DNA of 64,000 nt. Source: Bacteroidaceae bacterium. Its GTDB lineage: Bacteria; Bacteroidota; Bacteroidia; Bacteroidales; Bacteroidaceae. The stretch covers positions 45,088-109,087 of the forward strand of contig JAFSKK010000050.1 of NCBI GenBank assembly GCA_017448965.1. Reading direction: 5' to 3'. A model generated the notes under the pieces. The model was not told the origin of the DNA. It saw only the letters and a list, made by a program, of their open reading frames with translations, and ran no database searches. Of this stretch, positions 1 to 64,000 are shown piece after piece (the first letter of the stretch is position 1; every line of letters begins with the position of its first letter). Position numbers and translations under genes: made by a program.

Positions 1-45
1 GATGGCCAGAGTTGGAATGACGCACATAAAAATATCATCAACAAA

Positions 46-90
46 AAAAAGGCTTCGACACGGTGATGTGTCGAAGCCTTTTTTGTTGAT
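46..90 (-). terminator. groL intrinsic terminator
   Basis: The motif AAGGCTTCGACAC pairs with GTGTCGAAGCCTT around a short GGTGAT loop. An A-tract on one side and a T-tract on the other make it able to stop transcription in either direction. It lies about 55 bases past the groL stop codon, so it most likely ends the groS-groL transcript. Confidence 0.85.
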
Positions 91-139
91 ATATGTATTT
101 TCTCTCTGCATGGAGAAAATCGCCCAGCGCGTGGGCTGG

Positions 140-1795
<1,656 letters not shown>

Positions 1796-1873
1796 TTAAA
1801 TATGAAATGTAAACTCCCTGCTGACATGCCGTATGGACATTTTACATTTACCATTTTACATAAAGATTTTGAA

Positions 1874-2146
1874 TTATTTCAAAATCGCTAATACGTCACT
1901 TTGTCTCATCATCAGGTACTTCACACCTTCATATTCGAGTTCAGTGCCTGAGTACTTACCATAGAGGACCTGATCGCCTACTTTGACCACCATTTCCTCG
2001 TCCTTCGTACCGTTGCCACAAGCGACAACTTCGCCCTGCAGGGGCTTTTCCTTTGCAGTGTCTGGAATGATGATTCCACCCACCGTCTTTTCTTCAGCAG
2101 GTTTTGGGAGCACCAGCACCCTGTCTGCCAATGGTTGAATGTTCAT
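1874..2146 (-). CDS. groS: 10 kDa co-chaperonin GroES
   Basis: GroES is the heptameric lid of GroEL. The 90-residue protein starts [20 protein letters not shown] and has the family features: a mobile-loop region around [15 protein letters not shown] and the C-terminal [13 protein letters not shown] strand. It is first in the groS-groL pair. Upstream (2200-2280) there are two direct copies resembling GGTGACAAA spaced about 22 bases apart; whether they bind a heat-shock regulator is unknown. Confidence 0.99.
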
Positions 2147-2300
2147 AGTCTTTTGAGTTTTTTAGTTGATTATATTAATAATGTATGAATCTCTGATTCC
2201 ATCGAAACCTATCCACAAAGAACATACCACCCCCAAAAGAAAACTGACAGGGGTGACAAAGTGGCATAAAGAGGTGACAAAAATAGTCAGAAACACTTTA

Positions 2301-2308
2301 TACCTTTG
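2301..2308 (+). promoter_or_regulatory. Orphan promoter -7 box TACCTTTG
   Basis: A perfect Bacteroidota -7 box (TAnnTTTG) followed by CA sits in the groS upstream region and points right. No plus-strand gene follows, and the next gene lies on the opposite strand. It may drive a small RNA antisense to the 3' end of the transposase-like gene, or be a relic. No good -33 TTTG was found. Confidence 0.35.
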
Positions 2309-2401
2309 CAAAATACGATGAAGAACTAAACGAAATTATAAAGAAAGGGGTATCAAGATAGTCACTTTGCTTACAGAGATCTATCCGAAATGTCCGTCGT
2401 C

Positions 2402-3391
2402 CTATAGTGTGACGTTAGCCAAATCCTCCGCATAGCCATTCATGTCAAGGCATTGCGCCCTTGTAATCCGTTTTGCGGCCGTTTCTGCACTATAATCAGC
2501 ATAAGGAGCCAATACCAACATAAATCCATCCGAGCATCCCGTCAAATCCCTGCCAGCCGGATAAATGAATTTTCCATCCAACCCGCGATTAACAATATGT
2601 ATCATCGCCAATTTCTCCTCATAACACGCCTCATACACGGCTTTCTCCGCAGTCGAGATAAAAGGTGAAATCAGCACCGTCCCTCGTCGAGCCTCTTTCA
2701 GATAAGTTGCCACCTCCTCTTGAATCTGCTCCTCTGTCAGATTACGATGGCAGCGCACTTGAAGCCGTTCTGGGCACGTCACCAAAAACGTATTCCCAAC
2801 TGCAGTATATTGATGACCCTTTTTTCCTGCCTTGAAATGATAAACTTTACGCAGTCGATCAGGAAAATGAACCTTGAGCCATAGCCGACGTGGATTATCA
2901 TTCAGATACTTAATCCATGTCTGCAGTTGACCCTTACGGAATAAGATGCGATCATTAAATCCGCGTGAAAAAAGAGAAGGCTTCTCCGAACTAAAGTACT
3001 GAGCACAGAACGAAGAATCACTCCATAACGCATGAGAACAATCGCTCTTCCATGCAGCAATTATCTTGCCCAATGAATAATCAGCCGGCAGCGTGTCGCG
3101 AACATATAATATGCCGTGAAAATGATCAGGCATAATCTGATAATGGAGCACCTGAACTCGACACCCAGTCTTCTTTGTCGCCGCCGCTGCCGTCTTCCGG
3201 AATGCCTCCGCCACATATCTTCCCAAATCCGTCGGCACTATCTCTGCCGTGCTCGGATTATCACCCACAAGCGAACCCAACACACGCTTTCGTTCCACCG
3301 TCGTTACCGTAATCAAATAGATGCATGCCAAAGTATAGTCATGCTTCTCCATCCGTCGCAGTCTGTTATGTTTAACAGGTTTTTTTTCCAT
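2402..3391 (-). CDS. REP-associated tyrosine transposase-like protein (Y1/HUH) with C-terminal extension
   Basis: This belongs to the Y1 (IS200-like/RAYT) family, which nicks single-stranded DNA at palindromic hairpins. Seen in the protein: the HUH metal motif H90-F-H92 in MPDHFHGILYV, and the likely catalytic Tyr162 with Asn166 in KYLNDNP, the spacing seen in this family. The usual family protein is about 150-230 residues; here 329, with residues about 175-329 forming an extra domain (GTVLISPFISTAEKAVYEACYEEK...) that looks like an alpha/beta Rossmann-type fold. It stands alone, without partner gene or terminal repeats, as a domesticated RAYT would. A TAACTTTG box at 3474-3481 could drive it. 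Possible substrates are the palindromic repeats elsewhere in the window (inference). Confidence 0.8.
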   Translation of the reverse strand: MEKKPVKHNRLRRMEKHDYTLACIYLITVTTVERKRVLGSLVGDNPSTAEIVPTDLGRYVAEAFRKTAAAATKKTGCRVQVLHYQIMPDHFHGILYVRDTLPADYSLGKIIAAWKSDCSHALWSDSSFCAQYFSSEKPSLFSRGFNDRILFRKGQLQTWIKYLNDNPRRLWLKVHFPDRLRKVYHFKAGKKGHQYTAVGNTFLVTCPERLQVRCHRNLTEEQIQEEVATYLKEARRGTVLISPFISTAEKAVYEACYEEKLAMIHIVNRGLDGKFIYPAGRDLTGCSDGFMLVLAPYADYSAETAAKRITRAQCLDMNGYAEDLANVTL

Positions 3392-3473
3392 ATTTTATTT
3401 ATCTTCGTCCCGTTCAGCGCACTTTAGTGCGATGCAATCCACCCTTCTTCTGCCTTCCCCTCTTTCTCTGCGG

Positions 3474-3481
3474 CAAAGTTA
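3474..3481 (-). promoter_or_regulatory. Promoter -7 box (TAACTTTG) for the transposase-like gene
   Basis: Reading the minus strand gives TAACTTTGCC about 83 bases before the start codon, which matches the TAnnTTTG consensus. The -33 region is poor. Confidence 0.5.
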
Positions 3482-3590
3482 GCAAATTATTTTGAAAGAA
3501 TAAACGATTGAAAGGATAAAGAAGACATCAAGCAGAGGGAAAGCAGAGATATAGAAAATGGAATACGAGGACGAGCATCGACAGTTGATC

Positions 3591-5738
3591 TCACATTAAT
3601 TCATTCATTACTGCATATTGCGCATCATACCGTGTCACCTTCACCCACTCTTTCTTGGTTGAATCAAGGCTTGACGCATCCAATTCTACAGAAGTGTCGA
3701 TATCCACAGCCAAATACATTTCCGTCGTATTGACATTCTTATACCTATCAGATTCCACATCGTTTGAAGAAACCACGTTGCAAGCATTCTTTATGGCAAA
3801 CAGATGTTGCCCAATAGAGTTTCGATGGTGGAATAGCACATATCCAATGGTCGATAGATGTTCCACTATTTCCATTGAATCTTTTGTGTATTTGATACCA
3901 ACGGCAATCTTTCCAGTGGTAAGAAAATTTTTATTCTTAGCATCGTAGTTTTCCATCATCACCATCAAGACACCATCTTTCTCTGGAGCTGGAGCAATGT
4001 TACCCTCGGCTTTCCTTGCCTCTTCAATGATAGATTCAGGATTCACACCTAACTTACAAGGCTTCACTATGAAGTATTTCTCCAATTCTGCCAATAACAC
4101 TTCATTATTCTCTTCTGGATCCAACTTGTCTAGAGCCAGTGAGAATATATTGTTGTCAGCAAATGGTGTGTAGGTTTTTCCGAGCACCTCTTGAAAATGT
4201 GTCTTAAAGTATTGCTTGGCATCTACACCAGGTTTTGCAGCCATAGCATAAAAATCAAAGTCATCTTGCAGCCAGTCTTGAATTTCCTCACGGAACCTAT
4301 TGCGCACTTTCTGCTTCCACTCTGCTTTCTGAGAAGCATTGTCTCTTGCATAGAGCGAAAGAACAAAAAGGAAATTCACATCATAATGGAAAAGCAACAG
4401 CGTATCACGGTCAAACAGGCGATTCTTGAATTGTTCCTTGCGATGTCGATTATGCTTTCTGTCCGTCTTTTCGATGCCGTCGTTTGTGTAGTCAAAAGCT
4501 TCATCCATCTTTGCAGAAACAAAGAAGTTGGGGATGATATTATAGCCTTCAGTCACATCATCACGTAGTTGGATGCCAGAATCTGGCTCATCACCTCGAT
4601 TGAAGATGTCAAGATTCCATTGGATGACATTACGAGCGTATGTGTACTGTTTATAAATGGATTCCGACCCAAGCGGATGACCCATCTTATAATACTTGGA
4701 ATCTCCGATGTAATATGTCTGACCTGTCTGACTTTCAATAAGACTCTTGGCAGTATAAAGGTGGTCAACGATTTTTCCATCCTCTTGCTTCTTCTCCATA
4801 CCATCAGGCAAAGGATTGTCACCAATTAGTTCGTCAATGATAGCTTCAAAGACAATGTGGAAACTCTTCACAAGCAGATATTCTTTCTTCTCTGTGCTGA
4901 CAAATACTTGTCTGGCTTCATCGAAGAAAGCGTAACAAAGATTCCACAATTCCAAAGCTTTGTCAGAGAAATACTTGTATTTTATTTGGCGTAAACGAGT
5001 ACGACCATATCCATTCAGATAAGTCTTGAACTGTGCTCCCTTGATGAGTTGGAACTGGCACTTGATTTCTATGGAGAACCCGTAGATGTCGCCTATGTAA
5101 TTCAAGATGGAGAAGAAGATGACCAGTAACTCTTCATCGAAGTTAATTTGCCTTTTCTTGTTTACAGGTTTCAGATAGATAGGCTGTTCTCCTTGCACGA
5201 TTGCCGTTTCTCTGCTGATGGTTCGTGTCCAGTTGATTTTGTTGTAGCCAGAATGCAGATTCTTGATGATGAAGAAAAAGAAACTTTGGTTATCCTTGTT
5301 GAACTGCAACAATTGCAACAAGATGTCAAGGTAGGTGTTGCTCAATCTACGGCTTCCTTTGCCTATCTGTGCTATCTTCGTATGATATACGATATCTGTG
5401 TCATTCCGTTTGTCGTTCTTGTAAACAACAATGGCACGATAAATCCAAACAGCAAACTTATAGAGGAAATCCTTTTCTTGAGCTTCAATTTCCCTATTCT
5501 TGTCTGGCGAGACAATATCCTCTGGCTTATATTTGCCGAAAGCCAGTTCCTGACCATCTACATCTTTGAGAAGCACCTTGGGAAGAATAAACACGCAGTC
5601 CTTCAATAGGGCATTGTAGTAATACCCCACATAGTGAATGGAGACTTTACCCTCCACATTCTCCAAAGCATCAATGCCATGAAGAATCTCTTTCACTTTG
5701 GCTACGTCATACTGATATTCTTCAATAAGAATTCTCAT
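3591..5738 (-). CDS. LlaJI-type restriction endonuclease subunit (McrC-like role)
   Basis: Third gene of the restriction island. The 715-residue protein resembles LlaJI-family endonucleases, which act with a McrB-like GTPase to cut DNA. A possible PD-(D/E)xK centre is D325...D346-S-K348 in the segment TYYIGDSKYYKMG, preceded by long helical and beta segments. Its start overlaps the stop of the GTPase gene (ATGA-type overlap), a sign of translational coupling. Codon use and AT content differ from the neighbouring housekeeping genes, suggesting acquisition by transfer. The exact family assignment rests on context plus the nuclease-like motif. Confidence 0.75.
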   Translation of the reverse strand: MRILIEEYQYDVAKVKEILHGIDALENVEGKVSIHYVGYYYNALLKDCVFILPKVLLKDVDGQELAFGKYKPEDIVSPDKNREIEAQEKDFLYKFAVWIYRAIVVYKNDKRNDTDIVYHTKIAQIGKGSRRLSNTYLDILLQLLQFNKDNQSFFFFIIKNLHSGYNKINWTRTISRETAIVQGEQPIYLKPVNKKRQINFDEELLVIFFSILNYIGDIYGFSIEIKCQFQLIKGAQFKTYLNGYGRTRLRQIKYKYFSDKALELWNLCYAFFDEARQVFVSTEKKEYLLVKSFHIVFEAIIDELIGDNPLPDGMEKKQEDGKIVDHLYTAKSLIESQTGQTYYIGDSKYYKMGHPLGSESIYKQYTYARNVIQWNLDIFNRGDEPDSGIQLRDDVTEGYNIIPNFFVSAKMDEAFDYTNDGIEKTDRKHNRHRKEQFKNRLFDRDTLLLFHYDVNFLFVLSLYARDNASQKAEWKQKVRNRFREEIQDWLQDDFDFYAMAAKPGVDAKQYFKTHFQEVLGKTYTPFADNNIFSLALDKLDPEENNEVLLAELEKYFIVKPCKLGVNPESIIEEARKAEGNIAPAPEKDGVLMVMMENYDAKNKNFLTTGKIAVGIKYTKDSMEIVEHLSTIGYVLFHHRNSIGQHLFAIKNACNVVSSNDVESDRYKNVNTTEMYLAVDIDTSVELDASSLDSTKKEWVKVTRYDAQYAVMNELM

Positions 5739-7807
5739 TGATAAGCAATCTTCAGATCCAGATGATATTTGTCAGAGATTAACGGGAGGAAGTTCATCAT
5801 AACCTTACCTTTGATACCTTTTACCACATAGTAACCATCAGACTCCACGTATGAGTACTGAGATTGCTCTATGGTATCTTCCCTGTTCTTTGAAACGAGA
5901 GCGCATCCAAGAACGTTAACTTGTTTCTCTGAAGCGACGGCTTCTGCTTTGTCTAAACCGATTTTTTGGAGGACTTGCAAATATTGAGGGAACCGCTTAA
6001 TAGCGATTGTCTCATCTTCAAATTCCACATGCAAAATTCTTCTTGAATCAGGATCTGCATCGTTGATTATTTCATCTTCCTTATCATCCTCGTTATCTTC
6101 ATCTTTAGGAATGATTCCAAGATTCTTCAAGAAAAGTTCAACTTTATCTTCAACAACCTTTGTCTTTCCATCCTCATCAACAGTATAGAACTTGTTAAAT
6201 GAAAGTAGTGTGTTATCCTCGTCTTTGAACAAACCTCCTGCCTCTTCCGCAAAATCCTTGAATACATCATTCCAGATGTAGAACACAACCTTACCCACAA
6301 AGGTTTCTGCATCAACGACTCCATTCTTTGCCTTACAGAAATAATATCCTAACTTCTTGTCCTCAGAATTGGTGGTTGAGCCAATTTGATCATTCATCTT
6401 TTGGAGGAACTCCCACCAATCATAACGCTTGCCGTTGACTTCAATCCGCCATCCCTTCTTTCCGTCAGAAATAGGCATGTACTGCCAATCCCAGCGACGT
6501 TTGAAAGCTGAATCTATAGGGAAGAGTGATTGGTCGCTCGTGTTCATCGTGGCCCAAATGTGCAGATTCTTGGGAAGTTTCAACAGTTGTCCCAACCTGA
6601 TCTCTTCAGGAATCGCCTCCTCTTGTTCTTCCGTCAATGCTGCGAAGCCATATTTCTTGTCTGTCAGCAAGAACTTCTGGATATCTTCGTCTGGTGAAAT
6701 GGGATAGTCAGATTCTCCCTCATCGTTTCTGTCAAGCAACTGGAACAAGTCACCAAAGATTTGGGCACAGTTACCTCTGTTGATTTCCTCAATAATCAAG
6801 AAGAAAGGTTCATCTTGGTTTTTCCATGCTTCCGTATAAGCTTTCAAGAAGGCCTGTGGCACAAACTCATAGACAATCTTCTTCTCCTTTCGTGGCGTCC
6901 CATCAGGATTCTCCACAGGAACAGCCTTTGTGCCTATCATGGTCATCATAGGCACTTCCACCGACGTAGGCTTATATGCACCCACAAAGGTCGAATAGTC
7001 GCTGTCAGGATGGAATGTTGTACGCACATTAGGCAAACCCTTGTCATCTACTTCTCTCTTGATGGTATTGGATTTGCCAGTACCAGGAGCACCATAGAAG
7101 ATTTGCTGGTGGGATCTTTTTTCATTTTTATCTATCTTTGATACATCCTTACCATTACCATAGAGTGAATAATAATCTGATTGTAAGATTAATACATAAT
7201 CAGTAATGTCTAATCCCGCATACAATGTTTGTACAAATGGACTACGACTGATTTCACCAGGGGAAGCAACGACGCTCACCTTCTTGGCATCGATATTATT
7301 TCTAGTAACATCAACACCTATTTTACTAAGCTCGGACTTCAATTGTGACTCAGAATACAACGAATCTGTAAAAGCAAGCGTTTTAGATTGAGTGCTAAAA
7401 CTATTCGCAATTATATCTGATGATATATTGAATTCTTTTGCAAATATTGTAATGAGGTCACTATTCGTTACGTTGTCGGTAAAAGCTTTCCTACGATATG
7501 CCCAAACTATCACATCAAAAATATCAGGAGAATATCTTCCTTGGTCATTAAAATAATGATCCCATTTATTAGAGAATACTACATATAGAGAGCGCCCACC
7601 ATCATAACTTCTCTTCGTCTGTGATAAGTTAAATATTTCTTCAAGAAAATTGGAAACAACATTCATGTTTACTTCATACGGAACTAATGGTCGAATGCTA
7701 CTCTGACAGCCCTTCAATATAGCCAAATATCCCCATGACTTGTTGGTCATGGAATCTTGAAATCCCTTATAGGCATTTACAACAGTTTCAATCGAAAAGT
7801 ACTTCAT
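5735..7807 (-). CDS. McrB-like AAA+ GTPase, restriction subunit
   Basis: 690 residues. Residues 1-225 form an N-terminal region of unknown fold, probably for DNA recognition. The AAA+ core follows: Walker A GAPGTGKSN at 239-247, an acidic Walker B (FFLIIEEINRGN), and the McrB-style signature MNTSDQSLFPIDSAFKRRW. McrB proteins hydrolyse GTP and assemble on DNA to activate the nuclease subunit, encoded here by the overlapping downstream gene. It begins two bases after the methyltransferase stop, so all three genes should share a transcript. Confidence 0.88.
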   Translation of the reverse strand: MKYFSIETVVNAYKGFQDSMTNKSWGYLAILKGCQSSIRPLVPYEVNMNVVSNFLEEIFNLSQTKRSYDGGRSLYVVFSNKWDHYFNDQGRYSPDIFDVIVWAYRRKAFTDNVTNSDLITIFAKEFNISSDIIANSFSTQSKTLAFTDSLYSESQLKSELSKIGVDVTRNNIDAKKVSVVASPGEISRSPFVQTLYAGLDITDYVLILQSDYYSLYGNGKDVSKIDKNEKRSHQQIFYGAPGTGKSNTIKREVDDKGLPNVRTTFHPDSDYSTFVGAYKPTSVEVPMMTMIGTKAVPVENPDGTPRKEKKIVYEFVPQAFLKAYTEAWKNQDEPFFLIIEEINRGNCAQIFGDLFQLLDRNDEGESDYPISPDEDIQKFLLTDKKYGFAALTEEQEEAIPEEIRLGQLLKLPKNLHIWATMNTSDQSLFPIDSAFKRRWDWQYMPISDGKKGWRIEVNGKRYDWWEFLQKMNDQIGSTTNSEDKKLGYYFCKAKNGVVDAETFVGKVVFYIWNDVFKDFAEEAGGLFKDEDNTLLSFNKFYTVDEDGKTKVVEDKVELFLKNLGIIPKDEDNEDDKEDEIINDADPDSRRILHVEFEDETIAIKRFPQYLQVLQKIGLDKAEAVASEKQVNVLGCALVSKNREDTIEQSQYSYVESDGYYVVKGIKGKVMMNFLPLISDKYHLDLKIAYQ

Positions 7808-7809
7808 TG

Positions 7810-8838
7810 CTATTTGTTGTTTGCGTAAGTTTTAATCATTTCTTTCATTATTAACTTGATAATAGGCACACTCACCGAATTACCCAATTGATGATAGGCC
7901 TGAGCATCCGAAACAGGGAATTTGAAATCATCGGGGAATCCCTGTAGCCGTTGAGCTTCTAATACAGAGAGTTTTCTTCTAATATCCCAGAGTTTAGGTG
8001 TTCTATTGGCGATAATCGTTGAAGCATATGTATCAAGACAAGAGTAGAATGCTTCTTGAATTTGTGTCTTAGCAACATCACCAACATGAAAACGCAAAGA
8101 ACCATCAGGTTTCTGAAAAGAATATATACCATACTTGCCCTTTTTGGTATGAGGCTTATATTTAGAATTATCATGTTTGACTCTATCCCCAGGTTTAGCA
8201 ACAGAAAAATGATAATCGATTCTGTCAAGTTCAAATTGAGGAAGACGTAACGATGGATTATCATCGCCCAAGTTGACAATATCTCTTAAAGTAGGATGTC
8301 CACCAATAGGCTTTGGCCATGAGAAATTGAAATCATTTCGGAAAGCCACACAATACCATCGTTCTCTCTTTTGAGGCAAACCAAAATCAAGAGAAGAGAG
8401 TATTGTCCAATGTGGAAAATAGCCCAATTCTTTCAACTTGTCGATGATTATATTAAGTGTCTTTCCTTCCTCGTGAGACTTCAGACCCTTAACATTCTCC
8501 AGAAAGACCATAGGTGGCTTATGGTATTCAAGGATTCTACAAATATCAAAGAAGAGAGTTCCCCTAATTTCATCATTAAAACCTTGCTTTTCACCAGCAT
8601 AGCTAAAAGGTTGACACGGGAACCCCGCTGCTAGAATATCAAATGGAGGTATATCTGTTGCTTTAATCTTTTTAATATCACCTTCTGGTACTTCACCAAA
8701 ATTTGCTTGATATGTTTCTTGTGCAAACTTGTCATTATCAGAAGAAAACACGCATTTCACATTGTTTTCTTCCATTGCAAGACGAAAACCGCCAATCCCA
8801 CAAAACAAGTCGATTCCCTTATATTTCTTCTTCGACAT
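7810..8838 (-). CDS. DNA (cytosine-5-)-methyltransferase
   Basis: 342 residues with the full set of C5-methyltransferase motifs in order: SAM-binding DLFCGIGGFRLA (10-21), catalytic Cys75 in GFPCQPFSY, ENV, QKRERWYCV, and the C-terminal LQGFPDDF and YHQLGNSVSVPII. It should protect the host target site against the nuclease encoded downstream. It is first in the operon. The start codon lies only a few bases after a hairpin whose 3' arm carries GAGAGGG, a possible ribosome-binding site. LlaJI itself has two methyltransferases; only one is present here, so the target may be palindromic or modification may be on one strand. Confidence 0.95.
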   Translation of the reverse strand: MSKKKYKGIDLFCGIGGFRLAMEENNVKCVFSSDNDKFAQETYQANFGEVPEGDIKKIKATDIPPFDILAAGFPCQPFSYAGEKQGFNDEIRGTLFFDICRILEYHKPPMVFLENVKGLKSHEEGKTLNIIIDKLKELGYFPHWTILSSLDFGLPQKRERWYCVAFRNDFNFSWPKPIGGHPTLRDIVNLGDDNPSLRLPQFELDRIDYHFSVAKPGDRVKHDNSKYKPHTKKGKYGIYSFQKPDGSLRFHVGDVAKTQIQEAFYSCLDTYASTIIANRTPKLWDIRRKLSVLEAQRLQGFPDDFKFPVSDAQAYHQLGNSVSVPIIKLIMKEMIKTYANNK

Positions 8839-8842
8839 TTAA

Positions 8843-8870
8843 AAGCCCTCTCTTCGTTTCGAAAAGGGGG
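8843..8870 (-). promoter_or_regulatory. Hairpin covering the methyltransferase ribosome-binding site
   Basis: On the minus strand CCCCTTTTCG pairs with CGAAGAGAGGG (loop about 3 bases, one mismatch), followed by CTTTTAAATG where ATG is the methyltransferase start. The 3' arm contains GAGAGG, so the hairpin may hide the ribosome-binding site. With its short T-run it could also end transcription of the RNA upstream. Which applies cannot be decided from sequence. Confidence 0.55.
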
Positions 8871-9019
8871 CGTGGAAGAAGTCTGTTCGACCAAGGCTTA
8901 GCACAGCCTACATCAGACAACAATCCATCTGTCCACGCCCTTATGAGCGTAAACATCCGATTGCTTGTCCGACTGATGTGTTCTGTCAGTGTGCTAATTC
9001 TGGTCGATCAGTCAAGTCA
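8868..9019 (-). ncRNA. Candidate structured leader RNA of the restriction operon
   Basis: No coding frame looks real here, yet nested inverted repeats fill the stretch: 8887-8893 with 9001-9007, 8898-8905 with 8990-8997 (TTAGCACA/TGTGCTAA), 8910-8916 with 8973-8979 (ACATCAG/CTGATGT), 8916-8925 with 8959-8969, and 8935-8938 with 8947-8950. A competing 9-bp pairing, 8868-8876 with 8932-8940 (GGGCGTGGA/TCCACGCCC), would break part of the rod, as in a switch. The strand is inferred from the promoter at 9457-9464 and from the direction of the operon. It does not match any riboswitch I know. Confidence 0.5.
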
Positions 9020-9129
9020 AGGATGTCAAAGACTCTATTTCCTTATTCGTTATTTTTTTCGATCTCTTTTTGTAAAGAGTTGTTCGCAAGCATCCCAAGC
9101 GAACGAGTTAGTAATTATGGCTAACTACA

Positions 9130-9457
9130 CATAAAAAACGTGGATGCTTGCACCTGCCTGTTCGTCATTCGAGGTCTTAGGAAACCTATACAAAAACAGA
9201 CAGAGAAACACCCACATTTGGAGTATATAAACACCCGTAAAGTGTGCGTTGAGGACGCTTGATCCTCGCAGCACACTACGGAGAGTATATACTACACCCC
9301 GTGGAGTTACCCTTGCATTGTTCTTGATTGTATATTCGGAAGTTCCTAAGTTTCGAATGACCAAAAACAAAGCGTCAGTAACGCCTTTTAATATGTAGTG
9401 CTCCACCCATCGGCTGTTCCCTCGCATCGGGTAGCGCATGTGGGCAGATGCAGTTGC
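9130..9457 (-). ncRNA. Candidate structured noncoding RNA with a 6S-like rod
   Basis: Paired segments, from outside in: 9443-9451 with 9150-9158; 9353-9361 with 9164-9172 (TCGAATGAC); 9343-9350 with 9176-9183 (TTCCTAAG); 9328-9334 with 9187-9193; a large open bubble; 9301-9304 with 9212-9215; 9286-9292 with 9223-9229; 9277-9281 with 9235-9239; 9271-9276 with 9242-9247 (GCACAC); 9263-9267 with 9251-9255. The inner rod of about 198 nt with a central bubble has the shape of 6S RNA, but the extra outer stem and 5' domain do not. A promoter box lies just upstream at 9457-9464. It may be one RNA together with the structured stretch at 8868-9019. Confidence 0.55.
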
Positions 9458-9464
9458 AAAAGTA
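9457..9464 (-). promoter_or_regulatory. Promoter -7 box (TACTTTTG) of the structured RNA
   Basis: On the minus strand TTG (9485-9487), 20 bases, then TACTTTTG: good spacing for a Bacteroidota -33/-7 promoter. Transcription would begin near 9450, exactly where the outermost stem of the proposed RNA starts. This is the only clear promoter found upstream of the restriction operon. Confidence 0.65.
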
Positions 9465-9605
9465 CGAAAGATTTTTGAACCGAACAACTATTCTTGGGAA
9501 AAATGTTGTTTTCTGTATGTGCAGTTGTTGGCAGGATGAAAGAACTGTGCAGACGAGTGTGGCGTTTCCTCTCAATTGACACTTCCACTGCTTCCTTTTC
9601 GATGC

Positions 9606-9705
9606 TTCCACTACCTCGAAAACGGTGTGAGTCACACCGCCACCCTCGGTCTGAGTCAGACCGACCCCCTCGGTGTGAGTCACACCGATTTTGAGGCGGT
9701 GGAGG
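9606..9705. repeat. Triple-palindrome intergenic element, copy 1
   Basis: Flank TTCCACTACCTC (9606-9617) and a degenerate inverted partner at 9693-9705 enclose three 17-base palindromes: 9623-9639 CGGTGTGAGTCACACCG, 9647-9663 CGGTCTGAGTCAGACCG and 9671-9687 CGGTGTGAGTCACACCG, repeating every 24 bases. The middle copy changes both arms together (GTG to CTG, CAC to CAG), keeping the pairing. Confidence 0.9.
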
Positions 9706-9763
9706 TATCGTTCTGGTGGTTCTTCAATAGAGTAATATGCGGCAGTGGAAGTGGAGATACACA

Positions 9764-9805
9764 AATGACCGGCGTACACTCGTGTGTGTGTACGCCGGTC
9801 ATTTG
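9764..9805. terminator. Terminator-like hairpin after the LRR gene
   Basis: A perfect 16-bp inverted repeat: AAATGACCGGCGTACA (9764-9779) and TGTACGCCGGTCATTT (9790-9805), with a 10-base loop. It lies 38 bases past the stop of the minus-strand LRR gene. The terminal A/T bases can serve as a weak U-tract in either direction. Confidence 0.7.
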
Positions 9806-9842
9806 CGTGTGTTCCCTTAGAATAATGTGGGAAGTGTGTATT

Positions 9843-11000
9843 TTAGAACATGCGGCTGCTGAAACTGTCGAACTTGGGCAGGCTCTTCACTGATGCGGGA
9901 ACGTTCTGGTCAACGCCTGTACCGGTGAGGTAAAGCTTGTAGAGGTCCTTCAGATTGCCGATGCTGGCTGGGATTTTGCCCGTCAAACCAGCATTCTTGC
10001 TGAAGTCGATGCTTCTGAGGTTGGAGTTGCCGATGTTGGCGGGAATCTCACCGCTGATGGCGTTTTCAGACAAGTCAAGATACTTGAGGCTGGCGATGGA
10101 GAAAAGGCTCTCAGGAATGTTGGTGATGCCATCCTTGACAAGGTTCAGGCCTTCGATGTTTGACAGTTTTGCCACCTTTTCTGCATCGAGTTCACCATGA
10201 TTCTTGGCCACATTCTTCAGAACGATGTTTTCGAGGCTGCTCATATCCCAAATGAAGTCTGGCAACTTCTCGTTATATGGCTCATCGGTGTAGATTGACA
10301 AACCTTTCAGCGAAGTCAACTTGGCCAACTCAGCAGTGAGGGGCTTGGTGGGAGTGCCTTCGCCTTCCCAGAAGATGTCTCTCAATTGGGTGCAGTTGCC
10401 AATCTCGGCAGGAATGTCAGGGGTGCAGTTCTTGATGACGATGTCGATCAGATTGGTGCAAGTGCCCAGTTGGTGGAAGTCGCCCTTCACGCGGTTGATG
10501 GTGAAATGCTTGAGGTTGGGCAGGTTGAATGACTCTGGCAACTGGATGTATTCCTCTTCTTTGTTGGTAGGACAGTTCAGTCGGAGACTCTCCAACGAAG
10601 CCATCTGGAACACGTTGGCTGCAACAGGATTCTGAATGCCTGTGCCCATATTCTTGAAGGTTACATTCAAATCCTTCAGTGCCTCAAGATTCTGAATCTC
10701 AGCAGGGATAGCACCCTTCACGCCATAAACGGAAAATTGCAGTTTCGTCACCTTGCCTGCATCGTCCAGTTCCACACCTTTCCATTCGTTGAGTGGAGCA
10801 TCTGTACACCATCCAGCCTTGTCCTCGTCTTTCCATTCGTTGCCGTTGAGGGCTTCGAAGACTTTCACCAGTGTGGCGCGCTCGTCCAATTTCTCAAACT
10901 CTGGCACATCAGCAGATCCATCTCCTTCTGATGAACCACCCTTGCAAGACATGCCCAGCAGCGACAACACTGCCAGCAGCATCATTACGTTTTTCTTCAT
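9843..11000 (-). CDS. Leucine-rich-repeat lipoprotein
   Basis: 385 residues when started at MKKNVMMLLAVLSLLGMSC, which gives a proper lipoprotein signal ending in the lipobox LGMS-C; an upstream in-frame start would add 42 residues without sense. After an acidic linker come plant-like leucine-rich repeats (for example SLKYLDLSENAISGEIPANIGN and LRSIDFSKNAGLTGKIPASIGN) through to the C-terminus. Such proteins sit on the outer membrane or cell surface and bind proteins or host factors; the partner here is unknown. It is transcribed alone, with a strong hairpin after the stop. Confidence 0.85.
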   Translation of the reverse strand: MKKNVMMLLAVLSLLGMSCKGGSSEGDGSADVPEFEKLDERATLVKVFEALNGNEWKDEDKAGWCTDAPLNEWKGVELDDAGKVTKLQFSVYGVKGAIPAEIQNLEALKDLNVTFKNMGTGIQNPVAANVFQMASLESLRLNCPTNKEEEYIQLPESFNLPNLKHFTINRVKGDFHQLGTCTNLIDIVIKNCTPDIPAEIGNCTQLRDIFWEGEGTPTKPLTAELAKLTSLKGLSIYTDEPYNEKLPDFIWDMSSLENIVLKNVAKNHGELDAEKVAKLSNIEGLNLVKDGITNIPESLFSIASLKYLDLSENAISGEIPANIGNSNLRSIDFSKNAGLTGKIPASIGNLKDLYKLYLTGTGVDQNVPASVKSLPKFDSFSSRMF

Positions 11001-11178
11001 CGTTTTTGTTTTTAAGTAGTTATAAATAAAAAAAGTAAAATAGAATTCGTTTGCAAAGGAAAACGATTTTCCACTAAAAACACATATCATTTCTCCAAAA
11101 ATTGAACCAACTTGTTGAAAAAACATTAAAAAAGTGAGAAAAGTGGATGGAGAGACGGATAATGAACAAAATAAACGC

Positions 11179-11186
11179 TAACTTTG
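11179..11186 (+). promoter_or_regulatory. Promoter -7 box (TAACTTTG) of the FKBP-FKBP-GT117 operon
   Basis: TAACTTTGCA lies 101 bases upstream of the first FKBP start codon. It is the only TAnnTTTG box seen before this plus-strand operon. Confidence 0.6.
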
Positions 11187-11286
11187 CATGCTTTTGTGTG
11201 TGTCCATGCGTGGACAGACATATTGTTTTTTGTGGTATAATCAACAATCGGATATTCATCAAACATTCAAATAAAAAAATTACACA

Positions 11287-12150
11287 ATGAAAAAAATTCT
11301 TTTGATGGCAGCCGCAGTTGCGATGACTGCCATGACAACAGTTTCTTGCGATGGTGGCAATGGTGCCAGTCTCAAAGATGGAGTTGATTCAATGGCCTAC
11401 AATCTGGGTGTTGCTCAGTCGCAGGGTCTGAAACAGGTAATGACCATGCAGTTGGGCGTGGATTCTGTTTATATGGATGAGTTCATCAAGGGTTTGAAGG
11501 AAGGCGCTTTGAATGAGGCTGACCCCAAGAAGGATGCTTATTTCAAGGGTGTCGAAATGGGTAAGCGCATTCAGGAGATGTCGAAAGGTTTGAGCCAGGA
11601 AGTCTATGCTGGCGACACCACCAAGAGCGTAAACACGAAGAACATTCTGGCTGGTCTTATCGCTGGTATGAAGGGCACTGACAAGACTGACCCAGAGGAG
11701 GCTTACAACAAGTTCCAAGCGCAGTTGGATCCTATCCGCAAGGCCAACATGGAAAAGAAATACGGCGACAACCGAGTGGCTGGCGAGAAGTATCTGGCCG
11801 AGAACAAGAAGAAGGAAGGTGTGACAACGACTGCCAGCGGTCTTCAGTACAAAGTGCTGGTGGAAGGCACTGGCGCTCTGCCAACAGACACCACCAAACT
11901 GCAGGTGAACTATGAAGGCAAACTCATCGACGGCACTGTGTTCGACAGCAGCTACGAGCGCAAGCAGCCTATCACCATCGATATGGCACATCCTGGTGTC
12001 ATTCCAGGTTGGATTGAAGTGTTGAAGCTGATGCCAGCTGGCTCGAAGTGGGAAGTGACCATTCCTCAGGAACTGGGTTATGGAGAAAGCGACCAGGGTG
12101 TCATCAAACCATTCTCTACACTTGTGTTCACCATCGAAGTGTTGAAATAA
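11287..12150 (+). CDS. FKBP-type peptidyl-prolyl isomerase lipoprotein 1
   Basis: 287 residues. The start MKKILLMAAAVAMTAMTTVSC gives a lipoprotein signal, so the enzyme is tethered in the envelope. Residues about 25-150 form an FKBP_N-type dimerisation region; the catalytic FKBP domain follows (GLQYKVLVEGTG, VNYEGKLIDGTVFDSSYERKQ, YGES...IKPFSTLVFTIEVL). The family isomerises proline peptide bonds and acts as a folding helper for exported proteins. First gene of an operon with a paralogue 12 bases downstream. Confidence 0.95.
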   Translation: MKKILLMAAAVAMTAMTTVSCDGGNGASLKDGVDSMAYNLGVAQSQGLKQVMTMQLGVDSVYMDEFIKGLKEGALNEADPKKDAYFKGVEMGKRIQEMSKGLSQEVYAGDTTKSVNTKNILAGLIAGMKGTDKTDPEEAYNKFQAQLDPIRKANMEKKYGDNRVAGEKYLAENKKKEGVTTTASGLQYKVLVEGTGALPTDTTKLQVNYEGKLIDGTVFDSSYERKQPITIDMAHPGVIPGWIEVLKLMPAGSKWEVTIPQELGYGESDQGVIKPFSTLVFTIEVLK

Positions 12151-12162
12151 TTGACAATTGAT

Positions 12163-13179
12163 ATGAAAAGAACATTGATATGTATGATAGCAGCGTTTGC
12201 CGTGGCAAGCGCTGTTTTCGCGCAGACAGCAGCAAAGGACTCCATCGCTGCTGCCAAAGAAGCCGCTAAGGCAAAGAAAGTACAGGATGCCAAAGACTTG
12301 AAGGCTTTTCAGGCAAAGCAGAAAGCCGATTTGGCTGCATTTATCGAGAGACAGAAGAACGGTGCTTCCTTCAAGTTGGACAAGCCCGTTCTGACCACTG
12401 AAGACGATTCGATGGCCTATATCTTTGGTGTGTGGCAGTCGAATGGTCTGCAACAGTATGCTCAACAGCAGTTGGGTATTGACGCAGCACATCTTCCCTA
12501 CTTTGCGGAGGGCATCCTCAATCGTGCCAAAGCTGACCCTAACGACAAGACTGCTGCCGCCTATAGCGCAGGTGAGCAGATTGGTGACCGCATTCTTCAG
12601 ATGACCCAACAATTCTCTGCTGATTATTTTGCAGCAGATGAAGGAAAGAAGATTGACCCCGCCATTGTGGTGAACGGCATCTTGGCAGGCTTTTTGGAAA
12701 CAAGCGAAATGACACCAGACAGCGCTGCTCAGATTTTCCGTCCTAAGATGACCGCTCGTCAAGAGGCCAACAAGGAGAAGCTCTATGGTCCCAACCGTCG
12801 TGCAGGTGAACAGTTCCTTGAAGAGAACAAGACCAAGCCTGGTGTAGTTTGCACTGCCAGCGGACTTCAGTATAAGGTCATCACGATGGGCGACGGTGAA
12901 AAGCCAACAGCCACTCAAAAGGTGAAGGTTGACTACGAAGGTCACCTTGTCGACGGCACTGTGTTCGACTCAAGTTATAAGCGTGGTCAGCCGGCCACCT
13001 TCCAGGTCAACCAAGTGATTGCAGGATGGACAGAAGCCTTGCAACTCATGCCAGTCGGCTCTAAATGGGAACTCTACATCCCTTATCAGTTGGCTTACGG
13101 CGACCGCGAGACAGGCAAGGACATCAAGCCTTACTCTGCGCTGATTTTCACTGTGGAATTGAAAGGTATCGAAAAATAA
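12163..13179 (+). CDS. FKBP-type peptidyl-prolyl isomerase 2
   Basis: 338 residues from the ATG of MKRTLICMIAAFAVASAVFAQ, a signal peptide with cleavage after VFA-Q; a TTG four codons upstream in the same frame is less likely. A Lys/Ala-rich coiled-coil stretch (residues about 22-65) precedes the FKBP_N region and the C-terminal FKBP domain (GLQYKVITMGDG, VDYEGHLVDGTVFDSSYKRGQ). It is a tandem paralogue of the gene before it, but released to the periplasm rather than lipidated. The next gene starts three bases after its stop. Confidence 0.93.
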   Translation: MKRTLICMIAAFAVASAVFAQTAAKDSIAAAKEAAKAKKVQDAKDLKAFQAKQKADLAAFIERQKNGASFKLDKPVLTTEDDSMAYIFGVWQSNGLQQYAQQQLGIDAAHLPYFAEGILNRAKADPNDKTAAAYSAGEQIGDRILQMTQQFSADYFAADEGKKIDPAIVVNGILAGFLETSEMTPDSAAQIFRPKMTARQEANKEKLYGPNRRAGEQFLEENKTKPGVVCTASGLQYKVITMGDGEKPTATQKVKVDYEGHLVDGTVFDSSYKRGQPATFQVNQVIAGWTEALQLMPVGSKWELYIPYQLAYGDRETGKDIKPYSALIFTVELKGIEK

Positions 13180-13182
13180 AAG

Positions 13183-16100
13183 ATGAAAACGTACAATATC
13201 ATTAACAATGTAGTCGGTTGGGTGGTGTTCGCTGTTGCGGCATTCACCTACTGTTCTACGATTGAACCGACAGCCAGTTTCTGGGACTGCCCTGAGTTCA
13301 TCACCACTGCCGCCAAACTGGAGGTGGGTCACCCCCCTGGCGCACCGTTCTTCATGCTGTTTGGCAATTTCTTCTCGCTCTTTGCCAGCGATGCAAGCCA
13401 GATTGCCAAGATGATCAACACGATGAACGCGCTGCTCAGTGCAGGTTGTATCCTGTTCCTCTTCTGGAGCATCACGCACTTGGCCAAGAAACTGCTGGTG
13501 AAGGAGGCAGATGCACCTTCCGTTGGTCAGTTGCTAGCCATCATGGGTAGCGGTATCGCTGGTGCGCTCATCTACACATGGAGCGACACTTTCTGGTTCT
13601 CTGCCGTAGAAGGTGAAGTGTATGCTTTCTCCAGTTTCTTCACAGCGCTGGTGTTCTGGCTCATCCTCAAATGGGAGGACAATGCCGACAAGCCACACTC
13701 TGACCGCTGGCTCGTGTTCATCGCCTACCTGGTAGGTCTTTCCATCGGTGTGCACCTTCTGAACTTGCTGTGTATTCCTGCCATCGTGCTGGTTTACTAC
13801 TACAAGATGAGCAAGAACCCCACAGGAAAAGGCTCGCTCATCGTGTTGGGTGTGTCAGTCGTCATCGTGGCAGCTGTGCTTTACGGTATCGTGCCAGGCA
13901 TTGTGAAGATTGGTGGCTGGTTTGAGTTGCTGTTTGTCAACACACTCGGCATGCCTTACAACATCGGTCTCTACATCTACTTGACGCTTCTGGCCATTGC
14001 GCTGGTATGGGCACTTTGGGAGACAACGAAGGCAAAGAGCGAGAAGCGCATGTACATCTCGTTCATTGTCTGCACAGCATTGCTGGGTATTCCTTTCTAT
14101 GGTCACGGAGCAGCATCTGTCATTATCGGCATCGTTGTGTTGGGCCTCATTGCAGGTTTGCTTTTCTTCTGGAAGAAGGCTACCCCACGCATCCTCAACA
14201 CCGCCATTCTCTGCATGACGCTGATGACCATTGGCTACAGTTCCTACGCTGTCATTGTCATCCGTTCCACCGCTAATCCACCCATGGACCAGAACTCTCC
14301 TGAGGATGTGTTCACCTTGGGCGAATATCTTGGTCGTGAACAATATGGTGACCGTCCGCTCTTCTTTGGCCAGACTTATAAGTCACAACCAGAGATTCAG
14401 GACAATGGTGACGGTTATCTCACTTATGCCACTGAACAGGGCGCACCTGTCTATCAGCGTAAGGATAAGGAGAATGAGAGTGAGAAAGACGAGTACATCA
14501 AGATTCGCGATAAATTCTCGCTCAAATACCCCACCAACCAGTGTATGCTCTTCCCACGCATCTACAGCGACGAGCCTTTGCACGTACAGGCTTACGAGCA
14601 GTGGTTGGGTGATGTTTCCTATCATTCAGTAGAATACAAGGTGCCAGGCCGTGAGTCCCGCACTTTGGAGATTCCAACCCAAATGACCAACATCCGTTTC
14701 TTCCTTTCTTATCAGATGAACTGGATGTACTGGCGCTACTTCATGTGGAACTTCGCCGGTCGTCAGAACGACATTCAAGGCAATGGAGAACTGGAACACG
14801 GCAACTGGCTTTCTGGCTTCGACTGGCTGGACAACATGCGCTTGGGCAACCAGGACATGCTGCCTTCCGACCTCAAGGGGAACAAGGGACACAATGTCTT
14901 CTACTGCCTCCCACTCATTCTCGGTCTGCTGGGCTTTTTCTGGCAAGCATTCCGCGACAAGAAGGGTATCCAGCAGTTCTGGGTGGTGTTCTTCCTCTTC
15001 TTCATGACAGGTATCGCCATTGTCATCTATCTGAACCAGACACCTCTTCAGCCACGTGAACGTGACTATGCATACGCAGGTTCGTTCTATGCCTTCGCCA
15101 TGTGGTGCGGTCTTGGCATCGCTGCCATCTATGAATTGTTGGGCAAGTGGTTAGGAAAGATGATGGATAGACGTGTGGCTGCCATCCTTGCTGGTGCTGT
15201 AGGACTTGTGCCTGCTATAGCAGTACCATTGCAAATGGTCAGCCAGACTTGGGATGACCACGACCGCAGCGACCGCTACGTGTGCCGCGACTTTGGTTTG
15301 AACTATCTGGAGACTATTCCTCACGATGGTGTCATCTACACGAATGGTGACAACGACACGTTCCCACTCTGGTACAACGAAGACACAGAGGGCAACCGCA
15401 CCGATGTGCGTGTTTGCAACCTTTCCTATCTGCAGACAGATTGGTACATCGACCAGATGAAGCGTCCTGCTTTCGCTGGCAAAGAACAATCAAGCCCGCT
15501 GCCCATTTCGTGGAAACGCTATCAGTACACCAGTGGTAAGCATGAGATGATTGATGTGAACCCAGAAGTGGGCGAAGGAGTCACCATCAAGGATGTCATC
15601 ATCCAGGTGATGGAACAAGACTCGGCTTTGGCAAAACGTCTGTGGGGTGACAATCCTTTCGAACTGAAGACAGCCATCCGCAAGTTCATCCTGAAAGACT
15701 ACGAAGGACTCTCCGCTGAGGAGAAAGAACTGGTGGACGGCATTCCAGCATGTTTGCCAAGCGATACGCTTTATGTCACAGTAGATAAGGAAGCGGTGCG
15801 CCGTTCAGGCATGAAGATACCTACCGACTCTTTGGGCAACGAGGACATCCCCGACCAGATGGTCATCAGTTTGGCAGGACAGGGACGAGTGTCGAAGAGT
15901 TTCACCATGATGCTTGAGATGATAGCACAGGCAAACTTCTCACGTCCGCTCTACATGTCCACCACAGTGGGAGCCAGCAACTACGGCAACCTCTTCTATC
16001 ACTTCATGCAAGAGGGCATTGCTTGGCGCATCACGCCGTTCACCTTCCCCAAGAACCAGCCCATGAACACTGTGTGCGATACGGAGAAGATGTATGACAA

Positions 16101-16641
16101 CATGATGAACAAGTACAGTTATGGCAACCTGAAACAGCCTGATCTCTACATCGACGAGACCACGATGCGCATGTGCTACACCCATCGCCGCTGGTTCGCC
16201 AACCTCATCACCAACCTGGTGAAAGAAGGCAAACTCGACAAGGCGCTCAAGGCTTTGGATAAGTGCGAGAAGGAGATACCTTCCTACAACGTGCCTCACG
16301 ATGTGGGCAGTGCTTCTCTCGAAATTGTGAATGCTTACATTGCCTGTGGAAAGCCCGAAAAGGCAATCCCTATTCTCGAGCAACTGGAAAAGCGTTCAAC
16401 AGAGTATATCCAGTGGTATCTGTCGCTCAACAACACCTACTTTGCACATAGTGTCAGAGACTGCCATCAGGAACTCTATGCTTTGGCAACCATTCAGGAC
16501 GTGTACGATAAGTTGTCAGAAAGTGAAAGTTCCAAGGCAGCTCAGTACACCAAGAAGACAGAGCAGATGGACAAAAACTTGCAGAGGTTCTATGGCGCTT
16601 TCGTATCGAAGTGCGACAATGCAGGCATACAACTGCAATAA
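13183..16641 (+). CDS. GT117-type (DUF2723) membrane glycosyltransferase
   Basis: 1152 residues. The first 320 or so carry many hydrophobic helices with the family's early acidic motif (SFWDCPEFITTAAKLEVGHPPGAP), as in polytopic GT-C enzymes. A second membrane block lies around residues 560-690, followed by a long soluble region ending in TPR-like helices (KALDKCEKEIPS...). Related proteins in Bacteroidota and eukaryotic TMEM260 act as protein O-mannosyltransferases; that activity here is inference. Co-transcription with two envelope FKBP foldases suggests a shared role in maturing exported proteins. The C-terminus is followed by a terminator hairpin. Confidence 0.88.
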   Translation: MKTYNIINNVVGWVVFAVAAFTYCSTIEPTASFWDCPEFITTAAKLEVGHPPGAPFFMLFGNFFSLFASDASQIAKMINTMNALLSAGCILFLFWSITHLAKKLLVKEADAPSVGQLLAIMGSGIAGALIYTWSDTFWFSAVEGEVYAFSSFFTALVFWLILKWEDNADKPHSDRWLVFIAYLVGLSIGVHLLNLLCIPAIVLVYYYKMSKNPTGKGSLIVLGVSVVIVAAVLYGIVPGIVKIGGWFELLFVNTLGMPYNIGLYIYLTLLAIALVWALWETTKAKSEKRMYISFIVCTALLGIPFYGHGAASVIIGIVVLGLIAGLLFFWKKATPRILNTAILCMTLMTIGYSSYAVIVIRSTANPPMDQNSPEDVFTLGEYLGREQYGDRPLFFGQTYKSQPEIQDNGDGYLTYATEQGAPVYQRKDKENESEKDEYIKIRDKFSLKYPTNQCMLFPRIYSDEPLHVQAYEQWLGDVSYHSVEYKVPGRESRTLEIPTQMTNIRFFLSYQMNWMYWRYFMWNFAGRQNDIQGNGELEHGNWLSGFDWLDNMRLGNQDMLPSDLKGNKGHNVFYCLPLILGLLGFFWQAFRDKKGIQQFWVVFFLFFMTGIAIVIYLNQTPLQPRERDYAYAGSFYAFAMWCGLGIAAIYELLGKWLGKMMDRRVAAILAGAVGLVPAIAVPLQMVSQTWDDHDRSDRYVCRDFGLNYLETIPHDGVIYTNGDNDTFPLWYNEDTEGNRTDVRVCNLSYLQTDWYIDQMKRPAFAGKEQSSPLPISWKRYQYTSGKHEMIDVNPEVGEGVTIKDVIIQVMEQDSALAKRLWGDNPFELKTAIRKFILKDYEGLSAEEKELVDGIPACLPSDTLYVTVDKEAVRRSGMKIPTDSLGNEDIPDQMVISLAGQGRVSKSFTMMLEMIAQANFSRPLYMSTTVGASNYGNLFYHFMQEGIAWRITPFTFPKNQPMNTVCDTEKMYDNMMNKYSYGNLKQPDLYIDETTMRMCYTHRRWFANLITNLVKEGKLDKALKALDKCEKEIPSYNVPHDVGSASLEIVNAYIACGKPEKAIPILEQLEKRSTEYIQWYLSLNNTYFAHSVRDCHQELYALATIQDVYDKLSESESSKAAQYTKKTEQMDKNLQRFYGAFVSKCDNAGIQLQ

Positions 16642-16647
16642 ATACAA

Positions 16648-16685
16648 AAAGGAGTTAGAGAAGCGATAACTTCTCTAACTCCTTT
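16648..16685 (+). terminator. Terminator of the FKBP-GT117 operon
   Basis: A perfect 16-bp stem: AAAGGAGTTAGAGAAG (16648-16663), loop CGATAA, CTTCTCTAACTCCTTT (16670-16685), starting seven bases after the GT117 stop. The GGAGTTA/TAACTCC core resembles the arms of the stem-loop repeat at 30.8 and 36.3 kb. Confidence 0.75.
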
Positions 16686-16707
16686 GACTTCTAAAAAATA
16701 GTAAACA

Positions 16708-17349
16708 ATGATTATCGAACAACCCACCAAGTGGCTACGTTGGCTTTATCCGAGCGCGATATGGCGAATGGATCCGAATGAGAAAGCTGTTTATCTGACT
16801 TTCGACGATGGACCCATTCCCGAATCGACTCCTTGGCTCATCGAGACACTTGACCGCTACGGCGTGAAAGCCACTTTCTTCATGGTGGGCGACAACGTGC
16901 GTAAGTATCCTGAGTTGTTCGAACTGATTCGTTCTCATGGTCATCGATTGGGCAATCACACCTTCAATCACATCGGAGGATTGACCGTGTCGAGCAGCCA
17001 TTTCCTTCGCAATGCCAACGAAGCCGACCGATTGATAGGTTCCAACCTTTTCCGTCCACCACGTGGCTGGATGAAGAATCAACAGTACATCCATATCCGT
17101 CGCCATTACACCATCATTATGTGGGATCTTGTTACACGTGACTATTCACGTCGCCTTACTGCTGACGACGTAGTCGATAATGTAAAGAAATACACACGTA
17201 ATGGCTCCATCATCACCTTCCACGATTCCCTGCGTAGCATCGACAAGCTCAAGACAGCTTTGCCACGCTGCATCGAATGGCTACAAAAGGAAGGTTATGA
17301 ATTTAAGGTTTTCGATAAAAACCTGCAACATTCCCGACATCTGAAATAA
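16708..17349 (+). CDS. Polysaccharide deacetylase family protein
   Basis: 213 residues with the NodB fold: the catalytic and metal motif TFDDGP (residues 31-36), the HRLGNHTFNH segment carrying two metal histidines, the arginine of RPPRGW, and the C-terminal ITFHDS. These enzymes remove acetyl groups from N-acetylglucosamine in polysaccharides or peptidoglycan. No signal peptide is evident, so either it acts in the cytoplasm or the N-terminus is a membrane anchor too short to see. It follows the GT117 operon but lies behind a terminator. Confidence 0.9.
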   Translation: MIIEQPTKWLRWLYPSAIWRMDPNEKAVYLTFDDGPIPESTPWLIETLDRYGVKATFFMVGDNVRKYPELFELIRSHGHRLGNHTFNHIGGLTVSSSHFLRNANEADRLIGSNLFRPPRGWMKNQQYIHIRRHYTIIMWDLVTRDYSRRLTADDVVDNVKKYTRNGSIITFHDSLRSIDKLKTALPRCIEWLQKEGYEFKVFDKNLQHSRHLK

Positions 17350-17401
17350 AGAAAAGCGGTATCAGCGCAGCAGCAAAGCCGCACACCAAGAAACAAAAGC
17401 T

Positions 17402-19240
17402 TTACAACGCCTGCATATCGTTCAGTTTCTTGTAATATCCGTTCTGTGCTATCAGTTCCTCATGCGAACCCTTCTCCACAATGTTGCCCTCATGGAGCAC
17501 ATAAATGGTGTCTGCATTCTTGATGGTGGAGAGACGGTGGGCAATCGCGATAGTGGTGCGCGACTTCATCAACTTCTCCAACGCATCCTGCACCAGTCGC
17601 TCGCTTTCTGTGTCGAGAGCTGAAGTAGCCTCATCAAGAATCAGGATAGGAGGATTCTTCAAGATGGCACGTGCAATGGAGATTCTTTGCCGCTGACCAC
17701 CCGACAAACGTCCACCACGGTCACCCACATTCGTTTCGTAACCCTCCTCCATCTCCATGATGAACTCGTGCGCATTGGCTATCTTCGCAGCCGCCTCCAC
17801 CTGTTCTTGCGTAGCGTTATCCACACCAAAGGCAATGTTGTTGAAGATGGTGTCGTTGAAGAGAATAGCCTCCTGATTCACGTTGCCAATGAGGCTTCTG
17901 AGCGAGTGGATGGAAAGATTGTGTACATCCTCCCCATCAATCCTGATGGCACCTCCCGTCACATCGTGATAGCGAGGAATCAAATCCACCAACGTGCTCT
18001 TTCCTGAACCCGACTGCCCCACGAGCGCGATTGTCTGACCCTTCTTGATGGTCAGATTGATGTCGTGCAGAATCTCATGACCCTCATTGTAGGAAAAACG
18101 CACATGATCCAGTTCGATGCTGTCCTTCAGCGTCTCAATCTTCTTGGGATGCTCCACCTCTCTGATGTGGTTTTCAGCCTTCAGAATCTTGTTGATGCGC
18201 TCCAGCGAAGCAAGACCCTTCTGGATGCTGTATCCCGCCTTCGAGAGATCCTTGATGGGTTGCAACGTGGTGTAGAGGATGACCAAATAATAGATGAAGC
18301 CGCTGGCATCAATCGGGCTGTTGCCAGCAAAAATCAGATAGCCGCCAAACCACAAAACAATCACAATCATGCAAGTGCCCAGAAACTCGCTCACAGGATG
18401 GGCAGCCGACTGACGGATAGCCACCTTCATGGCTGCCTTGCGATATTCGTTGTTGATGCGCGTGAACCTGTCTTCCATCTTCTTCTCAGCAATGAACGCC
18501 TTGATGATGCGCAATCCTCCCAACGTCTCCTCAATCTGACTGATGCCATCGCTCCATTTCGACTGGGCATAAAGCGAACGATGCTTCAGTTTCTTGCCGA
18601 TGCGTCCGATTCCTCCAGCCAACAAAGGCACCACCAAGAGTGTGAACAACGTGAGTTGCCAACTCATCGCAAACATCGTGCCAATATACACCAGGATGAA
18701 GATAGGATTCTTGATCATCATGTCGAGCGACGAGGTGATGCTTCCGTCCACCTCATTCACATCCGTACTCACTCTTGCCAAAATGTCACCCTTTCGTTCA
18801 TCAGAGAAGAAAGAAAGCGGCAAAGAAAGAATCTTCTTGTAAATGTCAGCACGGATGTCGCGCACGATGCCCGTTCGCAGAGGCATCAGACAGGCAGAAC
18901 CTGCAAAATAAGTAGCCGTCTTCAGCAGGGTGAGCGAAGCCAGCACAATGCCCAGCAGCAGCAGCGTGGTTGCAGGGCCATAACTCTCCACCATCTGCTG
19001 CGAGTAATAGTAGCCGTTGTTTTTCATCACCTCCACCAGGTTGTTCAATCCACCTGTTCCCCACTCGATGAACTCATAGTGCTCTGTGTTCACCTTGAAG
19101 AGAATCTGCAAGATGGGCAGCAGCACAGAGAACGAGAACACATTGAACAACGCTGCCAGAATGTTCAAGATGAACGTGCCGGCAATATATCCTTTGTAGC
19201 GGGCAAAATACTTGCCCATTTGGCTGAAAAATTCCTTCAT
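17402..19240 (-). CDS. ABC exporter, fused permease-ATPase (MsbA/lipid-exporter type)
   Basis: 612 residues: an N-terminal membrane domain with six predicted helices (to about residue 325) and a C-terminal ATPase with Walker A GQSGSGKST, signature LSGGQRQR, Walker B PILILDEATSALD and the switch histidine in AHRLST. Half-transporters of this type form homodimers that flip lipids or drugs across the inner membrane. It starts right after the sufE stop, so it is the last gene of the M28-sufE-ABC unit. The substrate cannot be read from sequence. Confidence 0.95.
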   Translation of the reverse strand: MKEFFSQMGKYFARYKGYIAGTFILNILAALFNVFSFSVLLPILQILFKVNTEHYEFIEWGTGGLNNLVEVMKNNGYYYSQQMVESYGPATTLLLLGIVLASLTLLKTATYFAGSACLMPLRTGIVRDIRADIYKKILSLPLSFFSDERKGDILARVSTDVNEVDGSITSSLDMMIKNPIFILVYIGTMFAMSWQLTLFTLLVVPLLAGGIGRIGKKLKHRSLYAQSKWSDGISQIEETLGGLRIIKAFIAEKKMEDRFTRINNEYRKAAMKVAIRQSAAHPVSEFLGTCMIVIVLWFGGYLIFAGNSPIDASGFIYYLVILYTTLQPIKDLSKAGYSIQKGLASLERINKILKAENHIREVEHPKKIETLKDSIELDHVRFSYNEGHEILHDINLTIKKGQTIALVGQSGSGKSTLVDLIPRYHDVTGGAIRIDGEDVHNLSIHSLRSLIGNVNQEAILFNDTIFNNIAFGVDNATQEQVEAAAKIANAHEFIMEMEEGYETNVGDRGGRLSGGQRQRISIARAILKNPPILILDEATSALDTESERLVQDALEKLMKSRTTIAIAHRLSTIKNADTIYVLHEGNIVEKGSHEELIAQNGYYKKLNDMQAL

Positions 19241-19666
19241 TTAGCTCATTTTAGTTTTGAAAGCCAAAGCATAAAGCCTCATCTGCTTCACCATCGCCAG
19301 CAATCCGTTGCTGCGAGTGGGCGAAAGATGCTCCTTCAAGCCGATATCCTCGATGAAGTGCAGGTTTGCCTCCAGAATCTCGTCAGGCGTATGGTTGTCG
19401 AGCACACGAATCAGCAGGGTGACGATGCCCTTCACGATGAGCGCATCGCTTTCTGCCTGAAAATGAATCTTCCCCTCTGGAGTGAGATCTGCCTGCAACC
19501 ACACACGGCTTTGGCAACCATCGATGAGGTTGCTCTCCACCTTATACTTCTCAGGCAGAGGTTCCTGCTCGCTGCCCAAGTCGATGAGCATCTGATACTT
19601 GTCCATCCAATCATCGAAACCTTCAAACTCTTCGATGACTTCTTGCTGTATTTCTTCTATTGTCAT
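19241..19666 (-). CDS. sufE: SufE family sulfur acceptor
   Basis: 141 residues. SufE takes sulfur from the cysteine desulfurase SufS and passes it on for iron-sulfur cluster assembly. The active cysteine is in SNLIDGCQSRVWLQ near residue 51; the length and the N-terminal FDDWMDKYQMLIDLG are typical. No suf genes are adjacent; it is flanked by an M28 peptidase and an ABC exporter in one transcription unit. Confidence 0.93.
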   Translation of the reverse strand: MTIEEIQQEVIEEFEGFDDWMDKYQMLIDLGSEQEPLPEKYKVESNLIDGCQSRVWLQADLTPEGKIHFQAESDALIVKGIVTLLIRVLDNHTPDEILEANLHFIEDIGLKEHLSPTRSNGLLAMVKQMRLYALAFKTKMS

Positions 19667-19687
19667 ATATTCAACCCTAACTTTAAA

Positions 19688-20659
19688 CTATTTCTCCGTC
19701 CATATCACCTCCAGCATGGTTTGTCCCACCGCCTTCAGCGTTTCTTTGTTGATATTCTTGATGTTATCGTTCATCGTGTGCCAAGTGGAAGGGAATCCAC
19801 CATTCTCTGTATCTGAGCCAATCACATCGATGCAGGGGATGCCTCCTTGGTTCACCTGCACATGATCGTCTGTCACACCACCGCCTTCATCAGCATAACT
19901 GAAAAACTTTCCATATCCGATGCGGTTGGCTGCCGCCCACACCTTATCCACCACCATCGGTGCATAAGCCATTGAGATGCGTTCCCGATAGAAGACCGTG
20001 TTGTTGCCGCCCACCATATCCAGGTTGATGCCATAACGGGCGGTGTAGCCATCCACGTGGCGCACTCCAGCCCAGTATTGGCTGCCCAAACACCAGCTGC
20101 TCTCGTTTCCTCCACCCGATTCGCCGCTGTCTTCCGCATCCCAGCATATCAAATCAACCCCTATCTTCACTTGATTGGAGTCGCTTGCCAACTGCAACTG
20201 ACGGGCTATTTCGAGCATCACACCAATAGAACTGCCCCCATCATTGGCACCATCAATCGGCGTGTTATGATTCTTCTCATCGGGGTCATTGTCAGCCCAT
20301 TGGCGACTGTCCCAATGTCCTGCAATCAGAATGCGCACAGGTGCCTCTGGATTGTAAGAAGCAATGATGTTGCGCATCTTGATAGGTGTGCCGTCGTAGA
20401 GTTTGGAATCGGCATATTGGTCATACACCACAGCACCAAAACTCTTGAACTTGCTGGCAATATACTCGCCACAAGAGTCGTGAGCAGCCGAGTTCATCAC
20501 ACGAGGACCAAACGCACATTGCGCAGCCACATACTGATAAGCAGAGTCTTCGCAAAAGACAGGGGCGGGCGACACATACTCCGTCACCTCCCCACCTTTC
20601 TCGCCTTTACACCCCAAGAACAGCAGGGGCAAAAAGGCCATATAGAGTAGTTTTTTCAT
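19688..20659 (-). CDS. M28 family metallopeptidase / glutaminyl cyclase-like lipoprotein
   Basis: 323 residues with lipobox LLFLGC after MKKLLYMAFLP. The zinc-site residues are in place: HWDSR, DGANDGGSS, DAEDSGE and the late DDHVQVNQGGIPCIDVI. The family comprises aminopeptidases and glutaminyl-peptide cyclotransferases that act on peptides outside the cytoplasm. The order of motifs and the W in AGHWDSRQWADNDP fit the glutaminyl-cyclase-like branch. First gene of a unit with sufE and the ABC exporter. Confidence 0.92.
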   Translation of the reverse strand: MKKLLYMAFLPLLFLGCKGEKGGEVTEYVSPAPVFCEDSAYQYVAAQCAFGPRVMNSAAHDSCGEYIASKFKSFGAVVYDQYADSKLYDGTPIKMRNIIASYNPEAPVRILIAGHWDSRQWADNDPDEKNHNTPIDGANDGGSSIGVMLEIARQLQLASDSNQVKIGVDLICWDAEDSGESGGGNESSWCLGSQYWAGVRHVDGYTARYGINLDMVGGNNTVFYRERISMAYAPMVVDKVWAAANRIGYGKFFSYADEGGGVTDDHVQVNQGGIPCIDVIGSDTENGGFPSTWHTMNDNIKNINKETLKAVGQTMLEVIWTEK

Positions 20660-20689
20660 TTCTAATCATTTAGCGGGTGCAAAGGTACG

Positions 20690-20697
20690 ACTAAGTG
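20690..20697 (-). promoter_or_regulatory. Promoter -7 box (TACCTTTG) of the M28-sufE-ABC unit
   Basis: The minus strand reads TACCTTTGCA 30 bases before the M28 start codon, matching the TAnnTTTG consensus. Confidence 0.6.
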
Positions 20698-20794
20698 AGA
20701 GAAATACCAAATGAATATCCCTTTTTTCATTTTTATTGACTTCGACAACGCTTTTTCCTCCTCTTCCTCCCTTCCACAACCTCCACTTCCCTCC

Positions 20795-20890
20795 TTCCAC
20801 TACCTCTGAACCGACGTCCCCGATGTCGGTTCACCGATGTCCCCGATGTCGGTCGACCGATGTCCCCGACGTCGGTTTAGAGGTAGTGAA
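20795..20890. repeat. Triple-hairpin intergenic element, copy 2 with a different core
   Basis: Same outer flanks as the other elements (TTCCACTACCTC and GAGGTAGTG), but the three inner modules are ACCGAYGTCCCCGAYGTCGGT (20810-20830, 20833-20853, 20856-20876) at a 23-base period. Each is a 9-bp stem with a CCC loop. So the flanks and three-fold layout are kept while the core is replaced. Confidence 0.85.
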
Positions 20891-20943
20891 AGGAAGGAAG
20901 TGGAGGATGTGGAAGACGGGAAGTGAAAGCAGTAGAAGTACCG

Positions 20944-21540
20944 TCAGTTCTTCAAAAACGCTGCCAACTTTTCCACAGCACGGGCACGATGGCTAATCCC
21001 ATTCTTCACTTCATTGCCCAGTTCAGCAAAAGTCTTGTCGTAGCCTTCTGGAATGAAGAGGGGGTCGTATCCGAAACCGCCTGTACCGCGCTTTTCACGA
21101 ATGATGCGACCTTCAACTGTTCCATCGAAGAAATGAGTCTTACCCTCATAAATCAAGGCGACACAAGTACGGAAACAGGCTCTACGGTTGTCTTCATTGG
21201 CCAATTTACTGAGGATCACATCCATGTTGGCATTGTCTTTGTCTCCCTCGAATGAAACACCATTCATCATGGCATAACGGGCGGAATACACACCCGGCTC
21301 TCCACCCAGCGCTTCCACTTGAAGCCCAGAATCGTCGGCAAAGCAGTCGAAGCCGAAATGCTCCTTCACGTAGGTTGCCTTCTGCAAGGCATTTTCCCTG
21401 AAGGTGGAACCCGTCTCAGGGATATCCACTTCACAACCAATGTCCTTCAGGCTTTTCACTTCATACTTGTCGCCCAAAATGGAACGGATTTCTTCCAGCT
21501 TATGAGCATTGTTGCTGGCAAACACTAATGTCTTCATCAT
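20944..21540 (-). CDS. rdgB: dITP/XTP pyrophosphatase (RdgB/HAM1)
   Basis: 198 residues. The enzyme hydrolyses non-canonical purine triphosphates such as dITP and XTP to keep them out of DNA. Typical motifs are present: [15 protein letters not shown] at the start, [24 protein letters not shown] in the middle, and GFGYDPLF with [10 protein letters not shown] at the end. Two ATGs in a row make the start uncertain by one codon. It is transcribed alone from a TAATTTTG box at 21557-21564. Confidence 0.97.
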
Positions 21541-21556
21541 TTCTTCTTATTTTTTG

Positions 21557-21564
21557 CAAAATTA
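21557..21564 (-). promoter_or_regulatory. Promoter -7 box (TAATTTTG) of rdgB
   Basis: TAATTTTGCA on the minus strand, 16 bases before the rdgB start, implying a very short leader. Confidence 0.6.
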
Positions 21565-21636
21565 GCACTTCCGATTCACATTTGATAGCACTTTTCCACT
21601 TTTTTTATCGCTTTTCCACTTTTTCTTCCCTTTTTG

Positions 21637-21668
21637 TTTGACAAATAGAAAAAAAGAACCTACTTTTG
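21637..21668 (+). promoter_or_regulatory. Promoter of the Lrp-type regulator
   Basis: TTTG (21637-21640), 20 bases, TACTTTTG (21661-21668): a near-ideal Bacteroidota -33/-7 pair. It predicts a leader of about 50 bases before the ATG at 21726. Confidence 0.75.
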
Positions 21669-21725
21669 TTTACAAATTGTTTCAACTCATCTGATTTAAG
21701 CAATCAAATAACATCTTTACGAACA

Positions 21726-22250
21726 ATGGAAAAGATAGACAAACTTGATAAACAAATCATGGAAATCATCTCCGCCAACGCCCGCATCCCGTTCAAAGAT
21801 GTGGCAGCCGTTTGCGGTGTTTCCCGTGCAGCTATCCACCAGCGCGTTCAGCGACTCATCGATACCAACGTGATTGTCGGCTCTGGATATGTGATCAACC
21901 CTAAAAGCCTCGGCTACAAAACCTGCACATACGTGGGCATCCGTCTGGAAAAAGGTTCCATGTACGAGCGTGTGGTGAGCGAACTCAACAAAATTCCTGA
22001 GATTGTGGAATGTCACTACACCACTGGCCCTTACACCATGCTGGTGAAACTCTATGCACGTGACAATGAGCAACTGATGGATCTGCTCAACCGCAAGATT
22101 CAAGGCATCACGGGCGTTGACTCCACAGAGACACTCATCTCGCTCGATCAGAGCATCAAGAAAGAAGTGCCCATCTGTGTGACCGACAAACCAGAAGAAA
22201 AAATTCAAAAGGGAGGAAAAGCCAAGATTATTTTGGCTGACGACGAATAA
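21726..22250 (+). CDS. Lrp/AsnC family transcriptional regulator
   Basis: 174 residues from MEKIDKLDKQIMEIIS; the upstream in-frame start at 21666 would overlap the promoter and is rejected. An N-terminal helix-turn-helix (IPFKDVAAVCGVSRAAIHQRVQRL) is followed by the RAM/AsnC ligand domain (ECHYTTGPYTMLVKLYARDNEQLMDL). A Lys/Gly-rich tail (residues about 155-174) extends beyond the usual 150. Such proteins sense amino acids and regulate globally; targets are unknown. Confidence 0.93.
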   Translation: MEKIDKLDKQIMEIISANARIPFKDVAAVCGVSRAAIHQRVQRLIDTNVIVGSGYVINPKSLGYKTCTYVGIRLEKGSMYERVVSELNKIPEIVECHYTTGPYTMLVKLYARDNEQLMDLLNRKIQGITGVDSTETLISLDQSIKKEVPICVTDKPEEKIQKGGKAKIILADDE

Positions 22251-22295
22251 GCGGATGCCAGGAATGTTTGTATGCTCCTCATTGATACAAACTCC

Positions 22296-23435
22296 TCACA
22301 CAATCCCTTTTCTCGCCAATCGGTATCGGGCACCACCCAATGCCTGAACGATACCTCTTATTTCGAGATCGAAAAGCAGCATGCTTGCTCGCGCGTATGG
22401 CACATTGGCCTCTACGGCTATCTGATTCACATGCTTGTCATCCACTCCTTTGAGTGTGTTGACAAGCATTTTTTCTTCGTCAGTCAAGTCAGGAAAAAGG
22501 TCTTGCTGCATCGCCTGCTTCTTTCTTGAGACCTTCAGCGGATTTTCCCATCCCATCACCTCCAATAAATCTGCTGCATTCGTCACCAAGGTTGCCTGAT
22601 GCTTTTGAATGAGGTTGTTGCAACCCTTGCTGATATCATCATACACACGACCTGGGAAGGCAAAAACTTCACGGTTATAGTTCAATGCCAACTCTGCTGT
22701 GATGAGCGATCCTCCCCTTTCAGAACTCTCCACCACCACACAAGCATCGCACAAACCCGCCACAATACGGTTGCGGCTCACAAAATTCATCTTTTCTGGT
22801 TGAGTATGGGTGGTGTATTCTGTCAACAATCCCCCTTCTTGATGAATCATATCGATAGCCGTCTTGCGATGCATCGAAGGATAGATGTTGTCCAACCCAT
22901 GAGCCAACACACCTACTGTGCTCATCCCGTTCTCCAAAGCGGCACGATGCGCACAAATATCAATCCCGTATGCCAATCCGCTCACAATCACAGTATCAGG
23001 ATAGTATTGCTTGAGGTCGGCAATGAAGTTGCTGCATATTTCACGGCCATAAGACGAACATTTGCGTGTTCCCACGATACTGATGATATGGGTTTTGTTC
23101 AAATCTGCTTTTCCACATTGATACAACACCAAAGGAGCGTCTTCGCACTCCTTCAGACGCTGAGGATAATCATCGTCATTCAAAAGGAACACACGCAGAT
23201 GTTTCTGCTCGATGAATTCCATCTCTTTCTCTGCCACTCGAAGAGCATCATCCACATGAGCCAAAGCATCTTTGAGGCGTTGACTCGCATGAGGAAGAAC
23301 ATCCAAAATATCCTTCCTATGCAGGAACACCTCAGTGGCCGAACCCATTGATTCGAGCAGGGTTCGGGCATTCAGCAGGTTCAGCCCTTTCAGTTTGGTG
23401 AGGGCGATGGAATAGATGATTTCTTGTGTGTTCAA
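22296..23435 (-). CDS. dprA: DNA-processing protein DprA
   Basis: 379 residues. DprA binds incoming single-stranded DNA and loads RecA in natural transformation. The Rossmann core is clear: SIVGTRKCSSYGREI, VSGLAYGIDICAHRAAL, GVLAHGLDNIYPSMHR, FVSRNRIVAGLCDACVVVESSERGGSLITAELA and FAFPGRVYDDISKGCNNLI. A C-terminal winged helix (residues about 315-379) completes it. Its start overlaps the stop of the thioesterase gene by four bases. Confidence 0.97.
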   Translation of the reverse strand: MNTQEIIYSIALTKLKGLNLLNARTLLESMGSATEVFLHRKDILDVLPHASQRLKDALAHVDDALRVAEKEMEFIEQKHLRVFLLNDDDYPQRLKECEDAPLVLYQCGKADLNKTHIISIVGTRKCSSYGREICSNFIADLKQYYPDTVIVSGLAYGIDICAHRAALENGMSTVGVLAHGLDNIYPSMHRKTAIDMIHQEGGLLTEYTTHTQPEKMNFVSRNRIVAGLCDACVVVESSERGGSLITAELALNYNREVFAFPGRVYDDISKGCNNLIQKHQATLVTNAADLLEVMGWENPLKVSRKKQAMQQDLFPDLTDEEKMLVNTLKGVDDKHVNQIAVEANVPYARASMLLFDLEIRGIVQALGGARYRLARKGIV

Positions 23436-23839
23436 GCTTGTAGAAATGGAGCGAATTTTTCGTTGAGTTCAGGGCTTTCAGCCAATTTACCATCGACCAG
23501 ACAGACAGAATCCACTTGTGCACGAATGCACAATTTCATATCGGGCAAACGGAAGATGTCTTGCATGAAGATGTAACGCACACCATCCTTCTTGATCCAG
23601 AGTTTCGTCACATATTCGTCGCGACTCTTCAACGGCACCTTGAACTGCATGGTGAGACGAGCCACCACAGCATCTGTGCCCTTATCGTGGAGTTCTGCAA
23701 AACTGATGTTGTGTGCCAAAAGGAATTCATGACGGCAATGCTCGAGATAATGTTGATAGTTCGCATTGTTGACGATGCCTTGCAAATCGCATTCGTAATC
23801 GCGAACTTTGTCTTTCAATTCAAAGATGTAGTTAGCCAT
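23432..23839 (-). CDS. Acyl-CoA thioesterase (YbgC-like hotdog fold)
   Basis: 135 residues of the 4HBT hotdog family. The segment VRDYECDLQGIVNNANYQHYLEHCRHEFL matches the active-site region with its conserved aspartate-type residue and YxxYLE/ H pattern. Such enzymes hydrolyse acyl-CoA thioesters in the cytoplasm. It is the first gene of a pair with dprA. Confidence 0.9.
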   Translation of the reverse strand: MANYIFELKDKVRDYECDLQGIVNNANYQHYLEHCRHEFLLAHNISFAELHDKGTDAVVARLTMQFKVPLKSRDEYVTKLWIKKDGVRYIFMQDIFRLPDMKLCIRAQVDSVCLVDGKLAESPELNEKFAPFLQA

Positions 23840-23867
23840 ATTCTTCTTTTTGTTTCTTTTGTTCTTG

Positions 23868-23899
23868 CAAAGTTACAACTAAGTGGGAGAAATACCAAA
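23868..23899 (-). promoter_or_regulatory. Promoter of the thioesterase-dprA pair
   Basis: On the minus strand TTTG (23899-23896), 20 bases, TAACTTTG (23875-23868). Its -33 box faces the -33 box of the U32 promoter across four bases, so the two divergent promoters share their upstream DNA. Confidence 0.75.
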
Positions 23900-23903
23900 T
23901 TTA

Positions 23904-23935
23904 TTTGGATTTTCCCTCACTTAATCGTACCTTTG
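23904..23935 (+). promoter_or_regulatory. Promoter of the U32 peptidase gene, predicted leaderless
   Basis: TTTG (23904-23907), 20 bases, TACCTTTG (23928-23935), then only CACAC before the ATG at 23941. With start sites usually 5-8 bases past the -7 box, the mRNA would begin at or next to the start codon. Confidence 0.75.
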
Positions 23936-23940
23936 CACAC

Positions 23941-25197
23941 ATGAAACGTTCTGATTTTGAAATCATGGCACCAGTGGGAAGCCGTGAGAGTTTAGCGGCT
24001 GCCATCAAGGCTGGTGCCAATTCCATCTACTTTGGCATTGGCAAACTGAATATGCGGAGCCATAGCGCGAATGCCTTCACCATAGATGACCTGAAGGAGA
24101 TTGCCGCCATTTGTCATGAACATGGGGTGCAATCTTACTTGACGGTGAACACCATCATCTACGAAGAAGACATTCCCACGATGCACGAGATTGTGGATGC
24201 GGCAAAGGAGGCTCAGATTTCAGCAGTCATCGCTAGTGATGTGGCTGTGATGACCTATTGCCGTCAGGTGGGTCAGGAGGTTCATCTCAGCACACAATTG
24301 AATATCTCCAACATCGAGGCGCTGAAGTTCTATGCACAGTTTGCCGATGTTGTGGTGCTGGCAAGAGAACTGAACTTATGGCAGGTGAGGAACATTCATC
24401 AGGAGATTATCAATCAAAACATACGCGGCCCTAAAGGAGACCTCATCAGGATAGAGATGTTCTGTCACGGCGCCTTGTGTATGGCCATCAGCGGCAAATG
24501 CTATCTTTCTCTACAAAATGCGGGCAGAAGTGCCAATCGAGGGGAATGTGTACAGATTTGTCGCAGAGGATATGAAGTGACTGATTTGGAAACAGGCACT
24601 CAACTGAATGTGGACAATAAGTACATCATGTCGCCTCGCGACCTCAAGACCATTCGTTTCTTGGATGTGATGATGAATGCAGGAGTGAGGGTGTTCAAGA
24701 TAGAAGGTCGTGCACGAGGCCCTGAATATGTGTACACGGTGGTGAAAGCCTACGATGAAGCCATCCATGCGGTGCTGGACGGCAATTTCACAGAGGAGAA
24801 GAAAGACAAGTGGGATGAAGAATTGGCGACTGTGTTCAATCGTGGCTTCTGGGATGGATATTATCAGGGACAAAAACTGGGCGAATGGTGTGAGGTGTAT
24901 GGCAGCAAGGCAACAGAGAAGAAAGTGTATGTGGGCAAGTGCGTCAAATACTTCTCAAAGATAGGAGTGGCGGAGTTTCTGATTGAGAATGAAGACTTAC
25001 ATGTGGGTGACAAGATATTAGTGACTGGCACCACCACTGGAGCACTCATTCAGGAGTGCGAAGAGATACGTTTTGATTTGCAACCTGTAAACACAGCCAC
25101 TCGCGGACAAAACATCAGCATCAAGGTGAATGATCGCGTGCGAGTGAATGACCGCTTGTATGTGCTGCAACCTGCTGACAGATTAACACAACAATAA
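23941..25197 (+). CDS. Peptidase U32 family protein (TrhP/YegQ-like)
   Basis: 418 residues from MKRSDFEIMAPVGSRESL; the in-frame start 36 bases earlier lies inside the promoter. The U32 signature is in ELNL...IEMFCHGALCMAISGKCYLS, with the cysteines of NRGECVQICRRGYEV that may hold an iron-sulfur cluster. Members are named as collagenase-like proteases, while characterised bacterial ones take part in tRNA U34 hydroxylation. A later in-frame Met (23965, MAPVGS) is a fallback start if the message has a leader. Confidence 0.92.
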   Translation: MKRSDFEIMAPVGSRESLAAAIKAGANSIYFGIGKLNMRSHSANAFTIDDLKEIAAICHEHGVQSYLTVNTIIYEEDIPTMHEIVDAAKEAQISAVIASDVAVMTYCRQVGQEVHLSTQLNISNIEALKFYAQFADVVVLARELNLWQVRNIHQEIINQNIRGPKGDLIRIEMFCHGALCMAISGKCYLSLQNAGRSANRGECVQICRRGYEVTDLETGTQLNVDNKYIMSPRDLKTIRFLDVMMNAGVRVFKIEGRARGPEYVYTVVKAYDEAIHAVLDGNFTEEKKDKWDEELATVFNRGFWDGYYQGQKLGEWCEVYGSKATEKKVYVGKCVKYFSKIGVAEFLIENEDLHVGDKILVTGTTTGALIQECEEIRFDLQPVNTATRGQNISIKVNDRVRVNDRLYVLQPADRLTQQ

Positions 25198-25221
25198 TAT
25201 CACGCCTTATTTTTCTTGCCA

Positions 25222-27990
25222 ATGAAAAAGATTCTTACTATCCTATCTCTATTCTTCTTGCCTTTTTATGTATGTAGGGCACAAGAGGACAGCGACCTTG
25301 TAGGGGTGCTCTCCTACATGAAACATGCCATGATGTTTTCACAAACGATGCCACAGGAGAAGGTGTATCTTCACTTCGACAACACGGGCTATTTCAAGGG
25401 CGAAACCATTTGGTTCAAAGCCTACGTGGTGAGGGCTGACAATGGGAAACCCACCGACATGAGTGCTGTGCTGTATGTGGAATTGGTGAATCCTTCTGGC
25501 GATGTGGTGGAAACTCGTAAATTGCCGATTCAGGAAGGTACTGCTCATGGAGACATCAAACTGGATAGCCTCTACACCACTGGATTCTATGAAGTGCGTG
25601 CTTACACCCGTTATATGACGAACTGGGGGAATGGTGGCATCTTCTCACGCGTTTTCCCTGTATTCAATGCACCTAAGAAAGATGGCGACTACTCCAAAAT
25701 GGTGATGGATAACTTAGGGTATCGCAAACGTCTGCCCAATATGAGATCCAATGATGACCAAAATGACCAGGAGAATGGATTGAAAGTGCGGTTCTATCCT
25801 GAAGGTGGAAAACTCATCAAGGGATTGCCCAATCGTGTGGCATTCTTGGTGACTGACAAGACGGGAGCATTTCTCGATACGAAGGGAAGTCTTTTAGATG
25901 ATAAGAAACAAGAACTGACACTCGTTGCCACCATTCGTGAAGGAAAAGGGGTGTTCAAGGTTATTCCTGATGGAAAGGCTGTCTATCTACGTTTGGCCGA
26001 CAGAAAGGGAAAGATGCATGATATCAAGTTGCCTGATGCAGAGGAAGAAGGTTTGGCCATGCAGATGAACACCCTGAAAGAGGAAGCCATCGAGACAACG
26101 GTGTATGCTTCTCCTTCGATGGTAGGAAAATTGTTGGGTTATACGTTGATACACAACGGAAAGGTGATTCAGGCCGATACGGTGTATGCTGAACGGGCAA
26201 TGATGATTCCATTCGAACGGGCATCGATGCCTGCAGGAGTGAACCAACTCACGTTCTTCACAGCTGATGGCCATATACAGACGGAACGCCAATTCTTCAT
26301 TGTGCCCAAAAGCCAAGAGAGCGACACCATCCGCATCAAACCTGAGCAAGCATATCCAAAGCCTTGCAAGAAGGTGACCATCAATGTGCAGGCACAACCC
26401 AACAGCAACCTTTCGTTCTCTGCCATCGATGCTGCCACAATGACCAATGGCCGTGAAGGCAATGCAATGACTTGGCTCTTGCTTTCCAGCGACATCAAGG
26501 GCTATATTTCTGACCCTGGCTACTATTTCGAAGCAGATGACGAAGAACATCGTCAAGCAGCTGACTTGCTGATGATGGTACAAGGTTGGCGACGTTATGA
26601 CTGGGCACTGATGGCCAATGCAGTTGAACAAAATGAGGGTTACACGCTCTTCAACGACAGTACTGCTATCTTCACTCAACCTATTGAAGACAAACTCTAT
26701 GTGTTTGGCAAATTAGGACAAAAGCGGAAGAAAAATACAGTGGATGGGGTTAATCTCACCATGACGTTCTACAATCAATCAGGAGAACATCTGGAAGGTA
26801 CTACTGTGACCGATTCTGTAGGTGCATACGCCTTTGCCCTTCCCAATATGGATGGAGAATGGAAACTCATCATCAACACGCAGAAAGATGATAAGGATGC
26901 CAACTACTTTGTAGGTATCGACCGCCATTTCTCTCCTGCCCGTCGTTGGCTTTCTACAGAAGAAACCAAGACCATCAATCTGCTCAAACCTAATACGTTT
27001 GCAAATGAAGAATCTAAAAAGGCGGCTGAAGAAGATCATGAGTATATCCCCATCCAAAAGCGTGAACACGTGTTGCCTACGGTGACGGTGAAAGCCAAGC
27101 GTACACGTATCTACGACAATGCCCGTGCTGCATGGGAATCGGAAACAGAAGCACAACATTATGCCACGATGTATTATAACACAGACAGGGATGCTGATAT
27201 GTTTGCCGACAAGGGAATGGATTTGCCTTTCCTCAGCAGTTGGCTCCACATGCGCAATCCTTATTTTGGAGGTTCAGGCAAAAATATGAGTGCCTTCGAT
27301 GCTGAAACTGCCACTACTGATGCTGATAATACGAGTGACTTCACGCTCAATGAAGAAAACACAGAAGAAGGAGATATGAGTGAGGGGGAAGACGTGACAA
27401 CGGCAGATCCATTAGAATTGGATGATAACGAGACAGGAAGCATCTATCGTTATGCAGGCCTCTCTTACAAGAACAGACCTATTGTATGGATTGTTGATAA
27501 CATGTATCATGCCATCACTTCGTTAGGTGCTCTGAAGTTTGATCGATTCGATATCCTACAAGGAAGTGCAGTTGCTCAAGCAGATGATGACCCTGCAGGC
27601 AATCTCATGAGAACTGAAATAGATGAGGTGAAATCTGTCTATGTGACAGAAAACTCCAATGCTTACATGCGTTACATTAGAGTGGTACCTTCCATCCCCA
27701 ATGCGGTGACGGTGTTTGTCTATACGCATCACAAATTTCAAGTCAAGCAGAAGGGATTGCGCAACACTCATTTCCAAGGATACAACAAGCCTTCCACCTT
27801 TGAGACAGACGACTACAACACCCTCCCACCTATCGAAGATTTCCGTCGTACACTCTGGTGGGAACCTGACGTGAAGACTGATGCTGAAGGAAAAGCAACC
27901 ATCGAGTTCTTCAACAACTCCTCATGTCATGAAATGTATATCTCATGCGAAGGCATCAACTCCGAAGGACAGTTCATGGTCAATGAATAA
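25222..27990 (+). CDS. Large exported protein with MG2/macroglobulin-like domains
   Basis: 922 residues from MKKILTILSLFFLPFYVCRAQ, a signal peptide. The first domain (KVYLHFDNTGYFKGETIWFKAYVV...) is the MG2-type fold common in Bacteroidota envelope proteins; a carboxypeptidase-regulatory-like domain is likely near residues 490-560, and a plug-like segment near 740-830. The end (DAEGKATIEFFNNSSCHEMYISCEGIN) matches the closing part of such proteins; no beta-barrel follows, so it is not a TonB receptor. Function unknown; likely periplasmic or on the outer membrane. Confidence 0.8.
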   Translation: MKKILTILSLFFLPFYVCRAQEDSDLVGVLSYMKHAMMFSQTMPQEKVYLHFDNTGYFKGETIWFKAYVVRADNGKPTDMSAVLYVELVNPSGDVVETRKLPIQEGTAHGDIKLDSLYTTGFYEVRAYTRYMTNWGNGGIFSRVFPVFNAPKKDGDYSKMVMDNLGYRKRLPNMRSNDDQNDQENGLKVRFYPEGGKLIKGLPNRVAFLVTDKTGAFLDTKGSLLDDKKQELTLVATIREGKGVFKVIPDGKAVYLRLADRKGKMHDIKLPDAEEEGLAMQMNTLKEEAIETTVYASPSMVGKLLGYTLIHNGKVIQADTVYAERAMMIPFERASMPAGVNQLTFFTADGHIQTERQFFIVPKSQESDTIRIKPEQAYPKPCKKVTINVQAQPNSNLSFSAIDAATMTNGREGNAMTWLLLSSDIKGYISDPGYYFEADDEEHRQAADLLMMVQGWRRYDWALMANAVEQNEGYTLFNDSTAIFTQPIEDKLYVFGKLGQKRKKNTVDGVNLTMTFYNQSGEHLEGTTVTDSVGAYAFALPNMDGEWKLIINTQKDDKDANYFVGIDRHFSPARRWLSTEETKTINLLKPNTFANEESKKAAEEDHEYIPIQKREHVLPTVTVKAKRTRIYDNARAAWESETEAQHYATMYYNTDRDADMFADKGMDLPFLSSWLHMRNPYFGGSGKNMSAFDAETATTDADNTSDFTLNEENTEEGDMSEGEDVTTADPLELDDNETGSIYRYAGLSYKNRPIVWIVDNMYHAITSLGALKFDRFDILQGSAVAQADDDPAGNLMRTEIDEVKSVYVTENSNAYMRYIRVVPSIPNAVTVFVYTHHKFQVKQKGLRNTHFQGYNKPSTFETDDYNTLPPIEDFRRTLWWEPDVKTDAEGKATIEFFNNSSCHEMYISCEGINSEGQFMVNE

Positions 27991-28021
27991 TATACAATTG
28001 AAAATTCATAATTGATAATTG

Positions 28022-29062
28022 ATGGAAGAAGATTTTGACATACGTGAACAACGTAATAAAAAGGATAAAGACTTTGAAAATGCGCTACGCCCTCTGCGTT
28101 TCGACGACTTTAGCGGACAAAACAAAGTGGTGGAGAATTTGAGCGTATTTGTAGAAGCAGCACGTTTTCGTGGTGAACCCCTTGACCACACACTTCTGCA
28201 TGGTCCTCCAGGACTTGGAAAGACAACCCTCTCCAACATCATTGCCAACGAACTGGGAGTAGGATTCAAAGTCACTTCAGGCCCTGTGCTTGACAAACCA
28301 GGCGATTTGGCAGGTATTCTCACCTCTTTGGAAGAAAACGATGTGCTCTTCATCGATGAGATTCATCGTCTCTCTCCTGTTGTGGAAGAATATCTTTATT
28401 CTGCGATGGAAGACTATCGCATCGACATCATGATTGACAAAGGGCCTTCAGCACGTTCCATCCAGATAGATCTGAGTCCTTTCACATTGGTGGGAGCCAC
28501 AACACGCAGCGGTCTCCTGACAGCACCTCTTCGTGCCCGTTTTGGCATCAATCTCCACTTAGAATACTACGATGCTGAGGTGCTCACCAAAATCATTCTT
28601 CGTTCTGCTCATCTGTTGGGCATCCCTTGCGATTTCGATGCTGCAGGAGAGATTGCAAGCCGTTCACGTGGCACACCACGTATAGCCAATGCACTTCTTC
28701 GCAGAGTGCGCGATTTTGCACAGGTGAAGGGTAATGGCACCATCAACCTTTCCATCGCTCACATGGCCTTGGAAGCCCTAAATATCGACCGATTTGGTCT
28801 TGATGAGATAGACAACAAGATTCTCACCACCATCATCGACAAATTCAAAGGTGGTCCTGTAGGTCTTGGCACCATCGCAACAGCTATTGGAGAAGACTCA
28901 GGAACCATAGAAGAGGTCTATGAACCGTTCCTCATCAAGGAGGGTTTCATCAAGCGCACACCACGTGGACGAGAAGTGACCGAACTTGCCTACAAACATC
29001 TAGGACGCAATCCTTGGGTCAATCCCAACGACCAGAGCGGTATGCGTAGCCTTTTCGACTAA
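28022..29062 (+). CDS. ruvB: Holliday junction branch migration helicase RuvB
   Basis: 346 residues. RuvB is the hexameric motor that moves Holliday junctions together with RuvA. Motifs: Walker [11 protein letters not shown], Walker [10 protein letters not shown], sensor [18 protein letters not shown], and the C-terminal winged helix ending [24 protein letters not shown] one codon upstream is less likely as start than the ATG. The 30 bases before it are AT-rich (AATTGATAATTG type). ruvA is not adjacent. Confidence 0.98.
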
Positions 29063-29346
29063 ACGCCCCACCAATCATCATATATAATATATGTATTTAT
29101 TTTTTATTTATTAAAAACTTATATGTTGGTATTTATAGCGTGTTGAATATGTTGATAAATACCATGAGGGTTTTGTTTTTCAGTCATTTACATTGTAGAA
29201 AAGTATCACATTTCCTGTTGAAAAAAAGATGAAAAAAAAAAAATAACTTTTTTTGGATAATTCAAGGGGATGCTGGTATAAAAATTGGCAGAAAAAAAGC
29301 AAAAAAAGTTATGAGAAGTTATGATTAACTTATGAATAGTTTATGA

Positions 29347-29390
29347 ATAGGGTTATCAATAGATTTTTGTTGATAACCCTATTTTTTTTG
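29347..29390. terminator. Bidirectional terminator-like hairpin
   Basis: AATAGGGTTATCAA and TTGATAACCCTATT form a perfect 14-bp stem with a loop of about ten bases, followed by a run of T. It lies just past the stop of the minus-strand 65-residue gene and also faces ruvB. Its arms contain TTATCAA/TTGATAA, the DnaA-box-like motif. Confidence 0.75.
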
Positions 29391-29395
29391 CCCTC

Positions 29396-29593
29396 TTAAC
29401 TCTTTCTCAACAACTCCATAAACGACTGTTTCATAGCCACCTTACGTTCCTCCGATTCGTCAGGAAAATAGGTGTTGATAACCTGTTCAAAGGCTTGCTG
29501 TGCTTTCATCTTCATTTGAGCCTTTCCAGCACGAAGACCTGAACTCAAATCAGTCTTTGGAAGGAGTTGTCTGTTGAAGTTTCCGTCACTCAT
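29396..29593 (-). CDS. Small conserved-looking hypothetical protein (65 aa)
   Basis: Charged, helical 65-residue protein (MSDGNFNRQLLPKTDLSSGL...), not recognised. It has its own promoter (TTTG, 19 bases, TAATTTTG on the minus strand at 29701-29671) and a strong hairpin after the stop, which supports a real gene. No signal peptide or membrane segment. It sits inside the candidate origin, and one TGTTGATAA motif falls within its coding sequence. Confidence 0.7.
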   Translation of the reverse strand: MSDGNFNRQLLPKTDLSSGLRAGKAQMKMKAQQAFEQVINTYFPDESEERKVAMKQSFMELLRKS

Positions 29594-29670
29594 AATTCTT
29601 GTTGATAAATATGTGAATAAGCGCGTTGATATTCCTGTTAATAACCTGTTGATAAGTGGTTAATAAGTTG

Positions 29671-29701
29671 CAAAATTAGTGAATCCATTTTGGTTTGCAA
29701 A
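29671..29701 (-). promoter_or_regulatory. Promoter of the 65-aa gene
   Basis: On the minus strand TTTG (29701-29698), 19 bases, TAATTTTG (29678-29671), 78 bases before the start codon. Confidence 0.65.
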
Positions 29702-29752
29702 GTTTTGATAATGAAAATACTTATGTTTCTTTCGTTTTTGGGCAGTAATCAC

Positions 29753-29760
29753 TAATTTTG
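29753..29760 (+). promoter_or_regulatory. Promoter -7 box (TAATTTTG) of ribD
   Basis: TAATTTTGCA lies 28 bases before the ribD start codon. Confidence 0.55.
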
Positions 29761-29788
29761 CAGGTGTTAATAAGTTTGATGATAACTT

Positions 29789-30742
29789 ATGAAAGAATTG
29801 TCAATAACCGATGAGATATACATGCGTCGTTGTCTACAGTTGGCAGCGAATGGTCAAAAGAACGCACAACCCAATCCTATGGTGGGTGCTGTGATTGTTC
29901 ATCATGGTAGAATCATAGGAGAAGGGTATCATGTTCGTTGTGGAGAGGGTCATGCTGAAGTGAATGCTTGTGCATCTGTTCGTCCAGAGGATGAGAAGTA
30001 TTTACAAGAAAGTACCATTTATGTGAGTTTGGAACCTTGCAGTCATTATGGCAAGACACCTCCATGTGCCGACCTCTTGATCAGTAAACACTTCAAACAT
30101 TGTGTCATTGGTTGTCAAGACCCCTTTGCTAAAGTTCAGGGTCGTGGCATCCAAAAACTGAGAGATGCAGGCATAGAAGTGACTGTAGGCGTGTTGGAAA
30201 ATGAATGCAAGGCATTGAATAAGCGTTTTATGACCTTTCATGGCAAGCATCGTCCGTTTGTCACCCTGAAGTGGGCACAATCTGCCGATGGATTCATCGA
30301 TGGCCACATTTCCAATGTCTATACACAGATGCATTGTCATAAACTTCGTGCAGAACATCAAGCCATTCTTGTAGGTAGAAAGACCTTCGAGATAGATTAT
30401 CCTTCTTTGAACACCCGTGAATGGATAGGTAATTCACCTCGTCGATACGTCGTTTCCTCTCAATTGTTGACACTTCCAGAAGGTTATCATCTCATTCAGT
30501 CAACAGGTGTTGATAACATGCTTCATCAACTGTACGAAGAGGGTATTCAAACATTGTTGGTGGAAGGAGGAGCACAACTTCATCAGTCATTCATCGATAG
30601 TGGCCTTTGGGATGAATGCTATGTGGAAACAGGCACACAAATCCTTCATGGAAAAGTGAAAGCCCCTACCCTCTCAGATGCCCAGCAAGAAGAAGTTCAC
30701 ACCATATTCGGACATCAACTCGTAAAATATGCGAAAAATTAG
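29789..30742 (+). CDS. ribD: Riboflavin biosynthesis deaminase/reductase RibD
   Basis: 317 residues, bifunctional: an N-terminal zinc deaminase (residues 1-145; HAEVNACASV and PCSHYGKTPPCADLLI carry the metal and catalytic residues) and a C-terminal reductase (FVTLKWAQSADGFID onward). It converts the first pyrimidine of the riboflavin pathway by two steps. No other rib genes are adjacent. The reductase half looks somewhat short but keeps LLVEGGAQLHQSFI. Confidence 0.96.
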   Translation: MKELSITDEIYMRRCLQLAANGQKNAQPNPMVGAVIVHHGRIIGEGYHVRCGEGHAEVNACASVRPEDEKYLQESTIYVSLEPCSHYGKTPPCADLLISKHFKHCVIGCQDPFAKVQGRGIQKLRDAGIEVTVGVLENECKALNKRFMTFHGKHRPFVTLKWAQSADGFIDGHISNVYTQMHCHKLRAEHQAILVGRKTFEIDYPSLNTREWIGNSPRRYVVSSQLLTLPEGYHLIQSTGVDNMLHQLYEEGIQTLLVEGGAQLHQSFIDSGLWDECYVETGTQILHGKVKAPTLSDAQQEEVHTIFGHQLVKYAKN

Positions 30743-30753
30743 CATTTTTTCCG

Positions 30754-30761
30754 TACCTTTG
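30754..30761 (+). promoter_or_regulatory. Promoter -7 box (TACCTTTG) of the third FKBP gene
   Basis: TACCTTTGCA starts 12 bases past the ribD stop. It gives a leader of about 265 bases that contains copy 1 of the stem-loop repeat. Confidence 0.6.
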
Positions 30762-30779
30762 CAGCCGCTTAATGGTTCA

Positions 30780-30933
30780 CTTAACTTTCAGAAGTTACCG
30801 TTTCGCTCAGAAGTTAAAGGAGTTATAGGGAGTTAAAGCCTATACTCTGTCAACTGTGGAGAGGAGTTTTCACGCCAGCATTACATTCGGCTTTAACTCC
30901 TCTAACTTCTTTAACTCCAAGAAAGGGGAGTTT
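30780..30933. repeat. Stem-loop repeat of about 150 bp, copy 1
   Basis: Arms rich in GGAGTTA/TAACTCC (including AGTTAAAGCC and GGCTTTAACT) enclose a loop of about 48 bases, 30841-30889, which begins TATACTCTGTCAACTG. The copy at 36268-36420 has the identical loop while the arms differ in number of units. It lies in the 5' leader of the third FKBP gene. Confidence 0.85.
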
Positions 30934-31033
30934 ATTTGCTCGCAAAGCACTACGCGATAAGCGAACCTTTAGCTCGCCCGTAGGGCAACTTGCTAAAAGC
31001 AAGCACGAAGTCAAACTTAAATAAAATATAATT

Positions 31034-31642
31034 ATGGATAAACTTAGTTATGCATTAGGCCTCGGCATTGGCCAGCAACTCAAGCAGATGGGACTCAAAG
31101 GTAGTCTCGTAGTGGAAGATTTCGCAGCATCCATCACCGATGTGCTCGAAGACAATCCCCTGAAGGTAAGTCATCAGGAAGGTCAACAGATTGTCAACAC
31201 CTTCTTCCAACAGTTGGAGCAGAAGAAGAATGCTGAAAAGGCAGAGGCTGGTAAAGCAGCCAAAGAGGAAGGCTCCAAGTTCTTGGCTGAGAATGCCAAG
31301 AAGGAAGGCATCACCGTCACCAAGAGTGGTCTTCAGTACGAAGTGTTGACAGAAGGAACTGGCAAGAAGCCCAAAGCCACCGATACCGTTCGTTGTCACT
31401 ACGAAGGTCGCTTGCTCGATGGCACCATCTTCGACAGCAGCTACAAGCGCAACGCTCCTGCCGACTTCGGTCTCCAGCAAGTCATCGCAGGTTGGACAGA
31501 AGGCGTTCAACTCATGGCAGAAGGTTCCAAGTTCCGTTTCTACATCCCCTACATGCTCGCCTACGGCGAAGGAGGTGCAGGAGCCATGATTCCACCATTT
31601 GCCACCCTCATCTTTGATGTGGAGTTAATCAAGGTTCTGTAA
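31034..31642 (+). CDS. FKBP-type peptidyl-prolyl isomerase 3
   Basis: 202 residues with no signal peptide, so probably cytoplasmic, unlike the two paralogues near 12 kb. An FKBP_N dimerisation region (MDKLSYALGLGIGQQLKQMG...) and a Lys/Ala-rich helix lead into the FKBP domain (GLQYEVLTEGTGKKP, CHYEGRLLDGTIFDSSYKRN, YGEGGAGAMIPPFATLIFDVELI). A long leader with a stem-loop repeat precedes it and a terminator follows. Confidence 0.95.
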   Translation: MDKLSYALGLGIGQQLKQMGLKGSLVVEDFAASITDVLEDNPLKVSHQEGQQIVNTFFQQLEQKKNAEKAEAGKAAKEEGSKFLAENAKKEGITVTKSGLQYEVLTEGTGKKPKATDTVRCHYEGRLLDGTIFDSSYKRNAPADFGLQQVIAGWTEGVQLMAEGSKFRFYIPYMLAYGEGGAGAMIPPFATLIFDVELIKVL

Positions 31643-31659
31643 GCACATATACAAATAAT

Positions 31660-31709
31660 AATGGGACAGAAAGGAGAGAACACCCTCTTCTTCCTGTCCC
31701 ATTTTTTTA
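31660..31709 (+). terminator. Terminator of the third FKBP gene
   Basis: AATGGGACAG (31660-31669) pairs with CTGTCCCATT (31694-31703), followed by a run of seven T. The loop is long (24 bases) with a partial inner stem (GGAGAG/CTCTTC). Confidence 0.8.
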
Positions 31710-31781
31710 CCCTTTGGTTTCACCCGATTCGTTTATTCCGTTTCATCTGTTTTTCCACTGTAATAAGTACAAAAAGGATAG

Positions 31782-31882
31782 TTCCACTACCTCAAAATCG
31801 GTATGACTCACACCGGTAGTATCGGTCTGACTCAGACCGCCTATAGTGGTGTGAGTCACACCGATTCAGAGGCTGTGGAAGT
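31782..31882. repeat. Triple-palindrome intergenic element, copy 3
   Basis: TTCCACTACCTC flank and a degenerate inverse end (GAGGCTGTGGAAG) enclose palindromes at 31799-31815, 31823-31839 (CGGTCTGACTCAGACCG) and 31847-31863, period 24. The first is imperfect (CGGTATGACTCACACCG). It lies between two convergent genes. Confidence 0.88.
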
Positions 31883-31970
31883 AGGCAAATGGGACAAAAA
31901 GAAGAGAGTAATCCCTTCTTTCGTCAGTGCCTATCAAAGTTTAACGAACAAGCCGTTGTTATGTCTCTCT

Positions 31971-33299
31971 TTAGAACAGGCTTTGTAAGTGGTAGATGAC
32001 GATGCCAGAGAGGTAGCCCGTGAGGGCAAGCCATGTGAAATGACGCAGATACCAACCAAAAGTGATGTGCTCCATCCCCATGATGACCACTCCTGCCGCA
32101 GAGCCAATGATGAGGATGCTGCCACCTGTGCCTGCGCAATAGGCAAGTAGATTCCAGAAGTCGCCGTCTTGGGTAAAGTTTTGCAACATACCTGTAGCGC
32201 TGGACGGTTCGATGCTGTACATGCCCATGGCACTGGCCACCAGCGGAACATTATCAACAACGGAAGAGAGGATGCCAATGATGCCGTTGACAGCATAGAC
32301 ATCTCCGTGGAAGGTGGTACTGAGCCACCCGCCTACCTGCGTCAGTGTGCCCGTCTTTCCTAATGCGCCCACGGCAAAGAGGATGCCAAGGAAGAAGAGG
32401 ATAGTGGACATGTCAATCTTACGGAGGATGCCCGACACACGCACTTGGGTGTCAAGTGCCAACAGATGCTTGTTGCGACGAATGATCAGCTCGGTGAATA
32501 TCCACAAAATGCTGAGCAGTGCCATGATGCCGGCAAAGGGTGGTAATCCTGTTAGTGAGCGGAATGCGGGAACTAAGGCAAGTCCCACCACACCGATGAA
32601 GAAGATGGCATGCTTACTTTTGCGTGAAAAGGGGTAGCGTGTGGCAAGCAGCTTTTCCTTATCGTCGGGAACAATAGTATCGGTGGTTTTCACCTCTCCT
32701 TTGAGCCAAAAGGAGACGATGGCAGCAGGAACAACCACGCTTGCCACAGAGGGCAGGAACAGGTTGCCAATGATGCCTTGAGTGGATACGCATCCTTTGA
32801 TCCAGAGCATGATGGTGGTGACATCGCCAATGGGAGAAAAGGCACCTCCCGAATTGGCTGCCAGTACAATCATTCCGGCATACAGCAGTCGTTGCTTGCG
32901 GTCTGCCACCAGTTTCTTGAGCACCATGGCCATGACAATGCTGGTGGTCATGTTGTCGAGCAAAGCTGAGAGGATGAACGTGATGCACACGATTTCCCAA
33001 AGGAGCACACGTGCATGTGTGGTGCGTAGATAGCGTGAGACAAAGCTAAATCCTCCATTGGAATCGACCACTTCGACAATGGTCATGGCTCCCATGAGGA
33101 AAAGGATGGTTTCGCAGGTTTCTCCTACGCAGGGCAGGAACACGTCTTCGGCTGAAAGGTCGGGATGCCCCATCATGTAGATGGCCCAGCAGGTTACTCC
33201 CATGAAGAGAGCAACTGCTGATTTGTTGACCTTGGTGACACTCTCCATCACAATGCAGAGATAACCGATGAGGAAGATAAGAATAATGAGTAGGGTCAT
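31971..33299 (-). CDS. nhaD: Sodium/proton antiporter NhaD family
   Basis: 442 residues with about 12 hydrophobic helices. It begins MTLLIILIFLIGYLCIVMESVTKVNKSAVALFMG and has conserved stretches ALLDNMTTSIVMAMVL, LAANSGGAFSPIGDVTTIMLW and LSSVVDNVPLVASAMG typical of NhaD. It would export sodium in exchange for protons at the inner membrane. Two small genes lie directly upstream in the same direction. The last residues fall in a region behind palindrome copy 3. Confidence 0.93.
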   Translation of the reverse strand: MTLLIILIFLIGYLCIVMESVTKVNKSAVALFMGVTCWAIYMMGHPDLSAEDVFLPCVGETCETILFLMGAMTIVEVVDSNGGFSFVSRYLRTTHARVLLWEIVCITFILSALLDNMTTSIVMAMVLKKLVADRKQRLLYAGMIVLAANSGGAFSPIGDVTTIMLWIKGCVSTQGIIGNLFLPSVASVVVPAAIVSFWLKGEVKTTDTIVPDDKEKLLATRYPFSRKSKHAIFFIGVVGLALVPAFRSLTGLPPFAGIMALLSILWIFTELIIRRNKHLLALDTQVRVSGILRKIDMSTILFFLGILFAVGALGKTGTLTQVGGWLSTTFHGDVYAVNGIIGILSSVVDNVPLVASAMGMYSIEPSSATGMLQNFTQDGDFWNLLAYCAGTGGSILIIGSAAGVVIMGMEHITFGWYLRHFTWLALTGYLSGIVIYHLQSLF

Positions 33300-33305
33300 G
33301 ATCTC

Positions 33306-33497
33306 TTAGGGTTTTCGTTGGGTATAGAACAGCGGAAAACTGAGGAGCACACACACTGCACCAAACACAATGATGGCGTGGCACAGCGTGTGATGCGCCT
33401 GCAGGTGGGTCAGTTGTGGCACAAACATGAGCAACAACCCGCCCAAAAGCAATAGCATTCCGCAGAGAACCCTTATCTTTTTGTCTGATAGTTTCAT
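33306..33497 (-). CDS. Small membrane protein, hypothetical (63 aa)
   Basis: Two hydrophobic helices (residues about 9-28 and 38-56), MKLSDKKIRVLCGMLLLLGGLLLMF..., ending in a basic tail. Not recognised. It ends six bases before the nhaD start, so it is probably co-transcribed and may be an accessory of that antiporter (inference only). Confidence 0.6.
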   Translation of the reverse strand: MKLSDKKIRVLCGMLLLLGGLLLMFVPQLTHLQAHHTLCHAIIVFGAVCVLLSFPLFYTQRKP

Positions 33498-33517
33498 GGG
33501 TCTCTGATTTTAGTTTG

Positions 33518-33919
33518 CTACTTTCTTATCGCATGACAGAGCAGTTCAGCTTCTCTTCCTTCGAAAATGAAGATTTCAGTAATGGCATTGTAGGCTAAAT
33601 CTGAATAGCGGAACAATTGTAGCGCAATAAACAGATGGTCGCGCGAAGAACACATCTCCATGCAGTAGTTACCATTAGGGTCGAACTCCATTTTCAGTTT
33701 GGTGTTCTCGGCACATTGAGGGTTGGTTGGGAATTTGGTGAGAAATTGCAGCAAGGCATTGCCCGTTGCGATGGTGTAGTATTTGCGAATGCAATCCACC
33801 TCAGAGAGTGTGGGACGGTAATAAACTTTGGTGCTGAAGCCCAGAAAGCCGTGCTTCACATAAATGTTGGGATGAGCGGCAACAGTGGACGCTATCTCCA
33901 TGTGCTTGAAATTTGTCAT
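33518..33919 (-). CDS. Hypothetical protein (133 aa)
   Basis: A soluble protein with no signal peptide (MTNFKHMEIASTVAAHPNIYVKHGFLGFSTK...). Not recognised. It has mixed alpha/beta character and five cysteines. It is the first gene of a three-gene run with the 63-residue membrane protein and nhaD, with a 20-base gap to the next. Confidence 0.6.
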   Translation of the reverse strand: MTNFKHMEIASTVAAHPNIYVKHGFLGFSTKVYYRPTLSEVDCIRKYYTIATGNALLQFLTKFPTNPQCAENTKLKMEFDPNGNYCMEMCSSRDHLFIALQLFRYSDLAYNAITEIFIFEGREAELLCHAIRK

Positions 33920-34012
33920 AATGTTTTTGTTTTTATTGAATACGTTGAATGGCTGGGCATCGGAATGTGATGCTCAGTCGATAGAAAAAAGGATGATGAG
34001 TCAATAAAAACG

Positions 34013-34420
34013 CTAACGAATGATGTGCCTCAACACATAGAAGAGATAGGTGTGTGAGGCAAAGGAGCGGATGGGCACAGTGGTGCGCTGTACAAATCCG
34101 CCAAGGGATTGATGAATGGTGGAACGAGGTGCACGACATGCCGTGAAAGCCTTTCCTCCACCTCTGAAAGTGGGTGCTGTACGTTCTCCCGTGTTGGTTT
34201 CAGCCCGCTCTTCAGGATGAAAGACGGTGCGATATAAAGAGATGGGAGTGGAAAGGGTGCCTTCGCGATATAGAATCTTGTTGGTGTCTTTATGGAGATG
34301 TGTTGATTGCCTACACGACACGGAGGGTATTTCTTGTTCAGAAAGCACAGACACGTCTTGGCATGATGACCCTAAGAAAGTCATCAGGACAAAAAGTATG
34401 ATGTATGGCAAATGTCGCAT
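34013..34420 (-). CDS. Small lipoprotein, hypothetical (135 aa)
   Basis: Start chosen at MRHLPYIILFVLMTFLGSSC, which yields a lipobox (LGSS-C) and lies 14 bases after the stop of the C26-M19 gene; the longer frame has no sense upstream. The rest is Arg/Thr-rich without known motif. Likely the second gene of that unit. It may be poorly conserved. Confidence 0.5.
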   Translation of the reverse strand: MRHLPYIILFVLMTFLGSSCQDVSVLSEQEIPSVSCRQSTHLHKDTNKILYREGTLSTPISLYRTVFHPEERAETNTGERTAPTFRGGGKAFTACRAPRSTIHQSLGGFVQRTTVPIRSFASHTYLFYVLRHIIR

Positions 34421-34434
34421 GAGGTAAAGAGGTT

Positions 34435-36255
34435 TTAGAACTTGGTGTTTCCTTTTTTCTGCACTTCCCTCATCACACGCAGGAAGTTTCCTCCCCAAAT
34501 CATTTGTATCTGTTCTTCGGTGTAGCGTTCGCGGAGCAGATGGCGGGTGAAGTTGATGAGTTCGCTGGCAGAGGCACAACCTCGGATGCCTCCATCGCCA
34601 TCGAAGTCGGTGCCGATGCCTACATGCTCAATACCCATCACATTGACCATGTGGTTGAGGTGTTCGATGGCATCGAGGATGGTGGCTTCTGTCACCCCTT
34701 CGGCAGACGAGCCAAAGGCACGAAGTTGGTTTTGTGGGTTATAATCGACCGAATCTTTGACCAAGAATCCGTGATAGAGGGTCACTTGTGCCACACCGCC
34801 AGCATTGGCAAGGGCGCGCATCTGGGCATCGGTGAGGTTGCGTGGATGGTCGCACAGGGCACGAGCGGAGGAGTGGCTGCACACGATGGGGGTCTTGCTG
34901 ATTTGGAGGGCATCGTAGAAACTTTCTTCTCCTGCATGACTCAAATCCACCATCATGCCCACACGGTTCATCTCCTGAATCACTTGTGCTCCAAAGTCGC
35001 TCACTCCGCCATGTTCGTGATTGCCTCGTGCGGAGTCGCAGAGGTCGTTGTCGCCATTGTGGCAGAGGGTCATATATACCACGCCTCGCTTGCGGAAGGC
35101 CTCCACATTGCGAATGTCCTTGCCGATGGCATAGCCGTTTTCGATGCCGAGCATGATGGCTCGTTTGCCTGCCCTTTTCAGTCGCCAGAGGTCGTCGGGG
35201 GTGTAGGCAATATCGATTGCCGTGCAGTTCTGTGCCACCAATTCTTCGATTTGGGTGAGGATTTGATTGGCTTTGGCAGTTGCATTCTCCAGCGATGCCT
35301 CATCCCTTTCCTGTTGCTCGAGATAGGCGACCATGATGGTGGCATCGAGATGCCCTTCTGTCATCTTGTGGAGGTCGACGAGGATTTTTGGGTCGCGTGA
35401 GGCAAAGTTGATGCCCTGATGGAAGAACATGGGGGTGTCGCAATGGCTGTCGAGGGTGAGTATCTTGGAATGCAGTTTCTTGGCTGCTTTGAACTCGACG
35501 CTCTCGCTGATGAGCCATTGGAAGATGGGAAGCATGTCGGTGCAGCCACGCAGGATGTAGGTCTCTGGATGCCACTGTACACCCATGATGGACTTGAACT
35601 CGTTGCTTTCGATGGCTTCTATCACTCCATCCGAACTCATGGCGGTTGCTTTCAGACAGGGAGCAGGTTCTTTACAAGCCTGATGATGGAAGGAATTAAC
35701 AGCCAATTCTGTGCCAAAGAGTTTTTGGAGAATGGATTCCTTCGTGATGCTCACCTGATGGGAAGGATAACGGCGGTCTTGGTCTTGGCTGTGTTTGATG
35801 CGTACACCCTCCATCTGTGTGTGGATGTCCTGATACAGTGTTCCTCCAAGGGCAGCATTGATCACTTGGATGCCCTTGCAGATACCCAACATGGGGATTT
35901 GCCGATCGTATGCCAAACGAGCCAACAACAACTCTTGTTGGTCACGTTCAGGGGTGATGCTGTGGAGTTCTTTCACAGGCTCCTCACCCAACAACAACGG
36001 ATTGATGTCGCCTCCACCGCTGAAGATGATGCCATCCAAGCGGTCGAGCAACTCGCCCAGACGGTCGGTCTCATAGAACGGAGGAATGATGAAGGGGATG
36101 CCACCAGCCTTCAGCACCGACTGATAATAGCCTTCAGCCAATGTGCAGGTCTCTTGATTGTAATTGCCCGTGATGCCAATCACAGGGAGTGCCTCCTTCA
36201 TACTGAAATCGCTGTTGAGATTTCCGTAGATGCCTAACCAATCGTAGTTGTCCAT
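34435..36255 (-). CDS. Fusion of glutamine-amidotransferase-like hydrolase (C26) and M19 dipeptidase
   Basis: 606 residues. Residues about 22-245 form a class I amidotransferase-type hydrolase (catalytic Cys in PMLGICKGIQ, His-Glu in MGVQWHPE), as in gamma-glutamyl-GABA hydrolases. Residues about 265-606 form a renal-dipeptidase-type M19 metalloenzyme (LDSHCDTPMFFHQG, VDLSHAGEESF, SHSSARAL, IGTDFDGDGG). Together the two could strip gamma-glutamyl groups and split the remaining dipeptide. No signal peptide, so cytoplasmic. The family order is read directly; the joint substrate is inference. Confidence 0.9.
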   Translation of the reverse strand: MDNYDWLGIYGNLNSDFSMKEALPVIGITGNYNQETCTLAEGYYQSVLKAGGIPFIIPPFYETDRLGELLDRLDGIIFSGGGDINPLLLGEEPVKELHSITPERDQQELLLARLAYDRQIPMLGICKGIQVINAALGGTLYQDIHTQMEGVRIKHSQDQDRRYPSHQVSITKESILQKLFGTELAVNSFHHQACKEPAPCLKATAMSSDGVIEAIESNEFKSIMGVQWHPETYILRGCTDMLPIFQWLISESVEFKAAKKLHSKILTLDSHCDTPMFFHQGINFASRDPKILVDLHKMTEGHLDATIMVAYLEQQERDEASLENATAKANQILTQIEELVAQNCTAIDIAYTPDDLWRLKRAGKRAIMLGIENGYAIGKDIRNVEAFRKRGVVYMTLCHNGDNDLCDSARGNHEHGGVSDFGAQVIQEMNRVGMMVDLSHAGEESFYDALQISKTPIVCSHSSARALCDHPRNLTDAQMRALANAGGVAQVTLYHGFLVKDSVDYNPQNQLRAFGSSAEGVTEATILDAIEHLNHMVNVMGIEHVGIGTDFDGDGGIRGCASASELINFTRHLLRERYTEEQIQMIWGGNFLRVMREVQKKGNTKF

Positions 36256-36267
36256 AATCTATCGTTA

Positions 36268-36420
36268 CTTAACTTTCGGAAGTTACCGCTTCGCTCAGAA
36301 GTTATAGAAGTTAAAGCCTATACTCTGTCAACTGTGGAGAGGAGTTTTCACGCCAGCATTACATTCGGCTTTAACTCCTCTAACTCCTTTAACTTCTTTA
36401 ACTCCAAGAAAGTGGAGTTT
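36268..36420. repeat. Stem-loop repeat of about 150 bp, copy 2
   Basis: Same element as at 30780-30933: the loop (36317-36365) is identical, while the left arm lacks about 12 bases and the right arm has an extra TAACTCCTTTAACTTC unit. It lies between the DEAD helicase stop and the C26-M19 start. Confidence 0.85.
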
Positions 36421-36437
36421 GCGAAACTTGAATATCG

Positions 36438-38531
36438 TTACTTTTTCTTTTTCTTCTTGAATGTCTCGTAGAAAGGTTGCCCTTCCACCTGTCCCTCAAA
36501 GAACTTTGCCCATTCAGCAGCACCTTTTGGACCTCGAGCAGCTGAATAGCCACGTTCCTCACGAGAAGGTTTGGCAGCAGCACCACGAATCACACCACTG
36601 CCTTTCTTGGTCTTTTTCTCGCCACGTGAGCGATTTTCTTCACGGCCACGGTAGTCATCACGTCGGTTGGTGCGTTCGCCTCTTACGGAGCGGAAACCGC
36701 CACCTTCTTTACCACTGCGTTTCTTCTCGCCTCCACGCTGGCCTTCTGCCTGGTCGGTCACCTCCACATTCACCTTGCGACCATCGAAGTCAGTACCGTT
36801 GAGCACGTTGAGCACGGTCTTGGTTTGCTGTTCTGGCACCTCGAAGAAGGAGAAGTTTTGCATGAGGTCGATACGTCCAAGGTCGATACGTGCACCCTGT
36901 GCCACACGGTTGATGAAGCCCATGAAGACTTTAGGATTGATGCCGTCCTTCTTGCCCAGATTGATGAAGAGGCGTGTGTAGCCTGCTTCAGCAGTACGGG
37001 AACGTTCACTACCACGACTACGGCGTTCGCCTCGGCTGCGTTTCTCACCACCCTCTGTTCTGTCGCCACGACGCTCACCCTTCTCCGATGGCTGGATGAT
37101 TTCTGGTGCGTTCTTGTAGTAGTTGAGGAAGGTGTTGAACTCCATCGACACCATACGCTTGATGAGGTCTTCCTTCTCCATCATGTCGAATTTGCGATAT
37201 ACCTCAGGCAAGAATGGCGCAATCTCCTCTTCATCCACTTCCACCTTTTCGATGTCGTCTATCACCTTGTAGAGTTGCTTGGCACAGATTTCCTGACCTG
37301 TCGGCAGGATGCCCGGCACAAACTTCTTCTGGATCTGCTGTTCGATGGCACGCACTTTCCCCTTCTCTTTCACGTGGATAATGGAGATGGAGGTGCCAGA
37401 ACGACCCGCACGTCCTGTACGTCCTGAACGGTGGGTGTAACTCTCAATATCGTCGGGCAAACCGTAGTTGATGACGTGGGTGAGTTCATCCACATCCAAA
37501 CCACGAGCTGCCACGTCGGTAGCCACGAGCAACTGCACACGATGCTGGCGGAACTTCTGCATGGTCAGGTCACGCTGTGCCTGAGAGAGTTCACCGTGCA
37601 AGGATTCGGCGTTGTAACCGTCCTTGATGAGTTTGTCGGCTATCTCTTGTGTCTCCATACGAGTGCGACAGAAGATGATGGCGTATATCTCTGGATAGTA
37701 GTCAGCCACACGTTTGAGGGCATTGTATTTATCACGTGCACTGACCATATAGTAGATGTGATTCACGTGTTCTGCTCCCTCATTGCGGCTACCCACGACG
37801 ATTTCTTTGGCATCGTGCAGGTAGTTCTTGGAGATGCGCTCTATTTCCTTGCTCATGGTGGCAGAGAAAAGCAGCGTGTTGCGCTCGGCTGGTATGCCTG
37901 CGAGGATGGTGTCAATGCTCTCTGAGAAGCCCATGTTGAGCATCTCATCGGCTTCGTCCAGCACAACATTCTCCACGGTGCTGAGATTGGCCACCTTGCG
38001 CTCCATGAGGTCAACGAGACGACCAGGTGTGGCTACAATCACCTGCACACCTTTCTTCAAGGCACGAATCTGAGGTTCGATGCTGGCACCGCCATATACA
38101 GCGAGCACGTGCAGTCCTTTGATGTATTTGGAGTAGTCCTTCAGATCGTCGGTAATCTGAAGACAGAGTTCGCGAGTTGGTGCCATGATAATGGCTTGGG
38201 TGTCGGTGCGGCTGGTGTCTATTTTCTGCAAAACAGGCAAACCGTATGCTGCTGTCTTACCAGTACCTGTCTGAGCGAGTGCCACCACGTCGTTGTTGTG
38301 ACCAAGCAGGTAAGGAATCACCTTTTCCTGCACGGGCATGGGGGATACGTAGCCCATCTCTTGGATGGCTTTGAGAATCTCCCCTGATACACCCAGTTCT
38401 TCGAAGGTGGTGCCTGTCTGAGTGAAAGCATCTTCGATAGGTTGTTGTGGGTTCTCTACGGGATTTTCCTGACTATTCGGATTTTCCAAGTTTTCTACAA
38501 TTTCTTGTAACATTTCATTGTTTTCTTCCAT
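36438..38531 (-). CDS. DEAD-box RNA helicase (DbpA/CsdA-like)
   Basis: 697 residues from MEENNEMLQEIVENLENP; the ORF can be opened further upstream but that part overlaps pfkB. Helicase motifs: AQTGTGKTAA, PTRELCLQI, DEAD in VLDEADEMLN, SAT, and HRSGRTGRAGRSG. A DbpA-type RNA-binding domain (TRLFINLGKKDGINPKVFMGFIN..., residues about 540-615) and an Arg/Gly/Lys-rich tail follow. It should act in ribosome assembly or RNA decay, often in the cold. Its start overlaps the pfkB-like gene by 17 bases. Confidence 0.95.
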   Translation of the reverse strand: MEENNEMLQEIVENLENPNSQENPVENPQQPIEDAFTQTGTTFEELGVSGEILKAIQEMGYVSPMPVQEKVIPYLLGHNNDVVALAQTGTGKTAAYGLPVLQKIDTSRTDTQAIIMAPTRELCLQITDDLKDYSKYIKGLHVLAVYGGASIEPQIRALKKGVQVIVATPGRLVDLMERKVANLSTVENVVLDEADEMLNMGFSESIDTILAGIPAERNTLLFSATMSKEIERISKNYLHDAKEIVVGSRNEGAEHVNHIYYMVSARDKYNALKRVADYYPEIYAIIFCRTRMETQEIADKLIKDGYNAESLHGELSQAQRDLTMQKFRQHRVQLLVATDVAARGLDVDELTHVINYGLPDDIESYTHRSGRTGRAGRSGTSISIIHVKEKGKVRAIEQQIQKKFVPGILPTGQEICAKQLYKVIDDIEKVEVDEEEIAPFLPEVYRKFDMMEKEDLIKRMVSMEFNTFLNYYKNAPEIIQPSEKGERRGDRTEGGEKRSRGERRSRGSERSRTAEAGYTRLFINLGKKDGINPKVFMGFINRVAQGARIDLGRIDLMQNFSFFEVPEQQTKTVLNVLNGTDFDGRKVNVEVTDQAEGQRGGEKKRSGKEGGGFRSVRGERTNRRDDYRGREENRSRGEKKTKKGSGVIRGAAAKPSREERGYSAARGPKGAAEWAKFFEGQVEGQPFYETFKKKKKK

Positions 38532-39444
38532 AATTCTTTGCAAATTCTTTACTGATAGAGTTGTTGAAACTTTGACACACTTCAGCAGCAAAGGCCATAC
38601 CGTGGGCAATGATGCGATCCCATTGCTCTTCGTTCAGCGTAGGAAGGTCATCACGATGTACGTTTTCAGTCATCAAGCCGAAGATGATGCCTGCATTGAA
38701 GTTGTCGCCTGCTCCAATGGTGGAGACAGTTTCTATTTTGTTTACTTGATACTTTTTGGTCACGTTGGGTGAGAAGAGGCATATCTCGCCTTCTGCATCG
38801 GTGCAGAGCATCTGCTTGCAGTGGTACTTCACCTCTTGTTCGTACACCTTTTCAGGGTCGGAGAGGCGCAACATGTTCTGGAAATCTTCTGTTGAACCAC
38901 GCACGATACTTGCGTATTCGAAGTTCTCCAGAATGGTGGAATAGAGTTTGATGGCCTCTGATGCATGGGAGGAACGGAAGTTGATGTCGTAGTAAATCAA
39001 GGCTTCCTGTTCGGATGCATAGTCGAGAAATTCCTTCACTCTGGTTCTCAATACGGGGTTGAGCACGAAGTAAGACCCCATCATGATGATGTCATCTTTG
39101 TTTACAACGGGCCATTCCACATCGAGCCTTGCTTTGGGATAGTCTTTGTAGAAAACGTAGTCGGCATCGTTGCGCTCGTTCAGATAGGCAAGCGAGATGG
39201 CAGTGCGCCCGTCTTCGTACATGCAGACGTGGGAGCTGTCAACGCCGTTTTCTTCCATGAATTGCTGGATGGTGCGGCCTACACGGTCATTTCCCGTCTC
39301 TGTAATCATGGTGACAGGCAGCCCCATGCGTCCCAGAGAGATCATACCGTTGAATGTAGAGCCTCCAGGAACAGCAGCGGTGGGTTGCTCGTCCTTGAAG
39401 ATGATGTCGAGAATGGTCTCTCCTATTCCAATTATTTTTCTCAT
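38515..39444 (-). CDS. PfkB family carbohydrate kinase
   Basis: 309 residues. The N-terminal PGGSTFNGMISLGRMGLP and C-terminal GAGDNFNAGIIFGLM (catalytic Asp) are PfkB signatures. It phosphorylates a sugar or nucleoside, most likely fructose or ribose; the substrate cannot be told from sequence. It starts three bases after the M16 stop and overlaps the helicase start, inside the purL-to-helicase unit. Confidence 0.92.
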   Translation of the reverse strand: MRKIIGIGETILDIIFKDEQPTAAVPGGSTFNGMISLGRMGLPVTMITETGNDRVGRTIQQFMEENGVDSSHVCMYEDGRTAISLAYLNERNDADYVFYKDYPKARLDVEWPVVNKDDIIMMGSYFVLNPVLRTRVKEFLDYASEQEALIYYDINFRSSHASEAIKLYSTILENFEYASIVRGSTEDFQNMLRLSDPEKVYEQEVKYHCKQMLCTDAEGEICLFSPNVTKKYQVNKIETVSTIGAGDNFNAGIIFGLMTENVHRDDLPTLNEEQWDRIIAHGMAFAAEVCQSFNNSISKEFAKNYGRKQ

Positions 39445-39447
39445 GAT

Positions 39448-40707
39448 TTATCTAAAAATCAGGGTTGTTAAATTTCTTTCGTCAAATATCTCACGTGCCA
39501 CTTCTTGCAGGAGTTGTGGCGTCACCTTCTCCAGATGCTCGATGGTGTCTTTTTTCCCTTCGAACTTATTGTAGTGGAGGTATGCTTTGGCCATATCGAG
39601 CGCATAGTTTTCGAAGTTGTCGCATGCCACACCGATTTGCCCTTTCAACTGCTTCAGCGCTGCTTGGAAGGAGCGTTCGGTGAGTGGTTCGTTCATCAGT
39701 TTATCCAACTCCTTCCGCACGGTCTTCAAGCACTTCTGTACATCCTCTGCATCGCATCCGAAGTAGATGGCCCATGTAGAGGTGTCGGTATAGTTGGTCA
39801 ACGTGCTTTCTACGGTGTAAACCAATCCCTTTTGTTCTCTCAGTGCCACATTCAGCCGTGAGTTCATGCCTGGCCCTCCGAGGATGTTGTTGAGGAAGTA
39901 GAGGGCGATGCGCTTATCGTTCTTCGAGCCGTAGGCAGCCCTTCCTATCATCACATGGGCTTGGTGGGTTCCACGCTCTTCTGTGAAGATGCCTGGGCGA
40001 CTGACAATCGTGCTGATGGAACTGATATGACTGCTGGGATTTATAGGCTCTATAGGACTTATTGTCTTCATGAGTTTCCCCACTACTCTCTTCACCTGTT
40101 CGAATGGCACGTTGCCAAAGAGGAAGAACACCATCTTCTCAGGGCGATAGAGTCGTCTGGTGAATCTTAATGCGTCGGCAGAAACAAACCCTCGCACGTT
40201 CTCTGCTGTGCCAAGAATGTCATGTCCGAGACTGTTGCCTTCGTAGATAATATCCTCGAAGCGGTCGAAGATGAGGTCGGCAGGGGTGTCGTTGTAACTC
40301 TCTATCTCATCCACAATCACCTCACGCTCTTTGTCTATCTCATGTTGTGGATAGGTGCTGTGAAACACGATGTCGAAGATGAGTTCTGCAGCCCGCTGAA
40401 AGTGCTCCTTCATGAAGGCAGCATACATCACTGTCTCTTCTTTGTTCGTGTAGGCATTGAGGTCGCCACCTACTGCTTCCATTCGGTTGATGATGTGCCA
40501 CGCCTTCCTGTTTTCTGTTCCTTTGAACATCATGTGTTCGCAGAAATGTGCCATTCCTTCCTCACCTGCTTCCTCATCGCGTGTGCCAGCATCGATGCTG
40601 ATGCCGCAGTATGCCACATTGGTTGGAGAAGGAATTTGTATCAACCGCAAACCATTCTCAAACTGGTATGTCTTCGCCTCCTCGCCCATCTTTCTTTGTG
40701 GTTTCAT
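39448..40707 (-). CDS. M16 family zinc metallopeptidase
   Basis: 419 residues. The inverted zinc motif HxxEH is in MAHFCEHMMFKGT (residues about 53-65), with the downstream acidic ligand in KEREVIVDEIESYNDTP. A second M16 domain (inactive, GAAYGSKNDKR... onward) completes the pitrilysin-type half-peptidase. No signal peptide, so cytoplasmic. Part of the purL-to-helicase run, 10 bases after chrA. Confidence 0.95.
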   Translation of the reverse strand: MKPQRKMGEEAKTYQFENGLRLIQIPSPTNVAYCGISIDAGTRDEEAGEEGMAHFCEHMMFKGTENRKAWHIINRMEAVGGDLNAYTNKEETVMYAAFMKEHFQRAAELIFDIVFHSTYPQHEIDKEREVIVDEIESYNDTPADLIFDRFEDIIYEGNSLGHDILGTAENVRGFVSADALRFTRRLYRPEKMVFFLFGNVPFEQVKRVVGKLMKTISPIEPINPSSHISSISTIVSRPGIFTEERGTHQAHVMIGRAAYGSKNDKRIALYFLNNILGGPGMNSRLNVALREQKGLVYTVESTLTNYTDTSTWAIYFGCDAEDVQKCLKTVRKELDKLMNEPLTERSFQAALKQLKGQIGVACDNFENYALDMAKAYLHYNKFEGKKDTIEHLEKVTPQLLQEVAREIFDERNLTTLIFR

Positions 40708-40717
40708 TTCTCTTTCG

Positions 40718-41290
40718 TCAATAAATGAGCAACCCAGCCAATCCGCACAGAAGAATCATGATGATGGGATGCACCTTATAAAGTCTTGTTCCCACAAAAG
40801 CCAACAGGAAAATCGCCACACTCAACACAAACACAAACGGGGATTCCGCAGGGTTTCCAAAGTTTTCTTTCGACATCAACATGATGGCTGCTGCCGCCAG
40901 AAGTCCCACGATGACGGGTCTCAGTGTGCCAAAGATGTTTGTCACCGCCTTTGAGTTGTGGTGCTTGATGAGGTATTGGCTGATGCTCACCATCAGGATG
41001 AAGGGCAACCAAATCACGCTCAGCGATGCCAGTACAGCACCTAAGATGGCTGCCCATGTGGGATAGCCAGCGTGAATCACAGCCGTGTAGCCCGTATAGG
41101 TGGCACAGTTGATGCCGATAGGACCAGGTGTTGATTGACTGATGGCCACGATATCCGTGAATTCGTTGATGGTCATCCAATGATGCTTGTTCACCACTTC
41201 GTCCTGAATAAGTGACAGCATCGCATAGCCACCCCCAAAATTGAAGATGCCTATTTTGGAAAAGACGTAGAACAATTCTAAGAATATCAT
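40718..41290 (-). CDS. Chromate transporter subunit (ChrA half) 2
   Basis: 190 residues of the short-chain CHR family: FSKIGIFNFGGGYAMLSLIQDEVV and AISQSTPGPIGINCATYTGY are the family signatures, with about six membrane helices. Paired short subunits act together; chromate export is the known role, though other anions are possible. It is next to a paralogue with a 29-base gap. Confidence 0.92.
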   Translation of the reverse strand: MIFLELFYVFSKIGIFNFGGGYAMLSLIQDEVVNKHHWMTINEFTDIVAISQSTPGPIGINCATYTGYTAVIHAGYPTWAAILGAVLASLSVIWLPFILMVSISQYLIKHHNSKAVTNIFGTLRPVIVGLLAAAAIMLMSKENFGNPAESPFVFVLSVAIFLLAFVGTRLYKVHPIIMILLCGLAGLLIY

Positions 41291-41319
41291 CGCTTCAAAA
41301 ACTTCAATTTTTCAATGCT

Positions 41320-41853
41320 TCAACTCTTCAATTTTCCATAGATGAATCCACCGATGCCAGCAGCCAGGATGCACCATATAGGCGACACCCCAAACGCTGC
41401 AATCAACACGACAGTCACCAAGGGAATCCACCAGTTGAACTTATTGAGTTTCGCCTTTTTCGCCATGCCGAAGCAAGGGGCGAGGATAAGTGCCACAACG
41501 CAGGGACGTACACCCATGAAGATTTTCTCCACGTACACATTGTCTTTGAATGTCTGAAAGAAGATGGCAATGAGCAGAATGGCAACAATCGATGGCAATG
41601 CTGTGGCCAATGCCCCTACGATGCCCCCCGTCACACCTTTCAGTTTCAGACCGATGTGCGAGGCCATGTCGATGGCAAAGAGGCCAGGAGTGCTCTGTGC
41701 CACCACCAGCGTGTCCATAAATTCCTCTTTGTCCAGCCAGTGTTTCTTGTCCACCACTTCCTTCTCCATGATTTGCACCATCGCATAGCCTCCCCCTAAG
41801 GTGAAACTACCAATCTTGGCAAACGTGAGAAAGATGTCTGTGTAGATGCCCAT
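41320..41853 (-). CDS. Chromate transporter subunit (ChrA half) 1
   Basis: 177 residues with FAKIGSFTLGGGYAMVQIMEKEVV and VVAQSTPGLFAIDMASHIG, matching the same short CHR family. Together with the next gene it makes the two halves of one transporter. The gap to purL holds CTAG motifs repeated every nine bases. Confidence 0.92.
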   Translation of the reverse strand: MGIYTDIFLTFAKIGSFTLGGGYAMVQIMEKEVVDKKHWLDKEEFMDTLVVAQSTPGLFAIDMASHIGLKLKGVTGGIVGALATALPSIVAILLIAIFFQTFKDNVYVEKIFMGVRPCVVALILAPCFGMAKKAKLNKFNWWIPLVTVVLIAAFGVSPIWCILAAGIGGFIYGKLKS

Positions 41854-41865
41854 GCGTCGTTTGTT

Positions 41866-41908
41866 ATTTTAGTTGATCTAGTTATTCTAGTTATACTAGT
41901 TTATCTAG
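41866..41908. repeat. CTAG tandem tract with 9-base period
   Basis: CTAG at 41878, 41887, 41896 and 41905, each nine bases apart, in units like TTATNCTAG; a TTAG at 41869 keeps the phase. It covers the purL stop codon and the gap to chrA. CTAG is generally rare in bacterial DNA. Confidence 0.75.
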
Positions 41909-44900
41909 TCTTTTCTTCCACCCACTTTCGTGCATTCACAAAGGCTTCCACCCATGGAGTCACTTCGTCACCCTTCCTGTCGGCAGGATAGTGTGCCTGC
42001 TGCCAAGGGAAGATGGCGCGCTCCAAGTGTGGCATCATGGCCAGATGACGACCATCAGCCGAGGCGATACCAGCCACATCGTATGTGGAGCCGTTTGGAT
42101 TGCCTGGATAGCCAGAGTAGTTGTATTTTGCCACGATGTTGTAGTCGCTTTCAGCCTTTGGCAGACGGAAGTTGCCCTCTCCGTGAGCCACCCACAAACC
42201 AAGTTTGCTGCCGCTCAATGAGCCGAACATTACAGATTTGTTCTCAGGAATCTGCAAGGTGACGAACTCACTCTCGAACTTGTGGCTGATGTTGTGCAGC
42301 ATCTGTGCATAATCCTTCGCATCAGTCACAGCGTGGTTGTGATTGAGGAGACCGAGTTCCACCATCAACTGGCAACCGTTGCAGATGCCCAACGAAAGTG
42401 TGTCCTCACGAGCATAGAATGCGTCGAGTGCAGCCTTGGCTTTGGGGTTGAAGAGGAAAGCACCTGCCCATCCCTTCGCACTGCCGAGCACGTCGGAGTT
42501 GGAGAAACCACCACAGAATACGATCATGTTGATGTCTTCCAGCGTCTCGCGACCGCTTACGAGGTCGGTCATCATCACATCCTTCACATCGAAGCCTGCC
42601 AGATAGAGCGAGTAAGCCATTTCGCGCTCACCGTTCGTACCCTTCTCACGGATGATGGCAGCCTTGATGCCTGTACGCTCACGGCGGTCAGCGCTGATGC
42701 CGTACTGCTCCATCTTGCCTGTGAAGGAAGCGGGGAACTTGTGCTCGATAGGTTGCTTCTTGTAGTTCTCGAAACGCTCTTTGGCTGTACCGTTGAACGA
42801 CTGCTTGGTGTCAAGACGGTAAGAAGTGCTGTACCAGATGTCGCGCAGTTTGTCGATGTCGAAGTAGCGGTTGCGACCACCCTTCTTCACCACAATCTCG
42901 CGTTCGTCGATAGGCTGACCAATCTCCACGAAGCCCACTCCTGCCTTGTTCAGCAGATTCTCCACCTCACGCTTGTCAGCGTTCTTCACCTGAATGATGA
43001 CACCAGGATTCTCAGCAAACAGCAACTTCACAGGGTCGTTCTCCATGATGCCGTTGAGGTTGACCTTGATACCACCCTTCTGGTTGGCAAAGGTCATCTC
43101 CAAAAGTGTCGTAATCAAACCACCGGCACTGATGTCGTGACCAGCCAGGAGAAGTCCCTCCTTCACCAATTCCTGCACAGCCAAGAAAGCATCGCGGAAA
43201 TACTCAGGATTCTTCACGGTTGGCACATCGCTACCTACCTTGCCGAGGCTCTGTGCAAAAGCAGAACCGCCCAATCTCAACTGGTCGAAAGAGAAGTCGA
43301 TGTGATAGAGTGTTGTTTCCTTATCGTTGACCAGCACAGGGCTGACCACCTTCTTCACGTCAGACACCTCACCGCCAGAAGAAACAATCACGGTTCCTGG
43401 AGAGATAATCTTGCTTCCATCGGGATACTTCTGAGTCATGGAGAGAGAATCCTTACCTGTTGGCACATTCACCTGCAAAGCACAGCAGAAGTCGCTCAAT
43501 GCCTGCACACCTTCATACAGACGTGCATCCTCACCCTTCTGCGAACGGCAAGGCCACATCCAGTTGGCAGACAGGCTCACAGAGTCGAGACCTTCTGCCA
43601 AAGGTGCCCATACCAGATTGGTCAATGACTCAGCGACAGAGAGTACAGAACCCGCTTTCGGGTCAGCCAAACCTGCCTGTGGAGCATGACCGATGGCAGT
43701 AGCGATACCCTTCTCGCCACGATAATCCAAAGCCACTACACCACAGTCGCTCAATGGCAACTGAATCTCGCCTTGACATTGCTGGCGAGCAATCTTACCG
43801 GTCACAGAACGATCCACCTTGTTGGTCAACCAATCCTTACAAGCCACCGCTTCCAGTTGCAGCACGTTCTCCAGATAAGATTCTATCTCTTTGTAGGAAT
43901 AAGCCACATCCTCATACTTCCTCTCCACAGTTTCATCACGCATGTAAGTTTTGGGCGAATGGCCAAACATCTGAGCCACATCCAAGTCGAACGGACGCAC
44001 ACCGTCACCCTGCTGGAAGGCAAAGTGAGCGTCGCCGGTGGTTTCACCCACCACATACAGCGGCGCACGTTCGCGTTCGGCAATCTGACGCACGTGTTCG
44101 ATATGCTTTTCGTCAATCAGCAAGCCCATGCGCTCCTGACTCTCGTTGGCGATAATCTCTTTGGAAGACAAGGTTTGGTCGCCAATAGGCAACTTCGTCA
44201 TGTCGATGAGGCCACCACATTCTTCCACCAATTCAGAGAGACAGTTGACGTGTCCGGCTGAGCCGTGATCGTGGATGCTCACCACAGGGTTGACATCCTC
44301 TTCGCACAAGGCGCGAACGAGGTTGTTGGCACGTTTCTGCATCTCTGGGTTGGCACGCTGAACGGCGTTCAACTCGATGCCCGACGAGTAGCGACCCGTG
44401 TCCACAGAAGAGACGGAACCGCCACCAAGACCGATGCGGTAGTTGTCGCCACCGACCACCACAATCTTGTTGCCCTTCTCAGGCGTACCCTTCAGGCAGT
44501 CGCGCTTGGTGCCGTAACCCACACCGCCTGCCAGCATGATGACTTTGTCGTAGCCGTATTCCTCGGTGGTGTCGCCCTGCTGTTCGGCATGCTCGAATGT
44601 CAGTACAGAACCACAGATGAGCGGCTGACCGAACTTATTGCCAAAGTCAGAAGCACCGTTCGATGCCTTGATGAGGATTTGCTCAGGGGTCTGATACAGC
44701 CACTGACGGATTGGAAGAATCTCTTCCCAAGGACGGATATCACCTTCCTTATCCGACTTTGTCCACTTCGGATAACTGTGTGGCTGGCTGGGTGCAACAC
44801 CATTGCGTGGATAGCTGGTCATATACACAGCAGTACCTGCAATCGGCCAAGAGCCGACACCACCGCCCATACGGTCGCGGATTTCACCGCCGGTACCCGT

Positions 44901-45686
44901 TGCGGCGCCGTTGAATGGCTCCACAGTCGTTGGGAAGTTGTGCGTTTCGGCCTTCAGCGAGATGACCGACTCAATGTCCTTCACCTCAAAATAGTCGCTG
45001 GTCGAATGGTCGGCAGGAGCAAACTGCTCCACCACAGGACCTTGGCTGAATGCCACATTGTCCTTGTATGCTGAGAGAATCTTGTTGGGGTTCTCCTGTG
45101 TGGTCTTCTTGATCATCTGGAAGAGTGAACTCTCTTTCTCCTCGCCGTCGATGATGAAGGTGCCGCCGAAAATCTTGTGACGGCAGTGCTCAGAGTTAAT
45201 CTGCGCAAAGCCGAACACCTCAGAGTCGGTCAGTTTTCTGCCCAACTGACCCTCCACCTTGTGCAGATACTCGATTTCTTCGGGGGAGAGTGCAAGGCCT
45301 TCCTGCTCGTTATACTCCTCCAGGTTCTCAATATGCAGAATGGGTGCAGGTTCGATGTTCACCGTGAAGATGTCCTGATTCAAGCCTTTGTACATGCGTT
45401 GCAGCATGGGGTCGTGTTCGGCATCCTCGTTATCCACAGGGAAATATTCCTCGATGCGCTGCACACCCGTGATGGCCATGTTTTGTGTGATTTCCACAGC
45501 GTTGGTGCTCCAAGGCGTAATCATCTCTCGGCGTGGGCCGACAAAAAATCCCTGTAAATTTTTCTCGTTTTCGGGTTGGGCTTCGCCATACAGCCAGCAA
45601 AGCTCTTTGGTTTCATCAGCTGAGAGCTCGTGATTCACCTGCGTGGCAATCACACTCTGAACTGGTGTTCTGAAAAAGTAAATCAT
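41901..45686 (-). CDS. purL: Phosphoribosylformylglycinamidine synthase PurL (large type)
   Basis: 1261 residues. This single-chain enzyme makes FGAM from FGAR, glutamine and ATP in purine synthesis. N-terminal PurS-like part, two AIR-synthase-type domains (for example LKAETHNFPTTVEPFNGAATGTGGEIRD and VNVPTGKDSLSMTQ), and a C-terminal glutaminase with catalytic Cys in LGICNGCQLMVELG. It is first of a long minus-strand unit (chrA, chrA, M16, pfkB-like, DEAD). A TACCTTTG box lies 26 bases upstream. Confidence 0.98.
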   Translation of the reverse strand: MIYFFRTPVQSVIATQVNHELSADETKELCWLYGEAQPENEKNLQGFFVGPRREMITPWSTNAVEITQNMAITGVQRIEEYFPVDNEDAEHDPMLQRMYKGLNQDIFTVNIEPAPILHIENLEEYNEQEGLALSPEEIEYLHKVEGQLGRKLTDSEVFGFAQINSEHCRHKIFGGTFIIDGEEKESSLFQMIKKTTQENPNKILSAYKDNVAFSQGPVVEQFAPADHSTSDYFEVKDIESVISLKAETHNFPTTVEPFNGAATGTGGEIRDRMGGGVGSWPIAGTAVYMTSYPRNGVAPSQPHSYPKWTKSDKEGDIRPWEEILPIRQWLYQTPEQILIKASNGASDFGNKFGQPLICGSVLTFEHAEQQGDTTEEYGYDKVIMLAGGVGYGTKRDCLKGTPEKGNKIVVVGGDNYRIGLGGGSVSSVDTGRYSSGIELNAVQRANPEMQKRANNLVRALCEEDVNPVVSIHDHGSAGHVNCLSELVEECGGLIDMTKLPIGDQTLSSKEIIANESQERMGLLIDEKHIEHVRQIAERERAPLYVVGETTGDAHFAFQQGDGVRPFDLDVAQMFGHSPKTYMRDETVERKYEDVAYSYKEIESYLENVLQLEAVACKDWLTNKVDRSVTGKIARQQCQGEIQLPLSDCGVVALDYRGEKGIATAIGHAPQAGLADPKAGSVLSVAESLTNLVWAPLAEGLDSVSLSANWMWPCRSQKGEDARLYEGVQALSDFCCALQVNVPTGKDSLSMTQKYPDGSKIISPGTVIVSSGGEVSDVKKVVSPVLVNDKETTLYHIDFSFDQLRLGGSAFAQSLGKVGSDVPTVKNPEYFRDAFLAVQELVKEGLLLAGHDISAGGLITTLLEMTFANQKGGIKVNLNGIMENDPVKLLFAENPGVIIQVKNADKREVENLLNKAGVGFVEIGQPIDEREIVVKKGGRNRYFDIDKLRDIWYSTSYRLDTKQSFNGTAKERFENYKKQPIEHKFPASFTGKMEQYGISADRRERTGIKAAIIREKGTNGEREMAYSLYLAGFDVKDVMMTDLVSGRETLEDINMIVFCGGFSNSDVLGSAKGWAGAFLFNPKAKAALDAFYAREDTLSLGICNGCQLMVELGLLNHNHAVTDAKDYAQMLHNISHKFESEFVTLQIPENKSVMFGSLSGSKLGLWVAHGEGNFRLPKAESDYNIVAKYNYSGYPGNPNGSTYDVAGIASADGRHLAMMPHLERAIFPWQQAHYPADRKGDEVTPWVEAFVNARKWVEEKTR

Positions 45687-45711
45687 AAAGTTACGTATGT
45701 AAAATTTCCTG

Positions 45712-45719
45712 CAAAGGTA
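45712..45719 (-). promoter_or_regulatory. Promoter -7 box (TACCTTTG) of purL
   Basis: TACCTTTGCAG on the minus strand, 26 bases before the purL start codon. The -33 region has only a weak TTTTC. Confidence 0.6.
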
Positions 45720-45860
45720 CGACTTTTTCTTCGAAAACCCACCACAAAACGATGCGAACTTACATTATTTTATGAAAAAACACGCTTACCCTTCCTCTTT
45801 TGTTATTTCGGCACTTCCACTGCCACCCTTTCAGCGCTTCCGCAGCCTCCTTTTCGATGC

Positions 45861-45960
45861 TTCCACTACCTCAAAAACGGTGTGACTCACACCGCCACCC
45901 TCGGTCTGAGTCACACCGACCCCCTCGGTCTGAGTCACACCGTTTTTGAGGTAGTGGAAG
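45861..45960. repeat. Triple-palindrome intergenic element, copy 4
   Basis: The best-kept copy: TTCCACTACCTCAAAAACGG and the matching inverse GTTTTTGAGGTAGTGGAAG enclose modules at 45878-45894, 45902-45918 and 45926-45942, period 24. The second and third carry CTG against CAC arms, a one-base mismatch each. It lies between divergent purL and ychF; the rest of the 509-base gap holds only GC-rich low-complexity sequence and promoters. Confidence 0.92.
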
Positions 45961-46098
45961 CATCGTTTGGGTGGTATTGGAACTGAGGAAATGGAGGCGG
46001 TGGAAGTGAAGATGCGGAGGAGGTGTTTCTTTGCCCCTCCTGGTGGGCGAAAAAGTGATTTTATGGGTGTGTTTTCCCATTCTTTCCAAAATATTCCG

Positions 46099-46106
46099 TA
46101 CCTTTG
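46099..46106 (+). promoter_or_regulatory. Promoter -7 box (TACCTTTG) of ychF
   Basis: TACCTTTGCA, 88 bases before the start codon. The leader contains a GC-rich inverted repeat (CCTCCCGTTTCAGGGGAGG, 46158-46176). Confidence 0.6.
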
Positions 46107-46194
46107 CAGCCAGTTTGATCAAATTACCAAGTAGAATTCTCCCCCACAAACATTCTACTCCTCCCGTTTCAGGGGAGGCGGGGGAAGGGTCTTT

Positions 46195-47298
46195 ATGGCT
46201 TTGAAAGCAGGTATTGTGGGTTTGCCAAACGTGGGCAAGTCAACACTTTTCAATTGTTTGTCGAGCGCAAAGGCGCAGGCGGCAAACTTTCCTTTTTGTA
46301 CGATTGACGCGCAACTCGGACAGGTGAGTGTGCCTGACGAGCGACTGACGAAACTGGCTGAACTGGTGCATCCGGGCAGGATTGTGCCGGCCGTGTGCGA
46401 CATTGTCGATATAGCAGGTCTGGTGAAGGGAGCCAGCCAGGGCGAAGGTCTTGGCAATCAGTTCTTGGGCAACATCCGCGAATGCGATGCCATCATTCAC
46501 GTGCTGCGCTGCTTCGACAACGGAAACATTGTGCATGTGGATGGCTCGGTTGACCCTGTGAGGGATAAGGAAATCATCGACACGGAGTTGCAGTTGAAAG
46601 ACCTCGAGACGGTGGAGATGCGCATCAAGAAGACGGAGAAGTTGGCGAATGTCGGCCACGACAAGAATGCCAAGGTGGAATACGGCTTGCTGCTGCGTTA
46701 TAAGGAGGCGTTGGAGAAGGGACTCTCGGCCCGTACCGTAGTGCCTGAAAATGAGGAAGAAGTGCAGGCGGCCAAGAACATGTTCCTGCTCACCACGAAG
46801 CCTGTGCTGTATGTCTGCAATGTGGACGATGCCAGCGCGAAGACGGGCAATGCCTACGTGGAGCGTGTGCGTGAAGCCATCAAGGGAGAGGAGGCTGAAC
46901 TCATCATCATCAGCGCCCAAACCGAAGCGGACATCGCTGAACTGGAGAGCTATGAGGAAAAGCAGATGTTCCTCGAGGACATGGGCCTTGAGGAAAGCGG
47001 CTGCAACCGACTGATCAAGGCGATTTACGCGCTGCTGAACCTGCAGACCTTCATCACCGCAGGCGAGATGGAGGTGAAGGCGTGGACATTCCGCAAGGGG
47101 TGGAAGGCTCCGCAATGCGCAGGCGTCATTCACACCGACTTCGAGAAAGGCTTTATCCGTGCGGAGGTCATCAAGTATGAGGACTACATCAAGTATGGCA
47201 GCGAAGCAGCGGTGAGAGAAGCCGGCAAGTTGGGTGTGGAAGGTAAGGATTATGTGGTGCAGGACGGCGACATCATGCACTTTAGGTTTAATGTATAA
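46195..47298 (+). CDS. ychF: Ribosome-binding ATPase YchF/OLA1
   Basis: 367 residues. P-loop NVGKSTLFN near residue 14, switch DIVDIAGLVKGASQGEGLG, the specificity element near VCNVDD and the C-terminal TGS-like domain (TFITAGEMEVKAWTFRKGWKAPQCAGVIHTDFEKGFIRAEVI). YchF binds ribosomes, prefers ATP over GTP and is linked to stress responses. It has its own promoter and is followed by a GC-rich palindrome. Confidence 0.97.
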   Translation: MALKAGIVGLPNVGKSTLFNCLSSAKAQAANFPFCTIDAQLGQVSVPDERLTKLAELVHPGRIVPAVCDIVDIAGLVKGASQGEGLGNQFLGNIRECDAIIHVLRCFDNGNIVHVDGSVDPVRDKEIIDTELQLKDLETVEMRIKKTEKLANVGHDKNAKVEYGLLLRYKEALEKGLSARTVVPENEEEVQAAKNMFLLTTKPVLYVCNVDDASAKTGNAYVERVREAIKGEEAELIIISAQTEADIAELESYEEKQMFLEDMGLEESGCNRLIKAIYALLNLQTFITAGEMEVKAWTFRKGWKAPQCAGVIHTDFEKGFIRAEVIKYEDYIKYGSEAAVREAGKLGVEGKDYVVQDGDIMHFRFNV

Positions 47299-47324
47299 GC
47301 CCCTCGCCCCCAAAGGGGGAGGGC
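47299..47324. repeat. GC-rich palindromic element, copy 1
   Basis: GCCCCTCGCCCCCAAAGG and its continuation form a near-palindrome with the core CCCCCAAAGGGGG. It starts right after the ychF stop. An inverted copy with two changes lies at 47388-47414 inside lgt. Confidence 0.75.
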
Positions 47325-47354
47325 TTCGCAGTGTAAGTCATTTAGAAAAATAAT

Positions 47355-48290
47355 ATGTACACTCTCATTCATCATACCATCGCGTCGGCCCTCCCCCTTT
47401 GGGGGTTGAGGGGCATTGCTTTCATTGATTGGCAGCCTTCCGTAGAGGCTTTCTCCATAGGGGCTTTCAGCGTGCGGTGGTACTCGCTACTGTGGTGCAT
47501 CGGCCTGCTGTTGGCCTATCTGGTGGCTCAGCGCATCTTCAAGCAGATGAAGGTGGCTGACGAGAAGTTTGAGCCGATGTTCTTCTATTGCTTCATCGGC
47601 ATCCTGATAGGCGCACGATTGGGTCATTGCATCTTCTACGAACCCAGTTACTACCTGACCAGCGGGAAGGGTTTCATCGAGATGCTCATCCCCTTTCACC
47701 AGATGGCCGATGGGTCGTGGAAATTCACCGGATATGAAGGTTTGGCTTCTCACGGTGGCACCATCGGTCTCATCATCGCAATGGTGCTTTATTGGAAGAA
47801 AGTGCAGTTAAGCCCTTGGTTCGTGCTGGATGTGCTTGCTTTGGCCACGCCCATTGCCGCCTGCTGCATCCGTCTGGGCAACTTGATGAACTCGGAGATC
47901 ATCGGCAATGTGACGGATGTGCCTTGGGCCTTCATCTTCCACAGCCATGATGCGCTGGTGGATGGTGCGACGGTGCCCCGTCATCCGGCACAACTCTACG
48001 AAGCCATCGCCTATCTGGTCTTTTTCGTCGCAGGAGCGATGATTTACTGGCGGTGGTACAAGGGGAAGGGTGCCGACGAAAAGTCGCCCACAGCGGTCGG
48101 AACGGGCTTTTATTTCGGTTTCTGCCTCGCCACCATCTTCACCTTCCGCTTCTTCATCGAGTTTTTGAAGAAAGAACAGGTGGATTTTGAGCAGGGAATG
48201 CTTTTAGATATGGGGCAATTGCTCAGCATCCCGTTCGTGATATTGGGAGTGTGGTGCATGATAAGGGCAAAGAAAAAGGCGGCAAGTTGA
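47355..48290 (+). CDS. lgt: Prolipoprotein diacylglyceryl transferase
   Basis: 311 residues with about seven membrane helices. Lgt adds diacylglycerol to the lipobox cysteine of prolipoproteins. The family signature is seen in IGARLGHCIFYEPSYY, GLASHGGTIG, RLGNLMNSEIIG and HPAQLYEAI. The N-terminus (residues 12-20, ALPLWGLRG) is encoded by the inverted GC-rich repeat, so the first 20 or so residues are not ancestral. No better in-frame start is seen before helix 1. A terminator overlaps the stop codon. Confidence 0.93.
   Translation: MYTLIHHTIASALPLWGLRGIAFIDWQPSVEAFSIGAFSVRWYSLLWCIGLLLAYLVAQRIFKQMKVADEKFEPMFFYCFIGILIGARLGHCIFYEPSYYLTSGKGFIEMLIPFHQMADGSWKFTGYEGLASHGGTIGLIIAMVLYWKKVQLSPWFVLDVLALATPIAACCIRLGNLMNSEIIGNVTDVPWAFIFHSHDALVDGATVPRHPAQLYEAIAYLVFFVAGAMIYWRWYKGKGADEKSPTAVGTGFYFGFCLATIFTFRFFIEFLKKEQVDFEQGMLLDMGQLLSIPFVILGVWCMIRAKKKAAS
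47388..47414. repeat. GC-rich palindromic element, copy 2 (inverted, within lgt)
   Basis: Inverse of the copy at 47299-47324, matching at 24 of 26 positions or so. It encodes residues 12-20 of Lgt. Confidence 0.7.
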
Positions 48291-48307
48291 TTGCCGCCTT
48301 TTATTTT
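48274..48307 (+). terminator. Terminator of lgt
   Basis: AAAAGGCGGCAA pairs with TTGCCGCCTTTT around GTTGA, followed by ATTTTT. The stem includes the last lgt codons and the stop. Confidence 0.88.
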
Positions 48308-48309
48308 TG

Positions 48310-48365
48310 CTAGTTTTTCTAGTCATTCTAGTTGAACTAGTCATCTAGTTATACTAGCCCACTAG
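48310..48365. repeat. CTAG tandem tract with 8-9-base period
   Basis: CTAG at 48310, 48319, 48328, 48337, 48345, 48354 and 48362: seven copies in 56 bases, each eight or nine apart. It lies between the lgt terminator and the argF' stop. It is the second such tract in the window. Confidence 0.8.
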
Positions 48366-48367
48366 CC

Positions 48368-49396
48368 CTATAATGCTTCTAACATCCTTTTCAGCACCAC
48401 TGTCGCGGAAATCTCGCGGTTGGCTGCTTCGGGGATGACGATGGAGGTGGGTGCCTCAATCACGTCGTCGGTCACAATCATGTTGCGGCGAACGGGGAGA
48501 CAGTGCATGAAGAAGGCATTGTTGGTTGCTGCCATCTGGCGATCGGAAACGGTCCAATCGGCATAGTCGTGGTAATCGCCCAGCACCTTGCCGTAGTCTT
48601 CTGGACGGGTGACACCAGGACAACTCCAGTTCTTGGCATAGATGAAGTCAGCGCCTTCGAAGGCTTTCATCTGGTCGTATTCCACTTGGGCATTGCCCAC
48701 AAACTGGGGATCGAGTTCGTATCCTTCAGGATGGGTGACCACGAAGTCCACATCGGCAGCGTTCATCCACTCAGCGAAGGAGTTGGGCACTGCCTGTGGG
48801 AGTGCACGGGGATGTGGTGCCCATGAGAGCACCACCTTGGGGCGCTTGTTGGGGGTGCGCTGGATGGCCTTGCCGCCAAAGAGGGGATTAGGCTCAATGA
48901 GCGTTCTGTCCTTGTATTCCTCGATGGTGATGAGGTCGGCAAAGGCCTGCAGGGGGTGTACGGTGGCACTCTCCATGAAGAAGACGGGGCGACCGCTGTA
49001 CTGGATGAACTGCTGGAGGATCTTCTCCTCGTAGTCGTCCTTGCGTGACTCGAAACGGGCGAAGGAACGCACACCGATGATGTCGCAATAGCAGCCCATG
49101 ACGGGGATGGCTTCGAGGAGGTGTTCGCTCTTGTCGCCCTCCATGATGACACCACGTTCGGTCTCCAGTTTCCAGGCACCCTGATTGACGTCGAGCACGA
49201 TGACGTTCATGCCGAGGTTGAGGGCTGCCTTCTGGGTGGAGAGGCGTGTGCGCAGGGAGTTGTTGAAGAAGATGAGCATGGCCGTCTTGTTCTTGCCCAG
49301 CTCTTGGTACTTATAGCGATTCTGCTTGATGTCGAAAGCCTCATCAAGGGCTTTGCGGAGATCTCCGATGTCGGATACGTGTTGGAAAATTTTCAT
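48368..49396 (-). CDS. argF': N-succinylornithine carbamoyltransferase (ArgF')
   Basis: 342 residues, closely similar throughout to the Bacteroides fragilis enzyme as I recall it: FFNNSLRTRLSTQKAALNLGMNV, LLEAIPVMGCYCDIIGVRSFARFE (the proline here marks succinyl- over acetylornithine use), HCLPVRRNMIVTDDVI. It transfers the carbamoyl group to N-succinylornithine in the Bacteroidota arginine pathway. It is about 24 residues longer, mainly an insert near LIEPNPLFGGKAIQRTPNKR before PKVVLSWAPHPR. Last gene of the minus-strand unit. Confidence 0.93.
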   Translation of the reverse strand: MKIFQHVSDIGDLRKALDEAFDIKQNRYKYQELGKNKTAMLIFFNNSLRTRLSTQKAALNLGMNVIVLDVNQGAWKLETERGVIMEGDKSEHLLEAIPVMGCYCDIIGVRSFARFESRKDDYEEKILQQFIQYSGRPVFFMESATVHPLQAFADLITIEEYKDRTLIEPNPLFGGKAIQRTPNKRPKVVLSWAPHPRALPQAVPNSFAEWMNAADVDFVVTHPEGYELDPQFVGNAQVEYDQMKAFEGADFIYAKNWSCPGVTRPEDYGKVLGDYHDYADWTVSDRQMAATNNAFFMHCLPVRRNMIVTDDVIEAPTSIVIPEAANREISATVVLKRMLEAL

Positions 49397-49418
49397 TGTT
49401 ATTATGGGTTTATAGGGT

Positions 49419-49480
49419 TAATGGGTTTAATGGGGTAGATGGGTCATTTGAGCGACCCATCTTCCCCATTCAGCCCATTA
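49419..49480. promoter_or_regulatory. Long hairpin between ybeY and argF'
   Basis: Three stacked stems: TAATGGG (49419-49425) with CCCATTA (49474-49480), AATGGGG (49429-49435) with CCCCATT (49464-49470), and GATGGGTC (49438-49445) with GACCCATC (49454-49461). It covers the end of ybeY and the gap to argF'. It could attenuate, end or stabilise the transcript. Confidence 0.6.
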
Positions 49481-49919
49481 GACCCATCTTAATTAATTTC
49501 AGTGCTTTATTCTCTTCCCTTTCCATGATCTCTCTCTCGCCAGGACCTTTGTCGTTGATGCCGCAGAGATGGAGGATGCCGTGGATGATGACACGGTGGA
49601 GCTCCTCGTCGTAGGTGGTGCCCTGCTGCTCAGCGTTGCTGCGTACCGTGTCGAGGCTGATGAAGAGGTCGCCAGAGATGGTGTCCTTCTTGCCTGTGAG
49701 GAGTTCGTCATCGCTGTAGTCGAAGGTGATGATGTCCGTGTAGTAGTCGTGTTGGAGATACTGACGGTTCACCTCCAGAATCTTCTCGTCATTGCAGAAG
49801 ATGTAGCCGATGTCCCCCACCCTCTTTCCATAGGTGGCAGCAACGGCTTTGATCCATGCGCTGGTGTCGCGACGTCGGATGGAGGGCATCTTGACTGAAT
49901 CTGTGGTATAGGAAATCAT
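49470..49919 (-). CDS. ybeY: rRNA maturation endoribonuclease YbeY
   Basis: 149 residues. YbeY is a metal-dependent RNase for 16S rRNA 3' end maturation. The metal site is HRVIIHGILHLCGINDKGPGEREIME; as in related Bacteroides proteins an Asp stands where many species have the third His. It follows the S41 protease with a 26-base gap in the same direction. Confidence 0.95.
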   Translation of the reverse strand: MISYTTDSVKMPSIRRRDTSAWIKAVAATYGKRVGDIGYIFCNDEKILEVNRQYLQHDYYTDIITFDYSDDELLTGKKDTISGDLFISLDTVRSNAEQQGTTYDEELHRVIIHGILHLCGINDKGPGEREIMEREENKALKLIKMGLMG

Positions 49920-49945
49920 GGAAGTTGAAAATTGAAAGGTGAAGG

Positions 49946-51634
49946 TTATTGGGTTTTGATGCCTTGGAAGAGGTCTTCGTCCTTGAGTGCTTCCAATCCT
50001 TTCACATAGATTTCGTTGGTCGGGTTGATGATTTCGAAATACTCGGACATATCGAAGAGGTCGCGGGCGATGAGTGCCTTGAGCTGTATCTGCAGCATAG
50101 GCATGGAGGCCTGGAAGTCGGAGTCGGTGTACTCAATCTTCTGCTCCTTGGCTTTAGCTGCGAGGATGTCAAGCAGATCTTGTGGCACTGTGAACTCGTT
50201 TCTGAAGCGTTGGAAACCTGTGCGCAAGTCGGCAGGATTATACATCTTGTTATCAGTTTGGCGCGCTTTGGCCTTGCGATAGGTTGCTACGTCGTAAGCC
50301 TTGTCGAGCTGTTTGCGATGACGATCCATCCAGGTGAGGACGGCGGTGTTGATGCAGCTCTTAGCAGCCAATTCGCGATGCAGACGGGTGTAGCGGGTGG
50401 TGTCGAGTGGCACATAGACATCGGGCATGATGCCTCCACCGCCATAGACGGTGCGTCCTCCCACTGTGGTGTACTTGAGTGAGTCGGGGAAATGGATGCT
50501 GTCGGCACTGATCAGTTCACCGCTGTTCAGACGGTCGAGCATGTCCATATCGTAACTCTTTCTGTCGCCTTTCACGTAGGGCTTCTGGAAACAGCGTCCC
50601 ACAGGGCTGTAGTAGTGTGCCACCGTCAGTCGGATGAGAGAGCCGTCTGGCAGGTCGATGGGGCGCTGCACGAGGCCTTTGGCAAAGGTGCGGCGACCCA
50701 CGATGATGCCTCGGTCGTTATCTTGCAAGGCTCCTGAGAGGATTTCTGCGGCTGAGGCGGTGTAGCCATCGACAAGGATGACCACCTTGTGGATGTTCAT
50801 CTTGCCTTTTTCTGCGTGATATTCATGCCTTCCCACCTTGCGTCCTTCGGTATAGACAATCATCTCGCCATTGTCGAGGAACTCATTGGACAAGTCCACC
50901 GCAGCTTGCAGATAGCCGCCACCATTGCCTTGCAGGTCGATAATAAGGTCTTTCATGCCTTCGGCAAACAGTCGAGACACCGCCTTGATGAACTCGGCGT
51001 TAGTGGTGGCACCGAAACTGCTGATGCGGACGTATCCAGTGGTGGGGTCAACCATGTAGGCAGCATCGATGGTGTAAACAGGAATCTTGTCACGTGTGAC
51101 CGTGAACTTCTGGATTCCTTTCACGCCTCGACGGATGATGCCCAGATTCACCTTGGTTCCCTTGGGGCCACGGAGCCGCTTCATGATATCTTCCTTCGAC
51201 ATCTTCACACCTGCGATGGCGGTATCGTTCACGGACACAATCATGTCGCCTGCCAGAATGCCGACCTTTTCCGATGGGCCACCGCTGACAGGTTGGATGA
51301 CCACCAGGGTGTCTTCGTTCATGTTGAACTGTACACCAATGCCCTCGAAAGAGCCTGTGAGGGGCTCGTTCAGCGCCTGCACCTCTTTGGCGGGGGTGTA
51401 GGTGGAGTGCGGGTCAAGTTCTTTTAGCATGCCGCGTATGGCCTCTTCCGTTATCTTTTCGATGTCCACTTCGTCCACGTAGAGTTGACTGATAGTGCCT
51501 TGGGCAAATACCATCTTCCGAATCTGCATGTCCAGCGGGCTGTTCTTCTGTTGCGCCAAGAGGGGCACTGACATCAATAACATCAGTGCAGCGGCAAGTG
51601 TTTTTGTGTGGTGTGTTGTCATTTTTATCTTCAT
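49946..51634 (-). CDS. S41 family C-terminal processing protease
   Basis: 562 residues. A signal peptide (LAAALMLLMSVPLLAQQ), a PDZ domain (residues about 85-170, GIGVQFNMNEDTLVVIQPVSGGPSEKVGILAGD) and the tail-specific protease core with the catalytic Ser in DGYTASAAEILSGAL and Lys in RTFAKGLVQ. It cleaves exported proteins in the periplasm. Its start overlaps the coaD stop by four bases; of the nearby starts MKIKM and MTTHH, the first gives the overlap. Confidence 0.95.
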   Translation of the reverse strand: MKIKMTTHHTKTLAAALMLLMSVPLLAQQKNSPLDMQIRKMVFAQGTISQLYVDEVDIEKITEEAIRGMLKELDPHSTYTPAKEVQALNEPLTGSFEGIGVQFNMNEDTLVVIQPVSGGPSEKVGILAGDMIVSVNDTAIAGVKMSKEDIMKRLRGPKGTKVNLGIIRRGVKGIQKFTVTRDKIPVYTIDAAYMVDPTTGYVRISSFGATTNAEFIKAVSRLFAEGMKDLIIDLQGNGGGYLQAAVDLSNEFLDNGEMIVYTEGRKVGRHEYHAEKGKMNIHKVVILVDGYTASAAEILSGALQDNDRGIIVGRRTFAKGLVQRPIDLPDGSLIRLTVAHYYSPVGRCFQKPYVKGDRKSYDMDMLDRLNSGELISADSIHFPDSLKYTTVGGRTVYGGGGIMPDVYVPLDTTRYTRLHRELAAKSCINTAVLTWMDRHRKQLDKAYDVATYRKAKARQTDNKMYNPADLRTGFQRFRNEFTVPQDLLDILAAKAKEQKIEYTDSDFQASMPMLQIQLKALIARDLFDMSEYFEIINPTNEIYVKGLEALKDEDLFQGIKTQ

Positions 51635-52074
51635 GAGAGAAAATCTTTTACGTCTTGATGATAAGTGATAAGTTCACGCACGATGCTTGAACTGACACAT
51701 GAGTATTTTGCATCAGTGAAGAGCAGCACGGTTTCTATGCCTGTGAGACGGTGGTTGACTTCGGCCATATCGCGTTCAAACTCGAAATCCTTCACGCTTC
51801 TCACGCCTCTCAGCAGGAAACTGGCTCCTACCCTTTTGGCGAAGTCGGTGGTCAATCCTTCGTAGGTCTCCACACGCACACGTGGCTCATTCTGGTAGAG
51901 ATCTTGGATGGCTTTTAGGCGTTCTTCGAGCGAGAACATGTACTTCTTCTCGTAGTTGATGCCGATGGCCACAATCACTTCATCGGCCACGCTTTCGATG
52001 GCGCGGTCGACAATGTTCTGATGTCCAATGGTGAATGGGTCGAAACTCCCTGCAAATAAGGCAATTTTCTTCAT
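51631..52074 (-). CDS. coaD: Phosphopantetheine adenylyltransferase CoaD
   Basis: 147 residues. It makes dephospho-CoA in coenzyme A synthesis. Motifs: AGSFDPFTIGHQNIVDRA (nucleotidyltransferase (T/H)xGH) and SCVSSSIVRELI (ISSTxxR type). Length is slightly short. It sits between parE and the S41 protease with a 4-base overlap to the latter. Confidence 0.97.
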   Translation of the reverse strand: MKKIALFAGSFDPFTIGHQNIVDRAIESVADEVIVAIGINYEKKYMFSLEERLKAIQDLYQNEPRVRVETYEGLTTDFAKRVGASFLLRGVRSVKDFEFERDMAEVNHRLTGIETVLLFTDAKYSCVSSSIVRELITYHQDVKDFLS

Positions 52075-52095
52075 GTTCTTTTCTTTCTATCTCCC

Positions 52096-54066
52096 CTACT
52101 CTTCTTCCATCTCTGTCTCTTCCTCAGGTTTGTCTTCCTCGATGACCAGATTGTTGATGATGAAGTTCTGGCGCTGCATGGTGTTCTTTCCCATGTAGTA
52201 TTCGAGCAGTTCTTTCACTTGGTCGGTCTTGCGCAGCGTGACGGATTCCAGTCGCATATCAGGGCCGATGAAGTTCTTGAACTCGTCGGGGGAGATTTCT
52301 CCCAATCCTTTGAATCGGGTGATTTCAGGCTCAGGACCCAGCAGTTCGATGGCCTTCTGACGCTCCTCATCGCTGTAGCAATAGATGGTGATGAAGTCAC
52401 CCTTGCTGTCGGGGTGTTCTTCCATATATTTCTCCAATGTCGCCTTCTTGATGCGTTTCTTGCGGTTTCTCACACGGAAAAGCGGTGTCTGGAGGATATA
52501 GACGTGTCCTGTCCTGACCAGTTCGGGGAAGAACTGGAGGAAGAAGGTAATCATCAGCAGTCGGATGTGCATGCCATCCACATCGGCATCAGTCGCCACG
52601 ATGACTTTGTTGTAGCGCAATCCGTCAATGCCATCCTCAATGTTGAGGGCAGCTTGCAGCAGGTTGAACTCTTCATTCTCATACACCACCTTCTTAGTCA
52701 AACCATACGAGTTCAGCGGCTTTCCTCGCAGCGAGAAGACGGCTTGAGTCATCACATCGCGGCTCTTCGTGATGCTTCCGCTGGCAGAGTCACCCTCGGT
52801 GATGAAGATGGAACTCTCCTCCTTCAGGTTGCCTTTGGCATCGTTCAGGTGTATCTTGCAATCGCGCAGTTTGCGGTTGTGCAGATTGGCCTTCTTCGCA
52901 CGTTCGCGAGCCAGTTTTGTCACACCTGCAATCGCCTTTCTGTCTCGTTCGTTGTCTTTGATTTTCTCCTCGATGATTTCAGCCACATCCAAGTTCTTGT
53001 GCAGGAAGTTGTCCACTTCGGTCTTGATGAAGTCTCCTACAAACTTGTTCACGCTGATGCCGCCGTTTGGCTCCATCGTGAGGGAACCCAACTTAATCTT
53101 TGTCTGCGATTCAAACTGCGGTTCTTGCACGTTGATGGCAATCGCTGCAATGATGCCCGAACGGATGTCACTATACTCGTAGTTCTTCCCGTAGAACTCC
53201 TTGATCGTGCGGGCAATATGCTCCTTGAAGGCGCTCTGATGGGTACCACCTTGGATGGTGTGCTGGCCATTCACGAACGAGTGGTACTCTTCGCCATACT
53301 GCTGATTCGTATGCGTGAAGGCAATCTCGATGTCGTCGCCCTTCAGATGGATGATGTCGTAGAGCGGAGTCGTGTCCATCGTGTCCTTCAAGAGGTCTTT
53401 CAGACCGTTGCGGCTCACAATGCGGCTACCGTTGTAGTAGATCTCCAGGCCTGTGTTCAGATAAGTGTAGTTGCGCAGCATGTTGCTCACAAACTCGTCC
53501 TGGAATTTGTAGTTGAGGAACAGCGAGTCATCAGGTTGGAAGTAGATGTAGGTGCCGTTTTCCTCGGTCGTGTTTTCGGTTTGATCATCCACCAGTTTTC
53601 CCTTCTCAAACACAGCCTTGCGCACTACCCCATCGCGGTAACTCCTCACCTCAAAACGGTTCGACAATGCATTCACCGCCTTCGTGCCCACACCATTCAA
53701 TCCGATGGACTTCTGGAAGGCTTTCGAGTCATACTTTCCACCCGTGTTCAGAATGCTCACCGCCTCAATCATCTTGCCTTGCGGGATGCCGCGTCCATAG
53801 TCACGCACCGTCACAGCAAGATTGTCCTTCACATCCACCTCGATGCGCTTTCCTGCCTGCATCTTAAACTCGTCGATGCTGTTGTCCACAATCTCCTTCA
53901 AGAGCACATAAATTCCATCCTCAGCATGACTTCCGTCGCCCAAACGACCGATGTACATACCGGGGCGCAGGCGAATGTGCTCCACACCCGTCAGCGTGAT
54001 GATGTTCGCATCGTCGTAATCAACGTTTGCGTTTTGAGGGGTATTATTTAGGTTAAGTTCTTCCAT
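52096..54066 (-). CDS. parE: DNA topoisomerase IV subunit B (ParE/GyrB-like)
   Basis: 656 residues from [15 protein letters not shown]; the upstream in-frame Met would add 17 odd residues. GHKL ATPase ([33 protein letters not shown]), transducer, and TOPRIM ([23 protein letters not shown]). ParE with ParC unlinks daughter chromosomes. The shorter length and the [16 protein letters not shown] region support ParE over GyrB. parC is not in the window. It lies in the unit that starts with the GNAT-like gene. Confidence 0.94.
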
Positions 54067-54124
54067 ATCGTCTATATAAGTTTTCCACCTTTCAAAATGC
54101 GGTAGCAAATTTTTCACTTTTCAC

Positions 54125-55270
54125 TTATCCCTTTTCCCTTTTAATCTCCTTCTTGTAGCATCGTCTTCTCTTGTGCTGCTTTCTTTCGAAATAAATCCAT
54201 TGCTGCTGCACCTTCTCGTTCAGTTCCAGTTCGGGGTTGGTTTCCACAAAATCGTAGCCCTCCTGAATGTAGATAGGAACGAGGTCGTAGAACAGCAGCG
54301 AATTGACGCCTTTCCCCTGATACTCAGGCAGAACACCCACCAGCATCAAGTCCAGAATCTTTGGCTTACTGAATTTCAAAGCCTTCAGCAGATGCCACCA
54401 TCCGAAAGGAGTCAACTTTCCTTTCGCCTTTTGCAGCGCCTCCGACATCGATGGCATAGAGATGCCCACCGCAACCAATCTGCCGTTTGCCTCCGTGATG
54501 AGGCTCACCATCTTCAAATCCAGCACAGGGAGATACATCTTCACATATTGGTCAATCTGCTTCTGGCTCAGTTCGCTATATCCGAACAGCGGCTTGAATG
54601 CCTCGTTGATCACACTGAAAATCTCCTGCCCATAGTCCTTCGCAATCTTCTTTGCCGAGGTGTACTTCTTGATGCGCAGGTCGTACTTCTTCATCACAAT
54701 CTCCGCCACACGCTTCAACCTGTCAGGCAAACCCTGCTCCTTCGGCACCACCATCTTCATCTCAATCCAGTCAGCATCCTTCTCATAACCAAGTCTCTCC
54801 ACATGCCTCTGGTAGTAAGGATAATTGTAAATGGTCGCCATCGTCGACAACTCATCGAAACCCTCAATCAACATGCCCTCGGCATCCATATCGGTGAAGC
54901 CCAAGGGACCCTGAATCGTGTCCATACCACGCTCTCTACCCCACTCTTCCACCGTCTTCAGCAACGCCTCGCTCACCTCCTCATCATCCACAAAGTCAAT
55001 CCATCCAAAGCGCACATTCTTCAGGTTCCACGTCTTGTTGGCCTTCTTGTTGATGATGGCAGCCACGCGCCCCACCAACTTATCTTCCTTATAAGCAAGA
55101 AAATAAGCAGCCTCGCAAAACTCCATTGCGGCATTCCTCTCCGAGAATGTGTTCAGCATATCCTCATAGAGGTCAGGCACAGAATACGGGTTATCCTTAT
55201 AGAGTTCATAGTTGAAGCGGATGAACTTCTTCAGTTCCTTTTTCGTCTCAACCTTCTTAATTGTTACCAT
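54125..55270 (-). CDS. Large GNAT-like acyltransferase, hypothetical
   Basis: 381 residues from MVTIKKVETKKELKKFIRF. Two GNAT-like halves can be seen: an N-terminal one (VGRVAAIINKKANKTWNLKNVRFGWIDFVDDEEV) and a C-terminal one (MLVGVLPEYQGKGVNSLLFYDLVPI). Proteins of this kind are common in Bacteroidota without known substrate. It is first in the unit with parE, behind a TATCTTTG box at 55290-55297. Confidence 0.75.
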   Translation of the reverse strand: MVTIKKVETKKELKKFIRFNYELYKDNPYSVPDLYEDMLNTFSERNAAMEFCEAAYFLAYKEDKLVGRVAAIINKKANKTWNLKNVRFGWIDFVDDEEVSEALLKTVEEWGRERGMDTIQGPLGFTDMDAEGMLIEGFDELSTMATIYNYPYYQRHVERLGYEKDADWIEMKMVVPKEQGLPDRLKRVAEIVMKKYDLRIKKYTSAKKIAKDYGQEIFSVINEAFKPLFGYSELSQKQIDQYVKMYLPVLDLKMVSLITEANGRLVAVGISMPSMSEALQKAKGKLTPFGWWHLLKALKFSKPKILDLMLVGVLPEYQGKGVNSLLFYDLVPIYIQEGYDFVETNPELELNEKVQQQWIYFERKQHKRRRCYKKEIKREKG

Positions 55271-55289
55271 GAGTTCACAAAATTTTTGG

Positions 55290-55297
55290 CAAAGATA
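55290..55297 (-). promoter_or_regulatory. Promoter -7 box (TATCTTTG) of the GNAT-parE-coaD unit
   Basis: TATCTTTGCC on the minus strand, 19 bases before the start codon. It probably drives GNAT-like, parE, coaD, S41, ybeY and argF'. Confidence 0.55.
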
Positions 55298-55448
55298 CAA
55301 CTTTTTCCGCTTTCTTCACACTCCTGCGACTTATTATTAACGATTTTTACGGCTTATGCACTCTTTACTTTCCAACTCATAGCCCATCAAGTCATCTTTA
55401 ACGTCGTTGCCACCCAAACGAAACCGCCACCACCACCAAATCCCCCAC

Positions 55449-55547
55449 TCCACTACCTCAAAATCGGTGTGACTCACACCGCCACCCCCGGTCTGACTCA
55501 CACCGACCCCCTCGGTCTGAGTCACACCGTTTTCGAGGTAGTGGAAG
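55449..55547. repeat. Triple-palindrome intergenic element, copy 5
   Basis: TCCACTACCTC flank and the inverse GAGGTAGTGGAAG enclose modules at 55465-55481, 55489-55505 and 55513-55529, period 24. The rest of the 407-base gap between the GNAT-like gene and the BspA remnant is GC-rich and without features. Confidence 0.9.
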
Positions 55548-55676
55548 CACCATCTCAGACCCACTGGAAGGAACGAAGCAGCGGCAACGGGTAAACCTCC
55601 CCACCACAAAAAAGCGCACCGCCCACAACCCATCGGCTGCAAGCGGTGCGCGCTATTGCTCTATGTTCCTTCGTGC

Positions 55677-56330
55677 TTACTTCACCAGCACCTTCTTCAC
55701 CTTGCCATCCGAAGTGCGGATGATGTTCACACCTTTCTGTGGTACGATGATGCGTTGTCCGTTTATATTGTAACGCTTCACCACTTCGTCCTCTTCTGCT
55801 TCGTCCTTCACACCCTGCACGGCCAAGGCTTCCCCGTCCATCGACAAGATGTTGAATTGGCCCCAGTACGAATCTACCTTATATAAATCGAGGCATTCAG
55901 GCTTGACGTATAGCTTGCAGTTGGACTTCACCACAGAAAAACTATCCTGTGTCCCTTGAGTGCCAACTGGAGGGAATGTAGCATAGCTGTAGATGGATGT
56001 GACGAGGCAACCATCAAATGCACATGCACCAATCTTCTCCACATTGCTTCCCCAGCGTACCTCCATTAAACGCCGGCAACCAGAGAATGCATAATCCCCG
56101 ATAGAGGTGACACTTTCTCCTATAACACATTTGGCTATCTGCTCACCAAAGATAGTCCTAAGGTTGGATGTGGATGAATATGATTCGGAAACAATGTCAT
56201 TGCTGTTCAACGTCAAAGATGTCAGGGCACCACAGCCAGAGAATGCATTTTCTCCTATAAAACCGACCCTGTTGCCAATGTTGACGGAGGTAAGGCTGCT
56301 ACAATTATAATATTTGCAATTTGCTGTGTA
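55677..56330 (-). pseudogene. BspA-like leucine-rich-repeat protein, 5'-truncated remnant
   Basis: An open frame of 217 residues limited upstream by a TGA at 56331-56333, with no ATG and no signal peptide. It starts in the middle of an LRR_5/BspA repeat (CKYYNCSSLTSVNIGN, GENAFSGCGALTSL, DYAFSGCRRLMEV) and ends with a cell-surface-type tail (YNINGQRIIVPQKGVNIIRTSDGKVKKVLVK). Intact relatives are large secreted proteins. An internal TTG could start a short protein, but the lack of an N-terminus argues for a relic. Confidence 0.75.
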
Positions 56331-56501
56331 TCAGTTGGTTTTAATTAAAACGGTAGAAAAGTGGTGTCGACGATTCTGTAGATGACGAAAAAGATGAAAA
56401 TTTAACGATTTTAACTTTTTTACACCTCAAAAGTCACATAAGTGTGCAGTATTATTGATATTTCCAGCAACAACACACGAACTGACAACAAAACAAAATC
56501 T

Positions 56502-56537
56502 GGGAGGATGTGTTAGGAAAAAATTCCACATCCTCCC
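56502..56537 (-). terminator. Terminator of the 102-aa gene
   Basis: GGGAGGATGTG (56502-56512) with CACATCCTCCC (56527-56537), 11-bp stem, 25 bases past the stop. On the minus strand it is followed by AGATTTTGTTTTG. Confidence 0.75.
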
Positions 56538-56561
56538 TGATTATCTATAACAACCAAACTT

Positions 56562-56870
56562 TTACCGCTTGTCGGGAACGCCGTAGTCCGTCCAGCGCTC
56601 CTGGGGGTAGTTGTTCTTGATGATGAGTTTGTGATTCGCGTAATCTGCTTTCACATTGCCGAGAATCTCGTTCATGCGTTTCACTTTGGGAACAAGTTCT
56701 GCGCGGAGGCGATCACATTCCTCGCAAGCAGTCACCAAGGCATCAATGGTCTGTTCCATGGAGTCTAATTCTTGCGATGTAGCTCCTCTACCAGTTTCAT
56801 TGAGATGTTTGCGCAAGCCTTTAATCAGACCACGGCTCTTCTCAATTTGCATTTCAACTGTCTTAGTCAT
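56562..56870 (-). CDS. Hypothetical coiled-coil protein (102 aa)
   Basis: A charged helical protein (MTKTVEMQIEKSRGLIKGLRKHL...), with heptad-like spacing over residues 1-85 and no signal peptide. Not recognised. It has its own TAGCTTTG promoter box at 56894-56901 and a strong terminator, so it is likely expressed by itself. Confidence 0.65.
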   Translation of the reverse strand: MTKTVEMQIEKSRGLIKGLRKHLNETGRGATSQELDSMEQTIDALVTACEECDRLRAELVPKVKRMNEILGNVKADYANHKLIIKNNYPQERWTDYGVPDKR

Positions 56871-56893
56871 AATTTTGATTTTTTGAGATTTAA

Positions 56894-56901
56894 CAAAGCT
56901 A
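56894..56901 (-). promoter_or_regulatory. Promoter -7 box (TAGCTTTG) of the 102-aa gene
   Basis: TAGCTTTGTT on the minus strand, 24 bases before the start codon. Confidence 0.5.
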
Positions 56902-56926
56902 CTATTGGGGCGTAGCCTACCCTTAT

Positions 56927-58525
56927 CTATCTTTTTCTTCTGATACGGTGTGTCAATAACCTAGCTCCCACGACAGGCCATGTAGGGAATCGGCGAACAG
57001 TATGGCGCACAGTCGGGATGTCCCAAAGGAGAAAAGCGATGGCAAGAGCACCTGCGATGTAAAGCACCCAGCCATAGAGTTGTTTAATGGTGACAGCCAT
57101 CATGGAGGGAATGAAATCTTCCATCCACTCACCGACATCAAAGGGTGCGGATGTGAAAGCTGGCATATCAAGGTAAGCTGTGTAGCGGAGGATGTTGTCA
57201 GCCATGTAGTAGCGCAAGCCCCAAGCATAAAGAGCACAACCGATGACACCGCCTATGTACATGTGCATGAAGTTGAACACCGAAAGTGACTGAAAGAAAT
57301 GTTCGAAGGTCATTATTTCATGCAAACTCCACATGAAGGCGATGCTCAGCGTAGCATATCCAAAGCCTCGGAACATGAGCGGCAGACGTAACACCTCAAT
57401 GTTGATATGGTCTGCCACGAGGAAGTAGAAGCCTGAAGCATAGAGTGTCACGGAAAGAAGTCCTATGGCGATGAGTTTATAGACATTGAAGCGCCATACT
57501 TTCAGCCAGAGCCACGAAACGAGGCAGCCCATCCACATCCCTGGCAATGCCCACAGCGTGAGAGTGCGTGAGGTTAGCATCTCATAATCCATCACCTCTT
57601 CGTAGAAAACCTCTTCCAGCACGTGCTCGGAAGCCAACAACCCTTCCACCACTGCAATGAGCAGGATGATGGGAACGAGGTGACGGTAAGTCCACATGCG
57701 AGGTTCGAAGTAAGATTGCTGCTTGGTCCACATGCGGTGAAGACAGCCACCAAGAGTGATGAGTGACGTGCCTGTAAGGGTTCGGATGGTAGGCGAGTGC
57801 CACCAGTCGAGCCAGTCGCCATAATTGAAGATGTAGGCGACTTGAAGTCCAAGCAGGCTCCAAAAGGCAGCCCCTAACCAGTCAATGCCTTTGAGGGGCA
57901 CACGCTGCGGCATGGGACACCAAGGGCGAGTCAGGAACAGTTGAATGGCAACAACCACCATCATCAATCCCATGACAAACCAATAGGAAGCATACCAGTG
58001 GAGTGTGTGACCGAAGAAGGCACTGTACCACGCCTGCATTTCAATACTTGTAAGTAAGATGATGTGCAGGCAGGGGAAGAATACCCCCATATCGCGCGTA
58101 GGAGTCATCCACAGTTGGATGTTCGACATATTCTCAAACGTTCCCTGAATCTTGGCTATTCCTGCAATGAAACATAAAAACCACATCAGGGGCAGAAACG
58201 TAGTCTGCGTAAAAAGCCAATTGCATGCTGCCAATACTAATGCTGAGGTGATGAGCAACGAACGGTTGGTGAAGCGGAACTTCATGCGGAAGAGCATGGG
58301 AAACCAGATGGCCATGCCTGCCAGATTACTATAGAGGCACATTGTCACGTCTTCGCGCATGATAGCCCGTCCGCCAATCATCTCGTTCAATGCGCCCAGA
58401 TACACGCATCCCGCCAGTTGAAAGCAGAAAGCCTGTACCACATATATCCATGGCCGTAGCCACGTAGGAACGCAGTTACGGAACATGGGCATGGCGAAAG
58501 GAGGAGGTGTAGGATGCAGGCTCAT
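56927..58525 (-). CDS. Efflux MFS transporter (EmrB-like)
   Basis: 532 residues from MSLHPTPPPFAMPMFRN; this ATG follows the EmrA-like stop by one base, while the upstream in-frame Met would overlap. About 12-14 hydrophobic helices. It lacks the classic MFS loop motifs, as many Bacteroidota members do. With the adaptor and the outer-membrane channel it should pump drugs or other small molecules out across both membranes. Confidence 0.85.
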   Translation of the reverse strand: MSLHPTPPPFAMPMFRNCVPTWLRPWIYVVQAFCFQLAGCVYLGALNEMIGGRAIMREDVTMCLYSNLAGMAIWFPMLFRMKFRFTNRSLLITSALVLAACNWLFTQTTFLPLMWFLCFIAGIAKIQGTFENMSNIQLWMTPTRDMGVFFPCLHIILLTSIEMQAWYSAFFGHTLHWYASYWFVMGLMMVVVAIQLFLTRPWCPMPQRVPLKGIDWLGAAFWSLLGLQVAYIFNYGDWLDWWHSPTIRTLTGTSLITLGGCLHRMWTKQQSYFEPRMWTYRHLVPIILLIAVVEGLLASEHVLEEVFYEEVMDYEMLTSRTLTLWALPGMWMGCLVSWLWLKVWRFNVYKLIAIGLLSVTLYASGFYFLVADHINIEVLRLPLMFRGFGYATLSIAFMWSLHEIMTFEHFFQSLSVFNFMHMYIGGVIGCALYAWGLRYYMADNILRYTAYLDMPAFTSAPFDVGEWMEDFIPSMMAVTIKQLYGWVLYIAGALAIAFLLWDIPTVRHTVRRFPTWPVVGARLLTHRIRRKR

Positions 58526-58526
58526 A

Positions 58527-59561
58527 TTAGTATTGTACTTCACATTCCACATTCAATCCGGCACGGAGTTTCGCCAAGTCTTCGGGTTTGTTACTATCGA
58601 GGTTTATGCGGACAGGTACACGCTGTTCTACCTTCACGAAATTGCCTGTGGCGTTGTCCTGCGGAATAAGGCTATAGGCACTACCCGTAGCGTCGGAGAT
58701 ACGCTCAACGGTACCTGTGTATTCAACATTGGGCACAGCATCGGCTTTGATACGCACTTTGGCACCAACGGCGATGCGAGGCAGTTGTGTCTCGCGATAG
58801 TTGGCCACAACCCAGAGGTCACGGCTATCCACAATGTCCACCATCGTCTGCCCAGGCTGCACAAGTTGACCCTCATGAATTTCCTTGCGCCCCAACACAC
58901 CATCAGCCGTGGCGATGATGACCGTATATGAAAGGTTCAGACGTGCAAGTTCCAACTGCGCGCGTGCCACTTCGATGGCAGCTTCGCTCTGCTGCAAGTG
59001 ATGACCTTGTTCGCTTTTGATCAATGTCATGGAGTGACGCTGGCGATTGGCAGCCTCGTAACGTGCAAGGGCAGCAAGATAGGCTGTATGAACATTGTCG
59101 GCCTGTTGCGGCGTTACGCTCTGTTGTTCAAGCAGTTTTTTAAAGCGTACATCTTCGCGACGAGCATTTTCCATCGTGGCCCGCAGTTCTTCAATGTTTG
59201 CATCCGTAACACCGATATTACTCTGCGTGGTAGCAATCCCCGTGTTGGTGGCACGACTTCCTGCCTGAGTTTGTGACAAAGCTGCCTCAGACTGAGCTAA
59301 AGCCAAACGGAACTCGGCATCTTCAAGGATTACAAGAGTGTCTCCCTTGTGTACTGGCTGGAATTCCTCAAATCGAATCTCCTTGATAAAACCAGACACA
59401 CGGGTGTTGACGGGTGTGATGTGCTGTCGCACATGAGCGTTATCCGTCCATTCAGCATTGCCAAAATGCGCAAAGTTCAGGATGACGACGGTAGCTCCCA
59501 CGATAAGCAAGATGAGGACAATGACATTGTATGTCCATCGATAAACCAATTTCTTTTCCAT
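58527..59561 (-). CDS. Membrane fusion protein (HlyD/EmrA-like)
   Basis: 344 residues. One N-terminal membrane helix (VIVLILLIVGATVVILNF), a biotinyl-lipoyl-like half (SGFIKEIRFEEFQPVHKGDTLVILEDAEF), a long helical hairpin (residues about 90-200), and a beta-barrel end (LVQPGQTMVDIVDSRDLWVVANYRETQL). It links the inner-membrane pump with the outer channel. It overlaps the TolC-like gene by one base (TAATG). Confidence 0.95.
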   Translation of the reverse strand: MEKKLVYRWTYNVIVLILLIVGATVVILNFAHFGNAEWTDNAHVRQHITPVNTRVSGFIKEIRFEEFQPVHKGDTLVILEDAEFRLALAQSEAALSQTQAGSRATNTGIATTQSNIGVTDANIEELRATMENARREDVRFKKLLEQQSVTPQQADNVHTAYLAALARYEAANRQRHSMTLIKSEQGHHLQQSEAAIEVARAQLELARLNLSYTVIIATADGVLGRKEIHEGQLVQPGQTMVDIVDSRDLWVVANYRETQLPRIAVGAKVRIKADAVPNVEYTGTVERISDATGSAYSLIPQDNATGNFVKVEQRVPVRINLDSNKPEDLAKLRAGLNVECEVQY

Positions 59562-60874
59562 TATAATGTATTGCTGATATATTTGAGTTGATAATAGTTA
59601 TAAATCACATTGAGGCGTGCGCTGACCAATGCCAGCTCAGCATCCAGCTTCACGTTGGCGGCATCAGTCATATCCGTAATAAGCGCCAAGCCGTTCTCGT
59701 AGCGATTCTGAATGATACGGTAGTTCTGTACTGCCAGCTCCACACTCTTCTGCTGCGTTTTCAGTTCAGTAAACGAGGTGAGATAGTTAGTGTATGCAGC
59801 TTGAATGGCGTTTTCTATGCCCTCACGTGCCTCACGCTGCTGGTCTTGACTGTGCAAGGCAGCGGTACGTGCCTGTTTCAAATGTTTGTTTCGCTTCCAA
59901 AGCGAGGAAATATTGTAACTCACACCTACACCTACGTACCAATAATTAATGTTCTTGTCCAAAGTCGGAATCTCGAAGGTGACAGGACCGTCGAAATGGT
60001 CTTCCGCCACGAGAGCCACTTTGGGTAAACGCTCTGAACGCTCTGTCTTCACCTTCTCTTCTGCAATCTTTGTGCCAATTAAAGCTTTCTGTAGAGTGGT
60101 ATTGTTAGAGGTTGCCAACAGTTGCCATTCGGCCTCACCATCAGTCGGGCAGAGTTCTGTGTGGAATTCCTCTTGGGGAACAATCACAACGGTGGTGTCA
60201 ATTCCGATGGCCGTTGTCAATTGATGACTGATGATACGCTGGGCGTCCTGCACGCGTGCTCTACCCAGCCGCAACTGTTCCAGCTGAAGTTCGTGGCGTG
60301 TAATGTCGTTCTGTAAAGCTACGCCCTGCTCCATGCGACTGCGTGTCTGGCAGATGAGTGTTTCGGTGAGGGCAATATTCTGGTTGAAAACCTCTTCTTG
60401 GTTGTGCAAGTTGTGAAGCTGAAGGTAATGCCCAGTGAGGAGGAAACGCACACGCTGACGATTCTCTTCTGCCTCCACTCTTGCCATTTCGTGTCCTAAT
60501 TTGGCTTGCCGTATGCCACTGGAGATAGCACCGCCACTATAAACGGTCTGGCGAGCCATTACAGCAAAGTTGTTACCGAAATGCGGAGTCTCTGCCGTAA
60601 ATCGGTTCTTAAACGGGCGGTCCCAGATGTTCACGTTGCCTAAATAACTCACCGAAGCCGTAGCCTCCAAGTCGGGCAGTCGTGCAGAATGTGCTGCCGC
60701 CACACCATCTTCCGCCTCTTTAATTGCGGTTTTAAACGAACTGATAGAGGCATTATGTGTCTCGGCGGTGGTGAAAATCTGTTGGAGCGTCATCCGCAAA
60801 GGCTCCTGTGCTGTAGCGCACAAAACATTGGCTGTGGCACATACTGCCACGAGCCATCTACTTCTCTTTTTCAT
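59561..60874 (-). CDS. TolC-type outer membrane efflux protein
   Basis: 437 residues from MKKRSRWLVAVCATANVLCATAQ, a signal peptide; the longer frame before it starts inside the promoter region. Two OEP repeats with long helices (LRMTLQQIFTTAETHNASIS... and QRYENGLALITDMTDAANVKLDAELALVSARLNVIYNYYQLKY) are typical. It forms the outer-membrane channel of the tripartite pump. First gene of the operon. Confidence 0.95.
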   Translation of the reverse strand: MKKRSRWLVAVCATANVLCATAQEPLRMTLQQIFTTAETHNASISSFKTAIKEAEDGVAAAHSARLPDLEATASVSYLGNVNIWDRPFKNRFTAETPHFGNNFAVMARQTVYSGGAISSGIRQAKLGHEMARVEAEENRQRVRFLLTGHYLQLHNLHNQEEVFNQNIALTETLICQTRSRMEQGVALQNDITRHELQLEQLRLGRARVQDAQRIISHQLTTAIGIDTTVVIVPQEEFHTELCPTDGEAEWQLLATSNNTTLQKALIGTKIAEEKVKTERSERLPKVALVAEDHFDGPVTFEIPTLDKNINYWYVGVGVSYNISSLWKRNKHLKQARTAALHSQDQQREAREGIENAIQAAYTNYLTSFTELKTQQKSVELAVQNYRIIQNRYENGLALITDMTDAANVKLDAELALVSARLNVIYNYYQLKYISNTL

Positions 60875-60978
60875 TGGAATTTTGATGTTACTAATACATG
60901 TTGAAATAACTTTGCCAGTGTCTGCGCTGGCCTTTGTCATTTCAACTACAACCTACAGACATATTACGTTTGCGGGTG

Positions 60979-60986
60979 CAAAAGTA
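60979..60986 (-). promoter_or_regulatory. Promoter -7 box (TACTTTTG) of the efflux operon
   Basis: TACTTTTGCA on the minus strand, 105 bases before the TolC-like start. Confidence 0.6.
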
Positions 60987-61119
60987 CAAAAAAAAACGAT
61001 AACTTGTGACCTTTGATATATGTGTACAGTATGGGTTATTTAACAATAATTAACCAAAAACAGTTGGCCTAAACAAGCATTTTTGTCAATTCTGTATGCA
61101 ATTTCTATATCAATACAGA

Positions 61120-61167
61120 TTACCCCAGTTCAACAACGGTCTTGCGTTCTTCGTCATTCAAACTCAT
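61120..61167 (-). pseudogene. HEPN-domain toxin remnant (15 codons)
   Basis: An ATG overlapping the stop of the MNT gene (ATGA) opens MSLNDEERKTVVELG and then hits TAA. This matches the usual N-terminus of HEPN proteins paired with MNT antitoxins in Bacteroidales; the remaining 100 or so residues are gone. The position, overlap and wording of the peptide make chance unlikely. Confidence 0.6.
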
Positions 61168-61478
61168 GTCAGTTCTATTTTATCATGTTCAACATTCTTG
61201 TAATATGGTAGGAATGTCCATCCTTTCCATTGCTGTTTAGTGTAGAGATGCGGGCTGATTTCCTCTCCCAAATTCCATCCTAATTCACGGAATGGATAGG
61301 TTAGGTCGTAATCGTGGAAAGTGAGTGATGGCTTGTCCAATAACACCAGCAAGTCCCAGTCGCTGTCTTCATGGTAGTCACCGCGGGCACGGGAGCCATA
61401 GAGGTACAGTGTGCTACCTGGTGGAAGCACTTCTTTGGCTACTTGTTTGATGTTTTCTATCACCTGCGAATGGGTCAT
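61164..61478 (-). CDS. MNT-type nucleotidyltransferase (antitoxin of a HEPN/MNT pair)
   Basis: 104 residues from MTHSQVIENIKQVAKEV. The nucleotidyltransferase motif GSRARGDYHEDSDWDLLVLL (GSxxRG and DxD) is complete. Such proteins AMPylate and thereby silence a HEPN RNase toxin. Here the toxin gene that should follow is cut to 15 codons, so the antitoxin is an orphan. A promoter (TTTG, 18 bases, TACATTTG, 61551-61522) lies upstream. Confidence 0.9.
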   Translation of the reverse strand: MTHSQVIENIKQVAKEVLPPGSTLYLYGSRARGDYHEDSDWDLLVLLDKPSLTFHDYDLTYPFRELGWNLGEEISPHLYTKQQWKGWTFLPYYKNVEHDKIELT

Positions 61479-61521
61479 GTTGCTTGCTTTATTACTGAGT
61501 GTGAGTACTTTTACTAATTGC

Positions 61522-61551
61522 AAATGTAGCACTTATTTTGAACAAACAAAA
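61522..61551 (-). promoter_or_regulatory. Promoter of the MNT gene
   Basis: On the minus strand TTTG (61551-61548), 18 bases, TACATTTG (61529-61522). Confidence 0.55.
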
Positions 61552-61609
61552 GAAAAAAGGGAAAAAGTTGCAGAAAGATGCGTGGAGAGACATCGGAAGC
61601 AGGGGCGAA

Positions 61610-62566
61610 TTATTGCGATTGCTTTTTGAGTTGGAAGATGGAGAAAACGGGTAGATGGTCGCTGACGCCTCCTTGATAGACGGGACCAAGATAGGTACGG
61701 TGGGGTTTGTTTCCTCCGTTGGTGGGGTCTGGTTCAGTGAGGAAGGATAGGGAGAGGATGTGTGTTTCTTGATGAGAGAGGGTAGTGGTGTGGGTGAGAA
61801 TGTGGTCAAGGGTGGACCATTCACCTTGGTATTTGTAAGTGCCTGGTTTTAGGCGTGCTGTGCGGTCGATGAGATGATGGTTGCGGGTGAGCAATTTGAG
61901 TTGGGGAGAATTGTTTTCGGCATTGAAATCGCCCATGAGAATGAGGTTGGGGTGGTGCCTTATAGTACGAACAGAATCCACGTGAGCTTGTACCTGTTGA
62001 CAGATGCGCATGCTCAGTTTTTGGGCTTCTCCTCCGCCTCGTTTGGAGGGCAGATGAAGCACATAGACATCAAGGGTGTCGCCTCCCATGATGGTGCCAG
62101 CCACATGCAGAATGTCTCTTGTCTTTTGTTTTTGAATGGATGGCTTAACGCTCTGAATCTCTATAGGATGGAATGTAAACGGGGAGTAGAGTAGGGCGAC
62201 ATCAATGCCTCGATCATCCTCAGAATGGGTCATCACATATTTGTAACCCAAATGCTTCAATGGCGTGTTTTTGGTGAGGTATTTCATCACGGTGTCGTTC
62301 TCCACTTCGCAAAGTCCCACAAGGTCAACGGGGCGTTTCTCATCGGCTGCCGCAATCACCTTGCTGATGCCCTTCAATTTCTTGAACAGTCGTCCTTTGT
62401 TCCATTTTCGTTCGCCCCCAGCGCAATACTCATAGTCATTTTTCCCCTCATCGTGAATGGTGTCGAAAGCGTTCTCGATGTTGTAGGAGAGGATGGTGAA
62501 AGGTTGCTGTGCCTTCACAAGACAACACAGTAAAGCAGCAATTATCAAAAGGAAGGCTTTTTTCAT
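61610..62566 (-). CDS. Endonuclease/exonuclease/phosphatase family protein, exported
   Basis: 318 residues with a signal peptide (MKKAFLLIIAALLCCLVKAQ). EEP-fold motifs: LSYNIENAFD, LCEVEND, LILMGDFNAE, and the C-terminal SDHLPVF. Such enzymes cut phosphodiester or phosphate bonds in nucleic acids, lipids or phosphosugars; the substrate is unknown. Export suggests nutrient use. A TATCTTTG box lies at 62623-62630. Confidence 0.92.
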   Translation of the reverse strand: MKKAFLLIIAALLCCLVKAQQPFTILSYNIENAFDTIHDEGKNDYEYCAGGERKWNKGRLFKKLKGISKVIAAADEKRPVDLVGLCEVENDTVMKYLTKNTPLKHLGYKYVMTHSEDDRGIDVALLYSPFTFHPIEIQSVKPSIQKQKTRDILHVAGTIMGGDTLDVYVLHLPSKRGGGEAQKLSMRICQQVQAHVDSVRTIRHHPNLILMGDFNAENNSPQLKLLTRNHHLIDRTARLKPGTYKYQGEWSTLDHILTHTTTLSHQETHILSLSFLTEPDPTNGGNKPHRTYLGPVYQGGVSDHLPVFSIFQLKKQSQ

Positions 62567-62622
62567 ATTTCACACGTTTTGGCCACTACAGCCCATTGTC
62601 ACAGTGGCGTTGTTTCTGTCTG

Positions 62623-62630
62623 CAAAGATA
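62623..62630 (-). promoter_or_regulatory. Promoter -7 box (TATCTTTG) of the EEP gene
   Basis: TATCTTTGCAG on the minus strand, 57 bases before the start codon. Confidence 0.55.
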
Positions 62631-62673
62631 GTGACTTTAGTTGCTTTTAGCAAAAAAAGGAAGAAAAAATGAA

Positions 62674-62712
62674 ATGTCCCCACAGTAGTCGAGTGAGCAA
62701 CTTTGGGGACAT
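62674..62712 (-). terminator. Terminator of the secreted 230-aa protein gene
   Basis: ATGTCCCC (62674-62681) pairs with GGGGACAT (62705-62712); on the minus strand it is followed by TTCATTTTTTC. The loop is 23 bases. Confidence 0.7.
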
Positions 62713-62737
62713 ATAAGGCTTTGTCGTCGGATGTATA

Positions 62738-63430
62738 TCAGGGCAGCAGCCACTTCACAAGTTTGTCGTTGGTGTCGAACCAGAAGGAGCCGTAGGTCTT
62801 GTCGTTGGTCACCTCGTAGTGGTAGTCTTCGCGTCCGAACCAGTGTTGCTTCTTCTGCATGTCGAGCCATTGCAATTCATACACTTTCATGTTGCCATCG
62901 TTGCGGACGAACTTGAACTGGCTCAGACCCAGTTCCTTGCATTTGCTTTCCACGGCCAGACGTGTCATGCCTGCGTGGATGTCGGAGATGCAGAGTGTCT
63001 TGTCTGAAGCATCGGCTATCTGTGCCACCCATGCACTGGTGCCATCATTTTTCTTGACTTCGATGAAGGAGCCGCACATGACCGGATTTCTGTTGATGCG
63101 CATGATGGCATACACATCGCCGCCGTTTTCCTTCTTCTTGACTACATGCAGGTTCTTTCCAGACCATGTGTATTCCATATTAATACTGGGATCGACAGCA
63201 CGCACAGAAGGCAAGTCGAGCGTTAAGATGACGGTGTTGCCTTGTTCTCCGAAGTTGACGATTTCAAGTGTCGCCTTGTGGGTCTTCTCATCGACAGGTG
63301 ACTGCGCTCCAGGAAGCATCACTCCTGCAATGTTTTTTGTGATTTTGAAGTTGCGGTCAACATACTCTTGTGCCTGAACTGTGCTCATGGCCAAGGTGAC
63401 AAAGGTTGTGAGTAAAAGAATTTTTTTCAT
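62738..63430 (-). CDS. Secreted hypothetical protein (230 aa)
   Basis: Signal peptide MKKILLLTTFVTLAMSTVQAQ, then a mostly beta protein with no motif I recognise (for example KTHKATLEIVNFGEQGNTVILTLDL, QWLDMQKKQHWFGREDYHYEVTND). Its leader of about 250 bases contains the left arm of the long inverted repeat at 63.5-64 kb. Probably periplasmic. Confidence 0.7.
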   Translation of the reverse strand: MKKILLLTTFVTLAMSTVQAQEYVDRNFKITKNIAGVMLPGAQSPVDEKTHKATLEIVNFGEQGNTVILTLDLPSVRAVDPSINMEYTWSGKNLHVVKKKENGGDVYAIMRINRNPVMCGSFIEVKKNDGTSAWVAQIADASDKTLCISDIHAGMTRLAVESKCKELGLSQFKFVRNDGNMKVYELQWLDMQKKQHWFGREDYHYEVTNDKTYGSFWFDTNDKLVKWLLP

Positions 63431-63491
63431 TGTTGTTTGAAGAATTAAGAGTTAATAACTAAAGTTTCGCAAGCTTTGTATGCCTTGTAGA

Positions 63492-63631
63492 TAAAGGGAG
63501 ATAGAAGAAGATAGAAGGAGATAGAAGACAAATGTAATGCTAATGGCAAGGTATTGTCCTCTATCTTCCGCCGCTGAAATGCGGCTATCTTCCTTTATCT
63601 TCCTATATCTTCTTAACATACGAAACTTGAA
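63492..63631 (-). repeat. Left arm of a 139-bp inverted repeat (leader copy)
   Basis: Read on the minus strand it is the same sequence as the plus strand of 63862-64000, with one difference (C/T at the GTATYG site). It contains a small stem GCCGC/GCGGC and purine runs of GATAGAAG type. It lies between a minus-strand promoter (63685-63692) and the secreted protein gene. Confidence 0.9.
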
Positions 63632-63684
63632 GTAAGAATTAAAAATTGAGATTTCTGAACGGGTGAGTCCGTTTTCCGTGGTTG

Positions 63685-63692
63685 CAAAGATA
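63685..63692 (-). promoter_or_regulatory. Promoter -7 box (TATCTTTG) pointing left
   Basis: TATCTTTGCAACC on the minus strand, 255 bases before the start codon of the secreted protein; it reads through the left repeat arm. Confidence 0.55.
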
Positions 63693-63831
63693 TGATATAT
63701 CGTCGCTCTTGATGCTGTTGGTTTTAGTTCAAATTGATTCAAAGGTTAGTTCAAATTAGTTCAAACACACAAAAACAGGAGAAGGTGAGAATTTGTGGGC
63801 AGAATCTGAAATATCGTTGGATTTTTATTTG

Positions 63832-63839
63832 TAACTTTG
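63832..63839 (+). promoter_or_regulatory. Promoter -7 box (TAACTTTG) pointing right
   Basis: TAACTTTGTACG on the plus strand, 23 bases before the right repeat arm; the gene it serves lies beyond the window. Confidence 0.55.
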
Positions 63840-63861
63840 TACGGAGAAACAATAAGATGAT

Positions 63862-64000
63862 TCAAGTTTCGTATGTTAAGAAGATATAGGAAGATAAAGG
63901 AAGATAGCCGCATTTCAGCGGCGGAAGATAGAGGACGATACCTTGCCATTAGCATTACATTTGTCTTCTATCTCCTTCTATCTTCTTCTATCTCCCTTTA
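63862..64000 (+). repeat. Right arm of the 139-bp inverted repeat (leader copy, may run off the window)
   Basis: Starts TCAAGTTTCGTATGTTAAG and mirrors 63492-63631 to the window end, so its full length is not known. It is oriented with respect to its promoter exactly as the left arm is to its own. The 230 bases between the arms hold only the two divergent promoters. Confidence 0.9.

Follow-up and report, generated by a model that had tools for sequence, protein, structure and literature searches.

A structured two-module RNA, probably a transcription-attenuation leader, precedes a restriction-modification operon in a Bacteroidaceae bacterium and recurs before defence and cell-surface genes of its relatives

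About 610 gene-free bases on the minus strand of the window (the whole 64,000-nucleotide stretch of Bacteroidaceae DNA that was analysed) end at the start codon, at 8838, of a C5-cytosine DNA methyltransferase gene. They are best explained as a cis-acting transcription-attenuation 5′ leader of the restriction-modification (R-M) operon that follows, a reading to which we assign a probability of about 0.63. Among rumen relatives of Prevotella the leader probably decides whether the downstream R-M or cell-surface genes are transcribed. Sequence and fold provide a promoter, a leader and a terminator-shaped hairpin before the gene, as well as a mutually exclusive antiterminator helix that is kept in relatives.

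A promoter at 9457–9464 with a TTG-N20 arrangement had been proposed from the letters of this stretch and is confirmed, with TTG at 9487–9485 lying 20 bases from TACTTTTG at 9464–9457. The resulting pattern TTG-N20-TACTTTTG (9487–9457, minus strand) is presumably of the Bacteroidetes type, and from its position transcription is expected to start near 9450. The motif TAnnTTTG is found within 260 nt upstream of the core of module 1 (see below) in 119 of 132 non-redundant copies of the leader, and 119 of the 138 TAnnTTTG sites in these copies fall 120–179 nt upstream of the core, which is thus a fixed place. Homology with cassettes in two other genomes, G016 and G011, starts close by, at 9467. 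The minus strand from 9456 to 8842 is strongly structured, with a folding energy of −219 kcal/mol versus −164 kcal/mol (sd 7.6) for dinucleotide shuffles (z −7.3, with 0 of 20 shuffles as low). The sequence-only reading had described helices nesting consistently from 9451 to 8843, and this did not hold. The leader instead comprises two independent modules joined by an A-rich linker, at about 9450–9081 (module 1, a general leader RNA studied in 144 copies) and 9030–8841 (module 2, a methyltransferase-specific leader RNA recognised by clustering the downstream leader stretches), and several of its conserved helices are pseudoknotted, some being mutually exclusive. The same reading had seen no genuine coding frame here, and relatives agree. 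The core of module 1, about 290 nt long, is open in just 2, 3 and 5 of 131 copies in the three frames, and stops and indels lead us to reject a protein-coding gene. An upstream frame extension of some methyltransferases (in L086 and L087, for example) belongs to module 2, and the methyltransferase reading frame of the window starts at 8838.

A DNA search of 101 genomes, the window's own included, gave leader matches in 34. Eight relatives match over nearly the full length, and the C5 methyltransferases behind them are of more than one kind; other relatives share only the first ~350 nt and have assorted genes downstream. The covariance model R1, which covers 171 positions and was used with a cut-off of E≤1e-4, finds module 1 RNA in 33 of 45 genomes of the genus, with three copies in the window's own genome. 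With that genome included, R1 matches 9 of 295 genomes and 8 of 184 genera in a sample of the order; in a phylum sample of 296 it matches the window's own genome and none of the 295 others. A pattern of 21 fixed bases, none of them covered by R1, matched 115 stretches in GTDB genomes, and among the 80 of these that were listed, which come largely from Prevotellaceae and, by their titles, from rumen or other ruminant samples, 73 match R1 too. The copies used number 144, of which 132 are non-redundant after removal of 12 near-duplicates. R1 matches below 40 bits, opposite-strand shadows in the genus and order searches and three contig-edge genus matches were left out, as were four short matches among the 73 R1-matched pattern loci, leaving 69. 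The alignment holds 102 copies, the other 30 being too similar, too short or interrupted by N. One copy, L144, scores 41 bits, has the longest branch in the leader tree and may not be a true member of the family.

Module 1 contains a hairpin, T0, of sequence AAGGCGUUACUGACGCUUU followed by GUUUUUGG (9362–9387), which was picked up by a terminator scan and is pause- or terminator-like. It is among the most conserved stretches of the module, hairpin and U-rich tract being present in 96 of 131 copies versus 8 of 122 control stretches. The 5′ strand of stem H6 (9373–9362 paired with 9326–9315) overlaps T0, and its pairs, counted over 102 copies, are mostly of one type and show little covariation. 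The loop of H6 holds the 5′ strands of helices H1 (9361–9354 with 9164–9171) and H2 (9350–9342 with 9176–9182), which together form a loop-loop pseudoknot between H6 and the loop of the large hairpin T1. This pseudoknot has the highest de novo covariation, that is, the highest column-pair scores obtained with no assumed structure from the alignment of 102 sequences; antiparallel helices rank at the top of these scores, which carry no phylogenetic null model and come from related copies. H1 is 85% and H2 90% paired, compared with 34–54% when the strands are slid by one or two positions. An inner hairpin, CCGUAGUGUGC...GCACACUUUACGG (9236–9280), is 93% paired, falling to 10–28% when slid by one and to 72% when slid by two, the latter because of a GUGU repeat.

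T1 (9133–9216) is intrinsic-terminator-like and consists of a long hairpin, H3 (9216–9139), with an energy of −32.6 kcal/mol, and six U residues at 9138–9133. Its stem (9214–9194 with 9141–9163) is a covarying helix of 15 pairs. At least five U within 8 nt follow T1 in 130 of 130 copies versus 17% of random places, and at least six in 98% of copies versus 5%. The simple terminator scan did not list T1 because the loop is longer than the 8 nt that the scan allows. Taken over H1, H2, the T1 stem and the helix H4 described below, standard pairs occupy 85–90% of cells versus 27–59% when slid by one or two, and cells with both bases changed number 214 for H1, 150 for H2, 193 for the T1 stem (base plus top) and 91 for H4. 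A first alternative fold, CCACG:CGUGG, was set aside as conserved but hardly covarying.

Both arms of T1 have a second possible partner. About 40 nt beyond T1 lies the A″ hairpin (9081–9104), whose loop (9094–9085) is complementary to the 3′ arm of T1 (9150–9141), forming H4. The core of H4 (9148–9144 with 9089–9093) covaries and is 87% paired versus 32–53% when slid. The base of T1 and H4 are mutually exclusive helices which both covary. Over 131 copies, pairing with a copy's own A″ partner has an energy of −13.3 kcal/mol versus −10.1 kcal/mol when partners are exchanged between copies (0 of 10,000 permutations; permutation sd 0.23), although just 4 copies have their own A″ loop as the single best of the 131. 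The polymerase is already past T1 when the A″ loop is made, so the loop cannot decide termination there; H4 may hold the on-state in place or flag it for later events. For the 5′ arm of T1, complementarity to the 3′ strand of H6 is seen in 840 of 917 cells versus 25–52% when slid, and this alternative shows little covariation, with 27 double-change cells of the 917. Minimum-energy folds of 130 copies divide into 46 with T1 formed, 22 with A′–A″ pairing, 50 with A′ paired further upstream and 12 others.

The stretches between module 1 and the gene include two unrelated types of module 2, type A with 30 non-redundant copies (the window included) and type B with 15; another 81 downstream leader stretches did not cluster, so many copies are without a recognised second module. 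The first gene after type A is a DNA methyltransferase in all 30 copies (29 C5 and one D12 adenine). Of the 15 type B copies, 14 have a C5 methyltransferase as first gene, and in the fifteenth (L173) a gene reading as one comes next. In type A the top de novo pairs form the long-range helix P1 (9007–9001 with 8893–8887 and 8997–8991 with 8904–8898), paired in 180 of 182 and 203 of 203 cells, respectively; sliding lowers the first to 51%. In the window both sides of P1 are unlike those of most relatives and compensate for each other. The covariation in related genomes on which the sequence-only reading had made its proposal depend is thereby present in helices of both modules.

Between 8954 and 8841 type A also contains four strands, 1 (8954–8945), 2 (8940–8931), 3 (8875–8861) and 4 (8855–8845), which over the 30 copies pair as 1:2 in 297 of 300 cells, 2:3 in 240 of 240 and 3:4 in 283 of 319. 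Helix 2:3 is nearly invariant; neither this helix nor the alternative pairing of the T1 5′ arm is proved by covariation. Hairpin T2 (8871–8845), listed by the terminator scan, has an energy of −14.0 kcal/mol in the window and is followed by UUUU at 8844–8841, two bases before the ATG. A T2 hairpin and U-tract touching the start codon are present in 27 of 30 type A leaders, the other three having no clear T2. Type B ends in a GCCCC...GGGGC-UUUU hairpin of its own, clear in 10 of 15 copies and somewhat further from the gene. The earlier proposal that the RNA would end at the hairpin abutting the methyltransferase start is supported to the extent that T2, a terminator by shape, lies there. Type A leaves no space for a promoter between T2 and the start codon, and because T2 touches that codon, methyltransferase mRNA from any upstream promoter must read through it. 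A transcript begun at the 9464 promoter also has T1 to pass.

These features suggest the following scheme. Polymerase would start near 9450, make module 1, meet T1 and, about 290 nt later, meet T2 just before the methyltransferase start codon. In the off-state the leader would fold so that the terminators form. In the on-state the 5′ arm of T1 would pair with the upstream 3′ strand of H6, strand 3 of module 2 would pair with strand 2 rather than strand 4, and once T1 had been read through its 3′ arm would pair with the A″ loop. A signal, which might be a protein, a ligand or the state of translation or elongation, would set the balance and so make operon expression conditional. Attenuators of amino-acid operons use strands that pair as 1:2, 2:3 and 3:4, and type A resembles them in having three mutually exclusive helices of this arrangement and a terminator just before the gene; it differs in having covarying long-range helices as well and no recognisable conserved leader peptide. 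With regard to a riboswitch, the RNA structure is conserved, but the genes downstream of the leaders share no evident metabolite. The suggestion of one or two large noncoding RNAs thus stands in part, since the RNA is structured, has two parts and lies behind a promoter; an independent product is possible only as a prematurely terminated form, and position and modularity favour a 5′ leader.

The operon of the window begins with the C5-cytosine DNA methyltransferase (7810–8838; PF00145, E 4.8e-91) and continues, at 3591–7807, with a 690-residue AAA protein that matches type II restriction-enzyme profiles and a 715-residue protein (3591–5738) for which Pfam and PADLOC gave no match. Proteins with a start like that of the 715-residue protein recur behind C5 methyltransferases at three other loci (L082, L178 and L216). 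Among 74 copies found by R1, a forward gene begins within 600 nt in 69; of the five exceptions, two (L116 and L133) proved to have a NusG gene in that place, one (L128) reaches the end of its contig, and the remaining two (L127 and L144) are doubtful. The 68 first genes identified for the R1-found copies include 17 C5 methyltransferases, five N6 methyltransferases, three NusG proteins, two TdeIII endonucleases, four and three members of two acyltransferase families and, among others, DndC. The 55 first genes of the pattern-found copies include 36 of the C5 family, and about 45 belong to R-M systems when the matches to other methyltransferases and to TdeIII are counted. By class, the leaders precede R-M, Dnd, acyltransferase, UpxY-like and surface-protein genes. 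Since 41 of the 45 genus genomes together hold 143 PF00145 matches, only a minority of C5 methyltransferases lie behind the leader. A conserved protein of about 90 residues (MAKY..DSHITTVE...) follows the leader at five loci (L178, L183, L215, L216 and L223); at the three that were read further (L178, L183 and L216) C5-methyltransferase-like genes come next, and the L178 protein has no Pfam or PADLOC match.

On a tree of the 102 aligned leaders the subfamilies follow the class of the downstream genes, with R-M, envelope and other genes grouping apart: the gene class changes 15 times versus 39.4 times with shuffled labels (0 of 200 shuffles as low), the labels being assigned partly by family matches and partly by reading; L167, whose record ends before the gene, is labelled R-M by default, and L173, L178 and L183 by a later gene. 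The envelope class alone changes twice versus 16.1 times when shuffled. Within the R-M part of the tree the systems are unrelated. At the chromosomal site of the window, genome G036 is 91% identical over 13411–9097; past the break, which falls inside the A″ hairpin, it has different genes before the similarity returns near groES/groEL (named by reading). In G016 the unit 9467–3613 matches at 79% and the flanks are without a match. Together these comparisons indicate that the exchangeable unit begins at the promoter.

Several other elements were seen around the unit. At the G036 site (L081) a serine recombinase of the Resolvase family is encoded at 1285–1971 after the leader. Beyond the far end of the R-M unit the window encodes a 329-residue protein with an HFH motif (2402–3391) and no Pfam match, which we take to resemble a small Y1-type transposase, and a similar-looking protein is present in L081. 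Palindromic, REP-like intergenic repeats with units such as CGGTGTGACTCACACCG / GGTCTGACTCAGACC lie at 9605–9710, 31767–31882, 45812–46008 and 55449–55549, and match one another and a stretch of G036. Between an LRR gene and the leader is a large inverted repeat, AATGACCGGCGTACAC...GTGTACGCCGGTCATT (9755–9841), probably the terminator of the LRR gene.

Three further occurrences of the promoter and first hairpin in the genome of the window (G000) lack a complete module 1 (L274, L275 and L276, on C21, C26 and C67). On C21 the leader still has H6 and some of the T1 5′ arm; the inner hairpin and the T1 3′ arm are missing, and the sequence continues into a gene that by reading encodes an N6 methyltransferase. 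On C26 and C67 other genes start almost immediately after the promoter and first hairpin. The similarity on C26 also spans sequence upstream of the promoter (window 9600–9408). Because these truncated copies join the promoter to a gene without T1, the promoter can work without the attenuator. They could be natural escapes from attenuation, or the promoter could be a wider repeat to which module 1 was added.

Processive antiterminator RNAs such as put and EAR suggest another way in which module 1 might act. It could be a self-sufficient RNA of this kind, bistable and pseudoknotted, that stays with the polymerase and lets it pass T1 and then, locked by A′–A″ pairing, ignore T2 and further terminators inside the operon; such a class of RNA-only antitermination leaders would coordinate a regulon of phage-defence and cell-surface genes across rumen Prevotella without a specialised NusG. 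The generality of module 1 and the exchangeability of the second terminator module agree with this, as do the fact that A″ can act only after readthrough of T1 and the presence of leaders in genomes where just one NusG was found. The 81 unclustered stretches, however, leave many copies with no recognised second module, and we regard this version as possible but unlikely. That module 1 is a stable trans-acting small RNA ending at the U-tract of T1, with leaky readthrough into the gene behind it and A′ arms that may pair in trans with the A″ loops of other copies, appears improbable. The RNA's own promoter, compact pseudoknotted structure, U6 end and several copies per genome would suit such a role, but the copies precede forward genes (69 of 74), the better fit of A′ to its own A″ than to those of other loci argues for action in cis, and a second module with its own terminator would be left without a role.

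The leader might also serve a specialised NusG protein (UpxY-, LoaP- or RfaH-like) as its site of recognition and antitermination, with T0, a conserved hairpin followed by a U-rich tract, as the pause site. Five copies lie directly before NusG-like genes (L116, L121, L129, L132 and L133), and two reports describe terminators in the leaders of UpxY-controlled capsule operons and of LoaP-controlled antibiotic operons (PMC7819879, PMC12691694). UpxY proteins keep transcription from ending early in the capsule leaders of Bacteroides fragilis (PMC7819879). Those leaders, of the same phylum, likewise stand before accessory genes and are subject to premature termination, but most members of the present family stand before DNA-methyltransferase or other genes, and no mention of a large covarying pseudoknotted RNA was found for them. 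The LoaP-dependent dfn leader of Bacillus velezensis is comparable: a hairpin in the RNA, a site of pausing and an intrinsic terminator lie within 417 nt ahead of a long accessory operon (PMC12691694). It differs in its small hairpin and in having no tandem exchangeable attenuator module. In two leader-bearing genomes that are nearly complete, G016 (98%) and G025 (99%), a search at E≤1e-3 gave just one NusG apiece, scoring like the housekeeping protein, so a UpxY-type NusG is unlikely to be the general factor and a universal role for UpxY is not supported. The window's own genome (86% complete) also shows one NusG at that level, and the four NusG-linked leaders, out of five, that the tree includes form a separate branch. 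We know of no sequence relation between the dfn leader and the present one. Control by a specialised NusG is accordingly quite improbable for the family. It is very improbable that the conservation reflects a DNA recombination site for swapping defence genes, with incidental RNA structure: the G036 break inside the A″ hairpin and the truncated copies, in which the promoter is followed by other genes, would suit such a site, but compensatory base changes in several helices need an RNA and the leader type depends on the gene class.

Known families do not account for the RNA that we read as an attenuation leader. A search with Rfam 15 at gathering scores gave no match in the whole window or in 20 relative loci, in line with the earlier view that the RNA had not been described before. 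At E up to 10 the region 8780–9620 gave seven Rfam matches, all far below gathering scores and none to a 6S model. A divergent 6S RNA had been suggested and is rejected. The leader shares with 6S RNA a long rod-like noncoding form but is multi-copy and positioned in cis before genes, and 6S RNA is without terminators and pseudoknots of the kind seen here. A tRNA and tmRNA search of the window found none. The query 9110–9400, searched in distant mode, matched nothing in collections of 50,697 phage and 72,556 plasmid records, and a single exact pattern matched nothing in IMG/VR, so a mobile-element reading was rejected. Among the papers listed by literature searches largely outside the subscription journals, none dealt with a structured leader or attenuator for R-M operons in Prevotella or Bacteroidales, and the leader family has apparently not been catalogued before.

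Controller proteins and promoters are the usual explanation for how R-M genes are controlled. In the present case a large RNA family, whose two exchangeable second modules end in terminators at the start codon or shortly before it, appears to gate many unrelated R-M, Dnd, acyltransferase and surface-protein genes of rumen bacteria. Its confirmation would add to the known RNAs a covarying pseudoknotted RNA of more than 300 nt that is absent from Rfam 15, and how defence operons stay off would become testable in cultured strains. One RNA mechanism would then link phage defence and surface variation.
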